64,000 bases of DNA from assembly GCA_038881895.1 (NCBI GenBank), contig JAVZOV010000001.1, positions 124,001 to 188,000 of the forward strand. The letters are read 5' to 3'. Each line of letters begins with the position of its first letter. Position 1 is the first letter of the stretch. A program made the translations under genes and the position numbers. This document shows, in pieces, positions 1 through 64,000 of this stretch. Below the pieces are notes generated by a model. The model worked only from the letters and a program-made list of their open reading frames with translations, was not told where the DNA came from and made no database searches. The DNA comes from Thermoprotei archaeon. GTDB taxonomy: Archaea; Thermoproteota; Thermoprotei; Gearchaeales; WAQG01.

Positions 1-2
1 GA

Positions 3-800
3 ATAAACGTCCCTATAAAGACCCATGAACCAATAACTGATGACATGATTTGCAAAGAAGCTAAAATCGTAAAGAAAGGTAATGAGTGGTTCGTTCACAT
101 AACTGTTGAAAAAGAAGTGGAAGAGAGAAACCCTAAATCAGCTCTAGCAGTTGATATGGGGATACGATGGATAGCCACAACAGTCAACTCAAGCAATCCG
201 AGACCGAAGTTCTATGGGAGAGAGCTTAGGAGGGTTAAGGGGCATTTCTTCTGGCTTAGGAGAACCTTAGCCCTGAAGAAGGCACATAAAGCGATAAAGA
301 AGATTGGGCGTAAAGAGAGAAAGGTGGTTAGCGACATCCTGCATAAGATTAGCAGAGCCATAGTAAACGAAGCTTTGGCGAACGACTCCATGATAGTTCT
401 TGGAAAACTCAAGGGTATAAGACGAAACAGCAGAGGTAGGACCTTCAAAAGAAAGCTCAACAACGGATTTCCATATTATAGGCTAAGCCAACTCATAGAG
501 TATAAGGCGAGATGGCGCGGAATCAAAGTTGTTAAGATAAGCGAAAGAAACACTTCAAAGCTGTGCCATAAATGCGGTCACATGGGCATCCGAGTCGGAA
601 GCTCCTTCAAATGTCAAAACTGCGGAATCCAATGCAACGCAGACTATAATGGGGCAACGAACATCCTTAAGCGGGGCATGGGCTACATGCTCATGCCAGG
701 GGGTGATTTGACACACCCCGAACTCGGTAGGATGAAGGTATACGAAAGCCCAACGAACCGAGAATCTCCCGGCTTTAGCCGTGGAGAGTGTCAACAATAG
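3..800 (+). CDS. tnpB: TnpB (IS200/IS605 OrfB), 5' end outside the window
   Basis: RNA-guided nuclease-family protein of IS200/IS605 transposons. The frame is open to the left edge and reads INVPIKTHEPITDD before the first internal Met, so the gene is cut by the window, not truncated. The RuvC-I motif (AVDMGIRWIATT) keeps its Asp. A zinc ribbon (CHKCG ... CQNCG) follows, and RuvC-III (CNADYNGATNI) keeps its Asp. In the RuvC-II segment (MIVLGKLKGIR) the position normally held by catalytic Glu before L-K-G-I-R is Gly, which would be expected to harm cleavage. The last codons overlap the right-end hairpin at 750-795, where the guide-RNA scaffold of this family is normally encoded. Confidence 0.93.
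   Translation: MNVPIKTHEPITDDMICKEAKIVKKGNEWFVHITVEKEVEERNPKSALAVDMGIRWIATTVNSSNPRPKFYGRELRRVKGHFFWLRRTLALKKAHKAIKKIGRKERKVVSDILHKISRAIVNEALANDSMIVLGKLKGIRRNSRGRTFKRKLNNGFPYYRLSQLIEYKARWRGIKVVKISERNTSKLCHKCGHMGIRVGSSFKCQNCGIQCNADYNGATNILKRGMGYMLMPGGDLTHPELGRMKVYESPTNRESPGFSRGECQQ
748..797 (+). repeat. IS605-type right end with hairpin (candidate omega-RNA 3' end)
   Basis: The segment ending GAGAGTGTCAAC contains the stem CGGCT-tt-AGCCG and lies over the last codons of TnpB. The same layout (agaatctcccgg, hairpin, gccgtggagagtgtcaac) recurs at 2395-2435 and, on the minus strand, at 25885-25935 and 30994-31030. In this family the RNA scaffold ends at the element boundary and the guide is the adjoining host DNA. 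The role is inferred from position and similarity between copies. Confidence 0.65.
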
Positions 801-913
801 AACCACAGAAATTCTTAACAGGCATGAAACTAACATTAATCATCATGACCATCATATGCACTATTGGTATATTCACATCACTCATTAGAGGAAAAATAAA
901 AATCAACAAATAA
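791..913 (+). pseudogene. Possible 3' fragment of a membrane-protein gene cut by the IS
   Basis: Directly after the element end, a frame reads STIEPQKFLTG, then a Met, one hydrophobic segment (LTLIIMTIICTIGIFTSL) and a basic tail ending at a stop at 911-913. It looks like the C-terminus of a membrane protein whose upstream part was separated by the insertion. A free-standing 29-aa peptide from the ATG at 824 is the alternative. I do not recognise the family. Confidence 0.3.
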
Positions 914-983
914 AAAACATAAAATAATTATCAATAATACCAATCTCCCACACTCAAGCATCATGCATAAACACAGCTAAAGA

Positions 984-1958
984 CTATGAAATGGAAACTT
1001 TTTGAATAATACTCCTTAACGAATCTTCCAACTTCTCACGTAACTCCTCCTTGGTATCACTTACGATAATTTGAGAATTATAAATCTTGACTATATTCCT
1101 AAGATAATCAGAGATTTTCCTAATCCTACTTGTAAGAATAATATTCCTCATCCCACAATCCGCAGCTTTTATAAGAAAGCTCATAACTTCGCTTTCATCA
1201 TCACTAAATATGAACATTATCGCTATATAGTTAGAATCCTTTTCTAATGCTAAATCAAACCTCTGAACAATACCTGAAGAACCCGTTCTCTCATAATTCT
1301 CAATCAGATTAATACCAAGCTTATCAACTACAGGTTTTATGAGATCTTTCAATATAAGACTTTTTATCACATTATCGTTTATCAAAACATCATAATTAAT
1401 ATTATAGGCAAAGATAGGAACATACTGCGCATCCGTTATTGAAAACTCACTATCGCATACATTACACTTTAATGTTATGCTAGGATCGTTAGTCCTGTAT
1501 GAACAACTTTGACACTCATACAACCTACCTAACTCCTTATAATCACTACTACTTAAAGAAAACAATCCCTTACACTTTGGGCACTCATATATAATCTCCT
1601 TTCTTCTATCAACAATCCTAAAAGCACTTTCGACGTCCGTAAAACCACAGACTCTGTGCTGCATCACCAACTTCCTCTCAAGATTATATGAATCACACTT
1701 TGGGCACTTTAACCTTGCACGAACACTATTACTTCCACACTTAGGACAACTAATAAACCTGTTAACAATAACAGGCTTAAAAACATTAACAGCAACAAGC
1801 TCATCAAATACAGACGCATCCACCGCCACGGAACTTGAAACAGAATAACTAATACCAGAAAAACTAACATGCGGCTCAATGCTCTTGACATTTGAAAATA
1901 GAAGATACTCCAAAAGATCCATAGCTTGACGACTCAACTTGATATGGATTTCTTCCAT
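984..1958 (-). CDS. Multi-zinc-ribbon protein, TackOD1-like
   Basis: 324 aa. Residues 71-170 carry five CxxC pairs (CPKC 71, CPKC 85, CPKC 126, CQSC 149, CNVC 165) plus an isolated HRVCGF at 101-106. This resembles the zinc-binding TackOD1 output domain known from TACK archaea, where it is fused to signalling modules; no receiver domain is present here. Residues about 205-324 form an alpha/beta region containing QRFDLALE and IIVSD, distantly like a Rossmann or PD-(D/E)XK-type core, but I cannot show catalytic residues. The gene stands alone, next to the pilus locus. Role unknown; a regulator or nucleic-acid binder is plausible. Confidence 0.6.
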   Translation of the reverse strand: MEEIHIKLSRQAMDLLEYLLFSNVKSIEPHVSFSGISYSVSSSVAVDASVFDELVAVNVFKPVIVNRFISCPKCGSNSVRARLKCPKCDSYNLERKLVMQHRVCGFTDVESAFRIVDRRKEIIYECPKCKGLFSLSSSDYKELGRLYECQSCSYRTNDPSITLKCNVCDSEFSITDAQYVPIFAYNINYDVLINDNVIKSLILKDLIKPVVDKLGINLIENYERTGSSGIVQRFDLALEKDSNYIAIMFIFSDDESEVMSFLIKAADCGMRNIILTSRIRKISDYLRNIVKIYNSQIIVSDTKEELREKLEDSLRSIIQKVSIS

Positions 1959-2199
1959 TTTATCTATATTATGTATAGAACCGCGAATTAATATTTGTTT
2001 CTATGCACAAAATACTTAATAAACCTCCTCTTAAAAAGAGATAAAAAACACAAAACAACAACCCAACAAGAACTGTTTTCCATGAATATTTTATAGGTTT
2101 ATGTTTTTCTCGGCTCGTCACTATCGCATAAACACTCTTGGACATTCATCTTTTTATTATCTCTAAGAAATACAACGCAAGGAATCCTTTATAAGGAAT

Positions 2200-2435
2200 T
2201 TGACAGGAAAGCTTACGGTTTTAACCGTGGGATGAATCGTTGATAAGTTAAAGAGTGTTGTAGGTGCATTAAATATAGCTCTTCTCCAAGGAGAAGAGGT
2301 TAAAGGGGTGGTTGCACACTCCTCGCTTCTAAGATGAAATGAGGTGAGGTGAGAGCCTAGAAGGGCAATGAACGATCAACTGATGAAAACCTTAGAAGCA
2401 AGAACCTCCCGACCTCAATCGTGGAAAGCGTCAAC
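2200..2435 (+). mobile_element. Solo IS200/IS605-derived element, no intact ORF (copy 1)
   Basis: It begins TTGAC, has a left hairpin (CGGTTttAACCG within gcttacggttttaaccgtggg) and then gatgaatcg. It ends cttagaagcaagaacctcc, a degenerate hairpin and aaagcgtcaac. TTGAC and GTCAA are mirror ends. The interior carries no ORF. The last roughly 80 bases match the reverse complement of 25885-25965 closely, and the left end matches 31205-31244 read on the minus strand. Flanking intergenic DNA at 1959-2199 and 2436-2545 shows nothing further that I can identify. Confidence 0.7.
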
Positions 2436-2545
2436 ATGTTATGGTATTATGTCTACTCTCTAACCAATAATGCAAAGTTTTTCTTTGTTAATGAAAAAAG
2501 CAGTCCAATAAAATTCAACTAGAAATGAATCATCATGATTACTTC

Positions 2546-3730
2546 TCATTTTGTTATTATTACATCTACAATCTTTGTTTCAGTATTCGATATGATAGGT
2601 AGGCCAGTCTTAGTTGTATCAACACTTACAACAAACACAAAATAATTATTAATTTCTCCATCTTTTGGGACATAGTATGTGAAGTTAAAAAGGAGAGATT
2701 TTGTCTGACCAGCTGAAAGAGATACTTCCTGTGTTATGTTTACAGCGTTTCCTTTCGGTTTTTGAGGGAATGCTCCAATCTTTGTATCTGAAGAGAGTGT
2801 GTATCCTAATACTGTTATATTAAAGTTAAGTGTTTGCTCGACTAAGTTGGTCGCATTGACAACTAACTGTATAACACCCTCCTTGTATTTAGTTTGTATC
2901 ACAGTTCCATTTTTGGGGTATGCAACAATATACACAAAACGTGGTATGCTTGGTAAAGGCCTGTAAGTAACTTTTACGACAGCAATATCATAAAATCCCT
3001 TTGGAGCATCTGAGTAACTTGCATTAAAAATCACAACAGAGCTGGGGGCGCCACTTATCAACACATCCCATTTAAATACTGCTACATCACCGAACCCTAG
3101 CCATGGAATTGTTGGTGCATTGCTTGCTACTATACTATAACTTGCATTACCGCTAATATTCAGAACGGGAGTTAGATCATAAACTGCATCAAACCTAGTG
3201 TCGTTATTCCTTATAATTAGGAGTAAACTAGCCCGCTGCCCACTAGCTATTAAAGGAGGAGAAGCGTAAAGTTGAATTTGAAGTCTAGCTTGTTTAGATG
3301 GAGCAAACCTTGCAGAAAAAATATTCCCTCGACTAGTAACAAGCTTTAAAACATAAATGTTACCCCTCTGAATAATAATGTTGGAACCAATGTTAGAAAC
3401 ACTCTCGCCAGGATTTAAGATGATGAAAGGGTTAATGTCGAAATTATAATAATAATTATTCGTAACATTGATAAGCCATATCCTCACTATATTAACAACG
3501 ACAGAGCCAGTATTTATAACAGTGGCATTTAACCTATTGCCAGGACCAAGCATAACCGTTTGAATGAAAAGTCTTTCGTTCAACTTCTCACTCTCGCTAG
3601 CTTCACGAGATAAGATAGCACTCTGTATATTATTTGAGTAGATCATTATTAGTTCAAGACCAATGAACATTAAAAGCGCAACAGCAATAAAAAACATAGC
3701 AGCAACTATACCACCAACACCCCTACCCAC
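2546..3730 (-). CDS. Secreted/anchored surface protein with pilin-like N-terminus
   Basis: 394 aa. A short basic N-terminus (MGRGVGG) is followed by a hydrophobic helix at about residues 7-30, then an extracellular region rich in Asn, Ser, Thr and Val with many N-x-S/T sites. The pattern GNRLNATVINTGSVVVNIVRIW is typical of the beta-sandwich head seen after archaeal pilin-type helices, and the later part resembles CARDB-like adhesion modules. It overlaps the start of the next minus-strand gene upstream (3723-4172) by 8 bases, so the two are co-transcribed. Probably an envelope component or minor pilin. Exact role unknown. Confidence 0.6.
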   Translation of the reverse strand: MGRGVGGIVAAMFFIAVALLMFIGLELIMIYSNNIQSAILSREASESEKLNERLFIQTVMLGPGNRLNATVINTGSVVVNIVRIWLINVTNNYYYNFDINPFIILNPGESVSNIGSNIIIQRGNIYVLKLVTSRGNIFSARFAPSKQARLQIQLYASPPLIASGQRASLLLIIRNNDTRFDAVYDLTPVLNISGNASYSIVASNAPTIPWLGFGDVAVFKWDVLISGAPSSVVIFNASYSDAPKGFYDIAVVKVTYRPLPSIPRFVYIVAYPKNGTVIQTKYKEGVIQLVVNATNLVEQTLNFNITVLGYTLSSDTKIGAFPQKPKGNAVNITQEVSLSAGQTKSLLFNFTYYVPKDGEINNYFVFVVSVDTTKTGLPIISNTETKIVDVIITK

Positions 3731-4172
3731 CTTTACTCACCACCACAACAGAATTACCATTTTCACTCTCAACACTAAACATGTAAACATTACCATACAC
3801 AGGTAAAACAAACCTAATAAAAGCCTTACCTCCAGGGCTCAAATAAAGAGGCAAAGAAGGTTTAGAGGAAGTAACGAGAGTCTCATTAACATATACATGA
3901 ACAATATTAACACCAACGTCACCATAATTGTACACACTCAAAATAACGGTACCATTTTTCATAACCCACGCATTATCTATAATAAAACGCTCCTTTAACC
4001 TAGAAATTTCACCAGAAGCAATAGAACCGAAAGAACTCGTCGTTGTAGTAAAAACACTCAGCGCATAAGTATAAATAATAATACCCAAAACAACAGCTAA
4101 ACCTAAAATCATCATGGAAGAGATGATCTCACTAATACCCCTCAACAAAAACCACCTATAAATAAAAAACAA
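3723..4172 (-). CDS. Pilin-like protein (archaeal type IV pilin N-terminal type)
   Basis: 149 aa. The N-terminus has a basic stretch, then LLRG and ISEIISSMMILGLAVVLG, a class III signal peptide with a likely prepilin-peptidase cut after Gly12 and a hydrophobic assembly helix. A small beta-rich head follows (GTVILSVYNYGDVGVNIVHVYVN). Its stop overlaps the start of 2546-3730. Together with the large protein at 4242-8069 and the TadA/TadC genes upstream it forms a surface-appendage locus. It could be a minor pilin; the family name is not certain. Confidence 0.7.
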   Translation of the reverse strand: MFFIYRWFLLRGISEIISSMMILGLAVVLGIIIYTYALSVFTTTTSSFGSIASGEISRLKERFIIDNAWVMKNGTVILSVYNYGDVGVNIVHVYVNETLVTSSKPSLPLYLSPGGKAFIRFVLPVYGNVYMFSVESENGNSVVVVSKGG

Positions 4173-4241
4173 AATAGAAATAAAAACATTACTACTATAA
4201 CCACACTAAAATACAGGTAAATACTAAAAATAAGAGCCTCT

Positions 4242-7200
4242 CTAAATTTCCTCTTCTTCTTCCACAGGAGGAGCTCCCGGAGCTCCAGGCTTCCTTATTC
4301 GCCTCCAAATCAAAAACGCAGCTAACGCTACTATAACAACAGTGACGCCTATCATGAGTGGCTCAGCAAACAACGGAGCGGGAGTAGTTACAGCTTTAGC
4401 GGGCACGATGAACTTCACATCTACAGTCCCAACATGCGCAACACACGCTATATTCTTTTGAACAGACCTACCATCAGTAGACGTAAAAATAGCCGTATAA
4501 TTATCCTCTTCAAGAGTTATCGTAGAAGGTACGCTAGAACGCATAACCATTGCTGTATCATTATATATTATTACAGTCCCACTGATAGAGCGACCGCTCT
4601 CATCAACAGCACTTAAATTAATACTACAAATACTATGTAACGTCACAGAAACTTGCTTATCAGCATCAGCTAAAACACTACTCCTAACTAGGTTATAACC
4701 CTCCATACTCACATTATAATTTACCACATAATTTATTGGAACCAACAACTTAAACATGCCAGTCTCATTGGATTTACCTACAAATGTTTCATTCTTAACA
4801 TTAATAACAATAGAAGCGCCGGATATTGGAGCATTCGACTTAAACTCTCTTACAAGAAAAGTCAATAATACAGACGTTCTATTTGTTTTTAATACAACAG
4901 AAGTATCACTAGCAACATTAACAACTTTACTTACGCTCTCATGCATGTTTGAAGAAAATACTAAAGTATAATTACCAGCCAAAACAAACGTGAATACCTT
5001 ACCATTCTTAACTGCAAACTCCTTATGAACAGTCACACCATTGAAAGTCAAACCATCAATAGTGACACGCCCAACATTCACAGGACCAAACTTATCCTCA
5101 ACACCAATGTTAAGATTATAGTTCATTGGCTTAAGAACAGCAAAAACAAAAGCATTAGGATTGTCTCTTGTCACATTAACGCTAACAATAGTTGGTTCCA
5201 AATAAGAACCACTAACTTCCAAATGATAAACACCAGACCTAGGCAGAAAAACAGTCGCACTCCCATTTATCGAACTAGTAATACCTAGCTCTCTCACAAC
5301 AACACTTCCCACAACAGGACGCATATCAGAAGTCACAGCAGTCACACTAACACTAAATCCACCTAAAAACGTCGGATTAGGTATCACAAAAGTACCATCG
5401 GACCTCAAATACACCAACATCACATCAGAACCAGCGACCATAACGGGTGCAACCCGAAGCTTCAAAGTAACCCACACACCGCCTGACAAATCCCTAAGCA
5501 AAAGCAAACTTGAATTAAACGGAGCATCAACCAAATATGAGCCAGCGGGAACTAAAACATCACCAGATGGCGCAGACATTAGAACAGTATTATTGCCAGC
5601 CACACCATACACAAAAATACCATTGCTAGTCCCAATACCAACAACAGACAATCTAGAACCTATAAACCTAAGATCTCCGGAAATTGGCGGTTTCTCACCA
5701 GCATCCATAATCCACAGCAACCTAGCATCAGAATACGGCAACCTTACACTTGTCACACCATTAAACCTGGAAACAACATAAAGAATACTACTATTACTAT
5801 CCTTAAAAAGAACACCATGAAAATTACCATCAGTAACCAAACCACTAACAGAAATATAACCAGTCCTATAACTGACAATCTCCTTAAGAGACAAACAATC
5901 AAAAACATGCATCACAATATTATTTCCCTCGCGTACATACAACACAACATTGCCAGAAACAACCTGGGCCCCCTCCAAAAAACCAAACACACCAGCATTC
6001 AAATACCTTAAAGACCCATCAAGCAAATTAATCACTCCAACAATACTACTATTCCTAGACCAAACCACAGCATACTGCCCATCCAAATCAAAACCGTCAA
6101 TGCTAGGAAATCGTCCTCCAACACTAAAACGTCCCTCAATACTGAACACATAAAAATCCCTAGTGCCCCAAGCAATCAAATAACCATCAACAATCCTCAC
6201 ACTACTCACACCAAATACATTCCCGCTCCACGCTTTCGTCAAACTACCATTAATATACTTATACACATTTACAACATTACCAGAAAACACAGCTAAATAA
6301 TTTCTCCACACACTCACAACATCGCCAGGAGGCAATACAGACTTAGAAATATAACTCTCATCAGAGACTACATAACTCACAAATGGCTGCCCACTCGACC
6401 TTATAATAGAAGCATCACCCAATACAAAAGAACGCATGACAACCCTATAATTAACAAAACCTGGCGAAGTAACAGCAATAACACCCTCACCATTAAGAAA
6501 AACCCCCACAACCCTAAACCAAACACTACTCGACACAGGAACCCTAAACTCAACATCATAACCCCTAAAATCAAACACAAGATCAAAACCAAAACGATTA
6601 ACCCTCACAACACCCTCAACCATAACAGGATTACCATACCCATCCACAAAACTCAACCTAACAACAGCAACAGGAGATCTAGTAGCATAATCCACAAACA
6701 CAGTGCCGTTCGAATAAAAAACAAAATAAAGCATATCATATTCATGCGTTACACCAACCAAAGACGCATTCCGAACACTAACCAGCTTATCCACGACTCC
6801 ACTGAACACATCAACAACACCAAACTCCGCAACCTTTAAACCATCAACCTCATACCCAAACCCAACCATACCGTCAACTTCATCAACATCAACGTCAGAT
6901 ACAGACACAAAACTCTTGACAAGCCTACCATCCAAGGAATAGATGAAAACCACATCACCAGCCTTAATCAACATAAACCTATCAGTGAACCTCAACAAAT
7001 CTGTCGGAGAACCAACAGAAATTCCAAACTCAAACTCACCACTAGAATTCACAACATGAACAACCCTATAAGACAAACTCTGATTAAGAGCAGGAACATA
7101 AACAAAAGCAAAAACCCTCCAACCCCTAGCAACCTCAATAAACGGATAACCACCCAAAAACCTCACATCACCCAAACCAGGCACAAGAGAAATATGAAAA

Positions 7201-8069
7201 CCACCAACACCAACAACATTACTAGAACTCACAACATGAACCACAGTACCGTTCTGCAATCTAACGAAAGCACTCCCATTAACAACCAAGGGAGCAATAA
7301 AATTAACAGCTACATGAACTACACCGTCAACAACACCAACGCCAACAACATTAACCTTAAGAACATTCCTAGCTTCATCACCAGTAGCAGAAACAGGAAT
7401 AGGAACCTTATAACTAACAGTCTCATTCAAAACAACCCCACCCAATGAATTAATAACTTTAGCCAACACTACATCCCGCACAGTATAATGAAACGAACCA
7501 TTCACAACATAAATTGAACTTGACGGTACGGAGGAAGAATTCAACAAACGATAAACATAACTCCACACATCATAAACACCAGGCCTAACATAACCAGGAC
7601 CACCAAACACATAAACAGTCGAATTATCCCAAACAACCAAAGACCCATCAAACAAAACCTCAACACCAGACAACCTATTAACAGAAAACCTACCGACATT
7701 CATTAAACTACCATTCCACAAAGCCACACTCCTCCCATCAAACAAACCAAAGAAACCAGGACTCCTAAAAAACCTCACAGGACCAACCAAACCAAAACTA
7801 GCTAAATTACCCAAAACCCTCTCCTCACCACTACCAACATTAACAGCAACAACGGAACCATCCCTCAAACTAATAAACCAACCATTAAACACCCCAAAAC
7901 CTCCCACAAAACCCAAAAACCTCCTCTCCCCAACAACAGAATAACCAGAAACACCCTCACCCAACACAAACGAATACAAGAACGTAACAAAAAACAATAC
8001 AAAAAACAATGCAACAACCACAAACACAACCAAAATCCTTCTTCGATACATAGTTATAATCATTCTCAA
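4242..8069 (-). CDS. Giant membrane-anchored cell-surface protein (1275 aa)
   Basis: The N-terminus is MRMIITMYRRRILVVFVV with a strong hydrophobic signal/anchor to about residue 33. Residues about 40-850 repeat short beta segments with sugar-propeller-like phrasing (for example SLRDGSVVAVNVG, LFDGRSVALWNG), suggesting beta-propeller blades. About 900-1220 holds carboxypeptidase-regulatory/PEGA-like modules (for example SGVYHLEVSG, GNYTLVFSS). A C-terminal membrane helix (PLMIGVTVVIVALAAFLIW) is followed by a basic-Pro stretch and an acidic tail EEEEEI. N-glycosylation sequons are abundant. The coding strand is extremely G+T-rich, so Val, Gly and Phe are over-used. Likely an adhesin, S-layer-associated or pilus-associated protein. 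Function not known. Confidence 0.75.
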   Translation of the reverse strand: MRMIITMYRRRILVVFVVVALFFVLFFVTFLYSFVLGEGVSGYSVVGERRFLGFVGGFGVFNGWFISLRDGSVVAVNVGSGEERVLGNLASFGLVGPVRFFRSPGFFGLFDGRSVALWNGSLMNVGRFSVNRLSGVEVLFDGSLVVWDNSTVYVFGGPGYVRPGVYDVWSYVYRLLNSSSVPSSSIYVVNGSFHYTVRDVVLAKVINSLGGVVLNETVSYKVPIPVSATGDEARNVLKVNVVGVGVVDGVVHVAVNFIAPLVVNGSAFVRLQNGTVVHVVSSSNVVGVGGFHISLVPGLGDVRFLGGYPFIEVARGWRVFAFVYVPALNQSLSYRVVHVVNSSGEFEFGISVGSPTDLLRFTDRFMLIKAGDVVFIYSLDGRLVKSFVSVSDVDVDEVDGMVGFGYEVDGLKVAEFGVVDVFSGVVDKLVSVRNASLVGVTHEYDMLYFVFYSNGTVFVDYATRSPVAVVRLSFVDGYGNPVMVEGVVRVNRFGFDLVFDFRGYDVEFRVPVSSSVWFRVVGVFLNGEGVIAVTSPGFVNYRVVMRSFVLGDASIIRSSGQPFVSYVVSDESYISKSVLPPGDVVSVWRNYLAVFSGNVVNVYKYINGSLTKAWSGNVFGVSSVRIVDGYLIAWGTRDFYVFSIEGRFSVGGRFPSIDGFDLDGQYAVVWSRNSSIVGVINLLDGSLRYLNAGVFGFLEGAQVVSGNVVLYVREGNNIVMHVFDCLSLKEIVSYRTGYISVSGLVTDGNFHGVLFKDSNSSILYVVSRFNGVTSVRLPYSDARLLWIMDAGEKPPISGDLRFIGSRLSVVGIGTSNGIFVYGVAGNNTVLMSAPSGDVLVPAGSYLVDAPFNSSLLLLRDLSGGVWVTLKLRVAPVMVAGSDVMLVYLRSDGTFVIPNPTFLGGFSVSVTAVTSDMRPVVGSVVVRELGITSSINGSATVFLPRSGVYHLEVSGSYLEPTIVSVNVTRDNPNAFVFAVLKPMNYNLNIGVEDKFGPVNVGRVTIDGLTFNGVTVHKEFAVKNGKVFTFVLAGNYTLVFSSNMHESVSKVVNVASDTSVVLKTNRTSVLLTFLVREFKSNAPISGASIVINVKNETFVGKSNETGMFKLLVPINYVVNYNVSMEGYNLVRSSVLADADKQVSVTLHSICSINLSAVDESGRSISGTVIIYNDTAMVMRSSVPSTITLEEDNYTAIFTSTDGRSVQKNIACVAHVGTVDVKFIVPAKAVTTPAPLFAEPLMIGVTVVIVALAAFLIWRRIRKPGAPGAPPVEEEEEI

Positions 8070-8263
8070 ACAAAATATTTAAACTTAACTCAAATAAAAC
8101 TATCCATTTAATTTTATTCCTAAAACTTAACTAAACCTAATACTTCTCATTAAAACCGATGACCTCTTCCAAAAAGCAGAATCCCATTTTTGTAAGACAT
8201 GATCACACTGCTAATAAAAAAATATTTAATATTATTTTCCGTTGTACCATTGACACACCCTTA

Positions 8264-8707
8264 TCATGCAGTAAACCTAAGTATTGCAGTATTATTCTTA
8301 ACAGTCGTAACCTCAACAACATAGTCTGTTCCTTTAGCCAAGGGGTTATTTAATGGTACTTTTAGCGTACTTGTCGCACCTGGATTGATGACGATGGTGG
8401 GAAAGCTGGTGGTATTTGTAGCTTTAACTTTGGTGTAATTAGCATAATATACCTTCACAGAAGTAACATTGATTGCTGAGGATCCTTGATTGAGTATTGT
8501 AACATCCAAATAATTGGTGCTGCTGACTACATAATATTTTGCTTTTGTTATTACGAAGTTTTCTTGTCCTGAGAGCCCTCCGATTTGTGTTCCTATGTAG
8601 CCTGTTGCCCAGATATATACTATAACTCCTGCTGCTACTGTTATTAGTATGAGGATTAGTGCTGCTATGATTGGTGATATTGCCCTCTTTTTCAGGGTTT
8701 TAGGCAT
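8264..8707 (-). CDS. Type IV pilin (major pilin candidate)
   Basis: 147 aa. N-terminus MPKTLKKRA then ISPIIAALILILITVAAGVI: a textbook archaeal class III signal peptide, with prepilin-peptidase cleavage expected after Ala9. The mature protein starts with a hydrophobic polymerisation helix and ends in a beta-sandwich head (YLDVTILNQGSSAINVTSVKVYY). It lies directly downstream of the two membrane platform genes and the ATPase on the same strand, but has its own promoter, as expected for a subunit needed in large amounts. The start is fixed by the promoter position and the conserved KKRA-ISP motif. Confidence 0.88.
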   Translation of the reverse strand: MPKTLKKRAISPIIAALILILITVAAGVIVYIWATGYIGTQIGGLSGQENFVITKAKYYVVSSTNYLDVTILNQGSSAINVTSVKVYYANYTKVKATNTTSFPTIVINPGATSTLKVPLNNPLAKGTDYVVEVTTVKNNTAILRFTA

Positions 8708-8731
8708 GTCACGTTCATTATATTTTTGGAG

Positions 8732-8740
8732 GTATATAAG
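8732..8740 (-). promoter_or_regulatory. TATA box for leaderless pilin mRNA
   Basis: On the minus strand CTTATATACC lies about 26-30 bases before the pilin ATG at 8707. At that distance transcription would start at or next to the ATG, so the mRNA is probably leaderless. The 140 bases behind it (8745-8884) are almost pure T+G on the plus strand and hold no gene. Confidence 0.6.
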
Positions 8741-8884
8741 TCTATTTTTTTTATGGTGTTTTGATGTATGTTTTTTGTTGTCTTTTTGTATGTTTTTTGG
8801 TTTTTTTGTGTTGTGTTTATGTTTTTCCTTGTCTGTTGCTCGTATCTTCTTTGTTTGTGTTGGGTGTTGTTTTTATGTGGTGTG

Positions 8885-9760
8885 TTATATTGTTATGAGT
8901 GGGTATGCTGTCAGGAGTATTGTTGTCATGATTGTTGTGTGTATTAGTCCGGCTTTTGTGGTTCCTTCGGTTATTTTGCCTATTACTAGTCCTCCGAAGA
9001 TGGCTTGCATTAGTGATGTGTAGAAGAATATGGCGTAGTAAAAGTTTGGGTTTATGAACGCGATGAATCCTGTTCTTGGGTTTTTTGTTAGTGTTAGTAT
9101 GAATTGGTTTACTGTTATGTAGGCTATGATGAGGTAGATTATGAAGCTGAGGTATATTATGAACGTGTATGGTTTAAGTTCTGTGCGTTTTTCTTCGTTG
9201 AATAGTAGTAGTTCTTTGTATAATTTGGCTGATGTGTTTAGTGTTTCTGTTATGTTGCCTCCGCTTTCGAGTGCTTGCTTTAGGATTTCTATGAAGTGTG
9301 TGGAGAACTTGCTTTCGAGTTTTTTGGCTGTGATGTCTAGTGCTTGTTCGATGTTTAGTCCTAGTTTGATTTTTGCTACTGTTTGTGCTAGGGCGTTTCT
9401 TAGGGGTGTTTTGCCGAGTTTTGCTGACCTCTCTATGGCTTGTATGAGTGTGAGTCCTGCTCTTGTGCCGTCGGAGAGCTCTGAGAATACTAGTGGAATT
9501 TCTCTGTCGATTAGGCGTGTTCTTCTCTGTCTTATTAAGTTGATTATTGATTGTGGTGCGATCGCGATGAGCATTCCGAGTCCGATTGTTAGGTATGCCC
9601 ATTTGTTTGTTGGTATGCCGTTGATGAGATCAAGTTTTATGAAGAGTAGTGCGTATAGGATTATGCTTATTCCTATGATTATTGAAGTGCTTAGGAGCGT
9701 TAGGTATTTCTTTTCTGTGTATTTTGTGAGAGTTTTTAGTGTTCTGTTTTTCATGTTCAT
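8885..9760 (-). CDS. TadC/FlaJ-like pilus platform protein 1
   Basis: 291 aa type II secretion F-domain protein, the inner-membrane platform that converts ATPase motion into pilin insertion. Two membrane helices lie near residues 20-75 and two or three more at about 200-290. Between them is the cytoplasmic helical domain with EIPLVFSELSDGTRAGLTLI and LESGGNITETLNTSA, the usual T2SF signature. It overlaps the start of the following platform gene by 4 bases (9757-9760), so the products are probably made in equal amounts. Its coding strand is A+C-rich, the opposite of the giant protein gene on the same strand. Confidence 0.88.
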   Translation of the reverse strand: MNMKNRTLKTLTKYTEKKYLTLLSTSIIIGISIILYALLFIKLDLINGIPTNKWAYLTIGLGMLIAIAPQSIINLIRQRRTRLIDREIPLVFSELSDGTRAGLTLIQAIERSAKLGKTPLRNALAQTVAKIKLGLNIEQALDITAKKLESKFSTHFIEILKQALESGGNITETLNTSAKLYKELLLFNEEKRTELKPYTFIIYLSFIIYLIIAYITVNQFILTLTKNPRTGFIAFINPNFYYAIFFYTSLMQAIFGGLVIGKITEGTTKAGLIHTTIMTTILLTAYPLITI

Positions 9761-10644
9761 ACCTCCGAGAGCATGCTGTCTGTGATTATGATTATGGCTA
9801 TTGCGCCCAGCGGCATTACTATGAAGAGTAGTATTGTGATGAGTAGTAATGGTGGCATTCCCGCTATTGTGCCACCGAGCATTAGCATTAGGGATAACAT
9901 TATAATTAGGATTGAGGGGAAGACTACCATGAGCGATACGTACAGTTCCCCGATAATGCCGAGTGAGCTTACGAGCCGTTTTAGGCGTTCTCTTTTTTCC
10001 TCTAGTAGCCTTGTTGTTTCGCCGAGTAAGTAGGAGTGTATATCACTGGTTGTTGACGATACGCTTGCTAAGCCGTCTAGGAATAGTGAAAAATTTATGG
10101 AGGGTGAGGTGTCCCTTATTTCTTTTAGTGCGGAGATTGTGTCCATCCCTAGTATGAATTTGTTTCTGAGGAATCTGAGGAAGAGTAAACGTAGGGGTTT
10201 TATGGTGGTGATTTTTGCGATTGTTTCTATTGTTTTGTCGATGGTTATGCCGGAGGCTGTGATTGCTGTCATGAGTGTTGACGTTTCTAGGAATTTTGAG
10301 TTGATGGTTCTGCTTTCTGAGTTCATTTTGTAGATGGGGTAGTAATACATGATAGCTATTGTAGTGCTGAATGCTGTTGAGGCTAGTATGAGTGAGAGTG
10401 GTATTGCGTAGTATTCGTAGATGATGAAGTGTATTGGGAGAGATATTATGAGCGTGACGGTGAAGACTATGATTGCGATAAACAGCATTTCGCTAATGTA
10501 GACTTTGAAGTATATTGGGATTCCGGATTTCGAGTATGCGAATTTTTCGTAGAATTCGAGTTTTTTGGAGAGGGGGTCTGCTATGTTTTTCATTAGGTTG
10601 TAGCTGAAGTGTGCAAGGTTGTTTTTTATCTTCATTGTGATCAC
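9757..10644 (-). CDS. TadB/FlaJ-like pilus platform protein 2
   Basis: 295 aa, the second T2SF-family membrane protein of the pair. Membrane helices occur at about residues 50-105 and 225-290, flanking a cytoplasmic helical region with KFLETSTLMTAITASGITID and SINFSLFLDGLASVSSTTSD. Paired unequal platform proteins are characteristic of Tad-type systems, while archaella use one larger FlaJ. It directly abuts the ATPase gene (10645). The order ATPase-platform-platform-pilin supports one pilus machine. Confidence 0.85.
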   Translation of the reverse strand: MITMKIKNNLAHFSYNLMKNIADPLSKKLEFYEKFAYSKSGIPIYFKVYISEMLFIAIIVFTVTLIISLPIHFIIYEYYAIPLSLILASTAFSTTIAIMYYYPIYKMNSESRTINSKFLETSTLMTAITASGITIDKTIETIAKITTIKPLRLLFLRFLRNKFILGMDTISALKEIRDTSPSINFSLFLDGLASVSSTTSDIHSYLLGETTRLLEEKRERLKRLVSSLGIIGELYVSLMVVFPSILIIMLSLMLMLGGTIAGMPPLLLITILLFIVMPLGAIAIIIITDSMLSEV

Positions 10645-12234
10645 TTATATTGTTAGTGTTTTTAAGTCTAGGCGGACATGTTCCATGATTACATCTGGTC
10701 TTGTGTAATATGTTCTTATTACCTTTGCAACGTCTTCTTTTCTTCTTAGGTTGTTCCTTGCCATCCACTCGATGATGCTGGCTCTTTTTTTAATTTCTTC
10801 GAATAGCATTGAGGGGTCTATCTGTAAGAATTTGGCTATTCTTTCTGCTATGATGCTTTTGTTTGTAAATTTTATTGTGTCTTCTTTCATGTCATATTGG
10901 AAGGCTTGGTTGAAGATGACCTCGTTTTTTTCATTGATTCCTACGATTTCTTCTATGTCCAAGATTCTTCTTATGATTGTGTCGCCATGTTTTAGTCTGC
11001 CCATAAGCGCGAGGGAGTTAACCATGGGGATTAGTTGTAGTGGGACGTCCATGGGTTTGGAGATTAATCTTTTGATGACTGAATCGATGTTGTCTGCGTG
11101 GATTGTGCAAAGTCCACCGTGTCCGACGGCTATTGCTTGGAAGAATGTGTATGCTTCTTCGCCTCTAACTTCGCCGACTACTATGTAGTCAGGTCTCATT
11201 CTTAAGGAGGCTTTAAGGAGGTCAAAGAGTGCAACTTCTTGGACGCCGACTTGGTGTGCAGGTCTAACGACTAGTGAGACCCAGTTTTCATGGACTAAAT
11301 TCAATTCAGGTGTTTCTTCTATAGTGACTATTTTCATTTCAGGACGAACGAAGGAAAGTAACGTATTCAGTAGTGTGGTCTTGCCTGAAGCCATAGCACC
11401 GGCAATGAAGATTGGTCGTTTATGCTCAATGAGAAGCCAGAAGTAGCCTGCTGCTTCTGGAGAGATTGTGCCTGATTTAACGAGGTCAATGATTGTGAGC
11501 GGTTCAATGAAGAATTTTCTGATCGTGAAGGATGATCCTTTTCTTGAAACATCGCTTAGTAGAGCGTGAAGTCTAAAACCTTCCGGAAGCATGCCTTCTG
11601 CGACTGGTCTCGCTACGGAGATTTGTTGTCCTGACATACTAACTAGTCTTACAACGTAGGACTCTACTTCTTCAACTGTTTTGAAGATGATGTTAGTAGG
11701 CATGGATTCGTAAACTCTATGCCACACGTAAATGGGGATGCCAGCGCCATCACAACTAACGTCCTCTACCATCTCATCGTTCATTATAACATCTAGTTTG
11801 CCATAGCCTATTGAATCCCTAATAATGTAATAAATAATCTTGTTTAACCTATCTTTGTTGAGTTTGATCTTGTGTATTTTTGCAATTTCTCTGACTCTTC
11901 TTCTTAAGTATGTTTCGATTGATTTTTTGTCTTTGAGTATGTCGAGTGGAATGTCGATATCTTCGCTTCTGATAATTTCTCGAATTAGATTGAAAGCGTT
12001 TGTCTCCTCTTTGTCTAGAATAGGTTCGATGATGTAGTATATGAGTTTACCTGTCTCCTTCTCTAACATAATGCCAACGTGAGCGTAAGGTTTTCTAACA
12101 CTGTAGAAATCTTTCATGATTAAATTTTCGGGAAGTGTTTTCTCTATACTTTCTTTGGTAAGAGTTTCTTTAGTAGTAACTTTTTCTTCCTTTGGTCTTC
12201 TGAAGACTTTAAGAATTTTAAGTATACTAACCAT
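10645..12234 (-). CDS. TadA/VirB11-type pilus assembly ATPase
   Basis: 529 aa hexameric secretion ATPase powering pilus assembly. The N-terminal domain (about 1-240) includes DSIGYGKLDVIMND. Walker A is GAMASGKTT (about 280-288), the Asp box is IEETPEL (about 306), Walker B is RPDYIVVGEVRGEEA (about 349) and the His box is GHGGLCTIHADN (about 372). All nucleotide-binding elements are intact. It is the first gene of the pilus operon. The start follows MVSILKILKVFRRPKEE, a basic N-terminus that may contact membrane. No FlaH/KaiC-like partner sits beside it, arguing for a pilus, not an archaellum. Confidence 0.93.
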   Translation of the reverse strand: MVSILKILKVFRRPKEEKVTTKETLTKESIEKTLPENLIMKDFYSVRKPYAHVGIMLEKETGKLIYYIIEPILDKEETNAFNLIREIIRSEDIDIPLDILKDKKSIETYLRRRVREIAKIHKIKLNKDRLNKIIYYIIRDSIGYGKLDVIMNDEMVEDVSCDGAGIPIYVWHRVYESMPTNIIFKTVEEVESYVVRLVSMSGQQISVARPVAEGMLPEGFRLHALLSDVSRKGSSFTIRKFFIEPLTIIDLVKSGTISPEAAGYFWLLIEHKRPIFIAGAMASGKTTLLNTLLSFVRPEMKIVTIEETPELNLVHENWVSLVVRPAHQVGVQEVALFDLLKASLRMRPDYIVVGEVRGEEAYTFFQAIAVGHGGLCTIHADNIDSVIKRLISKPMDVPLQLIPMVNSLALMGRLKHGDTIIRRILDIEEIVGINEKNEVIFNQAFQYDMKEDTIKFTNKSIIAERIAKFLQIDPSMLFEEIKKRASIIEWMARNNLRRKEDVAKVIRTYYTRPDVIMEHVRLDLKTLTI

Positions 12235-12277
12235 TTCGGTTCCTCCGCTCTATTTATTATAAAATGATCAAAAAACC

Positions 12278-12930
12278 TTATAAATGTATGTGAACTACCC
12301 CTCGCTTTCGCAAGGGGCTTCCTGCTTCAACGATGAGGCTTGCGGGAACACGGATTAGTTCCCGGCGAGCCTCCATCTCGGCAGGCGAATCAGGGCTGCC
12401 CCCTCCCCTCATTTTTATTCTATTCGCCGATATCCAATCCCTATAGGGATTTTCATAGCTTAGCCCTTCAGATGTACCTCTTGGGTTCACCTTCACCACC
12501 CGAACACCGGCGCTTTCAGCCTTGTATTCGAGTAGTTGAAGGAATTTTCCCCAAGAAGCGTCAAGGATCTTCTGGGCTAAGTTGTGGTTTCTAACCATAT
12601 TTTTTATGTTTAGTTTTTCAACACAAATAACGTCATAGTTATCCACGTAGAATCTTGAAAGCTTGTGTAGGAAGTCGTTTCTCTGGTTTACGAGTTTCTC
12701 ATAGGTTTTGGCAAGCTTTATTTTTTGTTTTTCTCGATTCTTTGAACCTTTCTTTTTCCTTGAAAGCCAATGCTGAAGAACTCTTATCCTTCTAAGTGTT
12801 TTCTCATAGAATCTCGGATTCTCTATTTGTCTTCCGTCACTGTCCGTGAGAAAGTGTTTTATTCCAACATCTAAGCCTACAACATTTTTAGGCTCTCTTT
12901 GAACGTTAAAGTTAAAGTTAAAATAAAAAA
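12278..12930 (-). pseudogene. tnpB: Decayed TnpB: 5'-truncated, zinc ribbon deleted
   Basis: The minus-strand frame is open from the neighbouring gene end near 12930 and reads REPKNVVGLDVGIKHFLTDS (RuvC-I Asp present), then WLSRKKKGSKNREKQKIKLA, VICVEKLNIKNM (RuvC-II Glu present) and VVKVNPRGTSEGLSYENPYR. After GTS the normal two CxxC pairs are absent and the sequence passes straight into a degenerate RuvC-III-like DWISANRI. The N-terminal third and any start codon before the internal Met at 12646 are missing. So this is a relic that cannot make a complete TnpB. Its tail overlaps a hairpin right end at 12290-12330. Confidence 0.85.
12288..12332 (-). repeat. IS605-type right-end hairpin of the TnpB relic
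   Basis: On the plus strand gtgaactacccctcgctttcg, then caaggggcttcctgcttc: a stem CCCC(T)..GC-ttt-GC..AGGGG. The same layout, with compensatory changes (CCACC..GGTGG), occurs at 62935-62975. The conserved flanks (gtgaacta, cttcctgcttc) and the covarying stem suggest an RNA-level or single-strand-DNA constraint. Confidence 0.6.
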
Positions 12931-12939
12931 TGGAAGTGT

Positions 12940-13419
12940 TTAAATTTTTTCGAAATATTCGATGTCGTTTATGTTTCCTTTTCTTTGATCTTCAGACTTT
13001 AATTTTGCTTTAACTTTCATACCGATTTTGAGCTCATCAACATTGACCTTTAGTTTGTGAATGAGTCCGCCTTTAATGTTATCGAATGAGATGAATGCAA
13101 CTATTATTGGTGGAGATATTGGTTTATCGTCTTTATCAATGTGTATAACAGTATATGTTTCTACGGTTCCTACTGGTTCTACTTCGATGTAGTCTTTGAT
13201 CTCGTTGAAGCAATTTTCGCAAAATGTTTTGGGAGGTATGTATTTATTTCCACATTTGTCACACTTTGAGGCGATTAGAAGGCCCTTGTCTTTAAGTGTT
13301 TTAAAGAATCGTTCTCCTGCTTCTCCAACTGTATAAACGTAACTGTCTACTTCCATGTCACCGAACCATTGTATTATCTCATTGGGTTTAATGAGCTTCT
13401 CCGAGCTCATAGGGCTCAC
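12940..13419 (-). CDS. DUF35 zinc-ribbon/OB-fold protein 1
   Basis: 159 aa. The zinc ribbon is ASKCDKCGNKYIPP ... FCENCF at about residues 51-72, and the OB-fold follows (VEPVGTVETYTVIHID ... IVAFISFDNIKGGLIHKL). DUF35 proteins partner with thiolase-fold enzymes and channel acyl-CoA between active sites in archaeal complexes. The stop codon of the upstream DUF35 paralogue (13416-13934) overlaps the start here by 4 bases, and two thiolase-fold genes lie upstream on the same strand. Expected role: acyl-CoA binding subunit of one of those enzymes. Confidence 0.85.
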   Translation of the reverse strand: MSPMSSEKLIKPNEIIQWFGDMEVDSYVYTVGEAGERFFKTLKDKGLLIASKCDKCGNKYIPPKTFCENCFNEIKDYIEVEPVGTVETYTVIHIDKDDKPISPPIIVAFISFDNIKGGLIHKLKVNVDELKIGMKVKAKLKSEDQRKGNINDIEYFEKI

Positions 13420-13934
13420 TCCTTAACAGGCTCAAAATATTCGATATCGGTGATGCTTCCTGTTCTCTGTTCTTTTGTTTTCCATACAGCCTTTACTTTC
13501 ATTCCGAACGCACTTCTGTTAATCACGTCTTCAGGTTTTATGTTTAATCTATGGAAGATTCCTGAGCCTGGAGCATCTTCAAATTCTATCACACCAATAA
13601 CTTCTGGCTTTTCTAATTTGGCCCTGTCTGCGGATATGTAACTTACTACGGCTGTTGTTATTTTTCCTACATCTCTTACATAAACCCATTCATCAGTAGG
13701 TCTGAAGCATGCTTCGCAGTACATTCTTGGTGGTATGAGTATTCTGCCGCACTTGTTACATTTTCTACCGATTATCCTGCCTTCTTTTAGTTCAAGCAAA
13801 AATCTGCTCATTGCTGTTCCAGCCGACCACGAATATTTTGCAGATGACTTATCTTCTACTAGAATTACTCGTTTGAGATCATCCTCTTTTAATCCGTGAC
13901 CATATAATTTAGCCTCTTTTGTCATTTCATCCAC
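13416..13934 (-). CDS. DUF35 zinc-ribbon/OB-fold protein 2
   Basis: 172 aa paralogue of the preceding protein with a longer N-terminus. The zinc ribbon is GRKCNKCGRILIPP ... YCEACF and the OB-fold includes VGKITTAVVSYISADRA and VIGVIEFEDAPGSGIFHRL. It overlaps the thiolase-fold gene upstream by 8 bases and the second DUF35 gene by 4, so the four genes are one translationally coupled operon. Two DUF35 and two thiolase-fold proteins suggest either two separate complexes or one mixed complex. Confidence 0.85.
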   Translation of the reverse strand: MDEMTKEAKLYGHGLKEDDLKRVILVEDKSSAKYSWSAGTAMSRFLLELKEGRIIGRKCNKCGRILIPPRMYCEACFRPTDEWVYVRDVGKITTAVVSYISADRAKLEKPEVIGVIEFEDAPGSGIFHRLNIKPEDVINRSAFGMKVKAVWKTKEQRTGSITDIEYFEPVKE

Positions 13935-15108
13935 CTCTCATTACAATAACAGTGCCAACCTGCATCAGATCACCCCATGCTTGTGCTAAACCTGTATACA
14001 CGGGTTTTTTCACTTGTCTTTTTCCTGCCTCATACCTTAATTGCCAGAATATTTCAGCGACCTTCATTAAACCGGCAGCGGCAATAGGATTACCGACACC
14101 TAAAAGCCCACCACTAGGATTTATTGGAAGGTCTCCATTTCTTTGGGTTATACCCTCTTTTGTTAAGATTGGGGCTTCGCCTTTTCTGGCTAACATTAAT
14201 CCCTCCATGTGGTGTAGTTCTTTATAATCAAAGGGATCGTAAACTTCAGCAACGTCAATCTCCTTTCTCGGGTTTTCAATGTTAGCCATTCTGTATGCCA
14301 TCCTAGCCGCGACCTCTAAGTATTTAGGATATGAGAGATCCCTGTTAGTCCAATGAGTTGAGTCGAGTGCCCAACCAACACCTTCAATCCAAACTGGGCT
14401 GTCTGTGAGTCTGCGTGCGATCTTTTCAGACACCATGACGACTGCTGCAGCACCATCACTGACTGGGCTTATGTCAAGTCTCTGAACAGGCCAGACTAAA
14501 ACCTCGCTCTTTAATACATCGTCTACAGTAATTTTACCTGCGGCTTGGGCAGCTGGATGATTTAGGGCATTGGCTTTATTCTTTACACTAACTAGCGCAA
14601 CGTCCTCTTTCTTTATATTATATCTGTATATATAACTATGCATTTCCATGGCAAAGATCCAAATCAGATTGAGATTGAGCGGTCTTTCGATTATTGGATC
14701 CCAAATGTGTTTGAATACGTACTGAGGATGAGGTTGTGCAGGGCTCATCTTTTCTTCAGCAACAGCAATAACCACATCAAACAAGCCAGATGCTACATGC
14801 CACCAGCCTGCGATAGGAGTGAACACGCCAGTCCCACCACCCACATAAACTCTCATGGTTGGTTTCTCAATGCCACCGGAACCATCACTTAAGTATTCTC
14901 CTTTCATGTGAACACCATCGAATGCGTCGGGTGCAGATCCTATTACTACAGCTTCCACATCTTTTATATCAAGTCCGGCACTTTCCAAAGCCATTTTCAC
15001 AGCTCCCCATGCAAGCTCTTTAGGAGTATCTAACATGCGTCTTCTAAATAATGTGAGCCCAGCACCAACAATTGCCACTCTGTTCTTAACATTAATGTTT
15101 GTTTTCAT
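13927..15108 (-). CDS. Thiolase-fold protein A (no nucleophilic Cys seen)
   Basis: 393 aa from the ATG at 15108, which has a good ribosome site (AGGGGTGATC); an ATG at 15129 gives 400 aa. SCP2/thiolase-type fold: RVAIVGAGLTLFRRR near the N-terminus, then RVYVGGGTGVF where thiolases carry the acyl-accepting Cys (normally C-S/A-x-G), followed by SGLFDVVIAVAEEKMS. The later INPSGGLLGVGNPIAAAG replaces the usual G-H-P, and AQAWGD stands where the second Cys-containing loop (CxGxG) lies. With Cys and GHP His both absent by eye, Claisen thiolysis is doubtful. An aldolase-type activity like DUF35-dependent Ltp2 enzymes is a reasonable alternative. Confidence 0.75.
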   Translation of the reverse strand: MKTNINVKNRVAIVGAGLTLFRRRMLDTPKELAWGAVKMALESAGLDIKDVEAVVIGSAPDAFDGVHMKGEYLSDGSGGIEKPTMRVYVGGGTGVFTPIAGWWHVASGLFDVVIAVAEEKMSPAQPHPQYVFKHIWDPIIERPLNLNLIWIFAMEMHSYIYRYNIKKEDVALVSVKNKANALNHPAAQAAGKITVDDVLKSEVLVWPVQRLDISPVSDGAAAVVMVSEKIARRLTDSPVWIEGVGWALDSTHWTNRDLSYPKYLEVAARMAYRMANIENPRKEIDVAEVYDPFDYKELHHMEGLMLARKGEAPILTKEGITQRNGDLPINPSGGLLGVGNPIAAAGLMKVAEIFWQLRYEAGKRQVKKPVYTGLAQAWGDLMQVGTVIVMRGG

Positions 15109-15118
15109 AGGATCACCC

Positions 15119-16198
15119 CTAATTATCACTACTTAACACAGCTACAGCACCTGTTGTAGTAGGAATCCCTCTCCAAGATTGTATGACGATCTTCTTTGCA
15201 GGGACTTGCCTACCTATTGCTTCATTTCTTAGTTGATAAACTCCCTCAAGTACTGCAACTAATCCAGACGCTTCTAATGCCCAACCAACGCCTAATTCGC
15301 CACCGTGTGGATTAACAGGTAGTGAGCCTTTGATGCTAAATTCTCCATCCTCAAGCAATCTTAGCACATTGTTACCTCCAGTTAATCCAAGAGCCTCTAT
15401 ATGCTCCAATTCTTTATAACTAAATTTATCATCAACAATAGCCATATCAAACTCTCTTGACGGATTCTTGATACCAGCCAGTTTATAGGCCATGTTAGCT
15501 GCAATTCTTGTATATGTAGCGTGGCCCCAAATCCTGTTTTCTATATTAGGATTCTCAGTAGCCCAACCAATGCCATCAATCCATACGATTTTATCAGTAA
15601 ACTTTTTAGCTATATCACCACGCGCCAGTACCACGACAACACTTACGTCAACAGGTCGAGCAATGTCAAGAGAGTTTAGCGGTTCTATCACTGGTTTTAA
15701 CTTATCAACATCTTCGGCAGTAATTTTGGATGCATAACTAGCTAAAGGATTTTTAAGGGCATTAGTTTTATTTTTTTCCACGACTAAAGAAAGATGATGC
15801 CTCGAACCGCCGGTTCTGTGCAAATATTTAGTAGCTTCTAAACCTGCCAGAAAATATGGATGCAAACCTAACGGTCTATTGTAAATCGGATCGTATGCAA
15901 AGTTAATAATATCATTGAGTGTGATGATTTCGCTGGCTTTACTGTGGGCTTCAACAATCACGATGTCAAACAATCCAGTGCGTATTTTCATGTATGCTGA
16001 GGCTAACCCAACCAAACCATCACCAGCAATGGTGTATACTGGTTTATACACTCCACCAAGCTGATCCGGTGTAAACTCGTCAAAAATGCTAATTCCGGAC
16101 CAAAAATCTTCTTCACAAGTCACAAAAGCGTCAATAGTTTTCCTCGGATCATCAACACCCGCATCAGTATACGCTCTGGATGCAGCTTCAAACATCAT
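15119..16198 (-). CDS. Thiolase-fold protein B, N-terminus disrupted or non-canonical start
   Basis: 359 aa from the first ATG. The reading frame continues upstream through YDVGIIGVGYYGFKP (to 16270), the conserved first strand of this family, but it meets a stop at 16280-16282 with no ATG, GTG or TTG in between. An ATGATG with a good ribosome site (GAGGTGAT) sits there in another frame. So either a frameshift has broken the start or a rare codon such as CTG is used. The acyl-site region reads YTIAGDGLVGLASAYMKIRTG with no Cys, and NPHGGELGVGWALEASG lacks the GHP His. First gene of the thiolase/DUF35 operon. Confidence 0.7.
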   Translation of the reverse strand: MMFEAASRAYTDAGVDDPRKTIDAFVTCEEDFWSGISIFDEFTPDQLGGVYKPVYTIAGDGLVGLASAYMKIRTGLFDIVIVEAHSKASEIITLNDIINFAYDPIYNRPLGLHPYFLAGLEATKYLHRTGGSRHHLSLVVEKNKTNALKNPLASYASKITAEDVDKLKPVIEPLNSLDIARPVDVSVVVVLARGDIAKKFTDKIVWIDGIGWATENPNIENRIWGHATYTRIAANMAYKLAGIKNPSREFDMAIVDDKFSYKELEHIEALGLTGGNNVLRLLEDGEFSIKGSLPVNPHGGELGVGWALEASGLVAVLEGVYQLRNEAIGRQVPAKKIVIQSWRGIPTTTGAVAVLSSDN

Positions 16199-16690
16199 TT
16201 CTCTGAAAGAAACTTCGGGGGTTGTTGGTTTAAAGCCATAATACCCAACACCTATTATGCCAACATCATACAGCGTTAATCACCTCAACAATAACTATTC
16301 GTCAACATAGATAAGCTTTACCAAAAACTCACAGAAACTCAACAAGAAAGTCTACAGTTAAATACACTTATAATAACAGAGAATGACCTTGATCACCTTT
16401 CGTCCTGAAATGCAAAGGTTCTCCTTGAGGCTCATTAGTTTTCCACATTTATTTGAGTTTACATCTTTCATCTGCGGGTGTTAAGTGATCAGAACCTTAT
16501 CTATCTTGAACAAGATTAGAACCCTCCGTTCTATGAAAAAAGGTTATTAGACCGTTATCATAGAAAGGGATATTATTGAGTTCTCAAATTTAAACATTTC
16601 ATTCTCGTTAAAAGTATCTAAGAGAATTATATGCAAGAATTCCTGAACCTAGTCGCAAACGAATGACGATCAGAGTTATAGTAAGAACTG
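16199..16690. other. Gene-free interval
   Basis: About 490 bases, of which the first 85 hold the upstream in-frame part of the thiolase-like gene. The remainder has no convincing ORF, no tRNA and no clear match to the solo-element family. Short direct repeats around gttctatgaaaaaagg and catagaaaggg (16528-16570) could be chance. I see nothing I can name. Confidence 0.5.
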
Positions 16691-17743
16691 TTAGATCGTA
16701 GTCAATACATCCACTATTTCTTTGACGGTTTTCTTTTTACCGTCATTTGTTAATGGTTCTCTACGCTTCCCAACCATCTTTTCAACTAAACTCCTTATAT
16801 TATAAAGGTCTTCATAAGAAAAACCGAGTCTAGTAGCGTTGTATTCTTGTTCGAAATGATTTTTAATTGGTATAGCAATTATCGGTGTGCCATAAACCAA
16901 CGCTTCATCGATCGTACTCTTTCCAGCCAACGAAATAACAAGGTCTGCGGCTGCAATATATTCATGAAGGTCCCTTACAAAATTTCTCATAATAAATCTG
17001 CTATCATGTCTAGTCTTATTATTAAATTCTCCTACAATAAAAAACTTATAATCGCCTTTGAGTAATGATACTTCCTTAATAATTCTTAGGATCATGTGTT
17101 TCCCAAGATTGCTACCACCACCAGTTATCACAATCAATTTCTCGTAATCAGCTATATTAAGCTCTTTCCTAATATCATCTTTATTACGTTTAGTATCGCG
17201 AACAATAGGACCAACATAAACTACATTATCGCTAGGATAATCAAATTCAGATTTAAAACTGGGTACGATAACTTTTAAAGAATTTGATATTCTTTCCTGC
17301 ATCCACTTATGAACTCTCTCTTCAAAAAATTTAGCTACCTTTGTTTTAGCGAAAGCTACGCTGAGCTGATCTGTGATGAGTATTGTAGGTATATTGAGCT
17401 TTTGAGCGTTACCAAGCACAATAAAGTCTTCATCAGAGACCACTAATCTCGCGTTTAGCTCTTTATACAGTTTTTTAAACAATTCGAAACTTTTGCGATA
17501 CCGCAACCAATACCTCAAATACCACAAAGATACATTAACAACTTTACCCTTCATAGTAGTTAGCAACGGTTCACCATAATATTCGATAAATTTAAAACCA
17601 TAACTTTCAACAAATTTACGGATAGTACCACCACCGATAAAAATCGGTTTTATTCCTATCTCATCTAAGCTCGTACATACTGCCACGTCTCTAGAAACAT
17701 GACCATAACCTATATTACTGGAAGCATAAATTAACTCTTTCAT
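16691..17743 (-). CDS. GT-B glycosyltransferase, family 28/MurG-like
   Basis: 350 aa. The N-terminal half has the GT28-type glycine-rich start (YASSNIGYGHVSRDVAV) and VVSDEDFIVLGNAQKLNIP. The C-terminal half has the nucleotide-sugar binding core (LIVITGGGSNLGKHMILRI, then AADLVISLAGKSTIDEALVYGTPIIAIPI, with the usual acidic and Gly residues, and EQEYNATRLG). It would transfer a sugar from a nucleotide donor to a lipid or glycan at the membrane face. Gene isolated on the minus strand; acceptor unknown. Confidence 0.8.
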   Translation of the reverse strand: MKELIYASSNIGYGHVSRDVAVCTSLDEIGIKPIFIGGGTIRKFVESYGFKFIEYYGEPLLTTMKGKVVNVSLWYLRYWLRYRKSFELFKKLYKELNARLVVSDEDFIVLGNAQKLNIPTILITDQLSVAFAKTKVAKFFEERVHKWMQERISNSLKVIVPSFKSEFDYPSDNVVYVGPIVRDTKRNKDDIRKELNIADYEKLIVITGGGSNLGKHMILRIIKEVSLLKGDYKFFIVGEFNNKTRHDSRFIMRNFVRDLHEYIAAADLVISLAGKSTIDEALVYGTPIIAIPIKNHFEQEYNATRLGFSYEDLYNIRSLVEKMVGKRREPLTNDGKKKTVKEIVDVLTTI

Positions 17744-17954
17744 ACATAAAACCTAAGAGTGTGAATAATTTAAATTTTTAGTATTTCATGAAACTATTCA
17801 CATAAACTGCGTATTAAGGTCAAAGAAGAAAGATTACTACAAGGTTAAGAAGCTCTCTTCTGTTGATCATATTTGAGTAGAATCTAGCGTCACGGGCTTT
17901 AGTCTTAGGTTAGTCATGATCGAACTGAAAGTCTCACATTTTAGGATGAAAGAG

Positions 17955-18371
17955 TTACAGGAGTTTTAAGTGTCCAGTTATTGGGTCAAGTAGGTCTTTT
18001 GGAGCGGGGCCTATTCCGAGGGTTGTGATTGTGCCTGTTTCTAGTTGCGTTAATCCTGCGTCTTGGATGAGGGCGTTGGGCAATCCTTTTTCTTCAGCGA
18101 TTTCTTTTATTCTAAGTAGTTCATTAAGGTTGTCTGCTTTGACAACTATCTTTTTCTGACCCTCGCTCATCCATTCTCTGTACCATAGTGGTCTTGTGTT
18201 TCTACAGATTTCTGCTGCTAGTACTGCTGCATGGGCTACTTGTGCAGCTAATTTTCCTTTACCCATTTTCAAATCAGCTCTAACGATGATAACCTGCTTG
18301 TATGTGGCTTCCTTTATTTTCTGGTTGGATGTCACATTACTGTATTCTATTTTGGTTAATTTAAATTTCAC
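17955..18371 (-). CDS. pth2: Peptidyl-tRNA hydrolase, Pth2 type
   Basis: 138 aa; releases peptides from prematurely dropped peptidyl-tRNA. The Pth2 signature runs QVIIVRADLKMGKGKLAAQVAHAA, with the catalytic Lys/Asp set, then KIVVKADNLNELLRIKE, GLPNALIQDAGLTQLETGT and the closing TTLGIGPAPKDLLDPITGHLKLL. Slightly long at the N-terminus compared with the 115-120 aa typical of the family, so translation might start later. Divergent from the geranylgeranyl reductase gene, with 35 bases between the starts. Confidence 0.95.
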   Translation of the reverse strand: MKFKLTKIEYSNVTSNQKIKEATYKQVIIVRADLKMGKGKLAAQVAHAAVLAAEICRNTRPLWYREWMSEGQKKIVVKADNLNELLRIKEIAEEKGLPNALIQDAGLTQLETGTITTLGIGPAPKDLLDPITGHLKLL

Positions 18372-18406
18372 GGAAAATGCTGTAAGATAAACTTTTAGAG
18401 TTGTGA

Positions 18407-19606
18407 ATGTCTTATTGTTTTGTGGCTTTGCGGACAGATTTGGTTGTTGTTGGTGCTGGTCCAGCTGGTCTTTCGGCAGCTATCGCGGCTGCTGAGGCCG
18501 GGCTTAGGGTGGTAGTGTTAGAGGAGCATAGGCAGATAGGTAGGCCTCGGCATTGTACTGGTTTATTGAGTTTGAGGGGTGTAAAAATTGTAGGTGAACC
18601 TGCTAGACAGTCTATAAAGAACTTGCTTAATGGTGTTGATGTCTATGTTAATAATAGGAAACGGTTTTCTGTTATTTTTAAAGAACCGCAGACAGCAGTT
18701 CTTGACAGAGTAATGTTTGAGGAGTTATTGGCAAAGAATGCTCTGCAAAAAGGTGTTGAAATATACTTTGGTAGAAATGTTAGGAAAATAAGGATGTACG
18801 ATACTGGTGTGGATGTAATAGCTAATTCGAGTGATGGTGAATTTGTGCATTCAGGAAGGTATGCTGTTGTTGCTTCTTCTGGTTCTGCTGCTCTGCTTCT
18901 CAGTGAGTTTGGTTATGAGCCTCCTAATGGGAGATTGCCGGCTGCTCAGCATTTGGTAGAAGTTGATGAGGTGGATCCTAATATTGCGCAGATGCATTTT
19001 TCAAGGATAATAGCGCCTGGTTTTTTTGCATGGGTAGTGCCTGTAAGTAATGAGAGAGTGTTAGTTGGTTTGGCTGGAAAAATTAATGTGTGGTCTGCCC
19101 TTAAGTTTTTTGAGGGGACGGTGCTCGGTTTAAGAGGTTTAAAGACTCTTGATGTTTATCCTGGTGTTGTGATAACTGGTGGTATGTTAGATAGGTTGGT
19201 TTATGGGAATGTTGTGGTGGTTGGTGATGCAGCTGGGCAGGTAAAACCTACGACTGGTGGCGGTATACTTTTTGGTACTAGTTGTGGTCGTATTGCTGGT
19301 AACATTATTGCATTAACGTTGAGTGGTTTAACAAGTTTAGATGATTATGAGCGTGTTTGCAATATGATGTTAAAGAGGGAGATGTGGAGTATGTTATTCA
19401 TTAGGAGAATGCTTAATCGTTTACCTGATGAAATTCTATCCATGTTAGCTGATATTGCGTTCAGGAATGATCTGGCATCAGTATTTATTAATGGTGATCA
19501 AGATTATCAGAGTAGTTTGTTGAAGAATCTGTTTAAGGATCCTCGTTTTTACTTAACTTGGTTTCGATTTTTGTCAAGTTTGTACAAATTAAAAAGAGAA
19601 GTATAA
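18407..19606 (+). CDS. Geranylgeranyl reductase family FAD-dependent oxidoreductase
   Basis: 399 aa. The FAD-binding GxGxxG motif is VVVGAGPAGLSAAIAAAEAG at about residues 13-32, followed by GRPRHCTGLLS, and the second FAD motif is YGNVVVVGDAAGQVKPTTGGGILFG (about 265-289). Enzymes of this type saturate the double bonds of geranylgeranyl lipids to make archaeal membrane phytanyl/biphytanyl chains. The listed start adds MSYCFVALR before the conserved strand; a leaderless start nearer TDLVVVG is possible. Not co-transcribed with Pth2, which is divergent. Substrate inferred from the family. Confidence 0.85.
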   Translation: MSYCFVALRTDLVVVGAGPAGLSAAIAAAEAGLRVVVLEEHRQIGRPRHCTGLLSLRGVKIVGEPARQSIKNLLNGVDVYVNNRKRFSVIFKEPQTAVLDRVMFEELLAKNALQKGVEIYFGRNVRKIRMYDTGVDVIANSSDGEFVHSGRYAVVASSGSAALLLSEFGYEPPNGRLPAAQHLVEVDEVDPNIAQMHFSRIIAPGFFAWVVPVSNERVLVGLAGKINVWSALKFFEGTVLGLRGLKTLDVYPGVVITGGMLDRLVYGNVVVVGDAAGQVKPTTGGGILFGTSCGRIAGNIIALTLSGLTSLDDYERVCNMMLKREMWSMLFIRRMLNRLPDEILSMLADIAFRNDLASVFINGDQDYQSSLLKNLFKDPRFYLTWFRFLSSLYKLKREV

Positions 19607-19638
19607 ATCCTAGTTTGTAGAATTTAACTTGAGCGGAT

Positions 19639-19836
19639 ATGGCGACAACTAGTGAGACAACATTTGTTATTGAACTACCTAGGTGTACTTCTTGTAGGAG
19701 ACCTATAGCACCGTATGATAAGGGTGTTAAGTTTGTATGCCCGAATTGTGGTGAAACCATCATATGGCGTTGTAGTCATTGTAGAAAACTATCAATAAGG
19801 TATAAGTGCATTAAATGTGGTTTTGAGGGACCATAA
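19639..19836 (+). CDS. Small archaeal zinc-finger protein (HVO_2753-like)
   Basis: 65 aa with four CxxC pairs: CTSC, CPNC, CSHC and CIKC. It can bind two zinc ions and resembles the small zinc-ribbon proteins often encoded beside aEF-1 beta in archaea. Its stop is 3 bases before the aEF-1 beta start, so the two are translated together, suggesting a role in translation or nucleic-acid binding. No enzymatic motif. Confidence 0.85.
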
Positions 19837-19839
19837 GGA

Positions 19840-20121
19840 GTGAGGTGCATGGGGAGCATTATAGTCGTGATCAGAATTTTACCGAGCGATATCGATGTGG
19901 ATCTTGAGAAATTGAAGGAGGAGATTAAAAAGCGAACACCAATAGGTACTACTGTAAGAGCATTTGATGTTAAACCTGTGGCCTTCGGTCTCAATGCGCT
20001 TTATGTTTATATTTCAATGCCTGATGATTATGAAGGAGGAACTACCAAGGTGGAGGAGGCAATCTCCTCCATTCAAGGCGTTGAGCAGGTCGATGTAGAG
20101 TTTATATCTTTGGAACACTAA
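19840..20121 (+). CDS. ef1b: Translation elongation factor aEF-1 beta
   Basis: 93 aa, the usual length for the archaeal protein, which is only the C-terminal exchange domain. It promotes GDP/GTP exchange on aEF-1 alpha. Recognised by VVIRILPSDIDVDLEKLKEE, TVRAFDVKPVAFGLNALYVY and the ending IQGVEQVDVEFISL. ATG preceded by GGAGTGAGGTG. Downstream lies CDC48 on the same strand, 37 bases away with its own GGGAGGG ribosome site. Confidence 0.95.
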   Translation: MRCMGSIIVVIRILPSDIDVDLEKLKEEIKKRTPIGTTVRAFDVKPVAFGLNALYVYISMPDDYEGGTTKVEEAISSIQGVEQVDVEFISLEH

Positions 20122-20158
20122 TTTCATATATGGAATTTGGGAGGGTCTTTTTTAAGTC

Positions 20159-22357
20159 ATGTCTGAAGGAAAATTAACTGAAGAAAGGAGAGAAATCACG
20201 CTTAGAGTAGCGGAGGTTAAGCAAAGAGACTTATACAAAGGCAGAGCACGGATCGGAAGAGCAGATATGGAAAGACTTAATATAAGTAGTGGAGACTTCA
20301 TAGAACTTGAAGGTAAGAACAAGACTGTTGCAATGGCTATGCCAGCATACCCTGAGGATGAGGGTTCAGGCTTAATCAGAATTGAGTATACAATACGAAA
20401 GAATGCTGGTGTAAATTTAGGAGAAATGGTTGTAGTTCGGCCTGCTACAGTTAATCCAGCAATCTCAGTAAAGATCGCAACACAACAACCTTTAGATCCT
20501 GAAGCATTACAACAGATAACTGAGTATGTTAAAAAGAAGATAATTGGAAGACCGTTCGTTGAAAATGACATATTCCAAATACCAGGAATGTCACAATATT
20601 TCAGGGTAGTATCTACAAAACCAAAAGGACCAGTAGTGGTAACTGAGGAAACAAACGTGGTAATGACAAGAAAAACTGGTGTGTTAAGCAAGACTGTGCA
20701 CATATCTTATGAGGACATAGGCGGGCTAACAGAAGTAGTAGAAAAGGTTAGAGAAATGATAGAGTTGCCACTGAAATATCCAGAATTATTTAAGAGAATG
20801 GGAATAGAACCGCCGAAGGGTATATTATTCTATGGTCCTCCTGGCACAGGCAAGACTCTATTGGCCAGAGCAATTGCAAGCGAAACTGACGCATACTTTA
20901 TTTCCGTTAATGGTCCTGAAATCATGAGTAAGTTTTACGGTGAATCAGAGGCTAGATTAAGGGAAATTTTTGAGAGTGCGAAACAGCATGCCCCATCGAT
21001 CATCTTCATCGATGAACTTGATGCGTTAGCTCCTAAAAGAAGTGAGGTTACTGGCGAGGTGGAGAAGAGGGTTGTAGCGCAGCTGCTAGCACTTATGGAT
21101 GGTCTTGAACCTAGAAGTAATGTTATTGTAATAGGAGCTACTAATATGATTAATGCTGTTGACCCAGCTCTTAGAAGGCCTGGAAGGTTTGATAGGGAGA
21201 TAGAATTTCCAGTACCAAATAAACAAGGGCGTCTAGAAATACTAAAGATACACACAAGAGGAATGCCTTTGGCTCCCGATGTAAATTTGGAGAAGATAGC
21301 GGAGATTGCTCACGGTTTTGTTGGTGCTGATTTAGCTGCACTTAGTAGAGAAGCTGCTATGAGAGCGATAAGGAGAATCTTCCCGCAGATTGATTTTAAA
21401 CTTGATCACATCCCTGTAGAAATACTTGAAAAAGCAGTGGTAACGAACCAGGACTTTATGGATGCCTTAAAGTCGATAACGCCTAGCGCATTACGTGAAG
21501 TATACGTAGAAGTGCCGAACGTTAAATGGAGTAACATAGGTGGTCTTAAATCCGTGAAGAGAGAACTTGAGGAATCTCTTATTTGGCCTGTTAAATATCC
21601 TCATGTTTATGAGAAAATGGGCATAGAGCCGCCACGTGGTATTTTGCTCGTTGGTGCTCCAGGTACAGGAAAAACGATGCTTGCCAAGGCTATTGCTACT
21701 GAGAGCGGACTTAATTTTATTTCTATCAGCGGTCCGGAAATATACAGCAAATGGGTTGGCGAATCAGAGAGGGCAATAAGAGAGGTATTCAGAAAGGCTA
21801 GAATGGGAGCACCTAGTATCGTGTTCCTTGATGAAGTGGAATCCGTTGGAGCATTTAGAGGAGCAAATACAGATGAGGGTGTGAGTGAGAGAGTTTTAAG
21901 TCAATTGCTTACTGAGATGGATGGATTTAGAAATGGAGGCTACGTTTTTGTGCTTGCGGCCACTAACAGACCTGATCTTATCGACCCTGCACTCTTAAGA
22001 CCTGGAAGATTTGATAGGATTATTCTTGTTAATCCTCCTAATGTGGAGGAAAGGATCGAGATATTACAAATATACACAAGAAAAACACCGTTGGCATCTG
22101 ATGTAGATTTAAAAGAAATAGCGAGGAGAACGGAAGGTTATACCGGTTCTGATCTGAAAGCATTGGTAAGGGAGGCTGCGTTCTCAGCGTTAAGAGAGGA
22201 CATGAACACTGCTGTAGTGAAAATGGAGCACTTTATTGAGGCCATGAATAAGATTAAACCGTCAATCAATGAACAAATTGTGAACTATTATGTTAATTGG
22301 GTTAATAAAGCTCGTCAGTTATATGCTTCAAAACCATCGCCTATAAGTTTTATGTAG
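20159..22357 (+). CDS. cdc48: CDC48/VAT AAA+ ATPase (p97 family)
   Basis: 732 aa unfoldase that pulls substrates apart for degradation or complex disassembly. Residues about 1-180 form the N-terminal domain (double-psi barrel: TLRVAEVKQRDLYKGRARIG). D1 Walker A is GPPGTGKT (about 226) and Walker B IIFIDELDAL (about 280), followed by an Arg finger region (RRPGRFDREIEF). D2 Walker A is GAPGTGKT (about 499; Pro to Ala) and Walker B IVFLDEVES (about 552). It ends PSPISFM, without the HbYX proteasome-docking motif I would look for. It runs into the 80-aa gene and FEN1 in one operon. Confidence 0.95.
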   Translation: MSEGKLTEERREITLRVAEVKQRDLYKGRARIGRADMERLNISSGDFIELEGKNKTVAMAMPAYPEDEGSGLIRIEYTIRKNAGVNLGEMVVVRPATVNPAISVKIATQQPLDPEALQQITEYVKKKIIGRPFVENDIFQIPGMSQYFRVVSTKPKGPVVVTEETNVVMTRKTGVLSKTVHISYEDIGGLTEVVEKVREMIELPLKYPELFKRMGIEPPKGILFYGPPGTGKTLLARAIASETDAYFISVNGPEIMSKFYGESEARLREIFESAKQHAPSIIFIDELDALAPKRSEVTGEVEKRVVAQLLALMDGLEPRSNVIVIGATNMINAVDPALRRPGRFDREIEFPVPNKQGRLEILKIHTRGMPLAPDVNLEKIAEIAHGFVGADLAALSREAAMRAIRRIFPQIDFKLDHIPVEILEKAVVTNQDFMDALKSITPSALREVYVEVPNVKWSNIGGLKSVKRELEESLIWPVKYPHVYEKMGIEPPRGILLVGAPGTGKTMLAKAIATESGLNFISISGPEIYSKWVGESERAIREVFRKARMGAPSIVFLDEVESVGAFRGANTDEGVSERVLSQLLTEMDGFRNGGYVFVLAATNRPDLIDPALLRPGRFDRIILVNPPNVEERIEILQIYTRKTPLASDVDLKEIARRTEGYTGSDLKALVREAAFSALREDMNTAVVKMEHFIEAMNKIKPSINEQIVNYYVNWVNKARQLYASKPSPISFM

Positions 22358-22366
22358 GTGGTCACA

Positions 22367-22600
22367 ATGTCTATGCAACTTGAAACAACAATTGTTGAGA
22401 TATTAATGAAGAATAGCAGCAGGGTTGTTTCAGATAAAGAGCTATTGAGAATGATTAAGGCAGAATTGGGAGAAACTTTTACCTTGAAGGATTTTTATAA
22501 AGCGTTAATGAAGTTAGAAATGTTCGATGTTATACAAGTTGCTTCACAGAAAGATGGTTTCTCTATAGCAATTAAGGGAGGTAAAGAGAATGGGGGTTGA
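22367..22600 (+). CDS. Small winged-helix-like protein between cdc48 and fen
   Basis: 77 aa from the ATG at 22367, chosen because AGGTGG lies 5 bases upstream; a GTG at 22358 would give 80 aa and touch the cdc48 stop. The sequence is helical with a winged-HTH-like pattern (TIVEILMKNSSRVVSDKEL ... FTLKDFYKALMKLEMFDVI). It overlaps the FEN1 start by 11 bases, implying translational coupling. No named family recognised. A DNA-binding accessory of FEN1 or an adaptor of CDC48 is possible but unproven. Confidence 0.75.
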   Translation: MSMQLETTIVEILMKNSSRVVSDKELLRMIKAELGETFTLKDFYKALMKLEMFDVIQVASQKDGFSIAIKGGKENGG

Positions 22601-23621
22601 TTTAGGAGATTTAATAACAAGAAAAACATTAACATTACAACAATTACGAGATAAAAGTATTGCGATCGATGGTTATAACGCATTGTATCAATTCTTAACT
22701 GTTATCAGACAACCTGATGGCACACCTTTAATGGATTCTCACGGGCGTATAACAAGTCATCTTAGCGGAATATTTTATCGAACCATAAACCTACTGGAGG
22801 AAGGCATAAAACCTGCGTACGTTTTTGATGGAAAACCACCTGAAATAAAGGAAATGGAGATTGCTAGAAGAAAATCACTAAAAGAAGAAGCGATTAAAAA
22901 GTATGAAGAAGCATTACAGACTGGTGATCTTAAAGCCGCGAAAATGTATGCCATGCAGGCGGCTAGGTTAAAGGAGGATATGGTTGATGAGGTAAAGAAA
23001 TTGCTCGATGCAATGGGCACTCCATGGGTTCAAGCTCCTTCAGAGGGCGAAGCTCAGGCTGCTTATCTTGCCATGAAGGGTGATGTATGGGCATCAGCAA
23101 GCCAGGATTATGATTCTCTTCTCTATGGAGCGCCAAGACTTGTTAGAAATTTAACAATAAGCGGTAAACGTAAGCTACCTAGAATCGAAGAATACGTAGA
23201 AGTACAACCTGAATTAGTGTACCTCGACGATGTATTAAGACAACTTAGGGTTACTAGAGAACAGTTGATAGATATAGCTATATTAATAGGTACAGATTAC
23301 AATCCTGATGGTATAAAGGGAATTGGTCCTAAGCGCGCTTATAACCTAATTAAACAATTCGGTAATTTAGAAGATGCTTTGAAGCGTTTGCCCGAAGCGC
23401 ATTTTCCAGTTTCACCCCAAATCATTAGAGAAGCCTTCTTAAAACCTGCTGTTACTGATAATTATACGCTAAGGTGGTCTCCCATCGATAGAAGTAAAGT
23501 GATCGAAATATTAGTAGAAGAACATGACTTTTCATTGGAACGTGTTGAGAAAGCATTGAATAAGGTTGAAGAGTCATTAAAGAAAACCACAAAACAGACA
23601 GGACTTGATCAATGGTTTTAA
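22590..23621 (+). CDS. fen: Flap endonuclease FEN-1
   Basis: 343 aa structure-specific 5' nuclease for Okazaki-fragment maturation and repair. MGVDLGDL fixes the start, as the amino end inserts near the active site. Metal ligands are visible in IAIDGYNALYQF, YVFDGKPP, SEGEAQAAYLA, SQDYDSLLYG and IGTDYNPDGIKGIGPKRA (H3TH). The C-terminus QTGLDQWF is a perfect PCNA-interacting (PIP) box. The gene begins inside the small upstream ORF. Confidence 0.96.
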   Translation: MGVDLGDLITRKTLTLQQLRDKSIAIDGYNALYQFLTVIRQPDGTPLMDSHGRITSHLSGIFYRTINLLEEGIKPAYVFDGKPPEIKEMEIARRKSLKEEAIKKYEEALQTGDLKAAKMYAMQAARLKEDMVDEVKKLLDAMGTPWVQAPSEGEAQAAYLAMKGDVWASASQDYDSLLYGAPRLVRNLTISGKRKLPRIEEYVEVQPELVYLDDVLRQLRVTREQLIDIAILIGTDYNPDGIKGIGPKRAYNLIKQFGNLEDALKRLPEAHFPVSPQIIREAFLKPAVTDNYTLRWSPIDRSKVIEILVEEHDFSLERVEKALNKVEESLKKTTKQTGLDQWF

Positions 23622-23644
23622 TTAGAGTAGGGAAAATTCTTTAT

Positions 23645-24955
23645 TCAAGGTATCAGTCTATCAACGTCTCTAGGAAACATTGTGACCTCTTTAATGTTCT
23701 TTTTACCTGTCAATGTTAACATTAATCGTGATAATCCTAATCCAAACCCAGCATGTGGTGGTGCACCACTGCTTAAGTATTTTATGAATATTTCAAAGTC
23801 TGCTGGATTGAGACCTCTTTTTAAGAGGTTTTGCATGAATAAATCTTTATCTGTGATTCTTTCAGATCCTGATGCTATCTCTAACCATTCGTAAATTAGG
23901 TCGAACGCTTTACATACTTCAGGTTTTCTGGGGTCTGGTTTAGTATAAAATGGTCTTAATTGTGAAGGCCAATCAATTATGAAATAAAATTGTGAGGCAA
24001 ATTCTTCACCGAGAGCTTTCATCTGAGGGGTTCCGAAATCCTCACCCCAAATCATCTCGATTCCTTTGCTTTTTACTATTTCTACTGCCTCATCATATGT
24101 GATGCGTTTGAATGATGAGTTAATTGAGGGTAGTTTATGGTTTAGTATTTCTAACTCTTTTTTGTTATTCTCTTTAACTTTCTCTATGACATATTTTACT
24201 AGGTTTTCAAGCGTTTCAACAATCTCATGCATATCCACAAAAGCTTCCTCTACATCAACGGAAACAAATTCAGTTAAATGGTAAGTTGTTCTAGATTTTT
24301 CAGCTCTGTAAAACAGGCCTATCTCGAATACTCTTTCAAAAGCACCAGCCAGCATTTCTTTATATAATTGAGGACTCTGCGCCAAGAAAACTTTTTTATT
24401 AAAATAGTCAACAGTAAAAAGGTCTGCTCCTCCCTCTGAAGCATAGGCTATTATACGTGGACTTATCATCTCTATATACCCATTTCTCCACAAATATTCT
24501 CGCATTGCCATAAGTGCTGTAGTTTGAATTTTAAAAATAGCTTGATTATCTGCCAATCGTAGACTGAGATATCTCGCATCAAGCTTTGTGTCTAGATCAG
24601 CTGGTGTTTTTCCAGCGACATCAAGAGGGAGGGGATGAATTGCTCTTGAAAGAATTTTTATATTATTTGGCATAATCTCGTAACCCAGTTTTGCAATCTC
24701 CGATTTAACTACAGTTCCCTGAACTTTTATCACATCCTCATGATGAAGTCTTAATGCCATTTCAGTCAATTCCTGTTTACTTTGTTTAGGAATCGTGATC
24801 TGAGCAAAACCACTGCGATCTCTTAGTATAATAAAAATAAATTTAGCAGTATCTCGTACTTCATGAACCCAACCGTATAAAGTCACGTTTGAACCAACCT
24901 TTTCTGGTATTTCGGATATTAACGTTCTCTCTCTTCTCACATTAATCCTCTCCAC
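23645..24955 (-). CDS. aspS: Aspartyl-tRNA synthetase (archaeal type)
   Basis: 436 aa class II synthetase. The N-terminal OB-fold binds the anticodon (VTLYGWVHEVRDTAKFIFIILRDRSG). Motif 2 is FYRAEKSRTTYHLTEF, and motif 3 is GFGLGLSRLMLTLTGKKNIKE at the C-terminus. The enzyme attaches Asp to tRNA-Asp, and archaeal forms often also charge tRNA-Asn; the residue that decides this cannot be settled here. It abuts the KH-like gene upstream with no gap and is likely in one operon with Alba. Confidence 0.95.
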   Translation of the reverse strand: MERINVRRERTLISEIPEKVGSNVTLYGWVHEVRDTAKFIFIILRDRSGFAQITIPKQSKQELTEMALRLHHEDVIKVQGTVVKSEIAKLGYEIMPNNIKILSRAIHPLPLDVAGKTPADLDTKLDARYLSLRLADNQAIFKIQTTALMAMREYLWRNGYIEMISPRIIAYASEGGADLFTVDYFNKKVFLAQSPQLYKEMLAGAFERVFEIGLFYRAEKSRTTYHLTEFVSVDVEEAFVDMHEIVETLENLVKYVIEKVKENNKKELEILNHKLPSINSSFKRITYDEAVEIVKSKGIEMIWGEDFGTPQMKALGEEFASQFYFIIDWPSQLRPFYTKPDPRKPEVCKAFDLIYEWLEIASGSERITDKDLFMQNLLKRGLNPADFEIFIKYLSSGAPPHAGFGLGLSRLMLTLTGKKNIKEVTMFPRDVDRLIP

Positions 24956-25453
24956 TTATATTAGAGTAAATCTTATAGACTCATGAATCATATCCTTAAA
25001 AACTCTTCTCAGATCTTCTAAATCAATGGTGACTTTTCTCAGTTCTCTCTTATGTATCATTACATCGTATTCAACACTTCCATCAGGAAGCCACATGATA
25101 CTAACGCCATATACTTGTGCAGGATCAAGAATTTGAGAAATCATCTTCTTTATATTCTTAGACTGCTCGACGACCTTTACATCAACACCCATTTTATTAG
25201 TTAACTGTTTTGAAAGAGTTGATAAAAATAAGCTGTTGAGTAGTTGAGGATGATGAACTAAAACAATAATAACATCTCCCCCATCTATATTTTTTACTCT
25301 ATAACTTTTGAGAAAGATAAGATCCTTAAGTTCGGGATATTGATGTTCAATTAGAAAAAGGTGTTTAGTAAGATTAATATCGTCATCATTAACCAAACCA
25401 CTTCTGTATCTTTCCTCATCTACCTGACATAACACACCACTCATTGCGCACAC
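24956..25453 (-). CDS. Divergent KH-domain/NusA-like protein
   Basis: 165 aa. The C-terminal half reads VDVKVVEQSKNIKKMISQIL, DPAQVYGVSIMWLPDGSVEY and VMIHKREL, which parallels the second KH unit of archaeal NusA-like factors (PA-x-V-x-G-V, then a WLPDG turn). The N-terminal half has VIIVLVHHPQLLNSLFL but no clear GxxG loop. It may bind RNA. It lies between Alba and AspRS on one strand, touching both within 1 base. Start is either M1 or M4 (MSGVLCQ). Family assignment is tentative. Confidence 0.5.
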   Translation of the reverse strand: MCAMSGVLCQVDEERYRSGLVNDDDINLTKHLFLIEHQYPELKDLIFLKSYRVKNIDGGDVIIVLVHHPQLLNSLFLSTLSKQLTNKMGVDVKVVEQSKNIKKMISQILDPAQVYGVSIMWLPDGSVEYDVMIHKRELRKVTIDLEDLRRVFKDMIHESIRFTLI

Positions 25454-25454
25454 T

Positions 25455-25757
25455 TTACATACCGGGCCCTTCAGTCCCTGCCACCTCCTTTTTCACATGT
25501 ATACTGATCCAGCTTCTTGGTACAGTCTTGCCACTTGACAATGTTACATAAGTTGTACCAATATTAATACCTTCTACTACCAATGTTGACATGAATTTGT
25601 TGCGCGCAATTAGGACAACATCAACTGCTTTTGAAATATTAAACCCAGTACCTCTCACAGTAACATCACTTATTCCCTCATGAAGATATGATAATATCTC
25701 TTTTACATATTCCATTGTATCAAGCTCTCCGATCTCAATTACTTTTTCCTTGGACAT
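25455..25757 (-). CDS. albA: Alba nucleic-acid-binding protein
   Basis: 100 aa dimeric chromatin/RNA-binding protein. Characteristic segments are TMEYVKEILSYLHEGISDVT, VRGTGFNISKAVDVVLIARN and a C-terminal beta hairpin (GKTVPRSWISIHVKK). The Lys of the GFNISKA loop aligns with the lysine whose acetylation lowers DNA affinity in Sulfolobus Alba. First gene of a probable alba-KH-aspS operon. Confidence 0.9.
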   Translation of the reverse strand: MSKEKVIEIGELDTMEYVKEILSYLHEGISDVTVRGTGFNISKAVDVVLIARNKFMSTLVVEGINIGTTYVTLSSGKTVPRSWISIHVKKEVAGTEGPGM

Positions 25758-25884
25758 CGTTTTATCGCCTCACATGCTACTACTAAAAATATCAACACTA
25801 TATTAAAAAAGATATCGAAACTCAATCTAAAAATTAATATCACAATAGAGAAGCAAAAACTTAAACTTTTTGTGATAAAGAACA

Positions 25885-25965
25885 TTGACACTCTCCGCGA
25901 CTGAAGTCAGGAGATTCTTGCTTCTAAAGTTTTCATTGATCTGTCATTCATTGCCTTTCTAGGTA
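25885..25965 (-). mobile_element. Solo IS605 right-end fragment (copy 2)
   Basis: Read on the minus strand it ends in agaagcaagaatctcctgac, hairpin gacttcagtc and gcggagagtgtcaa, and the preceding segment cctagaaaggcaatgaatg matches copy 1 (2345-2435) closely. No left end is visible further away (25966-26060), so it is a truncated copy. It stands in the gap between alba and tRNA-Asp; the remaining gap DNA shows nothing else. Confidence 0.7.
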
Positions 25966-26110
25966 TCTTGGTCTTGTGCTTGATATTTTATGTTTGTTCA
26001 CTTCAACAATACTTTAATTCTGTACTCCTCCGTCTTTTAATACATGACGAACGAATTAGGGATAACAGGTAGAAATGCTTAAATCTTCTAAAATATTCAT
26101 TCTTTTAGGC

Positions 26111-26201
26111 GCCCCGTTGGTGCAGCCCGGTAGCATTGGCGGCTGTCACCCGCCAGGCCCGAGTTCAAAGTAGATGCGAACAAATCTCGGACGGGGCGCC
26201 A
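26111..26201 (+). tRNA. tRNA-Asp (GUC) with T-loop insertion, CCA encoded
   Basis: Acceptor GCCCCGT/ACGGGGC (26111-26117 with 26191-26197), D stem GTGC/GCAT, anticodon stem GGCGG/CCGCC with loop CTGTCAC (anticodon GTC at 26145-26147), T stem CCGAG/CTCGG, discriminator G and encoded CCA (26199-26201). The T-loop is 22 bases (26164-26185) instead of 7: TTC and AAAT are at its ends, with about 15 extra bases between them. The most likely reading is a non-canonical archaeal intron near tRNA positions 57-60. All other tRNA elements are intact. Confidence 0.92.
26167..26181 (+). other. Probable 15-nt intron in the T-loop of tRNA-Asp
   Basis: Removing aaagtagatgcgaac restores the standard loop TTCAAAT. 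The exact ends can slide by 1-3 bases because A's flank both sides. GTTC (26163-26166) and GAAC (26178-26181) can pair, which could shape a splice-site bulge. Introns at this position are known in some Thermoproteota. Confidence 0.7.
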
Positions 26202-26276
26202 CACATTCTCATATCGTATAAAGTCTTCTGGAAGATAGTTTAAATATTGCCAGTGAGAATATATTAATGAGAACAG

Positions 26277-26936
26277 ATGCCATACACTTATGGTAACGTA
26301 AAGATTAGTTGGCTTGGTCACGATGCATTTAGGTTAAAAAACAGTAAAGTAATCTATTTTGATCCTTATGAGATTTCGGGTAGAGATAAAGCTGATATAA
26401 TTCTTATAACCCATGAGCATTTTGATCACATGAGTATTGGCGATATTAAGAAAATTGCTGATCAGCATACTGTAATCGTGGCGCCCTCAATTTGTGGTAA
26501 CGACTTAAAAGGATTAAAAGTAAAAGAGATAAAGCTAGTTAAACCTGGTGATAAAATAAATGTTGAGAACATAGAGATCAATGCAATACCTGCATATAAT
26601 GTAAATAAGTTTAGGAGCCCTGGGAGAGTATTCCATCCTAAAGAAGATGGGAGAGTTGGCTATATTGTAATGTTTGATGGAGTGAAGATCTATCATGCAG
26701 GAGATACTGATTTAATACCTGAAATGAAAGATCTACAACCTGATATTGCATTAATTCCTGTAAGTGGAACTTATGTAATGACTGCTGATGAGGCCGCCGA
26801 AGCCGTAAAAACCATTAAACCAAAAGTTGCTATACCAATGCACTATGGGTCGATCGTAGGTAGTATCTCAGACGCTAACAGATTTAAAGGATTAGTAAAA
26901 AATGTAGAAGTAATAATACTTCAAAAAGAGCATTAA
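26277..26936 (+). CDS. MBL-fold metal-dependent hydrolase (UPF0173/UlaG-like)
   Basis: 219 aa. Metal-binding motif THEHFDHMS (HxHxDH, about residues 49-54), further ligands in YHAGDTD and PMHYGSI at the C-terminal side, and the usual WLGHDAFRL opening. The UPF0173 group hydrolyses unknown esters or lactones. It follows tRNA-Asp by 75 bases; the start codon ATG at 26277 has no strong ribosome site, so a leaderless mRNA is likely. Substrate cannot be told from sequence. Confidence 0.85.
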   Translation: MPYTYGNVKISWLGHDAFRLKNSKVIYFDPYEISGRDKADIILITHEHFDHMSIGDIKKIADQHTVIVAPSICGNDLKGLKVKEIKLVKPGDKINVENIEINAIPAYNVNKFRSPGRVFHPKEDGRVGYIVMFDGVKIYHAGDTDLIPEMKDLQPDIALIPVSGTYVMTADEAAEAVKTIKPKVAIPMHYGSIVGSISDANRFKGLVKNVEVIILQKEH

Positions 26937-27027
26937 CCAAAATAACTTACTTTTTTATTTTTAAGGCTAGGTTTCATCTCTCATAGTTTTTATAGTATAA
27001 ATACTGAAGGAGTCAAAAACAAAAAAT

Positions 27028-27046
27028 TATATATCACTATATAGAT
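27028..27046 (+). promoter_or_regulatory. TATA-type promoter upstream of pstS
   Basis: TTATATATCACTATATAG lies about 60-70 bases before the pstS start in a gene-free 160-base interval. It is the only strong TATA-like run there. A 5' leader of about 40 bases would result. Confidence 0.4.
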
Positions 27047-27099
27047 TTCATTCATCATATTTATTTGATTAATTTTTTGTTGATAATCGGTGAGAAATA

Positions 27100-28272
27100 T
27101 TGCAAAATAGAAAAGCAAAAATTGCAGTTACGAAAATAATTTATATAGGTATAATCATAATTCTAATAGTAGTGGTCACAGGTATTATATATGCAAGATA
27201 TATGACACCTAATACGTCTAGTACTACAACTAGTGCTGTAGTAGCAACAATAAGAGCGGGAGGTTCTACGTTTGTAAATCCTCAGATGCAGAAGTGGATA
27301 CAAGATTTCTCTCGCGATTATCCTTCGATAAGTGTTACTTATGATTCTGTTGGTAGTGGTACAGGCGCGTCACGTTTTCTGCAAGGAGTATATGATATAG
27401 GTGCAAGCGATGTTCCACTTCCTAATGATTTATGGAATCAAGCAGTACAAAGATATGGAGCAATTATAACTATCCCAGACGTTGTTGGCTCAATAGGTAT
27501 GGTATACAATCTACCAAGCTTCACTGGTATATTAAATATGACCGCAGAAGTCATAGCAAAAATATATACTGGAAAGATTCAATACTGGGATGATTCATCA
27601 ATAGCTAGTATAAATCCTGGATTCCATTTCCCACATGAAAAAATAATAGCCGTTCATAGAAGTGATGGCAGCGGAACGACGTTCGTTTTCACGCTTTATC
27701 TGCAAAAAGCTGCTAGCGATGTATGGAACGTTGGAGCTGGCTATACTGTTAATTGGCCTGTTGATAGTTTAGGAAATGGTTTGGGAGGAAAGGGAAACGA
27801 AGGGGTAACAGCTTATGTTGTGCAAAATAAGTATTCTATTGGCTATGTAGAGTATCAGTATGCAATACTTAATAATCTTCAGACAGCATGGTTAAAGAAT
27901 CACGATGGATATTTTGTGCCACTTACAAAGGATACTGTAATAGCTGCGCTGAATAATGTAGATCTCTCTAAACTACCAAAACCTACTGAAGATTGGTCAA
28001 GCGGTTCTAGCTTATTATTGGACATTCCCGGAAAAAATGCCTATCCGATAGTATCATTTAGTTATTTAATTATTAAGAAAGATTATCAAGATCAAAATAA
28101 AGCCATGGCGTTGTATCTCTTCCTTAAGTATATTCTATCACATCAACAAAGTGTTCTGAATGGTTATCTACCATTACCTGACAATATAATTAATTATGTA
28201 ATAAATAATGGATTAAATGAGATTACAGTTAATGGTAAACCGGTTTATACAATGTTACAGACAAAATCATAA
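27100..28272 (+). CDS. pstS: Phosphate ABC transporter substrate-binding protein PstS
   Basis: 390 aa. A TTG start after GGTGAGAAAT, then a signal/anchor helix (KIIYIGIIIILIVVVTGIIYA, about residues 12-32) and a Thr/Ser-rich linker (PNTSSTTTSAV). The binding domain begins IRAGGSTFVNPQMQKWIQDF, and phosphate contacts are in SVGSGTGASRFLQG, GASDVPL and HRSDGSGTTFVF. It captures phosphate outside the cell, tethered by its N-terminal helix, and delivers it to PstCA. First gene of pstSCAB, with no PhoU in the window. Confidence 0.93.
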   Translation: MQNRKAKIAVTKIIYIGIIIILIVVVTGIIYARYMTPNTSSTTTSAVVATIRAGGSTFVNPQMQKWIQDFSRDYPSISVTYDSVGSGTGASRFLQGVYDIGASDVPLPNDLWNQAVQRYGAIITIPDVVGSIGMVYNLPSFTGILNMTAEVIAKIYTGKIQYWDDSSIASINPGFHFPHEKIIAVHRSDGSGTTFVFTLYLQKAASDVWNVGAGYTVNWPVDSLGNGLGGKGNEGVTAYVVQNKYSIGYVEYQYAILNNLQTAWLKNHDGYFVPLTKDTVIAALNNVDLSKLPKPTEDWSSGSSLLLDIPGKNAYPIVSFSYLIIKKDYQDQNKAMALYLFLKYILSHQQSVLNGYLPLPDNIINYVINNGLNEITVNGKPVYTMLQTKS

Positions 28273-28274
28273 CA

Positions 28275-29192
28275 GTGATAGAAATGAACTTTTTTAGAAT
28301 AAACTCAAATAAAATTAATTTTTCATACTTGTATTCTCTACCTATTTTTCTGATTTTTCTTTTGGTTGGTAGTGTAATAATTTCTTTAGTTTTCGCAGCT
28401 TCTGATGTATTTTTCAAGAAGGGTATTGCTGTATACACTTCTAGTGTGTGGGACCCAACTCGTGACATTTACGGTGGTTTAGCGGCTATTTATGGTAGTA
28501 TTGTTGTTGTCTCAATAGCAACTGTTATTAGTTTACCTCTTTCATTATCATTAGCAATATTTTTAAATGAATACGCCCCCAAGCAAATGAGACCTCTTTT
28601 CATAAATGTTACGGATTTGATGGCGTCATTCCCTACAGTGATATATGGATTTTGGGGGCTTTATGAACTATCAATTCTATTAAAAGATACGTTCTTTAGA
28701 TGGTTGTATGAGAATTTTTCGTGGATACCTTTATTCTCAACACCACCTTATGGGCCGAGCTTTCTTTTAGCAGGCATATTACTTAGTATAATGGTAACAC
28801 CATTTGCTTCATCTCTAATAAGAGAGGTTTATGCTCAGGTTCCTGAGAACATAAAAGAGGGTGTTTATGCTCTAGGTTTAGGTAAATGGGAGGTAATAAA
28901 AATTAATATCAAGTATGCTAAAAGTTCCATAGTTGGGTCTCTTGTATTAGCCTTTGGACGTGGAATAGGCGAGACTGTTGCTGTTTCTCTCACGGTCGGC
29001 AATGTGTTAAATATCACACCAAGCATCCTTGCTCCAGGATACACCATACCAGCACTAATAGTCAATCAATTTGGATCAGCATATTATCCATCACTTCAAG
29101 CCTCAGCGCTTTTTGCTTTAGCTCTTTTACTTTTTATCATAGGAATGTTTATGATCACAATCACAAAGTTCATTATATTAAGAGGTGATTAA
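28275..29192 (+). CDS. pstC: Phosphate ABC transporter permease PstC
   Basis: 305 aa membrane protein with about six helices and the EAA-type loop that contacts PstB (REVYAQVPENIKEGVYALGLG). A GTG at 28275 or ATG at 28284 starts it; the latter has AGTGATAG upstream. Followed directly by pstA (stop at 29192, start at 29193). Confidence 0.92.
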   Translation: MIEMNFFRINSNKINFSYLYSLPIFLIFLLVGSVIISLVFAASDVFFKKGIAVYTSSVWDPTRDIYGGLAAIYGSIVVVSIATVISLPLSLSLAIFLNEYAPKQMRPLFINVTDLMASFPTVIYGFWGLYELSILLKDTFFRWLYENFSWIPLFSTPPYGPSFLLAGILLSIMVTPFASSLIREVYAQVPENIKEGVYALGLGKWEVIKINIKYAKSSIVGSLVLAFGRGIGETVAVSLTVGNVLNITPSILAPGYTIPALIVNQFGSAYYPSLQASALFALALLLFIIGMFMITITKFIILRGD

Positions 29193-30017
29193 ATGAGATT
29201 CAGAGACATACTAATAATGTTTCTTACAGGTATTGGGACAGTCATAGTGCTTATTCCATTCTTTTGGATTCTTTTTGATGTAGTAAAAAATGGGTTGCCG
29301 GTAGTAATTCAGCGTGGAATTGCTTTCTTAATAGAACCACCTCCTCTGCCTGGAGAAGGTATTGGTGGCATAGGCACGGTACTTGAAGGAACACTATTTA
29401 TGGTAGGTATTGGAACGTTAATAGCTGGACCTATAGGTCTTTTTGCAGGAATATACATGGCTCTTAATCCTAGATCATTTTTAGCTAAATTCGGCAGAGC
29501 TTTAGTTGAAATTATGGTGGAATTCCCAACAATCATAATAGGTATTACAGTTTTCCTTGTAGTTGTTGTAGGATTAAATTTTGGAGCTTCAGCGATCGCA
29601 GGTAGTATAGCTCTTTCAATAATTATGATACCATATGTCACTATACAAGTTTCAGAGTCTCTTAAAATTCCTAAAGAAAAGTTTATGGAAGCTTCATATG
29701 CTCTTGGATTCACAACTAAGGACGTAATCAGAGTATTAATCAGTGCTGGAAAAAGCGGTATACTTACAGGTTTTCTTATAGGTCTTGCAAAAATTGCAGG
29801 TGAAACTGCACCGCTTCTCTTTACAACAACTACGTCATTCAATCTCTATTTAACATCACCAACTAGCCCGGTGTCAGCAATCCCAGTTTTAATATATGTT
29901 TATGCCTTTAGTCCGTATGAAAACTGGCATACAGTTGCGTGGGGCGCAGCATTTGTGCTCATGTTAATTATTTTGATCATTTTCATATTCAGTAAAATTA
30001 TTGTAGCACGGAGATGA
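29193..30017 (+). CDS. pstA: Phosphate ABC transporter permease PstA
   Basis: 274 aa, about six transmembrane helices. The ATPase-contact loop reads ESLKIPKEKFMEASYALGFT, and the family signature GIGGIGTVLEGTLFMVGIGT is present near residues 55-75. It starts directly at the pstC stop and overlaps pstB by 4 bases, so the operon is tightly coupled. Confidence 0.92.
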   Translation: MRFRDILIMFLTGIGTVIVLIPFFWILFDVVKNGLPVVIQRGIAFLIEPPPLPGEGIGGIGTVLEGTLFMVGIGTLIAGPIGLFAGIYMALNPRSFLAKFGRALVEIMVEFPTIIIGITVFLVVVVGLNFGASAIAGSIALSIIMIPYVTIQVSESLKIPKEKFMEASYALGFTTKDVIRVLISAGKSGILTGFLIGLAKIAGETAPLLFTTTTSFNLYLTSPTSPVSAIPVLIYVYAFSPYENWHTVAWGAAFVLMLIILIIFIFSKIIVARR

Positions 30018-30808
30018 GGAAGATGGGCGAAGATGACCCGCCAATTGAAATTAATAACCCTATACTAAAAGTAGAGAACTGTAATGTTTGGTACAAAGAG
30101 ATTCATGTACTAGAGAACATAAATATCAGCATACCTAGAAATACAATTTTTGCAATCATGGGCCCATCAGGTTCTGGTAAATCAACATTACTGAGAGTTT
30201 TTAACAGGTTAATCGAACTTAATCCTGATGCAAGAATCGAGGGCAGAATATTTCTCGATGGAAAAAACATTTACGAAATACCTGCAACAGAAGTTAGGAG
30301 AAGAATCGGTATGGTCTTTCAACAACCAAATCCATTTCCTCACATGAGCATTTATGACAATATAGCATTCGCAGTAAAAGCCAATAAGATAGCAAGAAAA
30401 AGAGAAGAAATCGATCAAATCGTCGAAGACGCTTTAAGAAAAGCCGTCTTATGGGATGAGGTAAAAGATAACTTAAAGATGAAGGCTGGCAAGCTATCAG
30501 GAGGACAGCAACAACGATTAGTAATTGCTAGGGCTTTAGCTCTAAAACCAGATGTATTACTTATGGACGAGCCAGTGTCAATGATAGATGTGGTCGGAGC
30601 CAGGAAAATCGAAGAACTTATGATCAACCTAAAAAATGATATAACTATAGTTCTAGTTACGCATAATTCGCAACAAGCTGCTAGAGTCTCAGACTACGTA
30701 GCATTCCTTTATCAAGGAAAAATCATAGAATGGGGACTGACCAGCAAAATATTCACAAACCCAAAAAACGAGCTTACAGAAAAATATGTACTGGGAAAAA
30801 TTGGTTAA
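30014..30808 (+). CDS. pstB: Phosphate ABC transporter ATPase PstB
   Basis: 264 aa. Walker A GPSGSGKST, Q-loop VFQQPNPFPHMSIYDN (typical of PstB), signature LSGGQQQRL, Walker B VLLMDEPVS and the H-loop VTHNSQQA are all intact. Powers phosphate import in the PstSCAB complex. In PstB the residue pair after the Walker B Glu is usually PTS or PCS; here PVS. Confidence 0.95.
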   Translation: MRKMGEDDPPIEINNPILKVENCNVWYKEIHVLENINISIPRNTIFAIMGPSGSGKSTLLRVFNRLIELNPDARIEGRIFLDGKNIYEIPATEVRRRIGMVFQQPNPFPHMSIYDNIAFAVKANKIARKREEIDQIVEDALRKAVLWDEVKDNLKMKAGKLSGGQQQRLVIARALALKPDVLLMDEPVSMIDVVGARKIEELMINLKNDITIVLVTHNSQQAARVSDYVAFLYQGKIIEWGLTSKIFTNPKNELTEKYVLGKIG

Positions 30809-30950
30809 AAATATATGTACAATTTTTCTAACTTCATCATGACTTCAAGAATCCAACTTGCTTCATCCCTGGGCACTATCAAGAGCACTCTTAGAGTAAG
30901 CGACCTAGCTCCCGCTTGATTGTTAAACCACTCGTCCAAGAGCGTTATAT

Positions 30951-30986
30951 CTAAATACTTAGCTTAAGCTAAATACTTAGCTTAAG
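30951..30986 (+). repeat. 18-bp tandem repeat, two perfect copies
   Basis: CTAAATACTTAGCTTAAG occurs twice head to tail, at 30951-30968 and 30969-30986. Its second half, CTTAGCTTAAG, is partly self-complementary. It lies just beyond the right end of the solo element at 30994-31244, where host DNA would begin. Confidence 0.9.
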
Positions 30987-30993
30987 TCTGTTA

Positions 30994-31244
30994 GTGAGCT
31001 TCTCCACGGCTGAAGCCGGGAGCTTCCAACGTTCGCCTGGAGCTTTACGCTTCCAGTCACATCTGCTGGTTTGCGGGGCTCACAGCTCCGCCATCCCATA
31101 GAGCCCATTACCCTATGGGCTGTGTTGACTCAACCGTCAACCGAACATCCTTCTGCACGGAACATCCAAGATCGATTACTTTGAGGGACTCATTAAATTT
31201 TGCACCATTCATCCCACGGTTAAAACGCGTGGGTTTTCTGGCTA
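30994..31244 (-). mobile_element. Solo IS605-derived element with both ends (copy 3)
   Basis: Minus-strand order: left end gccagaaaaccc, hairpin CCCACGcg-ttttaa-CCGTGGG, gatgaatgg; then ggatgttccgtgcag; then a block cccatagggtaatgggctc, gggatggcggagctgtgagc and gcaaaccagcagatgtgac; right end gttggaagctcc, hairpin CGGCttcaGCCG and tggagaagctcac. Read in one frame the right half gives phrases such as ALWDGGAVSPANQQM and EAPGFSRGEAH interrupted by stops, like a decayed TnpB tail. The rest of the 30809-31360 gap holds only the tandem repeat. Confidence 0.8.
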
Positions 31245-31366
31245 ACTTTATATACAAGGAGAAATATAATTCATCCCAGAATTAAGGTTCTAGGTTTTTT
31301 GCTGAATTTTTCTGTAACGCTAAATATATATGGTAACTTGGAAAAATACTTGATAGGTGTGTGGGG

Positions 31367-31879
31367 ATGAGTTATATACCAGATGTGCCCTTTGTTCCTA
31401 CACCAGAACCTGTGGTGAAACGTATGCTTGAAATCGCAGGAGTAAAACCTGGTGATCTTGTCTATGATCTCGGGGCAGGGGATGGACGTATAATAATAAC
31501 TGCAGCAACACTCTTTAGTGCACACGCGGTTGGAATAGAAATACGTAAAGAATTTGTATCTAATATTGAGAGTAAGATCAAGAGTTTAGGTCTTGATGAT
31601 AAAGTTACGATCATGCATGGTAATATCTTTGAGGCTGATATAAGCAAAGCCAGTGTTGTTACCATGTATCTTTTAACTAGTGTAAATGAACGCATTAGAC
31701 CTAAGTTAGAAAAGGAATTGCGTCCAGGTGTAAGAGTGATATCGCATGATTTCGAAGTACCAGGATGGATGCCAAATTATTCAGAGGAGTTTAAAGAAGA
31801 GAACGGTAGAGTTCATAGGTTATATCTTTACATAATGCCACCTAAAAAATCTGAGATTCCGCGTCCCAAATTCTTTTAA
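31367..31879 (+). CDS. aKMT-like protein lysine methyltransferase
   Basis: 170 aa from the ATG at 31367 (GTG at 31361 is an alternative; a G-rich ribosome site precedes the ATG). The start MSYIPDVPFVPTPEPVVKRM, SAM-binding motif VYDLGAGDGRIIITAA, and SVVTMYLLTSVNERIRPKLE match the small archaeal lysine methyltransferase aKMT of Sulfolobus, which modifies Cren7 and many other proteins. Length agrees with that family. Gene stands alone beside the solo element. Confidence 0.82.
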   Translation: MSYIPDVPFVPTPEPVVKRMLEIAGVKPGDLVYDLGAGDGRIIITAATLFSAHAVGIEIRKEFVSNIESKIKSLGLDDKVTIMHGNIFEADISKASVVTMYLLTSVNERIRPKLEKELRPGVRVISHDFEVPGWMPNYSEEFKEENGRVHRLYLYIMPPKKSEIPRPKFF

Positions 31880-31883
31880 ATCG

Positions 31884-32141
31884 TTATGAATTTTCTAATA
31901 AATAATGCTCAATTTCTTTTATTGCATCTAAAAAACTTTGTTCATGATCTGATTTTTTTAAACGCTGTACGTATATTTTTGTTTCTGGGATTGCCAATAA
32001 TTTACGGATGAGAATCCACTTCATTTTTCTGCCTTCTGAATTTAGTATCCCATCGTTTGCTAATTGATCTATTGAATATTTAATCTGCTTAATTAGATTT
32101 AATATTTCTTGCTTATTTTTTAAACATCTTTCATTTGCCAT
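31884..32141 (-). CDS. Small helical protein of unknown function
   Basis: 85 aa, mostly charged helices (NKQEILNLIKQIKYSIDQLA ... DAIKEIEHYLLEN). Its ATG at 32141 lies next to the divergent gene on the plus strand. No family recognised. Typical composition and lack of a plus-strand alternative support it as real. Confidence 0.55.
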   Translation of the reverse strand: MANERCLKNKQEILNLIKQIKYSIDQLANDGILNSEGRKMKWILIRKLLAIPETKIYVQRLKKSDHEQSFLDAIKEIEHYLLENS

Positions 32142-32181
32142 AGTGCTTAAGTATTCATATTTGTTTGGTGAAATAAATATT

Positions 32182-32715
32182 GTGGTGCGCGTGTCAAGGA
32201 ATGCTCAAATAAATAGTAAATATTTGGATGAGCTATTAAAGATTTTAAAGGATAATAACGGTCGTGTTTCTATTGAGCATCTTCTGGACTGGATCAAAAA
32301 TAAAGGTGGTAGTATGCTTGTGCTTTATGCATTATTATCTGAAGCAGAAAAATTGGGTAAGATAGTACAAATTGGTATATGGCCTAGTTCAGATCCACTA
32401 TTTCAGCTTCCAAGAGAAGTTATTCTTAAACAACCCGTCCAAGAGCAAGTTCAAAAAGCAGAGAAAGTTCAACAGATAGACAGTATACTAGAAAAAGAGC
32501 TAGAGACTGCTATCAACTATCTTCGGAAGTATTTTAGTGTTGGTGAAATCAGGTTCCGATTAGAGTTAGGTAATAAAATACATAACATTGACAAAGTATT
32601 AAAAGAATTAGAATCAAGGGGTTTGATAGAATATAATAGAGATTTAGGTGTAATAAATGCGACCAGTAAACTTCTTTCTATGAAGAGTGCACAAGGATTG
32701 CATGAATTAATGTGA
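32182..32715 (+). CDS. Two-winged-helix-like protein of unknown function
   Basis: About 178 aa from GTG at 32182 or 175 aa from GTG at 32191. The earlier possible start at 32143 is only 1 base from the divergent gene start and would leave no room for a promoter, so it is unlikely. Two HTH-like units, YLDELLKILKDNNGRVSIEH and INYLRKYFSVGEIRFRLE, are separated by a Gln/Lys linker (QPVQEQVQKAEKVQQ). Possibly DNA-binding. No family name given. Confidence 0.6.
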   Translation: MVRVSRNAQINSKYLDELLKILKDNNGRVSIEHLLDWIKNKGGSMLVLYALLSEAEKLGKIVQIGIWPSSDPLFQLPREVILKQPVQEQVQKAEKVQQIDSILEKELETAINYLRKYFSVGEIRFRLELGNKIHNIDKVLKELESRGLIEYNRDLGVINATSKLLSMKSAQGLHELM

Positions 32716-32729
32716 AATGGTGTTAATAT

Positions 32730-33209
32730 ATGGATATTCATATTAGATGTGCTGAGACCTCTGATCTGAAGAACTTAGGCATACTTTGGATGAGCATGAT
32801 TAAAGAGCTGGACCTATCTTTATCAGATCCATCTACTGCATTAAAAATATGGCTAAACCATGTTGCGTTACTCATTGCGGAAGATCCATGTCAGGTATTG
32901 ATAGCACATTATAAAGATCTTATAATAGGTTATGCCATAATTGAACTTAGCAATTTAGTTCCAATCTTAAGAGTTTTTGGTTATGCTGTGTTGACTGATC
33001 TCTATGTAAGAAAAGAGTGGCGTGGCAAGGGGATTGGGACGTTACTTTTGAAAAAAGCAGAGGACATAGCTCTCTCTAAAGGTTTTTTAGAAGTTCGCTT
33101 ATCAGTATTAAAAGATGCTGATGCTATACGTTTTTATAAAAATAGTGGGTATGAAGACTATGGTATAATTATGCGTAAGAAGCTAAAAATAAACAATTAT
33201 GATCTGTGA
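32730..33209 (+). CDS. GNAT-family N-acetyltransferase
   Basis: 159 aa. The acetyl-CoA binding motif A is LYVRKEWRGKGIGTLLLKKA (R-x-x-G-x-G), followed by motif B RLSVLKDADAIRFYKNSGYE. Substrate unknown: proteins, amines and antibiotics are all used by this family. It starts 14 bases after the upstream unknown gene and overlaps the converging ferredoxin gene by 13 bases at the 3' end. Confidence 0.88.
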   Translation: MDIHIRCAETSDLKNLGILWMSMIKELDLSLSDPSTALKIWLNHVALLIAEDPCQVLIAHYKDLIIGYAIIELSNLVPILRVFGYAVLTDLYVRKEWRGKGIGTLLLKKAEDIALSKGFLEVRLSVLKDADAIRFYKNSGYEDYGIIMRKKLKINNYDL

Positions 33210-34123
33210 GATATTTTTAAAGCTTTTCTGTCGCACACAAATACACACTGCATACATGAGACACATTCAAAGTAGTCTATACGTCCTAAACCAGCACCTT
33301 CAATATCTATTTGAACGGGACATACTCTATTACATGCTCCACAATTATCACAGCGTTCAGGATACTTGTATATTCCAAATACAGAATACTTTGAAACAAT
33401 ACCATTAAGTAATCCTATAGGACAACCATAGCGACACCAAAAACGTTCCACTTTGGCCATTCCTATTAATACTATCACCATTATAATGAACCTCATTAGT
33501 AGAACACCATTTCCTACTAAATATTGCGCACCTTTTAATATATCACTAGGAAACCCTAGGAGAATGCTTAACGGTATCGTCGAAAAGATCAGTGTGTCAG
33601 GCGAGAATGCGTTATACGGTGTGAGAACGAATGCTTTTCCTAAGTATGTTTCATATGTACTTAATAACCCTCTTGAATTTATATATGCAAATATAAAGCT
33701 AAACATTAGTGTTAGAATTAGTATTATCCATCTAATTTTATGCAGTGATGCATGAGTTTTAGGATTTATTTTTCGCTGAGCGTTTGATACCACTGCTACT
33801 ATATCTTGAGCGAAACCAAAAGGACACACCCAACCACAAAATATACGACCCAAGAATATGTTTGATAGTATCAGAGTTATTATAGGGATTATCGGAACCA
33901 CTAGTAAAGCAATCATAATCTGTAGTAGCTCAAACACACCAGGAAACGTACTCCATGGTGCTGAAAGTCCAAGAACTGGTAATGGCACTGGATACGGTCC
34001 TAGGGCGAGATTTACGACAAATAAGAAGATCAGTTGGGCTGAAAAACGTATCACGCGTAATACTATGTAATTTCGTTGATTAATGCTAAAATTAATGAAC
34101 CTTTTTGATATATTTTTTGACAT
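33197..34123 (-). CDS. Membrane 4Fe-4S ferredoxin (NapH/polyferredoxin type)
   Basis: 308 aa with about five membrane helices. A CGWVCP motif (GRIFCGWVCPFGFAQD, about residues 93-108) lies in the membrane part, a second CRYGCP motif follows, and two C-terminal 4Fe-4S clusters are RCDNCGACNRVCP and ECVSCMQCVFVC. These proteins pass electrons between quinols or membrane carriers and soluble acceptors. Preceded by a 49-aa membrane peptide gene in the same operon. The partner oxidoreductase is not in the window. Confidence 0.85.
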   Translation of the reverse strand: MSKNISKRFINFSINQRNYIVLRVIRFSAQLIFLFVVNLALGPYPVPLPVLGLSAPWSTFPGVFELLQIMIALLVVPIIPIITLILSNIFLGRIFCGWVCPFGFAQDIVAVVSNAQRKINPKTHASLHKIRWIILILTLMFSFIFAYINSRGLLSTYETYLGKAFVLTPYNAFSPDTLIFSTIPLSILLGFPSDILKGAQYLVGNGVLLMRFIIMVIVLIGMAKVERFWCRYGCPIGLLNGIVSKYSVFGIYKYPERCDNCGACNRVCPVQIDIEGAGLGRIDYFECVSCMQCVFVCDRKALKISHRS

Positions 34124-34133
34124 TTTTAATCAC

Positions 34134-34283
34134 CTATGGAAAGATGCCATTAAATCCTGCTGATATTATATTTTTCCAATATTCTAGGATCGAATTAAGT
34201 TGATCAAACTCTATTATCATTGTGAACAATGTCGCTGCTATACTTAGTAACATTAATGTTATTATCCTTGTTCTAGAGATCAT
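34134..34283 (-). CDS. 49-aa single-pass membrane peptide upstream of the ferredoxin
   Basis: ATG at 34283, frame MISRTRIITLMLLSIAATLF, one transmembrane segment, then TMIIEFDQLNSILEYWKNII and ending FNGIFP. The stop TAG (34134-34136) forms part of TAGGTGATT, the ribosome site of the ferredoxin gene 10 bases away, so translation is coupled. It may be a small subunit of the same membrane electron-transfer unit. No known family. Confidence 0.6.
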   Translation of the reverse strand: MISRTRIITLMLLSIAATLFTMIIEFDQLNSILEYWKNIISAGFNGIFP

Positions 34284-34344
34284 GCCGATCTACCTACTTT
34301 AAAATCAATAAATATTTAAGCTTCTCTGCACTAAATAATATTAC

Positions 34345-34398
34345 ATGATGAAGCTTGAAAGGGGGGAGCTCAGCAATGACCGACCCATGCAGCTCTGA
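34345..34398 (+). ncRNA. Candidate C/D box sRNA
   Basis: C box ATGATGA at 34345-34351, D' variant CTCA at 34369-34372, a weak C' (ATGACCG) at 34376-34382 and D box CTGA at 34395-34398. The C'-to-D spacing is 12 bases (acccatgcagct), the normal guide length; the C-to-D' interval of 17 is long. D and C boxes are exact. The complement of the guide (agctgcatgggt) shares TGCATGG with a common 16S rRNA stretch. Terminal stem is weak. Moderate-to-low confidence. Confidence 0.4.
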
Positions 34399-34479
34399 CA
34401 AAATTTCATGTTTACTTGAGTTTTTCTCATAATCTCATCTGTTAAGATTTTATACAACATAGTAAATTATTAGAATGGT

Positions 34480-36390
34480 GTGGCATTCGATTTACTGGAA
34501 GAAGAAGCGAAAAAACTATTAAGGGCTCAACTAGGTGATTTAGGGGAGTTTGATTTAAAAGAGCCACCAAGATCTGAGTTTGGAGACTTAGCCTCAAGCA
34601 TATGCTTTCGCATCTCCAAGAAAATGAATAAAAATCCTAAAGAACTTGCTGAAGAGATAGCAAAGAAAATTAGAGAAAGCTTGACAACTGAAAGTCTTAT
34701 AGCGGATGTGAACGCAATTGATGGGTTTCTTAATTTTAAGATAAACTTTGAAAAATTTACACTAGCAACAATATTCAGAGTGCTAACAGAGGATAATAAA
34801 TATGGAGCTCTTAATTTAGGTCATAATAAAAAGGTTCTCATAGAACATACGAATGTAAATCCTAACAAAGCAATGCACATAGGACATGCCAGAAATACAT
34901 GCCTAGGAGATTCGCTTGCAAGACTACTTCGTTTTACTGGGCATAAAGTTTATGTGTTGAATTATATTGATGATACAGGAACACAAATTGCTGACGTTGT
35001 TGTGGGCTTTAGATATTTAGGATTTAATCCAGAGCCACCAGCAGGTATGCGTTTTGATAAATACTGTGGTGATGAGGTGTATGTTAAGGTAAATAAAAGC
35101 TATGAAGAAAATCCTGAACTAGAAAAATACAGAGCGGAGGTTCTAAGAATGATTGAAGTGGGTAACAATGAAATTGCCAACTTTACTAAAAATATTGCTG
35201 AACGCGTCTTAGCTGATCAATTGAAAACTTGCTGGAGATTAGGAGCACATTTCGATCTTCTGAATTGGGAGAGCGATATCGTCAAAACAGGATTATGGGA
35301 GGAAGTTTTTAACCTGCTAAAATCTAAGAATCTCGTAGTTTATGAAACAGAGGGTGAGTACAAAGGATGCTGGGTAATAAGACTTAGGCACATTCCTAGA
35401 TTCGCAAAGGAAACAGACAAGATTGTTGTGAGATCTGATGGAACGCTCACATATATAGCAAAAGACTTGCCTTACGCTATGTGGAAAGTTGGATTATTAA
35501 GCAAAGACTTTTCTTATAAAGTTTATCTAGAAAAACAACCTAATGGTGAAGCATTGTGGTCAACAAGCCTTAAAAATTCAGAAACATCGCATCCAGATTT
35601 TAAAGGCTCAGATTTAGCAATTTCTGTAATAGATGTGAGGCAAAGCCGTCTTCAGGAAGTCATCAATATTATTTTAAACGCTCTCGGAGGACCAGAGTTA
35701 GCTAAAAAGTACTTGCATTACAGTTATGAAGTTGTAGCATTAAGCAGAGAAACCGCAATAATGATGGGCGCTAAAGACATAGAATCAAAGATAGTTCATA
35801 TGTCAGGTAGACATGGAATTTACTTCAACGTAGACGATGTTCTGGACAGATTAAAAGAACGCGCGAAGGAAGAGAGCAAAAAACGTAACCCCAACGCTAG
35901 CGAATCATGGTTGAATGAAGTAGCTGAAGATATAGCCGTTTCTGCGTTAAGATATCAATTAATTAAAGCTGATAGGAATAGGTTAATCGTTTTTGATATA
36001 AACGAAGCACTCAAACTCGAAGGAGATACTGGGCCGTATTTGCAGTACACCTATGCCCGAGCGCGAAGTATTTTAAGAAAGGCCAATATGTATGATATCA
36101 AATTATTTGATCCTAAACTTCTCATCACAGAAGAAGAAAAAACACTGATTAAGATGATCAGTAAATTTCCCATAGTAGTAAGAGATGCAGCGATAAATTT
36201 AGAACCCCAAAATCTCGCTGTTTACATATACGAATTGTCTAATAGTTTTAACAAATTTTATGAAAAGTGTCCAGTCTTAAAGGAAAACGAACCATTGAGA
36301 AGTACGCGTCTTGCAGTTGTGGATAGTTTTACACGAGTGGCTCGTAACGTTTTTCACTTATTAGGTGTAAAACCGTTAGAAAGCATGTAA
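34480..36390 (+). CDS. argS: Arginyl-tRNA synthetase
   Basis: 636 aa class I synthetase. The N-terminal Add-1 domain is FDLKEPPRSEFGDLASSICF. HIGH is MHIGHARNTCLGDS (about 135-150). KMSKS is replaced by HMSGRHG, as is common in ArgRS. The C-terminal DALR anticodon-binding region starts VSALRYQLI. GTG start at 34480; no ATG in frame nearby. Separated from the next gene, glmS, by 39 bases on the same strand. Confidence 0.95.
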   Translation: MAFDLLEEEAKKLLRAQLGDLGEFDLKEPPRSEFGDLASSICFRISKKMNKNPKELAEEIAKKIRESLTTESLIADVNAIDGFLNFKINFEKFTLATIFRVLTEDNKYGALNLGHNKKVLIEHTNVNPNKAMHIGHARNTCLGDSLARLLRFTGHKVYVLNYIDDTGTQIADVVVGFRYLGFNPEPPAGMRFDKYCGDEVYVKVNKSYEENPELEKYRAEVLRMIEVGNNEIANFTKNIAERVLADQLKTCWRLGAHFDLLNWESDIVKTGLWEEVFNLLKSKNLVVYETEGEYKGCWVIRLRHIPRFAKETDKIVVRSDGTLTYIAKDLPYAMWKVGLLSKDFSYKVYLEKQPNGEALWSTSLKNSETSHPDFKGSDLAISVIDVRQSRLQEVINIILNALGGPELAKKYLHYSYEVVALSRETAIMMGAKDIESKIVHMSGRHGIYFNVDDVLDRLKERAKEESKKRNPNASESWLNEVAEDIAVSALRYQLIKADRNRLIVFDINEALKLEGDTGPYLQYTYARARSILRKANMYDIKLFDPKLLITEEEKTLIKMISKFPIVVRDAAINLEPQNLAVYIYELSNSFNKFYEKCPVLKENEPLRSTRLAVVDSFTRVARNVFHLLGVKPLESM

Positions 36391-36429
36391 TATATTTACT
36401 ATTCACGCTAATAATATTTTAGATTTGGC

Positions 36430-38217
36430 GTGTGCGGTATTATTGGTGTAATAGGGAATAATAATGTGAAGCTTGGCACTTTTCTCTATGAAGCACTAAA
36501 AAATCTTGAGTATAGAGGTTATGATTCCGTGGGTGTTGCTTTCATTAACGATAAAAAGCTCGTAGTTAATAAATCATCCGGGAAAATAGATGACCTAATT
36601 TACAAATTAAACTTTGATGGAATTGATGGCGAAATTGGAATTGGACATACTAGATGGGCGACGCACGGGCCTCCGACAGATTACAATGCCCATCCCCACA
36701 CTGAATGTACAGGTAAAATCGCGGTTGTGCATAACGGTATTATATATAATTACTATCTGCTTCGTAAAGAACTCGAAGATTTGGGTCATCAATTTCTTTC
36801 GGATACCGATACAGAAACAGTTGCGCATCTGATAGAGGAATACATGAAAACAGACTCGTTCACTAACGCAATATTAAAAACTGCTAAAAAGTTAAGCGGT
36901 TCTTTTGCGATAGCAGTCATCTATGCTAGTGAACCTGATAAAATTGTTTGTATGAAAAAAGAAAGCCCGCTCTACATAGGAATCTCAGACAAGGCATTAT
37001 ACTGCTCCTCAGATATTCCAACTCTCTTGAAATACGCAAACAAAATTGTTCCATTAGAGGACGATGAGATATCAATACTCACAAAGGACTCATATGTAAT
37101 AATGAGCTTTGATGGACATCCAGTAAACAGAAAACCTATGATTATTAATTGGGGTGTTGAGATAACAAATAGGGGCGCGTATAAGCATTTTATGCTCAAA
37201 GAAATTTACGAGGAACCCGTTGTAATAAGGAATGCTCTAAACATAAAAGCCAGTACATTAGACAAGCTGGTCGTTAACCTATTAAAGGCAAACCGCATAT
37301 ATATTATTGCAAGTGGTACAAGTTACCATGCTGCGCTCTATGGCTCTTACTTATTTTCACAAGCAAACAGAATTATGTTGTATCCAGTAATAGCATCTGA
37401 GTTTAATAGATATATATTACCTTCACTATCTTCAAACGATCTAATAATAGCTATATCACAATCAGGAGAAACTATGGACGTTCTTACCGCAGTAAAGAGA
37501 GCAGCGTATTTAGGAGTAAAATCCTATGGAATAGTAAATGTCATCGGTTCGACATTAACCAGACTTGTGAACGATTATATACCAATGCTGGCTGGTCCAG
37601 AAATAGGTGTGGCAGCGACAAAAACATTCATTTCAGAAATCACAATACTAGATCTAATTTCAGCAAGAATATCTGACAATGACACATTCAAAAAACATTT
37701 ACAAAATTTGATCAACGTATCACACATTCTTGAAAAAATACTGCCCTCAATAGATCAAGAAACTGAGATACTGGCACAAGAAATAAAGAATTGTGAAAGC
37801 TGTTATGTCCTCAGTAGAGGGCTCGGAGTACCACTGGCTATGGAAGGAGCCTTAAAGATAAAAGAGGTTAGTTATGTTCATGCAGAATCATACCCAGCTG
37901 GCGAATCAAAACATGGTCCAATAGCTTTAGTGAACAACAACTTCCCCTGCATATTTATAGATCCCCCTGATGAAAATTTCGATGAGATGTCAGGAAATAT
38001 AATGGAGATGAAAGCAAGAGGTGCACAAATAATCCTTATAGGTAATAGAAATGCATTTTCAGACATTACCATTAACACACCTACCATAGGAGACCCTTCT
38101 TCCGACTCAATACTTCGAATCGTACCACTGCAACTACTTGCTTACCATTTAGCTGTAAAAAGAGGTTTTAATCCTGACAAGCCCAGAAACCTCGCAAAAT
38201 CAGTGACAGTCTTTTAA
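36430..38217 (+). CDS. glmS: Glucosamine-6-phosphate synthase GlmS
   Basis: 595 aa. GTG start giving MCGIIGVIG, so Cys1 after Met removal is the amidotransferase nucleophile. GATase-2 domain (about 1-230) has GHTRWATHG and LEYRGYDSVG; two SIS sugar isomerase domains follow (ASGTSYHAALYGSYLF; LSRGLGVPLAMEGALKIKE) and the C-terminal NLAKSVTVF. It makes glucosamine-6-phosphate from fructose-6-phosphate and glutamine for UDP-GlcNAc. The GlmU-like gene at 45154 could act later in the pathway. Confidence 0.95.
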   Translation: MCGIIGVIGNNNVKLGTFLYEALKNLEYRGYDSVGVAFINDKKLVVNKSSGKIDDLIYKLNFDGIDGEIGIGHTRWATHGPPTDYNAHPHTECTGKIAVVHNGIIYNYYLLRKELEDLGHQFLSDTDTETVAHLIEEYMKTDSFTNAILKTAKKLSGSFAIAVIYASEPDKIVCMKKESPLYIGISDKALYCSSDIPTLLKYANKIVPLEDDEISILTKDSYVIMSFDGHPVNRKPMIINWGVEITNRGAYKHFMLKEIYEEPVVIRNALNIKASTLDKLVVNLLKANRIYIIASGTSYHAALYGSYLFSQANRIMLYPVIASEFNRYILPSLSSNDLIIAISQSGETMDVLTAVKRAAYLGVKSYGIVNVIGSTLTRLVNDYIPMLAGPEIGVAATKTFISEITILDLISARISDNDTFKKHLQNLINVSHILEKILPSIDQETEILAQEIKNCESCYVLSRGLGVPLAMEGALKIKEVSYVHAESYPAGESKHGPIALVNNNFPCIFIDPPDENFDEMSGNIMEMKARGAQIILIGNRNAFSDITINTPTIGDPSSDSILRIVPLQLLAYHLAVKRGFNPDKPRNLAKSVTVF

Positions 38218-38317
38218 CTTGACATAAAAATTTCTTTATAATTTATAAAAATTTGGATTTTATTAAAATATTTCTGTATGAATTATTATATCAATGTATA
38301 ATACATAAAAAGAAATG

Positions 38318-38325
38318 TTTTTATA
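38318..38325 (+). promoter_or_regulatory. TATA box, leaderless DUF92 gene
   Basis: TTTTTATA lies 24-31 bases before the ATG at 38349, so transcription would begin at the start codon. The flanking A-rich run (cataaaaagaaatg) fits an archaeal BRE/TATA pair. Confidence 0.55.
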
Positions 38326-38348
38326 CTTTGGCACACACTTTGTAACAA

Positions 38349-39176
38349 ATGACAGGAGTAGCTAGCGATCTACATGGATTAGTAATCTTTGCGATTATAA
38401 TAACTCCGCTAGCTATAGTTTCTTATAAATATAGATTCTTAACAAACACGGGTCTCCTGACAGCAACAATTATTGGAATAATGCTAACATTGTTCGGAGA
38501 CATAAGATGGTTCTTTTTGGTCCTTTTCTTCTTTTTGTGCTGCAGTATTGTAACCAAGTATCGCAAAGAATACAAACATAGTATAGGAATAGCGGATCCA
38601 GAGGGTGCAAGAGATTGGAAAAATGTCCTGGCTAATGGTGGCATTCCAGTAATTTACGCAATTTTAGAAAGTTTTATTAAAGGAGATATAATCGCTGTAG
38701 GCTTCATTGGAGCCATAGCAATAGCAACAGCAGACACTACCGCAACAGAAATAGGCGTTCTTTCAAAAACACCACCAAGATTAATAACAAACCTATCAAA
38801 AAATGTTCCTCCCGGATATTCAGGAGGAATCTCATTACTTGGAACATTAGCTTCCATCTTAGGAGGATTATCGATAGGTGTTATATCAGCATTATTCAAC
38901 CTAATTCAGATGCAACCAATGCAAATAATAATTCTGGCATCACTAACAGGATTACTAGGCTCATTATTAGATAGTCTTCTAGGTGCCAAGCTTGAAGCAA
39001 AATATTGGTGTGAAAAATGTCATACGTACTCAAAATATTACATGCATAGTAAATGTGGATCAATAGCAAAACATGATTCAGGATACAAATTTATAAATAA
39101 CCACGTTGTGAATCTACTCTCAATAACCATGGGTTCAATAATAGCAATGATCATTTATCAATTAATGATACTTTAG
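38349..39176 (+). CDS. DUF92 family integral membrane protein
   Basis: 275 aa with about seven membrane helices. Conserved polar motifs are NVLANGGIPVIYAI, ATADTTATEIGVLSKTPPRL and PPGYSGGISLLGTLAS, as in DUF92/TMEM19 proteins; plant relatives (VTE6) are phytyl-phosphate kinases. A CxxC pair lies near residues 220-235 (CEKCHTYSKYYMHSKCG), a zinc-binding-like loop not usual in the family. A role in isoprenoid phosphate metabolism is plausible for an archaeon but inferred. Confidence 0.85.
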   Translation: MTGVASDLHGLVIFAIIITPLAIVSYKYRFLTNTGLLTATIIGIMLTLFGDIRWFFLVLFFFLCCSIVTKYRKEYKHSIGIADPEGARDWKNVLANGGIPVIYAILESFIKGDIIAVGFIGAIAIATADTTATEIGVLSKTPPRLITNLSKNVPPGYSGGISLLGTLASILGGLSIGVISALFNLIQMQPMQIIILASLTGLLGSLLDSLLGAKLEAKYWCEKCHTYSKYYMHSKCGSIAKHDSGYKFINNHVVNLLSITMGSIIAMIIYQLMIL

Positions 39177-39228
39177 TTTTAAACTCTTAATCAGTTTTAT
39201 AATAAATAAAATTAATGGAGCATTTAAT

Positions 39229-39687
39229 TTATTCAGAAACATCTACAATACTACCTCCAGTTACTTGTTTTAGCACGTCAACCGGTATTTTAATTATAGA
39301 ATTTAGAGAACCACCAGCCGCATAAACAACCTTAAATCGTTCAACAGATCTATCTATTAATACTTTAATAGGCTTATCATGACCAAACGGTGGAACACCA
39401 CCGACAGGAAACCCGGTAACCTCTCTTGCAGTATCAGGGTCAGCCATTTTTGCTTGACAACTAAACAGCTTAGATACTTTGTTCAAATCCACCCTCTTAT
39501 CACCAGAAATTACTATAACCATAGGTTCATTACATAATATCACTATTGATTTAGCAATCTCAGCAACACTACAACCTAAAGCATTAGCAGCCATGTGTGA
39601 AGTTTTAGTACTCTCCTTTAATACAATAAGCTCTGCTGAAATATTATGATCATTAATAAATTTCTTTAACTTCTCAACACTTCTCAT
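39229..39687 (-). CDS. YbaK/EbsC-type aminoacyl-tRNA deacylase
   Basis: 152 aa. The family core KTSHMAANALGCSVAEIAKSIV, VISGDKRVDLNKVSKLF and FPVGGVPPFGHDKPIKVLID are evident. Members clear mischarged tRNA (Cys-tRNA-Pro and similar). Converges with the DUF92 gene, 52 bases between stops. Which aminoacyl-tRNA it edits is unknown. Confidence 0.9.
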   Translation of the reverse strand: MRSVEKLKKFINDHNISAELIVLKESTKTSHMAANALGCSVAEIAKSIVILCNEPMVIVISGDKRVDLNKVSKLFSCQAKMADPDTAREVTGFPVGGVPPFGHDKPIKVLIDRSVERFKVVYAAGGSLNSIIKIPVDVLKQVTGGSIVDVSE

Positions 39688-39909
39688 TTTGTATCATTAA
39701 GTTACTGCTAAGATAAACCTAATAAATTTAACGCCTCAACGAATTAATCGAGAGGGAAGGGTTAAGTAGGAATGAAAATAACAATTCACTATATATTCCT
39801 ACTTAACTCAGAACCCAGTAAGTAAGAACCGTATTTAAAAGCAAAATTATTCATGTGATTTGTCTCATTGCTGAAGGTAAGATGGCTTACATTAGAATAT
39901 GTTTGGGAA

Positions 39910-39921
39910 TATTTTTATAAA
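39910..39921 (+). promoter_or_regulatory. TATA box of tRNA-Leu
   Basis: ATTTTTATAAAA sits 27-38 bases before the mature tRNA 5' end at 39948, the normal archaeal distance. Confidence 0.6.
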
Positions 39922-39947
39922 AGTTATTAGTAAAGAATTCATAGTGG

Positions 39948-40059
39948 GCGGGGGTGCCCGAGATAGGACGAAGGGGCGGGACTTAAGATCTATCATGAAG
40001 GGGTTTAAGAAGAAATCCCGTGGCTAAGGCCATCGTGGGTTCAAATCCCACCCCCCGCA
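39948..40059 (+). tRNA. tRNA-Leu (UAA) with canonical 37/38 intron
   Basis: Acceptor GCGGGGG/CCCCCGC, D stem GCCC/GGGC, anticodon stem CGGGA/TCCCG, anticodon TAA at 39984-39986, long type II variable arm (GTGGCTAAGGCCATC) and T arm GTGGG-TTCAAAT-CCCAC, discriminator A. No CCA is encoded. A 27-nt intron occupies 39988-40014, after position 37; removing it gives the standard loop CTTAAGA. Followed by the IS607-like remnant at 40135-41557. Confidence 0.93.
39988..40014 (+). other. Intron in tRNA-Leu at the canonical 37/38 site
   Basis: 27 bases between g37 and a38. Splicing by the archaeal endonuclease at a bulge-helix-bulge is expected; the two exon halves rejoin to CGGGACTTAAGATCCCG. Confidence 0.85.
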
Positions 40060-40134
40060 CTAATTTACCAGTAAATTATAAATGCTGACGTTGTTTATTT
40101 TTTATTGGTTTATGAAGTCTGATAGGGTTCTGAA

Positions 40135-41346
40135 TTAAGTATGGATATGTATGGATTCCATACTTAGTTCTTGAGCCTCATCCCTCTTGTCCTCCTCAGG
40201 GTTCATTGGAGGACTCATCGAGCTCTGCTCCTTTCGGGGTGAACCCATGAATCCCAACATCCTAAGGAACGTTTTCCAAATGTTTATTGATGCATTCTTC
40301 TGCCTATCGATTACAAGTCCGCATTTTGGGCACTTGAAGACTGCTCCTCTTAGGTCTTTGTTGTAGTACCCGCATTTGGAGCAGGTCTTCGAGGTGCCCT
40401 TCGCCTTCACATATATGGTAGCATAACCGTTCCACGCAGATTTGTATTCCACGTACTTTTGTAGTTTGATGTAGTCGTGCTTGCTGTTCTGCCTGTTCAT
40501 GCTCCTACTCTTCGTCCTAGCAATCCTTTCCTTGAACCCCCTCAGGTCCTCGAAGACGTTTGTCCTGTTGGATAACTGTTTAGCCAGCTTGTGCAGCGCG
40601 TCGTCAACCCTGTTCCTCTCCCTCGAGCGGTACTTCTCCAGGAGCTTCTTCCTCGTTTTTCCGGGTAGCTTCTGGATGACCCTTCTCTTCAGCTCGTACG
40701 TCCTGTGGATAGTGTAAATTTCCTTCAAGCTTATCGAGTGGTGGGTTTCACCATCATAACCATCCAAAGTCAAGAGGTTTACGTCCCATGCTATCGGGTT
40801 CTGGACCTTCAGTTCCACATCCTTTCTAACGGTTACTATGAGCCTGTTCTGCTTGAGTATGAGTTCGCCGAGCTCTAATCCCCTAATCCTATCCCAGCAC
40901 CACGTCTTCCTCAAATCTACGGTCACGCTTTCTTCATAGGGTTTCACTGAAATCTTGAGAATTCCATCCCTGTAGCTGTAGAGGGTTTCCTTAACTCTAA
41001 CGAATTTCCTCTTCAACTCAGGCCTTCTTCTTCCAGCCCGCCCACGTAGATATCTTTTCCTCCACGATTCAAGCACAGAATAAGCCTGTTTTATCGCTGA
41101 GTCCACGTAGTGCTTGGAATAGGTCCATCCCCCGAGATGCCTGTCCCTGAGCTCCCTCCTGAAGCCCCTGTCCTTCCTGAGAAGCGGTATGATCCTCCTG
41201 TCCTCCCTCTCCCACATCATGCTCCCCCAGAGATCGTCCAGAATAGCATTCAGGAGACACATGTAATCCTCTATAAGCTCACTTACCTCAAGGTTATGCG
41301 GTATCGAGTATGCTTTAACCAACAAGGTTCCTGACACCTTCAACAA
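40135..41346 (-). CDS. tnpB: TnpB of an IS607-like element, possibly complete
   Basis: 403 aa. RuvC-I is IAWDVNLLTLDG (Asp), RuvC-II TNVFEDLRGFKE (Glu), zinc ribbon CSKCGYY ... FKCPKCG, and RuvC-III VIDRQKNASINI, in which the residue two before the conserved Asn is Gln, where many TnpBs have Asp. A possible substitute Asp lies two residues earlier. It overlaps the truncated TnpA-like gene upstream by 32 bases, the usual IS607 order. Its C-terminal tail runs past the zinc ribbon with charged residues (EEDKRDEAQ). It may be an intact but altered nuclease. Confidence 0.88.
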   Translation of the reverse strand: MLKVSGTLLVKAYSIPHNLEVSELIEDYMCLLNAILDDLWGSMMWEREDRRIIPLLRKDRGFRRELRDRHLGGWTYSKHYVDSAIKQAYSVLESWRKRYLRGRAGRRRPELKRKFVRVKETLYSYRDGILKISVKPYEESVTVDLRKTWCWDRIRGLELGELILKQNRLIVTVRKDVELKVQNPIAWDVNLLTLDGYDGETHHSISLKEIYTIHRTYELKRRVIQKLPGKTRKKLLEKYRSRERNRVDDALHKLAKQLSNRTNVFEDLRGFKERIARTKSRSMNRQNSKHDYIKLQKYVEYKSAWNGYATIYVKAKGTSKTCSKCGYYNKDLRGAVFKCPKCGLVIDRQKNASINIWKTFLRMLGFMGSPRKEQSSMSPPMNPEEDKRDEAQELSMESIHIHT

Positions 41347-41557
41347 CCTCCCTATACTTACGGCTTCTCATGCCTACGATAATTCTTTCCTCTCTTAAAC
41401 CAAGGATGCGTTTTATTTCGCTCTCAGGGATCCTCTTGCGTCCTCCAAGGGTTCTAACACACCTAATCTTGCCCTGCCTATCCCATTGCTGAATGGTCCA
41501 GGTGGTGACTCCAAGAAGCTTCTTCGCCTCCTTGATTGTATAGAGCTTTTCGGACAT
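41315..41557 (-). pseudogene. tnpA: Truncated IS607 TnpA: MerR-type HTH only
   Basis: 80 aa from the ATG at 41557 (a longer start at 41593 adds 12 residues that do not fit the family). MSEKLYTIKEAKKLLGVTTW, then TLGGRKRIPESEIKRILG is the MerR-like DNA-binding domain that opens IS607 serine recombinases. The family continues with the catalytic YxRVS serine domain, but here the protein ends REERIIVGMRSRKYREVVEG and stops, so no catalytic Ser is present. It overlaps the TnpB start. Cannot move the element by itself. Confidence 0.8.
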
Positions 41558-41705
41558 CAATATTCTCCTATATCTACCAATATTTAAACACATCTATTCT
41601 GAAACTGCTGAAAGAGGCGTATCCGGCATAACTGTAACTTTCACAGATAAGAGACGTCTAAACATTTATACGATACTATCATTTTACTGATTTCAGGGAG
41701 GGAAC

Positions 41706-44126
41706 ATGGTTACCAAGATAAAGAGCACTTCTGAGTTTAAGCAATTGTCCATCGAAGAAACACTCAAAATATTAGAAACATCTATGCAGGGGCTTACAGA
41801 GGCTGAAGCAAAAAATCGAATAGAAAAGTTTGGATACAATGAGATAGTGGAAGAAAAGAAGAATCCCTTCATAGATTTTCTTAAACGTTATTGGGGTCCT
41901 ATGCCTTGGCTACTGGAATTAGCCATCATCCTCTCATATATTCTCGGTCATTACCTTGAAGCTATCATAATTTTTGTTTTACTCACCATAAACGTTGTCA
42001 TAGGTTTCATACATTCACATCGTTCACAAAAGGCGTTGCAGTTTTTAAAAAAGAGGCTAGCGATAAAAGCGAAGGTGTTGCGTGAAGGAAAATGGATATT
42101 AAAAGATGCTAAAGAAATTGTTCCAGGAGATATTATACTAGTAAGACTTGGCGACTTAGTGCCTGCAGATGCCAAAGTAGTTAGCGGTGAACTTTCTGTT
42201 GACCAATCAGCTTTAACAGGAGAATCTTTACCAGTGAATTTAGGTCCTTCAGATATTATTTACTCGAGTTCTATAGTGACGACAGGCGAAGCCAAGTGTG
42301 TTGTGGTTAATACTGGAGCAAACACGTATTTCGGAAGAACCGCTGAATTAGTCAAAGCAGCTAAACCAAAATCTCATCAAGAAGAAATAATAATGTCTAT
42401 TACTAAGTATATGATGTACGTTGCAATAGTGGCGTTGATTTTAACTTCAGCATATGCCTTGCTTTTAAATATAAGCTTTCTATCCATACTGACGTTTGCA
42501 GTTATCTTCCTAATGGGCGCCATTCCAGTGGCATTACCAGCAGTACTCACCATAGTTCAAGCTGTTGGTGCTATTGAGCTTGCAAAAGAAGGAGCTCTAG
42601 TGACCCGTCTTGATTCTGTTGAAGATGCAGCTTCAATAGACGTAGTCTGTTTGGATAAAACAGGCACAATAACACAAAACAAGCTCTCAGTTGCTGAAGT
42701 CATACCCTTTTTTAAGTATACAAGAGAAGATGTAATATCAATAGCAGCTTTGGCGTCTGAAGAAGAAAGCAAGGACATAATAGATTTAGCAGTTATAAAC
42801 TACGCAAAATCGCTAGCCGTTGATCTCAATTCATATAAACGAGTCTCCTACACGCCTTTCAACCCAACCATTAAAAGATCCGAGGCCATTATTGAGAGCA
42901 AAGAAATACGTTTTAAAGCCGTTAAAGGTGCACCCCAAATAATTTTAGCTCTATGCAAGAACGCAGATGAAATACAACAAGAAGTAAGCAAGGTGTTAGA
43001 AGAGTTATCCCACAAAGGATACAGAACTTTAGCAGTGGCAAAATCGAATGACAAAGATTTAGACAAACTCATGTTTATGGGGCTCTTAGCTTTGGCCGAC
43101 CCTATAAGACCAGATTCAAAAATGATGGTGGAGGAGATTAAAGCGCTTGGCATAAAGCCCATGATGCTTACAGGCGATAATATCAATATTGCCAAAGAGA
43201 TAGCTTCTCAAGCCTCAATCGGTGATAGAATCATTCCAATAGCTGAACTTGAAGCCCTAAATGAAGCAGAGAGAACAAAAATTGTCGAGAAGTATGATGG
43301 TTTTGCTGAGGTATATCCCGAAGATAAATATGAGATAGTGAAACTTTTGCAATCGAATGGACATATGGTTGGAATGACTGGTGACGGAGTTAACGATGCG
43401 CCTGCACTTAAACAAGCGGAAATGGGAATAGCTGTGAGTAACTCGACAGATGTGGCGAAAGCCTCTGCCAGTGTTGTTTTAACCGAAGAAGGCTTGAAAG
43501 TGATTGTTGGCGCGATAAAAATAAGCAGACAGGTATACCAACGAATGCTAACGTGGGTCATAAATAAAATTAGTAAAGTAATAGAATTCATCACTTTATT
43601 GACGCTTGGATTTTTCTGGTTACATGACGTTGTTCTCAGCCTATTAGGTATGACACTACTAATTTTTGCAAACGATTTTTCAACAATGTCACTGGCAACT
43701 GATAACGTGAAACACACAAGTAATCCAAACAAGTGGAATGTCAAAAACATTACATTGGCATCTCTTGTAGTTAGTTTACTCTTGGTTGTTGAAGACGTTA
43801 CTGCAATGGTAATAGGAAAAATTTATTTTCAGCTAGGGTTGGAAAGACTGCGCACTTTTATAATGTTGGTGCTCATTTTTAACAGCCAATTTAGAGTGTA
43901 CATTGTAAGAGAAAGAAGACATTTTTGGTCTTCAAAGCCCGGCAAGGAATTGATTGCATCTATTATAGCTGTGATAATTGGATTCACATTGTTGGGCATA
44001 TACGGCATAATAATTCCTTCACTTTCACCAGACCAGGTTCTTTTCGCCCTAGTCTTTCCAGCATTATTTACCATTGGATTCGTTGACCACTTTAAATATT
44101 TAGCCTTTAAAAAATTCCAACTTTGA
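41706..44126 (+). CDS. P-type (P3A) plasma-membrane proton ATPase
   Basis: 806 aa. The phosphorylation motif CLDKTGTITQNKLS (Asp about 316), the actuator loop LTGESLPV (about 170), MLTGDNINIAKEIA and VGMTGDGVNDAPALKQAEMG are intact. Ten membrane helices are distributed as expected. The sequence around MPWLLELAIILSYILGHYLE matches P3A proton pumps rather than metal or calcium pumps. It exports protons. Ends just before an unknown 138-aa gene. Confidence 0.92.
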   Translation: MVTKIKSTSEFKQLSIEETLKILETSMQGLTEAEAKNRIEKFGYNEIVEEKKNPFIDFLKRYWGPMPWLLELAIILSYILGHYLEAIIIFVLLTINVVIGFIHSHRSQKALQFLKKRLAIKAKVLREGKWILKDAKEIVPGDIILVRLGDLVPADAKVVSGELSVDQSALTGESLPVNLGPSDIIYSSSIVTTGEAKCVVVNTGANTYFGRTAELVKAAKPKSHQEEIIMSITKYMMYVAIVALILTSAYALLLNISFLSILTFAVIFLMGAIPVALPAVLTIVQAVGAIELAKEGALVTRLDSVEDAASIDVVCLDKTGTITQNKLSVAEVIPFFKYTREDVISIAALASEEESKDIIDLAVINYAKSLAVDLNSYKRVSYTPFNPTIKRSEAIIESKEIRFKAVKGAPQIILALCKNADEIQQEVSKVLEELSHKGYRTLAVAKSNDKDLDKLMFMGLLALADPIRPDSKMMVEEIKALGIKPMMLTGDNINIAKEIASQASIGDRIIPIAELEALNEAERTKIVEKYDGFAEVYPEDKYEIVKLLQSNGHMVGMTGDGVNDAPALKQAEMGIAVSNSTDVAKASASVVLTEEGLKVIVGAIKISRQVYQRMLTWVINKISKVIEFITLLTLGFFWLHDVVLSLLGMTLLIFANDFSTMSLATDNVKHTSNPNKWNVKNITLASLVVSLLLVVEDVTAMVIGKIYFQLGLERLRTFIMLVLIFNSQFRVYIVRERRHFWSSKPGKELIASIIAVIIGFTLLGIYGIIIPSLSPDQVLFALVFPALFTIGFVDHFKYLAFKKFQL

Positions 44127-44205
44127 ACTTAAGGTTAAAATATGTCATCGAAAGTCTAAAAGTGTTGGGATAGAAAAGGTAATAGGTAACCTTATTTTAA
44201 TAAAT

Positions 44206-44622
44206 ATGGGGTTAAAAAAATTGAGTATCCTGGGACCTGGTTTCATAAGAAGTATGACTGATTGGATAAATGAGCAGAAAAACCTACTCGATATAGCTAA
44301 AGAGAACGAGAAATATTTTGAAAAGGCAGATAGATTAACATTAATGTTAGCTGCAAGAACAGCTTGTACGCAAGCAATCAAAACATTGAGAGGATTTGAG
44401 AATTGGTTACAAAATCCAGTCATAATAAGTGTTATGCCTGAAGACATGCTTCGTGAAGTCCACACGAAACTTTGGGAAACCATGATAAAGTTAATTGAGT
44501 TTGATATTAAGCATACTGGGGAATTTGTTGAGTATGTAAAGAGTGCAAACGTGGATATACCGCAATTACTTTTGAAAGTTGGTAAGAGTGAAGAGAGTAG
44601 AGGACCACCTTTATCATTATAG
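44206..44622 (+). CDS. Helical protein, DUF2153-like
   Basis: 138 aa almost all helix. It has ILGPGFIRSMTDWINEQKNL, then repeated amphipathic helices (MLAARTACTQAIKTLRGFEN, EDMLREVHTKLWETMIKLIE), resembling archaeal DUF2153. No catalytic motif is visible. It sits 80 bases after the proton ATPase on the same strand. Confidence 0.55.
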   Translation: MGLKKLSILGPGFIRSMTDWINEQKNLLDIAKENEKYFEKADRLTLMLAARTACTQAIKTLRGFENWLQNPVIISVMPEDMLREVHTKLWETMIKLIEFDIKHTGEFVEYVKSANVDIPQLLLKVGKSEESRGPPLSL

Positions 44623-44624
44623 AG

Positions 44625-45092
44625 TTATAATCTAATCATCCATTTTTTAATAAATAAAAGATACAGTGCTATGCCTATGAGTATAAAGCTAGAAAGCATT
44701 ATGACATCCTTTATAGATGATGGTGGAGTAGTTGTTGTCAGCATATTATTGCTAATGTATAAATAGTCACTAGAAATCCATCCGTATTTACTAAAGTGTG
44801 CTCTAGCTTTAAAGGATGTAAGTCCGGTCACATTACCGATAACCTTTATGTACGATGACGGTGAATTATTGCTATAAACATTCCATTCAGCAATAATAGT
44901 ATTATTCATTATTAGTTGTACCTGATCTAAGTATCCATCAGTAGATGAATTAAAATAAACATTAACACGTATGCTGTTTCTTCCATCTATATTAATTAGA
45001 TCCAAAATTATTGAGGGTGAAGCATATGAATTGGGCATTAGGTAGAGAATTATCAATATGGTTAACATTAATACACCGATTTTTTCTCTCAT
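44625..45092 (-). CDS. Secreted, C-terminally anchored small protein
   Basis: 155 aa. A Sec-type signal peptide (REKIGVLMLTILIILYLMPN, likely cut after SYA) is followed by one beta-sandwich domain (SIRVNVYFNSSTDGYLDQVQ) with several N-x-S/T sites, and a C-terminal helix (VIMLSSFILIGIALYLLFI) and basic end. An extracellular anchored domain; function unknown. Divergent from the GlmU-like gene with a 61-base gap. Confidence 0.7.
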   Translation of the reverse strand: MREKIGVLMLTILIILYLMPNSYASPSIILDLINIDGRNSIRVNVYFNSSTDGYLDQVQLIMNNTIIAEWNVYSNNSPSSYIKVIGNVTGLTSFKARAHFSKYGWISSDYLYISNNMLTTTTPPSSIKDVIMLSSFILIGIALYLLFIKKWMIRL

Positions 45093-45153
45093 GTTATACC
45101 CACATGCATTATTTAATCAAAGTTTATATATTTCTTTCTAATTATATTTCATA

Positions 45154-46401
45154 ATGAACATAGTAATATTTGAAGATTCAAAACAACTTCATCCCTTTAC
45201 TCTTCTTAAACCATCTTTTGAAATATTTCATGGTGCTTATAGCATATTGTCCTTTTTTACTTCAACATTTTCATCTAATGACAAATTAAAAATATTCGTA
45301 GCTTCACTGCGCAATGAAATAATGGATGAATTAAAGTCTAGATTTGGAGCACAAAAAATATGGAATGAATCGATGGGTAGTGATTCAATAATAATAAATG
45401 GGCGAGCTATAATTAATGAGCAGCTAATTAAGCTTCTAAACAAAGTAATAAGTAATCCTCCTTCAACGAATAAGCTATTTTTTAGTGAGAATGGTTCCTT
45501 AGTAATTGGATACTTAATTAATGATGTATCAGCTTTTTTAAATGATATAATGAAGGGGGTAATTAATACAAGTGAGGTAACAAAAATACCAGGACTGCGA
45601 ACGTTTGAAAACATTTGGGATTATATAGTGTTAAATAAAACACTGATGCTGCAGCATTCGGCTTTTCTGAAAAATAAATTACACGATACTGAATACAAAG
45701 ATGTTTATACTATGGGTTCTGTAGAAGTTGAGAATTCAGTGATTTTTAATACAAAAAATGGTCCGATAATTATTGGTGATAAGTGTTATATTCAGGGGCC
45801 TAGCCGCATAGAAGGTCCGACATTTATTGGTGATAATGTGATGATAACTGCACACGCTCATATAAGAGGTTCATCGATTGGTTCAAATTCAATCATCGGT
45901 GGTGAAGTCACTAACAGCATAATATCGATGAACACCAATTCTCGTCATCAAAGTTATATTGGAGATTCATACATAGGTGAGTATGTAAATGTTGGTGCAT
46001 TAACAGTTTTTTCGAACGTAAAAAATACAATGGGTTATATAAACGTTGACCTCTATGATCGAAAAATAAGAACTAATTTAACTAAGTTAGGTGCCTTTGT
46101 GGGCGATCACGTGAAAATCTCCGTTGGAACCACGATTTATGGTGGAAAAATCATTGGTGCGTCTGCACACATTTATTCAAAAGCAGACAGAAGCATTCCC
46201 TCGTTTACTATATGGCTAGGAGACAAAGAAAAAGCATTTGAACTAGAAATAGAGTCAGTAATAGAAAGTGCGAAACGTTTTATGAAAAGTAAAGGTAAGA
46301 TTATGAGTCTTGAATATGAGCAATTGTTACGTGATGCATTTAAAAAAACAGAAATCGAGCGAGAAAAATTTGGTGTAATAAGAGGGAAAGCAATGTTTTA
46401 G
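45154..46401 (+). CDS. GlmU-like sugar nucleotidyltransferase/LbH protein
   Basis: 415 aa. Opens MNIVIFEDSKQLHPFTLLKP as in the unusual GlmU-like family (TIGR03991 type), with a short nucleotidyltransferase-like first half lacking the usual GxGTRL. A left-handed beta-helix follows: GPIIIGDKCYIQGPSRIEGP, then GDNVMITAHAHIRGSSIGSN and SYIGEYVNVGALTVFSNVKN. It probably transfers an acetyl and/or nucleotidyl group to a sugar phosphate, possibly GlcN-1-P, in the path fed by GlmS at 36430. Its stop is 3 bases from the valS stop, converging. Confidence 0.75.
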   Translation: MNIVIFEDSKQLHPFTLLKPSFEIFHGAYSILSFFTSTFSSNDKLKIFVASLRNEIMDELKSRFGAQKIWNESMGSDSIIINGRAIINEQLIKLLNKVISNPPSTNKLFFSENGSLVIGYLINDVSAFLNDIMKGVINTSEVTKIPGLRTFENIWDYIVLNKTLMLQHSAFLKNKLHDTEYKDVYTMGSVEVENSVIFNTKNGPIIIGDKCYIQGPSRIEGPTFIGDNVMITAHAHIRGSSIGSNSIIGGEVTNSIISMNTNSRHQSYIGDSYIGEYVNVGALTVFSNVKNTMGYINVDLYDRKIRTNLTKLGAFVGDHVKISVGTTIYGGKIIGASAHIYSKADRSIPSFTIWLGDKEKAFELEIESVIESAKRFMKSKGKIMSLEYEQLLRDAFKKTEIEREKFGVIRGKAMF

Positions 46402-46404
46402 TCA

Positions 46405-48837
46405 TTAATGCTTTGTTATCGTGAATTCTATCTCCGGATACCCTTCAACTTTCTCTTCACCATTACCGTCACCTGTTATGATTAGATTTTGTATTTTTAA
46501 CGTGCCTTGTATGTCCTGCATATGGTTGCTTAATAATTCTTTATATGTTCTTGTATAAATAATGGCTTTAGGTATCGATGCATTTAAAGGTATTCTGGCC
46601 TTTGCTTTTGCTCGTCGCATGGATTTAATCACCTTAATTATTACATCACCCTTTATTATAGCCTCCTTATCTATTCTTTCTACCTTCACAGATGACCATT
46701 TAGCTAGATGTATGCTCTTTATTCCGGTTGTTTGTGAATAAAATCTGCTGTAAATCTCATCAGTAATATAAGGTGCGAATGGTGCCAATAACAATAGTAT
46801 TCTAAGGAGAACTTCATGCAATGTGTATTTTGCTGCGTACTTATCATCGTCATCATCTGATTTTAGTCGATATTTTACAGCCTCTAAATAATCATCACAA
46901 AATATATGCCACGTAAAATCTCTTATAGCTGTGGATGCGCTCATGTAGTCAAAATTTTCCATACTTTCAGTAACTTTTGATGTCAATTCTTCCATTAAAG
47001 ATATTATCCATTTATCGAGCAATCTCAGTTTTGGCTCCTTATCAAAACGTACATCAGTGCCAGCCTCTAACATTATAAACCTTGCTGCATTCCACAGCTT
47101 TGTAAGGAAGCGCCAATTGAAATCTACATCTTCCCAACGGAATCTTATATCTGACCCAGTAGTAGCGCCAGTAGCAGCCCAGAGTCTAAATGCATCTGCA
47201 CCATATTTATCCAGCACTTCTCTTAACGCAACATAATTGCCATAACTCTTATGCATCATTCGTCCATCAGTACCTCTAACCATTCCATTTATTAAGACAG
47301 TTTTATATGGAGCATAACCAAAAAGGGTTACATGTCTTACCATTAAATAATAATCCCATGTTCGTATTATATCATAACCGTTTGGTTGTAGATCTGCAGG
47401 TAATAAACGTTGATCAAAATTATCAGGCCAACCTGCATGAACAGCGCACGTTATGCTTGAATCCATCCATGTATCCATGACGTCGCTTTCCCCAATAAAC
47501 TCAGTAGAATCACAATACGGACATTTATCGATCCTTGGTTTTTCAGACCTAGGATCTACAGGTAACCACTCAGGCTCTGCTACTATTGTAGCCCCACATT
47601 TCTTACAATACCATACAGGTATTGGTGTTGCAAAAAGTCGCTGTCTGGATATAACCCAATCCCAGTCTAATGAATTAACCCAATCTATTAACCTTTTTTT
47701 AGCATGCTCTGGAACCCATTTAACTTTATCAGCGCACTTCAGAATTTGATCCTTAAGATCCATGGTACGAACAAACCACTGGGAACGTGAAAGTATCTCG
47801 ATAGGAGTGTGACATCTCCAACACGTTCCAACAGTACTTTCAATGTCAACAGTCTTAACTAATAACTTATGTTCCTTAAGTATTTCGACCATTTTCTTTC
47901 GAGCATCATTCACACTCAAACCCTTTACCAATCCAGAATTTTCTTTCATTATTCCATGCTCGTTGATCATTTCTCTAACAGGCAATGAATAACGCTTTTG
48001 CCATTTCACATCAGTTTTATCACCATATGTCGATACCATCACAATGCCAGTACCAAAATTAGGATCAACGTCCTTATCAGCGATAACTGGTACTTCATAA
48101 TTGTAAATCGGAACACGGATTTTCTTATTAATAAGATGAGCATATCTGTTGTCATTGGGATTTATCATTACTGCAACACAAGCTGATATCAATTCTGGTC
48201 TTGTAGTAGCAATAGTTACTGGTGAATTATCATCAGCTTTAAAAAAGTTAACATAATATAACTTACTTGGTTTACTTACATACTCGACTTCAGCCTCTGC
48301 AATAGCTGTTTCACAACGTGGACACCAATATATTGGGTGTGCGCTTTTATAAATCAAACCTTTTTTATACATGAGAATAAACGACAATTGTGTCTTTCTC
48401 CAATAATCAGGGTCCATGGTCTTATACTCTAAACTCCAATCTATGGATATTCCAAGACGAATCACATCTTTTTTCATCTCCTCAATCCATTTCTCAGTAT
48501 ACTCCCTGGATAATCTAATGAAAGCTTGTGGAGACATCTCACTCTTACGCTTACCTAGTATGTTTTCTACTCTAACTTCGGTAGGTAATCCATGACAATC
48601 CCAACCTTGTGGAAAATGCACATTAAAACCTCTCATTCTTTTGTATCTTGCAACAAAATCAAAATAGCACCAGTTTAATGCATTACCTACGTGAAATTCT
48701 CCACTAGGATATGGTGGAGGCGTATCTATCGCGTACGTAGGTCTTGACTTATCTAAACGATCAAATCTATAGAGATCCTTCCAAAAATTAACTAATCTTT
48801 CTTCAACAGATTTAAAATTATATCTGGTCTCCATCAT
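46405..48837 (-). CDS. valS: Valyl-tRNA synthetase
   Basis: 810 aa class I synthetase, archaeal length. The HIGH box is YPSGEFHVGNALNW (HVGN), editing domain has TTRPELISACVAVMI, zinc CxxC pairs are CRCETA-like (YWCPRCETAIAEAEV), YCKKCG and KCPYCDS. The KMSKS loop reads MVRGTDGRMMHKSYGN, i.e. MMHKS instead of KMSKS. The anticodon-binding domain starts about residue 620. Unusual loop may affect ATP binding; the rest is normal. Confidence 0.95.
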   Translation of the reverse strand: MMETRYNFKSVEERLVNFWKDLYRFDRLDKSRPTYAIDTPPPYPSGEFHVGNALNWCYFDFVARYKRMRGFNVHFPQGWDCHGLPTEVRVENILGKRKSEMSPQAFIRLSREYTEKWIEEMKKDVIRLGISIDWSLEYKTMDPDYWRKTQLSFILMYKKGLIYKSAHPIYWCPRCETAIAEAEVEYVSKPSKLYYVNFFKADDNSPVTIATTRPELISACVAVMINPNDNRYAHLINKKIRVPIYNYEVPVIADKDVDPNFGTGIVMVSTYGDKTDVKWQKRYSLPVREMINEHGIMKENSGLVKGLSVNDARKKMVEILKEHKLLVKTVDIESTVGTCWRCHTPIEILSRSQWFVRTMDLKDQILKCADKVKWVPEHAKKRLIDWVNSLDWDWVISRQRLFATPIPVWYCKKCGATIVAEPEWLPVDPRSEKPRIDKCPYCDSTEFIGESDVMDTWMDSSITCAVHAGWPDNFDQRLLPADLQPNGYDIIRTWDYYLMVRHVTLFGYAPYKTVLINGMVRGTDGRMMHKSYGNYVALREVLDKYGADAFRLWAATGATTGSDIRFRWEDVDFNWRFLTKLWNAARFIMLEAGTDVRFDKEPKLRLLDKWIISLMEELTSKVTESMENFDYMSASTAIRDFTWHIFCDDYLEAVKYRLKSDDDDDKYAAKYTLHEVLLRILLLLAPFAPYITDEIYSRFYSQTTGIKSIHLAKWSSVKVERIDKEAIIKGDVIIKVIKSMRRAKAKARIPLNASIPKAIIYTRTYKELLSNHMQDIQGTLKIQNLIITGDGNGEEKVEGYPEIEFTITKH

Positions 48838-49089
48838 TCTACATCACTATCTTAGACCTTGCCTGTATACTGAGAATTACTGATTTAACACTGATATATA
48901 GCTTTTTAATAGTATTTCTTTGATTTTGCTGCAAACTTACATGTTTGTGTATACTAGGCATGACAAGTTCACAAAATTATGGTTTAGGAATATTTAAGTA
49001 TTACTAGTTCACTCACCAAACAATAGAAATATAACATTTTATTCATTTTTCTAAAAATTAACTCTGCTCGAGTGGTTTGCTTATAGAAT

Positions 49090-49320
49090 AGGTGCCCAGA
49101 AAACCTAGGGTTTAACTCTGGGATTAATGAGCAAAAGTTTAGACACGAAGTTAGCTCACTAATTTAGATGTTCCTGATGTGGATGGAAAGACATCTGAAT
49201 TGGAGTAAAAACATAGCTCATAGGATAAAAGCTCTATGGGATAGTGGAGCTGCGAGCACCTCAAACCAGCAGATGAGGGAGTGAACATAAAGCTCATCCT
49301 AAACGCTGGAAGCTCATGAC
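49090..49320 (+). mobile_element. Solo IS605-derived element (copy 4)
   Basis: Begins gtgcccagaaaacc, hairpin region ctagggtttaactctggg and gattaatgag; interior has catagctcataggataaaag, tctatgggatagtggagctg and cctcaaaccagcagatgagg; ends taaacgctggaagctcatg. This is the same module order as copy 3 and it lies on the plus strand. Both ends are degenerate at the right hairpin. The rest of the 48838-49396 interval shows no gene. Confidence 0.75.
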
Positions 49321-49396
49321 TACATTTGCAAATTTTCCTAACAGGTTTTTATGTAAACTTTATTAAGCATAAATTACAGTATAGTTTGTAATAAAA

Positions 49397-50221
49397 ATGG
49401 GCAAAGATGTCAGCGACTCACTGGATGACTATTATAGAGTAATTAGTAATAAAAATGCTTGGCGGATAATAAGTTATATTGGTGAAAATGGTTCTGTTAG
49501 AGCGACAAAGGCTATTAGGGACCTCAACATATCTGCGGGCCTTTTTTATGATACAATAAAGCGATTTGATGATATAATCCTTAAACAGGAAGATGGGACA
49601 TATACATTGAGTGAACGTGGGCGTGTAGTATATTGGTTGATAAGACAAGACGATGCACAGATAAGAAGAGCATATAATGTAGAATTAATTAAGTTTATTT
49701 ATAAGCTCAAACCATTATTTCCTTTAGAATTGTTTAGGTTAATGGACAGTATGCCATATCATTATAAAGTTCTTACATCAGTTGTGATGATACTTTCTTT
49801 TGCATTGATATCTGGTTTCACGAATATTAGGGCTGTTCTAATATATGGTTGGCCAACAATCTCATCATTCGGAGAAACAGTCATCTGGTACATGGTAAAT
49901 ATATTAATACTATTCTTAATAATGTTTCCAATAACAAAATTGCTTAATAGAAATGTTTCTGCAATGAGCTTTTTAACCACTTTACCTCTCGCGTTTTGGC
50001 CACAAGTAGTGTACATGTTATTCATGTGGGTTATCCGTATTACACAAGGTTACTACCCCAGATTTTCGTATTTAACAGGTGCAGCTCTTTCTATCTTCAC
50101 AGTCTTTATGATATCTACTCATTTATATGTAATAGGTAAAGTTAATATTGAATATTCTATGATAATTGCTCTTTTGCTGCTAATAATTTCATTGCTCGCG
50201 ATTTTGGCGTTTTTTATATAA
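49397..50221 (+). CDS. Winged-helix plus multi-pass membrane protein
   Basis: 274 aa. Residues about 12-85 form a winged helix (NAWRIISYIGENGSVRATKA ... TYTLSERGRVVYWLI). About 120-274 has five membrane helices in a Yip1-like arrangement (LTSVVMILSFALISGF, VNILILFLIMFPIT, MSFLTTLPLAFWPQVVYMLF). A membrane-tethered transcription regulator is the likeliest role. It is flanked on both sides by same-orientation solo elements (49090-49320 and 50226-50430), with the second starting 4 bases after its stop. Confidence 0.75.
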   Translation: MGKDVSDSLDDYYRVISNKNAWRIISYIGENGSVRATKAIRDLNISAGLFYDTIKRFDDIILKQEDGTYTLSERGRVVYWLIRQDDAQIRRAYNVELIKFIYKLKPLFPLELFRLMDSMPYHYKVLTSVVMILSFALISGFTNIRAVLIYGWPTISSFGETVIWYMVNILILFLIMFPITKLLNRNVSAMSFLTTLPLAFWPQVVYMLFMWVIRITQGYYPRFSYLTGAALSIFTVFMISTHLYVIGKVNIEYSMIIALLLLIISLLAILAFFI

Positions 50222-50225
50222 AAAC

Positions 50226-50430
50226 GAGTGCCCAGAAAACCTAGAACTTTGGGCAAAATTTAAATACTCTAAAACTAAACATTTAATGAGATGTTCCATC
50301 ATAGGAGAACATGTATAAACATAATCTATACCTTAACGAGAGTCATGGGATGGGGAAGTTGTGAGTTTCCCAAACGAGCAAATGTGACTGAAAGCGTAAA
50401 GTCTCAGTTAAACGTTGAAAGCTCACAACA
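50226..50430 (+). mobile_element. Solo IS605-derived element (copy 5)
   Basis: Starts gagtgcccagaaaacctag, aactttgggc and ttaatgagatgttcc; the interior has gagtcatgggatggggaag, ttgtgagtttcccaaacg and caaatgtgactgaaagcgta; ends aaacgttgaaagctcac. Modules and order match copies 3 and 4, same strand as copy 4. The hairpin stems have drifted. Confidence 0.72.
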
Positions 50431-50461
50431 TTAGCCATGGAGCAGTTCACATAAACCTGAA

Positions 50462-51277
50462 GTGAAGTGTATGTGCAGTATTTTGTATAAAGATATAAAG
50501 GTGAAATTTGACATCATAGGTGATCTGGCAATTATTAAAAATCGTGATTTAAGCTACGAAATGCTTCAAGAAATAGGTAATTTAATTATTGCTCTAAGCT
50601 ATGCAAGGTCTGTCTATTCACAGGTAGGTCCTCACTCAGGATTAGAACGTAAACGTGCTGTTAAATGGGTTGCTGGGGAAAAGCGAACTGTTACGTTTCA
50701 TAAAGAAAATGATTACATACTTAAGATTGATATTGATAAAGTGTTCTTTACTCCTCGGCTGCATGCTGAACACTTAAGAATTGGTAGAATAGTAAAACCA
50801 GGTGAACGTGTATTTAACATGTTCTCAGGTGTTGGTGCTTTTTCTATATCCATAGCTCTTTATTCGAAGCCCGAAGTCGTCATTTCTACTGATATAAATG
50901 AGTATGCAGCAAGACTTACTTTAGAAAATGCACGAATAAATAATGTATCATCTGTTATTGAAGTCATAAGATCTGATGCTGGATTTCTAAGTGAAGGTTT
51001 TAATAATACATTTGATAGAATTTTAATGCCTCTTCCCCTGTTAGCAAAGGAATATTTTATTCAAGCAGTGAAAGCATTAAAAAAAGAAGGTTGGGTACAT
51101 GTTTATGATATGTACAGAGGAAGGAGGAAACGAGATGCTATAGAATCAGCAATAACTGATTACAAAAGCTTATTAAAACAGTTAAACTTTTTTGACTATT
51201 ATATAAATGCACGTTCAATAGGTAGCATTGCTCCAAGAAGCTATAGAATAGCCATTGATATTTTTATTAAAAAATGA
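50462..51277 (+). CDS. trm5: Trm5/Tyw2-type tRNA methyltransferase
   Basis: 271 aa. SAM motif VFNMFSGVGAFSISIALYSK, VISTDINEYAARLTLENARI and the NPP-like loop FDRILMPLPLLAKEYF identify the Trm5 class, with an N-terminal part containing RSVYSQVGPHSGLERKRAVK. These enzymes form m1G37 of tRNA or act in wyosine synthesis. Shorter than full-length Trm5 (about 330-350 aa), lacking the first domain, so a Trm5c/Taw22- or Tyw2-like function cannot be excluded. GTG start. Confidence 0.82.
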   Translation: MKCMCSILYKDIKVKFDIIGDLAIIKNRDLSYEMLQEIGNLIIALSYARSVYSQVGPHSGLERKRAVKWVAGEKRTVTFHKENDYILKIDIDKVFFTPRLHAEHLRIGRIVKPGERVFNMFSGVGAFSISIALYSKPEVVISTDINEYAARLTLENARINNVSSVIEVIRSDAGFLSEGFNNTFDRILMPLPLLAKEYFIQAVKALKKEGWVHVYDMYRGRRKRDAIESAITDYKSLLKQLNFFDYYINARSIGSIAPRSYRIAIDIFIKK

Positions 51278-51279
51278 AC

Positions 51280-51735
51280 TTAATATTTGTAACTCAATTC
51301 GCTCATTATTAAGGGATATCTTTCTTTTATAGTATTCTCAATAACTCTTATATGTTCTTTCTTAAGATTTATTATTAAGTTTCCTTCTTTTACTCCAATC
51401 CATATCCACTCATTACTTTTTGTGGTTTGTAAATTAATGAAGAGTGTTGACCTTACCCTAAGCCTTGAGATTCCTATTAAATTAGAATCTTGCTTTGAAA
51501 CGTATATCTCGATAACATCGCCGTCGTTACTCATTAATGCATACATTCCTCCCCGTCGGAGTTTTAATGAGTTTATTATAGCCGAACTTGCTAAATCTAA
51601 ATGTGTGGAACGCGCTCCTTGAAAACCCTTAAAATGCACATAAAGCGGTGTAGACATACTGATTACTTCACCATTTGTTTTATATATAGTCACATCAGCA
51701 TCAAATTCTATTTTACCAACAGTATTGTGTGACAT
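51280..51735 (-). CDS. Beta-rich protein of unknown function
   Basis: 151 aa of alternating strands (DADVTIYKTNGEVISMSTPL, NSLKLRRGGMYALMSNDGDV, STLFINLQTTKSNEWIWIGV). No known motif seen. It converges with the Trm5-like gene with 2 bases between stops. Its ATG is at 51735. Confidence 0.55.
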   Translation of the reverse strand: MSHNTVGKIEFDADVTIYKTNGEVISMSTPLYVHFKGFQGARSTHLDLASSAIINSLKLRRGGMYALMSNDGDVIEIYVSKQDSNLIGISRLRVRSTLFINLQTTKSNEWIWIGVKEGNLIINLKKEHIRVIENTIKERYPLIMSELSYKY

Positions 51736-52057
51736 GTTGTATCAATTATGATGATTCATGATCAAAATATATAGCTTTATTGATTGTTGTTAATTCATGG
51801 AATGAACAATGTGTTTTAACTTTCCAGCAACATATATATTTGACCTCCTCTTCGCACTTAAGCCAGTAATTCACTTTGAGCGATATTGGTTTATGGTGTA
51901 CTGTTCTTAACATTTATTGTTTCATTACTGGTTTGTCTCAGACTCATTACTAGGTTTTGTTACTAGATTTCAGCTCTTCTGTCGAAAGTGGGTCTCAGTG
52001 ATGGAGGTGTCTGAGGTGGAAGCCGAGCTTTAGCCTTTTAACCTTTTTACAAATAAT

Positions 52058-52195
52058 TTGACAAGAAAGTTAGAGCTTTAGCTCTGGAATGAACGAAAGT
52101 AAACATGATGTTAACTCAATAAATTTTGGATGTTCCCATACAAAAGCATGACTTACTCAATGCTCAACTCATGGAAAAGAGGCTTAAAGAGTGGG
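52058..52195 (+). mobile_element. Decayed solo IS605-derived element (copy 6)
   Basis: TTGAC end, aagaaagttag, hairpin AGAGCTttAGCTCT (imperfect), ggaatgaacg and later ggatgttcccatac match the left part of copies 1 and 3. The right end is not convincing; ctcatggaaaagaggc may be its remains. The rest of the 51736-52226 interval, including a T-rich part, shows nothing more. Confidence 0.55.
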
Positions 52196-52226
52196 CTTTT
52201 TACTGAATTCATTGTATATTGTAGTA

Positions 52227-53018
52227 TTATCGAATGGGTTTTTCTTTATGAGAAACTAATACGTGGTGTAAACTGTCATATTTAATGTTTATAGTGTTTG
52301 GTATTTCTTCACCAACTGAAAATATTCGAGTATTCGAAATTTTTGATAACCATGAGATGAGTTCTCTTGCAAATTTTAGCTTTTTCATTTTAGTATCAGA
52401 TGCTTTAGTAATGCTTGTTAACCACGGTTTAGAATATTTTCCAACAAAGCCTTTAAAACTCCAACCTAGTAATACGATGTTTTTTGCTTTAAAATGTTCG
52501 GCAAAAAAGACTGCTCTATCACCATCTGTAAATCCGCCAAAGTTATATACCCCATTGCATGGCTCAACTTGACATGTTCCAATGACTTGACCTTTTAATT
52601 TAGGCACTGTATAACGTAATTTGTCAATATTGTCACCATGTCCATGAACTACTACTATTGATCCTTTTGATGAAGCTTCCAAAATACTCTCCATTCTTCC
52701 ATCAAGATCTGTAAATACGAAATTTGGTACTATGTTACTTTCTAGAAGCCTTGTAACAGACCCGTCAGCTGCCATTACGATTACTTTATTAACAATCTTT
52801 AAAGTTCGCTCAACAGCTTCATCGAGCTCAGGAGCAGCACCATAAACGAAAACTGTTTTTCCCGTTATTAATTTGCTTAGATGATTTAAGTTAGCTTGTT
52901 CCTTTTTTCTTAATAATATAGAAAGTATTTTGCACGCTCGTATATCTGATAGTTTATTGTACCCCATGGATAAACGTATTTTCTCATACCATGGTAGCCA
53001 GTTTTCTAATGCAACCAC
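52227..53018 (-). CDS. mptE: 6-hydroxymethyl-dihydropterin pyrophosphokinase MptE
   Basis: 263 aa. Archaeal, non-homologous counterpart of FolK in the pathway to methanopterin or folate-type cofactors. Typical elements are VFVYGAAPELDEAVERTL, VIVMAADGSVTRLLES, FVFTDLDGRMESILEA and VVVHGHGDNIDKL; the TDLDG and HGHGDN motifs hold metal and nucleotide. Isolated gene. Confidence 0.88.
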   Translation of the reverse strand: MVALENWLPWYEKIRLSMGYNKLSDIRACKILSILLRKKEQANLNHLSKLITGKTVFVYGAAPELDEAVERTLKIVNKVIVMAADGSVTRLLESNIVPNFVFTDLDGRMESILEASSKGSIVVVHGHGDNIDKLRYTVPKLKGQVIGTCQVEPCNGVYNFGGFTDGDRAVFFAEHFKAKNIVLLGWSFKGFVGKYSKPWLTSITKASDTKMKKLKFARELISWLSKISNTRIFSVGEEIPNTINIKYDSLHHVLVSHKEKPIR

Positions 53019-53148
53019 ATTCTATAAAAGTACGGATCTGATATAAAGATGCATTGAATAAAATTGTTTTAAGTAATTTAAAGAAGAAAATTTTACAGGT
53101 TTAAAATTTCCTAAGATTCTTATTAAAAATAAAAATGTTATGCTATGT

Positions 53149-54399
53149 TTAGACCCAACCTCTCAACTTCATTGCTGTTGCTATTCGGTTAAGTGCGTAA
53201 GCATACGCTCCTCTTCTCATATCTATATTGTATTTCTTAGTTGTCTCCCATACAGCATTGAATGCGTTCACTATGATATTTTTAAGCTTCTGATCGACTT
53301 CTTCTGCGCTCCAATAGTAGTTCATTAAGTTTTGAACCCATTCAAAATATGATACTGTTACTCCACCTGAATTTGCAAGTATATCGGGTACCACTACTGT
53401 GCCGTTCTTGAACAGTATATCATCGGCTTCAGGTGTAGTTGGACCATTGGCGCCTTCGACAACTAATTTGGCCTTTATTTTGTGTGCATTCTTTTCAGTT
53501 ATCTGATTTTCAAGCGCTGCCGGTATAAGTATATCTACATCGAGCTCAAGTAATTCTTCATTAGTTATTTGTCTTGTTCCTGGAAAAACCAACACACTTC
53601 CGGTAGTCTTTTTATGTGCCATCACATCCTTATACTTTAATGGTTTATTATTAACACTAACAATACCTCCTTTTGAATCGCTTACTGCGATTACATTTGC
53701 TCCTATCTCATCAAAATACATATGAGCATAAGAACCAACATTTCCATATCCTTGTATGGCTATTGTTGCTTTCTTTAAATCTATGTTTAATTTCTTTGCA
53801 GCTTCTATCGTAGCGAAGAATAATCCTCGTGAGGTGCTCGTTTCGCGGCCTAGTGAACCACCAATTGAGATCGGTTTTGCTGTTACGACACCGAACGCAT
53901 TGTATCCAACAACCTTTGAGTATTCGTCCATGAACCATGCCATTGTCTGAGAATCAGTATACACATCAGGAGCTGGTATGTCTACTAATGGACCTATAAT
54001 AGGTGCTATGGCTCTGAAGTATGCTCTTGATAATCTTTCAAGTTCGCCACGTGAAAGTGCTTTGGGGTCGACTATAACTCCACCCTTGCCACCACCATAA
54101 GGTAATCCAGCCACCGCGCATTTCCATGTCATCCACATCGAGAGAGCCATCACTTCTTCAATTGTTACGTTTGGATGATATCTTACACCACCTTTGTAAG
54201 GTCCAAGAGCATTATTGTGTTGACTTCTGAATCCTGTGAAAACTTTAATACTACCATCATCCATTTTTACTGGGAAATGAACAACTAATACTCTGTCAGG
54301 CTTCTTCAAACGTTCAAGAATGTTCTTGTCAAGATCAATAATTTTTGCTGTCCTTTCAAGTTGCTCAACGGCTATTTCATACGGGTTTTTACCTGCCAA
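53149..54399 (-). CDS. gdhA: Glutamate dehydrogenase
   Basis: 416 aa, length of hexameric archaeal GDH. Substrate/catalytic motif [20 protein letters not shown] with its Lys residues, [20 protein letters not shown], nucleotide-binding [15 protein letters not shown] and the C-terminal [18 protein letters not shown] are present. Interconverts glutamate and 2-oxoglutarate with ammonia. Preceded by a long AT-rich promoter region (54400-54720). Confidence 0.96.
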
Positions 54400-54719
54400 G
54401 CGTAATCACCAAGCTAAAGAAATAGATCTGTCTATTTAAGATTTACCATGATGTTCTAGGAAAAATTAACATTATATTTTAAATATTACTAATATATAAT
54501 ATACTTTCATGTATAATAAAAGATGAGATACAAAATTTTCCATGGAAATTTCTTACTCAGTAATTACTCATGTTTCATAAAATATTTAATCTTATTAACA
54601 GCATCATAATTAAATTTCATTATTTCGTATCAATTATCACAACTGAAATCCTTTACTGAGGGGTTGGTGAGCAGTTTTTGAATAGATAGATTTTTATAGA
54701 CGTTTTGAGTTGATTTTTT

Positions 54720-54870
54720 ATGCCGATATGGGTCCTGCTTCCAATGCGAATAGGACGACAGGCAGGCGGGGAAACTTCCAATGTGCCGTCCTTCACCGTT
54801 GGCGGCGAAAGCCCTCGAAAGCGTTTGCCGATAGAGGGAAGGGACGAAAATCCATGAATCCCACAACGGT
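54720..54870. ncRNA. G+C-rich structured block, candidate ncRNA or IS relic
   Basis: A roughly 150-base G+C-rich island inside very A+T-rich intergenic DNA. It holds an 8-bp exact inverted repeat CACCGTTG (54797-54804) / CAACGGTG (54865-54872 region), enclosing CCCTC/GAGGG and a GGC-gcgaaa-GCC hairpin. Upstream is GGACG/CGTCC with an inner GGGGAAACTTCC. A TATA-like TTTTTATA precedes it on the plus strand. No known RNA family recognised. A TnpB tail is the alternative, since a frame reads TVGGESPRKRLPIEGRDENP. Confidence 0.4.
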
Positions 54871-54880
54871 GGAAAAGATG

Positions 54881-55360
54881 TTAGGAGCTTTGCATTATTA
54901 GTATCAATGACATTGCTACTAATACTATTAGTATTACGATGTCTATGTAGCTTGGTTGTGATGAGAAAAATAAAGAACTTAATAACATTAGTGATGCAGA
55001 AAACATAATTATTATGCTCATCGTTGAAAATATGTGATAAAACAATCTTGACACATCGATGTAATATTTTTCTTCATCTTTTAATAAATCACTAGTTATT
55101 AAAAGCAATGTAAAGATAATGTATGATGTTATTATTCTTAATATTGACATGACAGACACCGATGCATTCAGCGTTCCATAAATAAGTAAAGCAAATGTTA
55201 TTAGTGATACTATTTGATTTATTTTCTCTTTATTGATAATGATCAAAAAAGATTGTGAGATGGTGATTGCTATCATTAAATTAGTATTATTTGACCAAAG
55301 AATTGCTTGGAGGAATAAAAATAACATGCTTAGTACTCTTAACTTGTTAATATCGCGCAT
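54881..55360 (-). CDS. Small multi-pass membrane protein in the MoxR/DUF58 operon
   Basis: 159 aa with about five hydrophobic segments (LRVLSMLFLFLQAILW, LIVLVAMSLILIM and others). No named family. It overlaps the end of the DUF58 gene by 14 bases and so is translated with it. Presumably works in the same envelope complex. Confidence 0.65.
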   Translation of the reverse strand: MRDINKLRVLSMLFLFLQAILWSNNTNLMIAITISQSFLIIINKEKINQIVSLITFALLIYGTLNASVSVMSILRIITSYIIFTLLLITSDLLKDEEKYYIDVSRLFYHIFSTMSIIIMFSASLMLLSSLFFSSQPSYIDIVILIVLVAMSLILIMQSS

Positions 55361-56612
55361 AGTACCTCCTCCTTAATGGTTGTTTAGATGAAGAGAGCGT
55401 TTTCATTATATCAGGTTTGCAATTCCAGATTATCGTGTTTGCTATTGGTGATAAGCTGTGTAAGATAAGCATTCTTTCAAGATTTAAAATTTCTATTGGT
55501 AAGTTTAAAAAGGGGTTAGCAGTTGTGCTATCGCAAAATGCGAATATGACCGTTACTATATAACCCTCATTAACTAAATCTTTTACTGCATTTATTATGC
55601 TGCTATCCATTAAAGGTGATATAAAAAATATGTGAGATCCTGGCTTGAGCATGAATGGTGCTAGTATTAAAAGTACCTGGTCGACTGGCAGCTCCTTTCC
55701 AGCTTTAACTTCAGATAGTGTGTAAAGGATTTTTAATAACTGTTTTTTACCAAAACCAGGTTTTACCCAGTTTCTTGTACCACCAAGACAGATTAACCCA
55801 ACCCTATTACCTTGTGCTAGTAATCCATAAGACAATGTTGCTGCTCCTGAAACACATGCTTCAAGAGTCATTTTCTCATAATCAATTCTATTTGTCAAGC
55901 CATTAGCATCAATAACAACCACAGCATCCGTCACATTTTCTGATTCATACTCATTGGATATTATTTTTCTAAATCGGGCTGAAGCTTTCCAATTAATTCT
56001 TTTGATGTCATCTCCCGGAATGTAGTCTCTTAATGCATGAAATTCCATACTAGATCCTAATCGTTTTGAAATTATGGATCCTGGCCACACACCAGTTCTT
56101 TTTGCTTGAAACATTAAAGTTCCGCGTGTATTTAATGATGGAAACACAACAATCTTTTTAACAACAGGAACATCAATAACTTTTGAAATAAACCCTAAAG
56201 GATCTTGTGCAATGATAGATACGGGCCCGATATTAAACTTACCTCGTTCCACAAACCTTATTTTAACATTGAAGTTCTTAATCTCGTCATGATTTAGCCT
56301 AGTTATTAATCCGTAATAACCTTCAAGCTGTACTCCTGAAGGAACTTTCAGGAAAATTTTCACAAATGCAGGACTCCCTTTATTATGAGCAACTATATTT
56401 ACAATAGTTTCATCGTTTAAATAAAACCTTTCACCATCAATTTTAAAGTCAGCATTAATATTAATATTATCAGGCATGTTTAACACAGATAAACCTAATT
56501 CAGATAACAATACTATAACTACTATGTATAGCTTCCATTCTTCAGCTATCAATGCAAAAAACAATGCTAACACTATGACAATTATAAAAAGTAGGAGACG
56601 CTTTGTATACAT
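55347..56612 (-). CDS. DUF58 membrane protein
   Basis: 421 aa. Two N-terminal membrane helices (LLLFIIVIVLALFFALIAEE, LYIVVIVLLSELGLSVL), then beta-rich region and the DUF58 core: GSSMEFHALRDYIPGDDIKR, INWKASARFRKIISNEYES and a vWA-like VVVIDANG, with FGKKQLLKILYTLSE. DUF58 proteins are regular partners of MoxR ATPases in envelope assembly or maturation. It follows the MoxR gene by 7 bases. Confidence 0.88.
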   Translation of the reverse strand: MYTKRLLLFIIVIVLALFFALIAEEWKLYIVVIVLLSELGLSVLNMPDNININADFKIDGERFYLNDETIVNIVAHNKGSPAFVKIFLKVPSGVQLEGYYGLITRLNHDEIKNFNVKIRFVERGKFNIGPVSIIAQDPLGFISKVIDVPVVKKIVVFPSLNTRGTLMFQAKRTGVWPGSIISKRLGSSMEFHALRDYIPGDDIKRINWKASARFRKIISNEYESENVTDAVVVIDANGLTNRIDYEKMTLEACVSGAATLSYGLLAQGNRVGLICLGGTRNWVKPGFGKKQLLKILYTLSEVKAGKELPVDQVLLILAPFMLKPGSHIFFISPLMDSSIINAVKDLVNEGYIVTVIFAFCDSTTANPFLNLPIEILNLERMLILHSLSPIANTIIWNCKPDIMKTLSSSKQPLRRRYYARY

Positions 56613-56619
56613 TTCTTGC

Positions 56620-57573
56620 TTACCTTATTGATTTAGGGACTTCAACTTCATTTATAACATGTGATATTATTTGTTCAGGACGAATTCCCTTAATCCATAA
56701 TTCAGATTTTAGTATAAGTCTATGAGAAAGAACGTAAGGGGCAACCTCCTTGACATCATCTGGTATGACATAATCCCTACCTTCGACAACAGCCCTAATC
56801 CGTGAAAGTTTAAGGAGTGCCAAAGTCCCCCTAGGACTCACACCAACCTCTACATAACTATGATTACGTGTTGCTCTTACTATGTTCACAATATATTTTA
56901 ACACCTCATCGCTTACGTAAACATCTTCAATAGCTTGTTGACTCTCGATAATGATTTCTGGTGTAGCCAAACTCTTTAATTCAACATCATCCGCTCGACG
57001 CAAAATTCTACGCTTCAGTATATCAATCTCTCCTTCTTTAGAAGGATATCCGATACTGAGTTTTATCATAAAACGATCAATCTGTGCTTCAGGTAATGGA
57101 TAAGTACCTTCATACTCTATTGGATTTTGCGTAGCAATTACAATAAACGGTTCAGGAAGTTTGTATGTCTTACCCTCCACTGTTACCTGATGTTCTTGCA
57201 TAGCTTCCAGCAACGCTGACTGTGTTTTAGGAGGAGAACGATTAATCTCATCACCTAGAAGTATGTTAGCAAAAATAGGGCCCCTTCTAAACTCAAAACT
57301 ACTCTCAGCCTGATTGTATACCATTGAGCCTATAATATCTGCTGGTAAAAGATCAGGTGTAAATTGAACTCTACTAAATTTACAACCAAGAACTTTAGCA
57401 ATGCTTTTTGCTATTAAAGTTTTTGCTAACCCAGGGAAATCCTCAATAAGAACATGACCATTAGCCAACACAGCCATTAACAAAAGTTTAATAACATTAT
57501 CTTTATCAACTATAATTCGGGACACCTCATTTACTACATTATTAATTAATGCATTAACTTCGCTAATTCTCAA
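56620..57573 (-). CDS. MoxR-family AAA+ ATPase
   Basis: 317 aa. Walker A in MoxR form DFPGLAKT (about residues 41-48), Walker B ILLGDEINRSPPKTQSALLE, sensor ATQNPIEYEGTYPLPEAQID and RFMIKL are evident, followed by a C-terminal helical lid domain. MoxR proteins act as chaperone-like remodelers of metal-loaded or surface complexes together with DUF58/vWA proteins, encoded next. First gene of the operon. Confidence 0.93.
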   Translation of the reverse strand: MRISEVNALINNVVNEVSRIIVDKDNVIKLLLMAVLANGHVLIEDFPGLAKTLIAKSIAKVLGCKFSRVQFTPDLLPADIIGSMVYNQAESSFEFRRGPIFANILLGDEINRSPPKTQSALLEAMQEHQVTVEGKTYKLPEPFIVIATQNPIEYEGTYPLPEAQIDRFMIKLSIGYPSKEGEIDILKRRILRRADDVELKSLATPEIIIESQQAIEDVYVSDEVLKYIVNIVRATRNHSYVEVGVSPRGTLALLKLSRIRAVVEGRDYVIPDDVKEVAPYVLSHRLILKSELWIKGIRPEQIISHVINEVEVPKSIR

Positions 57574-57760
57574 ATCTTCTCACTACTATTAATCCAAACA
57601 TTAATATATTTTTTAGATAAACACAACAAAAATCATTAAAACCACTGAACATCTAAAACCATAAGCTTTCCTGCTGAATCTTTTTTGCAAGTTCTATTCA
57701 TAGGAACATTTAAATTAAGAATAAATTATTGTGCAATATAATATATTCGTGGTGTGAGTT

Positions 57761-58570
57761 TTGTCTGAAAAGATTAAAAGTAACATAGCACCTGTAGACC
57801 TTGGAGCTCCTGAAGGAATTCCCAGGAATTCTTTAATACTCTTAAGTGGTAATGCTGGTACTGGTAAAACAGTACTTCTTTGCCATTTAGCAATGAATTT
57901 CATGCTCAATAACGAGCCGATAATTTATGTAACATTAGATGATGATTCATTATCTGTGGTAAAAGTTTTCGAATCGTTCGGATGGAATTTATCCGAATAC
58001 ATAGATAAAGGGTTATTTAAATTAATTGATGGTTTCTCCTTCAGATTAGGTGCTTTTAAGCAACAAAATCTCTATCACTTTGCAGTCAAAGAGGTACGTC
58101 CAGATAATACTTTAAGTATAATTAATGCCATCTTAGAATTATCAGATAATGTAAATAACAAAGGCCTTGTGATATTGGATTCATTGAACGAACTGATGTT
58201 TACCCTTGATGTAAGAGGCATTTTAGATTTTGTAAGAACTCTTAGAGCAGTAGTTTCAAAAGGTAAAAATATTGTGACACTCGTTACGTTACATGTAACT
58301 ACCGATGCGTTGGTTGAATTAAAAAATAATCTAGAATACCTAGTTGATGGCATAATAGATACACGAATAGATCCTAATTTGCAAGAACTTGGAATACCAA
58401 TAAAGCAAATGATGGTTAAAAAATTAAGAGGAGCACCAACAAATCCTGTATGGATACCGTATGTAATATTAAATGATGGAGTTCACTTAGTCGATCAACA
58501 CAAACTAGCAGCATTAGTTAAGTCCAAAGTAAAAGAAGCTCTAGGAAATATCCCAACGGCTCAGCAGTAA
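57761..58570 (+). CDS. KaiC/RecA-superfamily ATPase
   Basis: 269 aa single-domain KaiC-like protein. Walker A LLSGNAGTGKTVLLCHLAMN (about residues 26-45), Walker B GLVILDSLNELMF, and the TLDDDSLSVVKVFESFGWNL segment matches the KaiC pattern after strand 2. TTG start giving MSEKIKSN. Monodomain archaeal KaiC homologues regulate motility or DNA repair. Here it is alone, facing away from the MoxR operon. Role not determinable. Confidence 0.8.
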   Translation: MSEKIKSNIAPVDLGAPEGIPRNSLILLSGNAGTGKTVLLCHLAMNFMLNNEPIIYVTLDDDSLSVVKVFESFGWNLSEYIDKGLFKLIDGFSFRLGAFKQQNLYHFAVKEVRPDNTLSIINAILELSDNVNNKGLVILDSLNELMFTLDVRGILDFVRTLRAVVSKGKNIVTLVTLHVTTDALVELKNNLEYLVDGIIDTRIDPNLQELGIPIKQMMVKKLRGAPTNPVWIPYVILNDGVHLVDQHKLAALVKSKVKEALGNIPTAQQ

Positions 58571-58712
58571 TCATCATTTTAGTTTTTAAATCACAATTTA
58601 TATTTTTTATGAAGAAATTAATCTAAACTCTCTTGTCAAAGAATATAATGAGACAATGAGTATGGGATAACATGTAGTGAAGCTTGCGTTTTTGAGGATT
58701 GATACGTTTTGG

Positions 58713-58787
58713 TGCGGCCGCCGGGATTTGAACCCGGGTTGCCGGCGTGGAAGGCCGATGTCCTAGTCCATGCTAGACGACGGCCGC
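58713..58787 (-). tRNA. tRNA-Gly (UCC)
   Basis: 75 nt, no intron. Acceptor GCGGCCG/CGGCCGC, anticodon stem TCGGC/GCCGG with loop CTTCCAC (anticodon TCC), T arm CCGGG-TTCAAAT-CCCGG, discriminator A. CCA not encoded. A TATA-like TATATA lies about 25-35 bases upstream on the minus strand (58812-58822). Confidence 0.95.
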
Positions 58788-58897
58788 TCTAAGTATTTGT
58801 ATAAAACCAGCTATATATCGATTTTTTCATCATTTTGCATAAGATACTGCTTTTCATCAGAATAATCACTTGAACATCATATTTTTAATAAATGTGT

Positions 58898-61588
58898 TCA
58901 ACCCATAACATTTTTTGTTATTATTTTTTTGTTACTATTATCTATCACGTTCCATTCTATTACTATTGTCCCTCCCTGGTTTTTATTCGGTACTAATGAT
59001 GGTCCAATTTTATACACAAGTTGATATTGATTGCTTGAACCAGTAACCTCAGTTAAAATTATGTTCATGTATCCTATAATGTTCCTTGGCTGGAATGCGC
59101 TAGAAATCCAGTTGCTGCTTGTGGAATAACTTAATGGACCTTGCGTATAGTACACTTCATAACTAAAGTCTGATAGGTAGGTTTTACCATACGAAATTAT
59201 TGTTAACACTATGTTCGATGAGTATGGAGATTGATATTGATTATCTGAGTATCCAAGTGGAAATCCTGAAAGTGGTGGTGTTACAGAGATTGCAATGCCT
59301 GAAGCTCCTGAGGACAATAATTCTTCTATTGCGTCTGCTGCTGTTGCTGGAAGAGGTAATGTATCGTTTAATACTAACACTGTGAACTGTGTGAATAAAA
59401 GTGATGAAAAGATTTGGGGATACGCGTTGGGACCTGAATACTGAAGTTCTACAGGGTATCCGAATGAATAGTAGTATATTCCCATTTTGCTTGGTGATTG
59501 TAATCGTAATCGCATTATATAAGGAACGTTGTAAGGTATTTGGTTAATGTTTGTGTAATATAATTTTAGTGTAAGTAAGTTGACTGTTGGATCAAATGGT
59601 GAGTAAAAACTTGGCACAGCAAGTGACGATCCTATAAAATCATACTTGTTATCATAAAAGCTTTGCCAACCCCAAGAAGCGTAAGGATGAATGACGTAGG
59701 TTGGTGTATAATATTGTATGCTGAATTTGCTTTGGAATGCGCTAAAGATTGGAATGTCTATTACTTGGTTCGGTCTAAGTACTATCATCGTAATAGGTAG
59801 TGGAGCTCCATTTGGATACTTACTAGAACCCCAATCGATGTGCAAGTAATAATAAATTTTTCCTACATAGGTTCCACTTGCATTTTGGAATGAGTAATAT
59901 ATTGGTATCCAATAATCTCCAATTGGTATGCTTGTAGTCTTGGAATAGAAGACTATTGTAAAGTTTGCATACCCAGATGACGTCATGCTTACAGATGCAG
60001 AGTTGTTCCCCTCATAAAGCCATCCATATTGGGACCAATAATTTGAACTGTTTAGATATCCTCCGCCTAGTGGATAAAGTATTGGAGTTTGATGAGTGAG
60101 CGTTAATGTAAGTGGTTGAAGAGTAAGTATGATGGATTTGTCACTATCTAGATAAACGTTAGTAGAGACTGCATCGTATGAGAAAAGTTGAGCAGTTATA
60201 TTGTATGAATAGTTGGGTGGTAGGAAGAAAATTATATGTCCACTACTATTAGTATAACCTGAACGCACAACGCTTCCGTTATTAATGAAAGATGCTGTTA
60301 AATAGGTGTTGTATAGCGGAACATTTTTGTAATTAACTACTTTGACTGTAAGTGAGCGATATGATGAAAGAGGATAGACTACGATAGTGAGGGAATAAGG
60401 GGAGTCTGTGGAGCCGTGATCAATGTAAGCTGATACAATATTAGTATAGTAACCGTTTGCAGATGCTATGAATTCATAGAATTGCGGTCCTGAAAGCCAA
60501 AAATATGCATATCCATTACTATAGGTATCATAAGTTTGAATGTTGCCACTGCTGTCCTTCGCAATTACACGTGAGTTGAGTCCATTGCCGTTAGGGTTAA
60601 CAACTCTCACTACTACGTAGTATTGTGTTGTTTTTGAGTTCGGTGGAATTGTTGGGGTAATTGATGGATATATTGTACCTGTATATGTTCCATAGGTGAA
60701 AGGTAAGATTTTTGTAGTTATAGATGCGAGCACATTAGACGGTAAGCTTGATGATGGAATCCACACGTTTATGTTTCCACTTGATGGTGCTTTTACTAGT
60801 AATACTGTTGATGCGGGTGTTATATTTTGTGGAGAGCTCATATACATGACGAGACTCATAGTTCCGCTTGTGGATAATAACCATGCATGTGGAGCTGATC
60901 CTGTTGAAGTCTGAATTATGTTGGATAGTGGTGTTGGGTTATCTGTATTGCTGAATACTGCTATTATTGATGAGTTATCTGTTACTTTAAATGTGAATTT
61001 GTCAAGTTTTATTATTTGTCCGTTTAAAATCCAGAATTCAAAATGATAACCTGCAGCTGGCTTTGCAGAGAGAGTTAAATTTTTTCCTATGGGATACAGG
61101 TATGATCCTGGTGCAGGGTCTGTAAAGCCGCCATTCGTTGGTGTAACTGAGATTGTTGTTGAAACAAGTTTTGTTATAAAATAGGTAAATGAATTACCTA
61201 AACCTGTTATGACTTTTAAGTATGCTATAGAACAATTGTTAAACAATGATGTTATATAAGTTGATCCTTCTGATAACCATTTCTCAATTGGAATTATTTT
61301 GATTACGTGATCGTTGTCATCGATCAATATTATTTTGTCTATATAACTTGGGCTACTCCCTATGTTTTCTATAACAATGTTCGATCCGTTAGTATATGTT
61401 TTTAGTTGTTCTCTTAACCGTATATTTTCTAATTGCGCGGAATTTCTAGCGCTAATTTCTGTTGAGAACATAGTATTGCGGTATGTAAGATACATAGCAG
61501 TGAGTGATGTGATGATGACCATCATGATTATTACAGCTATAATGTTACTTACACCTTGTTTTGTTAATAAATCATGCCCATTACTCAT
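58898..61588 (-). CDS. Giant surface protein with pilin-type N-terminus (896 aa)
   Basis: Start at the ATG of 61588, which overlaps the stop of the upstream gene as ATGA and has GGAGGTGG just before it; a longer start at 61648 is less likely. N-terminus MSNGHDLLTKQGVSNIIAVI, then IMMVIITSLTAMYLTYR: a class III-like signal peptide with a hydrophobic assembly helix. The extracellular part contains bacterial-Ig-like/PEGA modules (AGYHFEFWILNGQIIKLDKF, YNKVPLYNTYLTASF-like) and is rich in Tyr, Ser and Thr. Probably a surface adhesin or fibre subunit. Confidence 0.72.
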   Translation of the reverse strand: MSNGHDLLTKQGVSNIIAVIIMMVIITSLTAMYLTYRNTMFSTEISARNSAQLENIRLREQLKTYTNGSNIVIENIGSSPSYIDKIILIDDNDHVIKIIPIEKWLSEGSTYITSLFNNCSIAYLKVITGLGNSFTYFITKLVSTTISVTPTNGGFTDPAPGSYLYPIGKNLTLSAKPAAGYHFEFWILNGQIIKLDKFTFKVTDNSSIIAVFSNTDNPTPLSNIIQTSTGSAPHAWLLSTSGTMSLVMYMSSPQNITPASTVLLVKAPSSGNINVWIPSSSLPSNVLASITTKILPFTYGTYTGTIYPSITPTIPPNSKTTQYYVVVRVVNPNGNGLNSRVIAKDSSGNIQTYDTYSNGYAYFWLSGPQFYEFIASANGYYTNIVSAYIDHGSTDSPYSLTIVVYPLSSYRSLTVKVVNYKNVPLYNTYLTASFINNGSVVRSGYTNSSGHIIFFLPPNYSYNITAQLFSYDAVSTNVYLDSDKSIILTLQPLTLTLTHQTPILYPLGGGYLNSSNYWSQYGWLYEGNNSASVSMTSSGYANFTIVFYSKTTSIPIGDYWIPIYYSFQNASGTYVGKIYYYLHIDWGSSKYPNGAPLPITMIVLRPNQVIDIPIFSAFQSKFSIQYYTPTYVIHPYASWGWQSFYDNKYDFIGSSLAVPSFYSPFDPTVNLLTLKLYYTNINQIPYNVPYIMRLRLQSPSKMGIYYYSFGYPVELQYSGPNAYPQIFSSLLFTQFTVLVLNDTLPLPATAADAIEELLSSGASGIAISVTPPLSGFPLGYSDNQYQSPYSSNIVLTIISYGKTYLSDFSYEVYYTQGPLSYSTSSNWISSAFQPRNIIGYMNIILTEVTGSSNQYQLVYKIGPSLVPNKNQGGTIVIEWNVIDNSNKKIITKNVMG

Positions 61589-62622
61589 ACAATCCACCTC
61601 CATATATTCCCTGTTGAAGTGATCAATGTAATCGAATGTTGAGCCCAACCATAGTTTTTGATCAATATCGCATTAATTCCTTGTGAGATTATTGAACTTT
61701 CTGTTAATGGATTAATGTTCATTCCACTGATGGTGAATTCATATATTATTGTTGACGATGTTAAGGACGGGCTTGCTAATTCTGATAAATACACATAATA
61801 GCCATCATTGCGTTTATAATACGGAATGTTTATTTTATATGTTTTGCTGCCAGAGATATCAGATACTTTGAATTGTATTTGATTATTACTGAAATTTATG
61901 ACAATATTATATTGTGAATTATTCAACGTACCCATTCGATAATTATTAGTACTATTATACGATACATTAACAGTTCTAGATGTTGAATTAAAAATAATTG
62001 TTGATGAGAACGTTTTATCAGCAGATATTAGTGAAATTAAAAAAATCCCAGAATTAACTTCAATAGTGGAATTGATTGCAAATGCATAGCCATAAAGAAT
62101 CTTATTTATAAATCCGAATTCACTGAAGGAATTTGTTGGAGATGTTTTTATGATTAGACTATTCGAAGTATTATAATATTTTATTGATGCATTATTCTTA
62201 CTAAATAAGTTCATATTAACAGATATCCAATTCTCAGACCATAGTGCAGGATTCATCAGGTATATCGTCTGCCATGAAGCATTGAAATCACGCATTATTG
62301 TTATAGGTGTAGGTACGTTATCAACAAATAGTTTAGATACATTTGTAATTATACCATAATTGTAGACCCAAAGAATTAGATCTGTAGCGTAACGTTCACT
62401 CTTTATCACAGTCAGCGCCTCCATGAGACGTTGAGATTGTTTTTCTTCAGAATGGCTCATATTTAAAAGAAGATTATGCTCAGAACGTAACATATTAGGG
62501 ATAAAAATTACAGAGGCGGCCAGAACAATACTAATCAATAACAATACTGATATAATTTCGCTGATAGCTCGTTCGTTACTTTTCATACTTTTAAGCTTCA
62601 TAACTATCTGCTTAAATAACAC
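61585..62622 (-). CDS. Pilin-like surface protein preceding the giant protein
   Basis: 345 aa. The likely functional start is at M13 (62586), as MKSNERA is followed by ISEIISVLLLISIVLAAS, giving an archaeal class III signal peptide cut after Ala. The mature part is beta-rich with many sequons (SRTVNVSYNSTNNYR). Its stop overlaps the start of the giant gene by 4 bases (ATGA). The pair may assemble together on the pilus or another class III export system. The dedicated ATPase is not in this cluster; the TadA at 10645 is a candidate. Confidence 0.72.
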   Translation of the reverse strand: MLFKQIVMKLKSMKSNERAISEIISVLLLISIVLAASVIFIPNMLRSEHNLLLNMSHSEEKQSQRLMEALTVIKSERYATDLILWVYNYGIITNVSKLFVDNVPTPITIMRDFNASWQTIYLMNPALWSENWISVNMNLFSKNNASIKYYNTSNSLIIKTSPTNSFSEFGFINKILYGYAFAINSTIEVNSGIFLISLISADKTFSSTIIFNSTSRTVNVSYNSTNNYRMGTLNNSQYNIVINFSNNQIQFKVSDISGSKTYKINIPYYKRNDGYYVYLSELASPSLTSSTIIYEFTISGMNINPLTESSIISQGINAILIKNYGWAQHSITLITSTGNIWRWIV

Positions 62623-62933
62623 TAAAATTATCTTTTAACCCTCCAACTAAATTATAAATAAAAACTTGTCTTCATTTTTTGTTAATAAAATGAACAATAA
62701 ACCTTAGACTTCAGCAGTATTTTCGAGATATGGATCCTGTGTCGTTGGATTTGAAGAGGATCCATAGATCTCATACCAATTTTGTGCACAGGAATGTATG
62801 GAGAAAACAAGAACAGTCATAATCTGTAACACTCAAGGATTAGACATTGAATCATAGTAACGTGACGAAATGTTTTCTCAAAATGAAAAATTCACGCTCT
62901 CTTACCATGTCGATATGGTTGGTTATGGTTAGA

Positions 62934-63213
62934 CGTGAACTACCACCAGCTTTCGCAGGTGGCTTCCTGCTTCCACGGACAGACTCGATCTCCACTCACC
63001 CACAGCGGAGGTCTCGGCAGGTGAGACCGTTTCGGGAATCCCGTGTGGAAGGTGGGTTACGGAGGTCTTGCCCTCAGCAGTCTTCTCTTTCGGCCTGTTC
63101 CATGCCTACTAGGCCTGCCAACCAAGCAGACAATGATAAACACAACGAGAAAAAATATAAGCTTATCGGCCTTCATCCCCACCCCTACGGATGAGGACTT
63201 CCCGCCGTCAAAG
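62934..63213 (-). mobile_element. IS605-type relic with both hairpin ends and TnpB tail remnants
   Basis: The plus strand starts gtgaactaccaccagctttc, gcaggtggcttcctgcttcc, a CCACC/GGTGG stem homologous to the right end at 12290-12330. The far side (63170-63213) has cttcatccccacccctacgg with TTCATCC/GGATGAG pairing, a left-end-like hairpin. In between, minus-strand phrases such as VEIESVRGSRKPPAKAGG look like a TnpB tail with frameshifts. No intact ORF. The rest of the 62623-63219 gap shows nothing else. Confidence 0.65.
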
Positions 63214-63264
63214 TTAAATATGAAGATTATTTTTGAACACTTAAGAGAACAAGGGGGCGGCAGT

Positions 63265-64000
63265 GTGATCAAACCAGTCAAAATGAAGAAAATTTATCTC
63301 GCTGTTCCAAGAAGATATGAGACAGAAGTTTTAGAGGAAATAGGTAAGCTTGGCGCTATACAACTCATCAGTGAGCGTGCTTCAATAGGTGAAGAACCAG
63401 AGAATTTAGATCTGTATGATAGGTTTTTAAGAATAGATGAAAGAACGAATTTACTTTTAACCACATTATATAATACGAAAGAAAAATTCTCGTCACCTGA
63501 GACTAAGCAAAATATAGAGAGTCCCCAGATTACAGAAGAAATACTTCCATCAAAGATAACTATTGAGCAGATTAAAACTTATGTGAGTGATTATGAGAAA
63601 AAGATTGACGAGCTAACTCGTAATGCTGATTCATTACAGAGAGAGATTGAAGATCTAAGTATGATAAAGGATCGGTTATCACTTTTGCAGGTCAGTGACA
63701 TTGATATTAGTAGTATTGGTGATCATAAGTTTATGTTTGTGAAAGCTGGACTTATGAACAATACTCTTATTCCAAAGTTAGAGGAATATTTGAAAGATTT
63801 TAATGTAGTCTATGAGGTAAAACAGGTTAAGCCTAAAGAATCATTAGTTATTGTTGCAGGTTTGAATGATTATAAAACTAATGTTGAGAAAGCTTTAACG
63901 TTACTTAATTTTAATGAATTTAAGTTTCCAGAAAAATTACCTCCAGATCCTAAAGAAGCGTTAGAAGAGTTAGATAAGAGAATATCTGCAAAACTTAAAG
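63265..64000 (+). CDS. atpI: V-type/A-type ATP synthase subunit I, partial
   Basis: N-terminal part only; the frame is open to the right edge (about 245 codons). GTG at 63265 has GGGGGCGG upstream and gives MIKPVKMKKIYLAVPRRYET, then VLEEIGKLGAIQLISER, as in the stator subunit a/I of archaeal A-type ATPases. An ATG at 63220 extends the frame in phase and ATG at 63283 shortens it. Predicted long coiled coils (YEKKIDELTRNADSLQREIE) match the peripheral-stalk part. The transmembrane half lies beyond the window. Confidence 0.88.
   Translation, partial: MIKPVKMKKIYLAVPRRYETEVLEEIGKLGAIQLISERASIGEEPENLDLYDRFLRIDERTNLLLTTLYNTKEKFSSPETKQNIESPQITEEILPSKITIEQIKTYVSDYEKKIDELTRNADSLQREIEDLSMIKDRLSLLQVSDIDISSIGDHKFMFVKAGLMNNTLIPKLEEYLKDFNVVYEVKQVKPKESLVIVAGLNDYKTNVEKALTLLNFNEFKFPEKLPPDPKEALEELDKRISAKLK

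Follow-up and report, generated by a model that had tools for sequence, protein, structure and literature searches.

A predicted 15-nucleotide intron in the T-loop of the only tRNA-Asp(GUC) gene found in a Thermoprotei archaeon

Results

The window analyzed in this study is a 64,000-nucleotide stretch (G000:C1:124001-188000) of a 1.75-Mb assembly of a Thermoprotei archaeon, which consists of 7 contigs and is estimated to be about 97% complete. A tRNA-Asp(GUC) gene lies at 26111-26201 on the forward strand, and its cloverleaf was read from the sequence as GCCCCGT-TG-GTGC-AGCCCGGTA-GCAT-T-GGCGG-CTGTCAC-CCGCC-AGGC-CCGAG-TTCAAAGTAGATGCGAACAAAT-CTCGG-ACGGGGC-G-CCA. All seven pairs of the acceptor stem are formed, the D stem has three Watson-Crick pairs and one G-U, and the anticodon stem (5/5) carries the loop CTGTCAC with the anticodon GUC. 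The T stem, CCGAG/CTCGG, is likewise fully paired (5/5), and G73 is followed by a CCA encoded in the gene. The T-loop, TTCAAAGTAGATGCGAACAAAT, is 22 nt long instead of the usual 7. These results verified the original prediction in its coordinates, stems, anticodon and loop length. A TATA-like element recognized by eye, CTTAAAT (26078-26084, forward strand), is situated about 27-33 nt upstream of the gene as a putative promoter; similar elements, also judged by eye, precede other tRNA genes of the genome. On the opposite strand, about 1.2 kb away, a gene at 23645-24955 encodes a class II aminoacyl-tRNA synthetase of the D/K/N family, probably AspRS.

The single tRNA-Asp(GUC) gene that was found is interrupted by 15 nt in its T-loop, and excision of these nucleotides restores a complete tRNA. 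When AGTAGATGCGAACAA (26169-26183, between Sprinzl positions 58 and 59) is taken out, the T-loop becomes TTCAAAT, the consensus of the class. The 5' exon (26111-26168) then comprises positions 1-58 and ends in TTCAA, and the 3' exon (26184-26201) comprises positions 59-73 plus the CCA. The raw gene was reported neither by ARAGORN nor by Rfam cmscan at the gathering score, and a whole-genome search with RF00005 at E<=10 also failed to find it. After removal of the 15 nt, ARAGORN recognized a tRNA-Asp(gtc) of 76 nt.

A CAAA repeat flanks the insert on both sides; five splice registers, from 55/56 to 59/60, thus yield one identical mature RNA. Only the 58/59 register gives a perfect 4-bp central helix of a bulge-helix-bulge (BHB) motif, in which G53-U54-U55-C56 (GTTC, 26163-26166) pairs with GAAC inside the predicted intron (26178-26181). 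The inner hairpin, GU AGAU GC (26170-26177), is weak, with two convincing pairs (G-C and U-G). The 5' bulge, AA^A, has 3 nt. With the T stem kept in register, a 3' bulge of 5 nt, AA^AUC, results at the cost of the top T-stem pair; a 3-nt bulge is obtained only where the T stem slips to 2 bp. The central helix of 4 bp is therefore in register with both splice sites, while the 3-nt bulges on both sides that define a strict BHB are not formed. Because of the lost T-stem pair and the 5-nt 3' bulge, the motif was classed as a relaxed BHB. The original prediction had asked whether the GTTC/GAAC pairing would permit a normal BHB: the pairing is real and a relaxed BHB forms around it, but a strict one does not. 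It had also placed an intron near positions 57-60, and within this range 58/59, with its enlarged 3' bulge, is the best-supported junction.

In a blind scan, in which each BHB-like segment was excised and the product tested by ARAGORN, removal of 15 nt after position 58 ranked first. When the same design was searched for as a strict DNA pattern, only the tRNA-Asp gene and two other sites matched, the latter coincidental and in regions that look protein-coding. A perfect 4-bp central helix also occurs in about 5-7% of random 15-mers, so the GTTC:GAAC pairing supports an intron but is not decisive alone. The isolated BHB fold lies 0.9 kcal/mol above the minimum (-4.0 versus -4.9). Given this energy gap and the frequency of chance helices, structure alone would not settle the reading of the insert as an intron. 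RNAfold on the full precursor was uninformative, as even the spliced tRNA-Asp was not folded as a cloverleaf.

Pattern searches for T-loop introns covered 81 genomes of the class. The tRNA-Asp genes of G048 and G034 have T-loop introns at 59/60, those of G054 and G058 have D-loop introns, and that of G042 is interrupted near the variable loop. Further 59/60 T-loop introns were found in tRNA-Tyr of G027, G037, G069 and G071, and in tRNAs of G021, G031 and G048. All T-loop introns found in the class are at 59/60, apart from the one under study and two in G079. The latter lie in two tRNA-Arg genes (L134 and L136) and show the layout of the tRNA-Asp insert, namely GTTC:GAAC pairing, a 58/59 junction and a 5-nt 3' side (AGATC in G079, AAATC in tRNA-Asp); they differ in intron length (18 nt), in their inner helices of 3-4 bp and in their tRNA-Arg host. 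The similarity of these two 18-nt introns to each other suggests that introns have been copied between tRNA genes. The original prediction had regarded a T-loop intron as a rare, diagnostic trait, which was not borne out, since canonical 59/60 introns occur in many tRNAs of the class, including one in the same genome.

These comparisons also bear on the exact site of cleavage. Cleavage of the same intron might instead follow one of the other equivalent registers, such as 59/60, with no change in the mature tRNA; the CAAA repeat and the prevalence of 59/60 junctions outside G079 would agree with this. Only one of four central pairs can form at 59/60, however, against four of four at 58/59, and the 58/59 layout is seen twice in G079, which makes use of another register improbable.

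The whole assembly, at its 97% completeness, contained no second tRNA-Asp gene in a BLAST search with the spliced sequence. Besides the tRNA-Asp gene itself, the sole match was the 29-nt T arm of an elongator-type tRNA-Met gene; this uninterrupted T arm is identical to that of the spliced tRNA-Asp, CCGAGTTCAAATCTCGG. No second tRNA-Asp was present among the 44 RF00005 matches, whose anticodons were read by eye. The claim that this is the only tRNA-Asp, made from the window, thus held for the assembly. GAT and GAC codons are in normal use in the genes adjoining tRNA-Asp. Taken with the lack of another copy, this means that the gene has to be functional, barring a copy in the missing 3%. Within the 97%-complete assembly, it should therefore be a functional, single essential copy and no pseudogene. 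A pseudogene disabled by the insertion, with its functional counterpart in the up to 3% of the genome unseen in the 7 contigs, is very unlikely, given that the stems, anticodon and CCA are all intact and that the insert is compatible with a BHB.

At least a dozen further tRNA genes of this genome look interrupted: those for Lys(UUU), Phe, Val(GAC), Ser(UGA), Ser(GGA), Ser(CGA), Pro(CGG), Glu(UUC), Tyr, Met, Trp and Leu(UAA) were recognized by eye. Because a blind two-intron scan chose implausible exons for several other tRNAs, intron positions except those in tRNA-Asp and tRNA-Pro(GGG) were also read by eye. In tRNA-Val(GAC), tRNA-Phe and tRNA-Ser(UGA), the apparent interruption is near the junction of the acceptor and D stems (about positions 5-10), an unusual site. 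In the window, tRNA-Leu(UAA) (39948-40059, forward strand) has an anticodon-loop intron and is found by Rfam and missed by ARAGORN. The tRNA-Pro(GGG) gene (L123, L130; G000:C4, about 64966-65086), missed in the RF00005 search, has two introns, each with a full 4-bp central helix: one of 26 nt in the anticodon loop and one of 19 nt in the T-loop at 59/60. The latter forms a strict, textbook BHB with a TTCA:TGAA central helix, a 4-bp inner helix and a 5-bp outer helix. Thus, the T-loop intron of tRNA-Asp is not the only one in its genome. The tRNA-Asp genes of G048 and G034 share with tRNA-Pro(GGG) the strict BHB, the TTCA:TGAA helix, the 59/60 position and an additional anticodon-loop intron, whereas the tRNA-Asp studied here has the T-loop intron only. 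That the 15 extra bases arose by assembly or sequencing error has very little probability, as one would not expect an error to generate a fitting BHB in the correct register, and the genome has many other tRNA introns as well as a second T-loop intron.

Two genes of the genome match PF01974, the splicing endonuclease family (L036 and L037). L036, the predicted catalytic alpha subunit, is closest to the subunits of Aeropyrum, Sulfolobus and Pyrobaculum among PDB chains. Its alignment covers the catalytic residues Tyr, His and Lys, and its GKPK lies over Aeropyrum K44-P45-R46, the Crenarchaea-specific loop, with the lysine included. In the printed alignments, L037 lacks the catalytic His, as expected for a structural beta subunit. 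The genome thus appears to encode a broad-specificity (alpha-beta)2 endonuclease with the lysine of the Crenarchaea-specific loop. A role of K44 in this loop has been described (PMC6379350, PMC12397907), and (alpha-beta)2 enzymes excise introns with relaxed BHBs, including T-loop ones (reviewed in PMC6379350 and PMC4090602). The distance between a gene for RtcB (L096) and the PF01974 match of L037 is about 0.6 kb. The two genes are located together at about 119.2-121.7 kb of G000:C2, and a gene for a UbiA-like prenyltransferase adjoins L037.

Discussion

The T-loop insert of tRNA-Asp(GUC) is very probably an intron, which would form a relaxed BHB, be cut by the splicing endonuclease and have its exons joined by RtcB; it was probably gained recently in a limited lineage. 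The proposal of a T-loop intron is supported by the lack of another tRNA-Asp, the perfect spliced form, the relaxed BHB and the endonuclease that the genome appears to encode. In the proposed pathway, pairing of G53-U54-U55-C56 with the intronic GAAC would fold the precursor into the relaxed BHB. The endonuclease with its two subunits would cleave the 5' side at AA^A and the 3' side at AA^AUC, and ligation of the exons by RtcB would produce the loop UUCAAAU. The D-loop/T-loop elbow could then form, and the T-loop could be modified. A tRNA-Asp that works with the 22-nt loop retained is scarcely credible: in an expanded T-loop the elbow contacts would be lost, and the loop left after splicing, TTCAAAT, is the consensus of the class.

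The tRNA-Asp genes of the same-family genome G001 and of the same-order genomes G002-G004 have no intron, which suggests a local gain. On the modest basis of these four near genomes, a recent acquisition limited to this lineage is probable; possibly, the intron was instead lost in all near relatives.

An anti-integration role of introns in tRNA genes has been proposed by Randau and Soll. Sulfolobus spindle-shaped viruses are known to use tRNA-Asp(GUC) as an attB (PMC4090602). Conceivably, selection favored the insertion for its disruption of a site in the T arm of tRNA-Asp where viruses or plasmids integrate, and the 58/59 GTTC:GAAC intron is a distinct, recurrent type in the class; this combined proposal is unlikely. 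Viral contigs were scanned for the att site with two long patterns, and neither the intron-free nor the intron-bearing T arm of tRNA-Asp gave a match. A pattern of the 18-nt 3' exon had three matches in viral contigs, none in a tRNA-like context. Blocking of integration by the intron is possible but unsupported, and amounts to a guess.

T-loop introns are known at 53/54, 56/57 and 59/60, with lengths of 11-129 nt (PMC4090602), and permuted tRNAs of Thermofilum are joined at 59/60 (PMC3218864). Like the non-canonical T-loop introns of Crenarchaea (PMC4090602), the tRNA-Asp intron is short (its 15 nt are within the known range), has a relaxed BHB, and occurs in a host with a predicted (alpha-beta)2 endonuclease and many non-canonical tRNA introns. 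It differs from them in its best register (58/59), its enlarged 3' bulge and its minimal inner helix. The position 58/59 is not named in the list of PMC4090602, which ends with "etc."; since this list is open-ended, no new intron position is claimed here. The tRNA-Asp intron is a new example of an already known kind.

In sum, the T-loop insert accounts for the failure of standard tRNA finders to detect the only tRNA-Asp found in this genome. With the predicted intron, the endonuclease substrates known so far would extend to a T-loop intron that is both short and weakly structured. Considering the uninterrupted tRNA-Asp genes in the same family and order, it would be a usable case for the study of recent tRNA intron gain.
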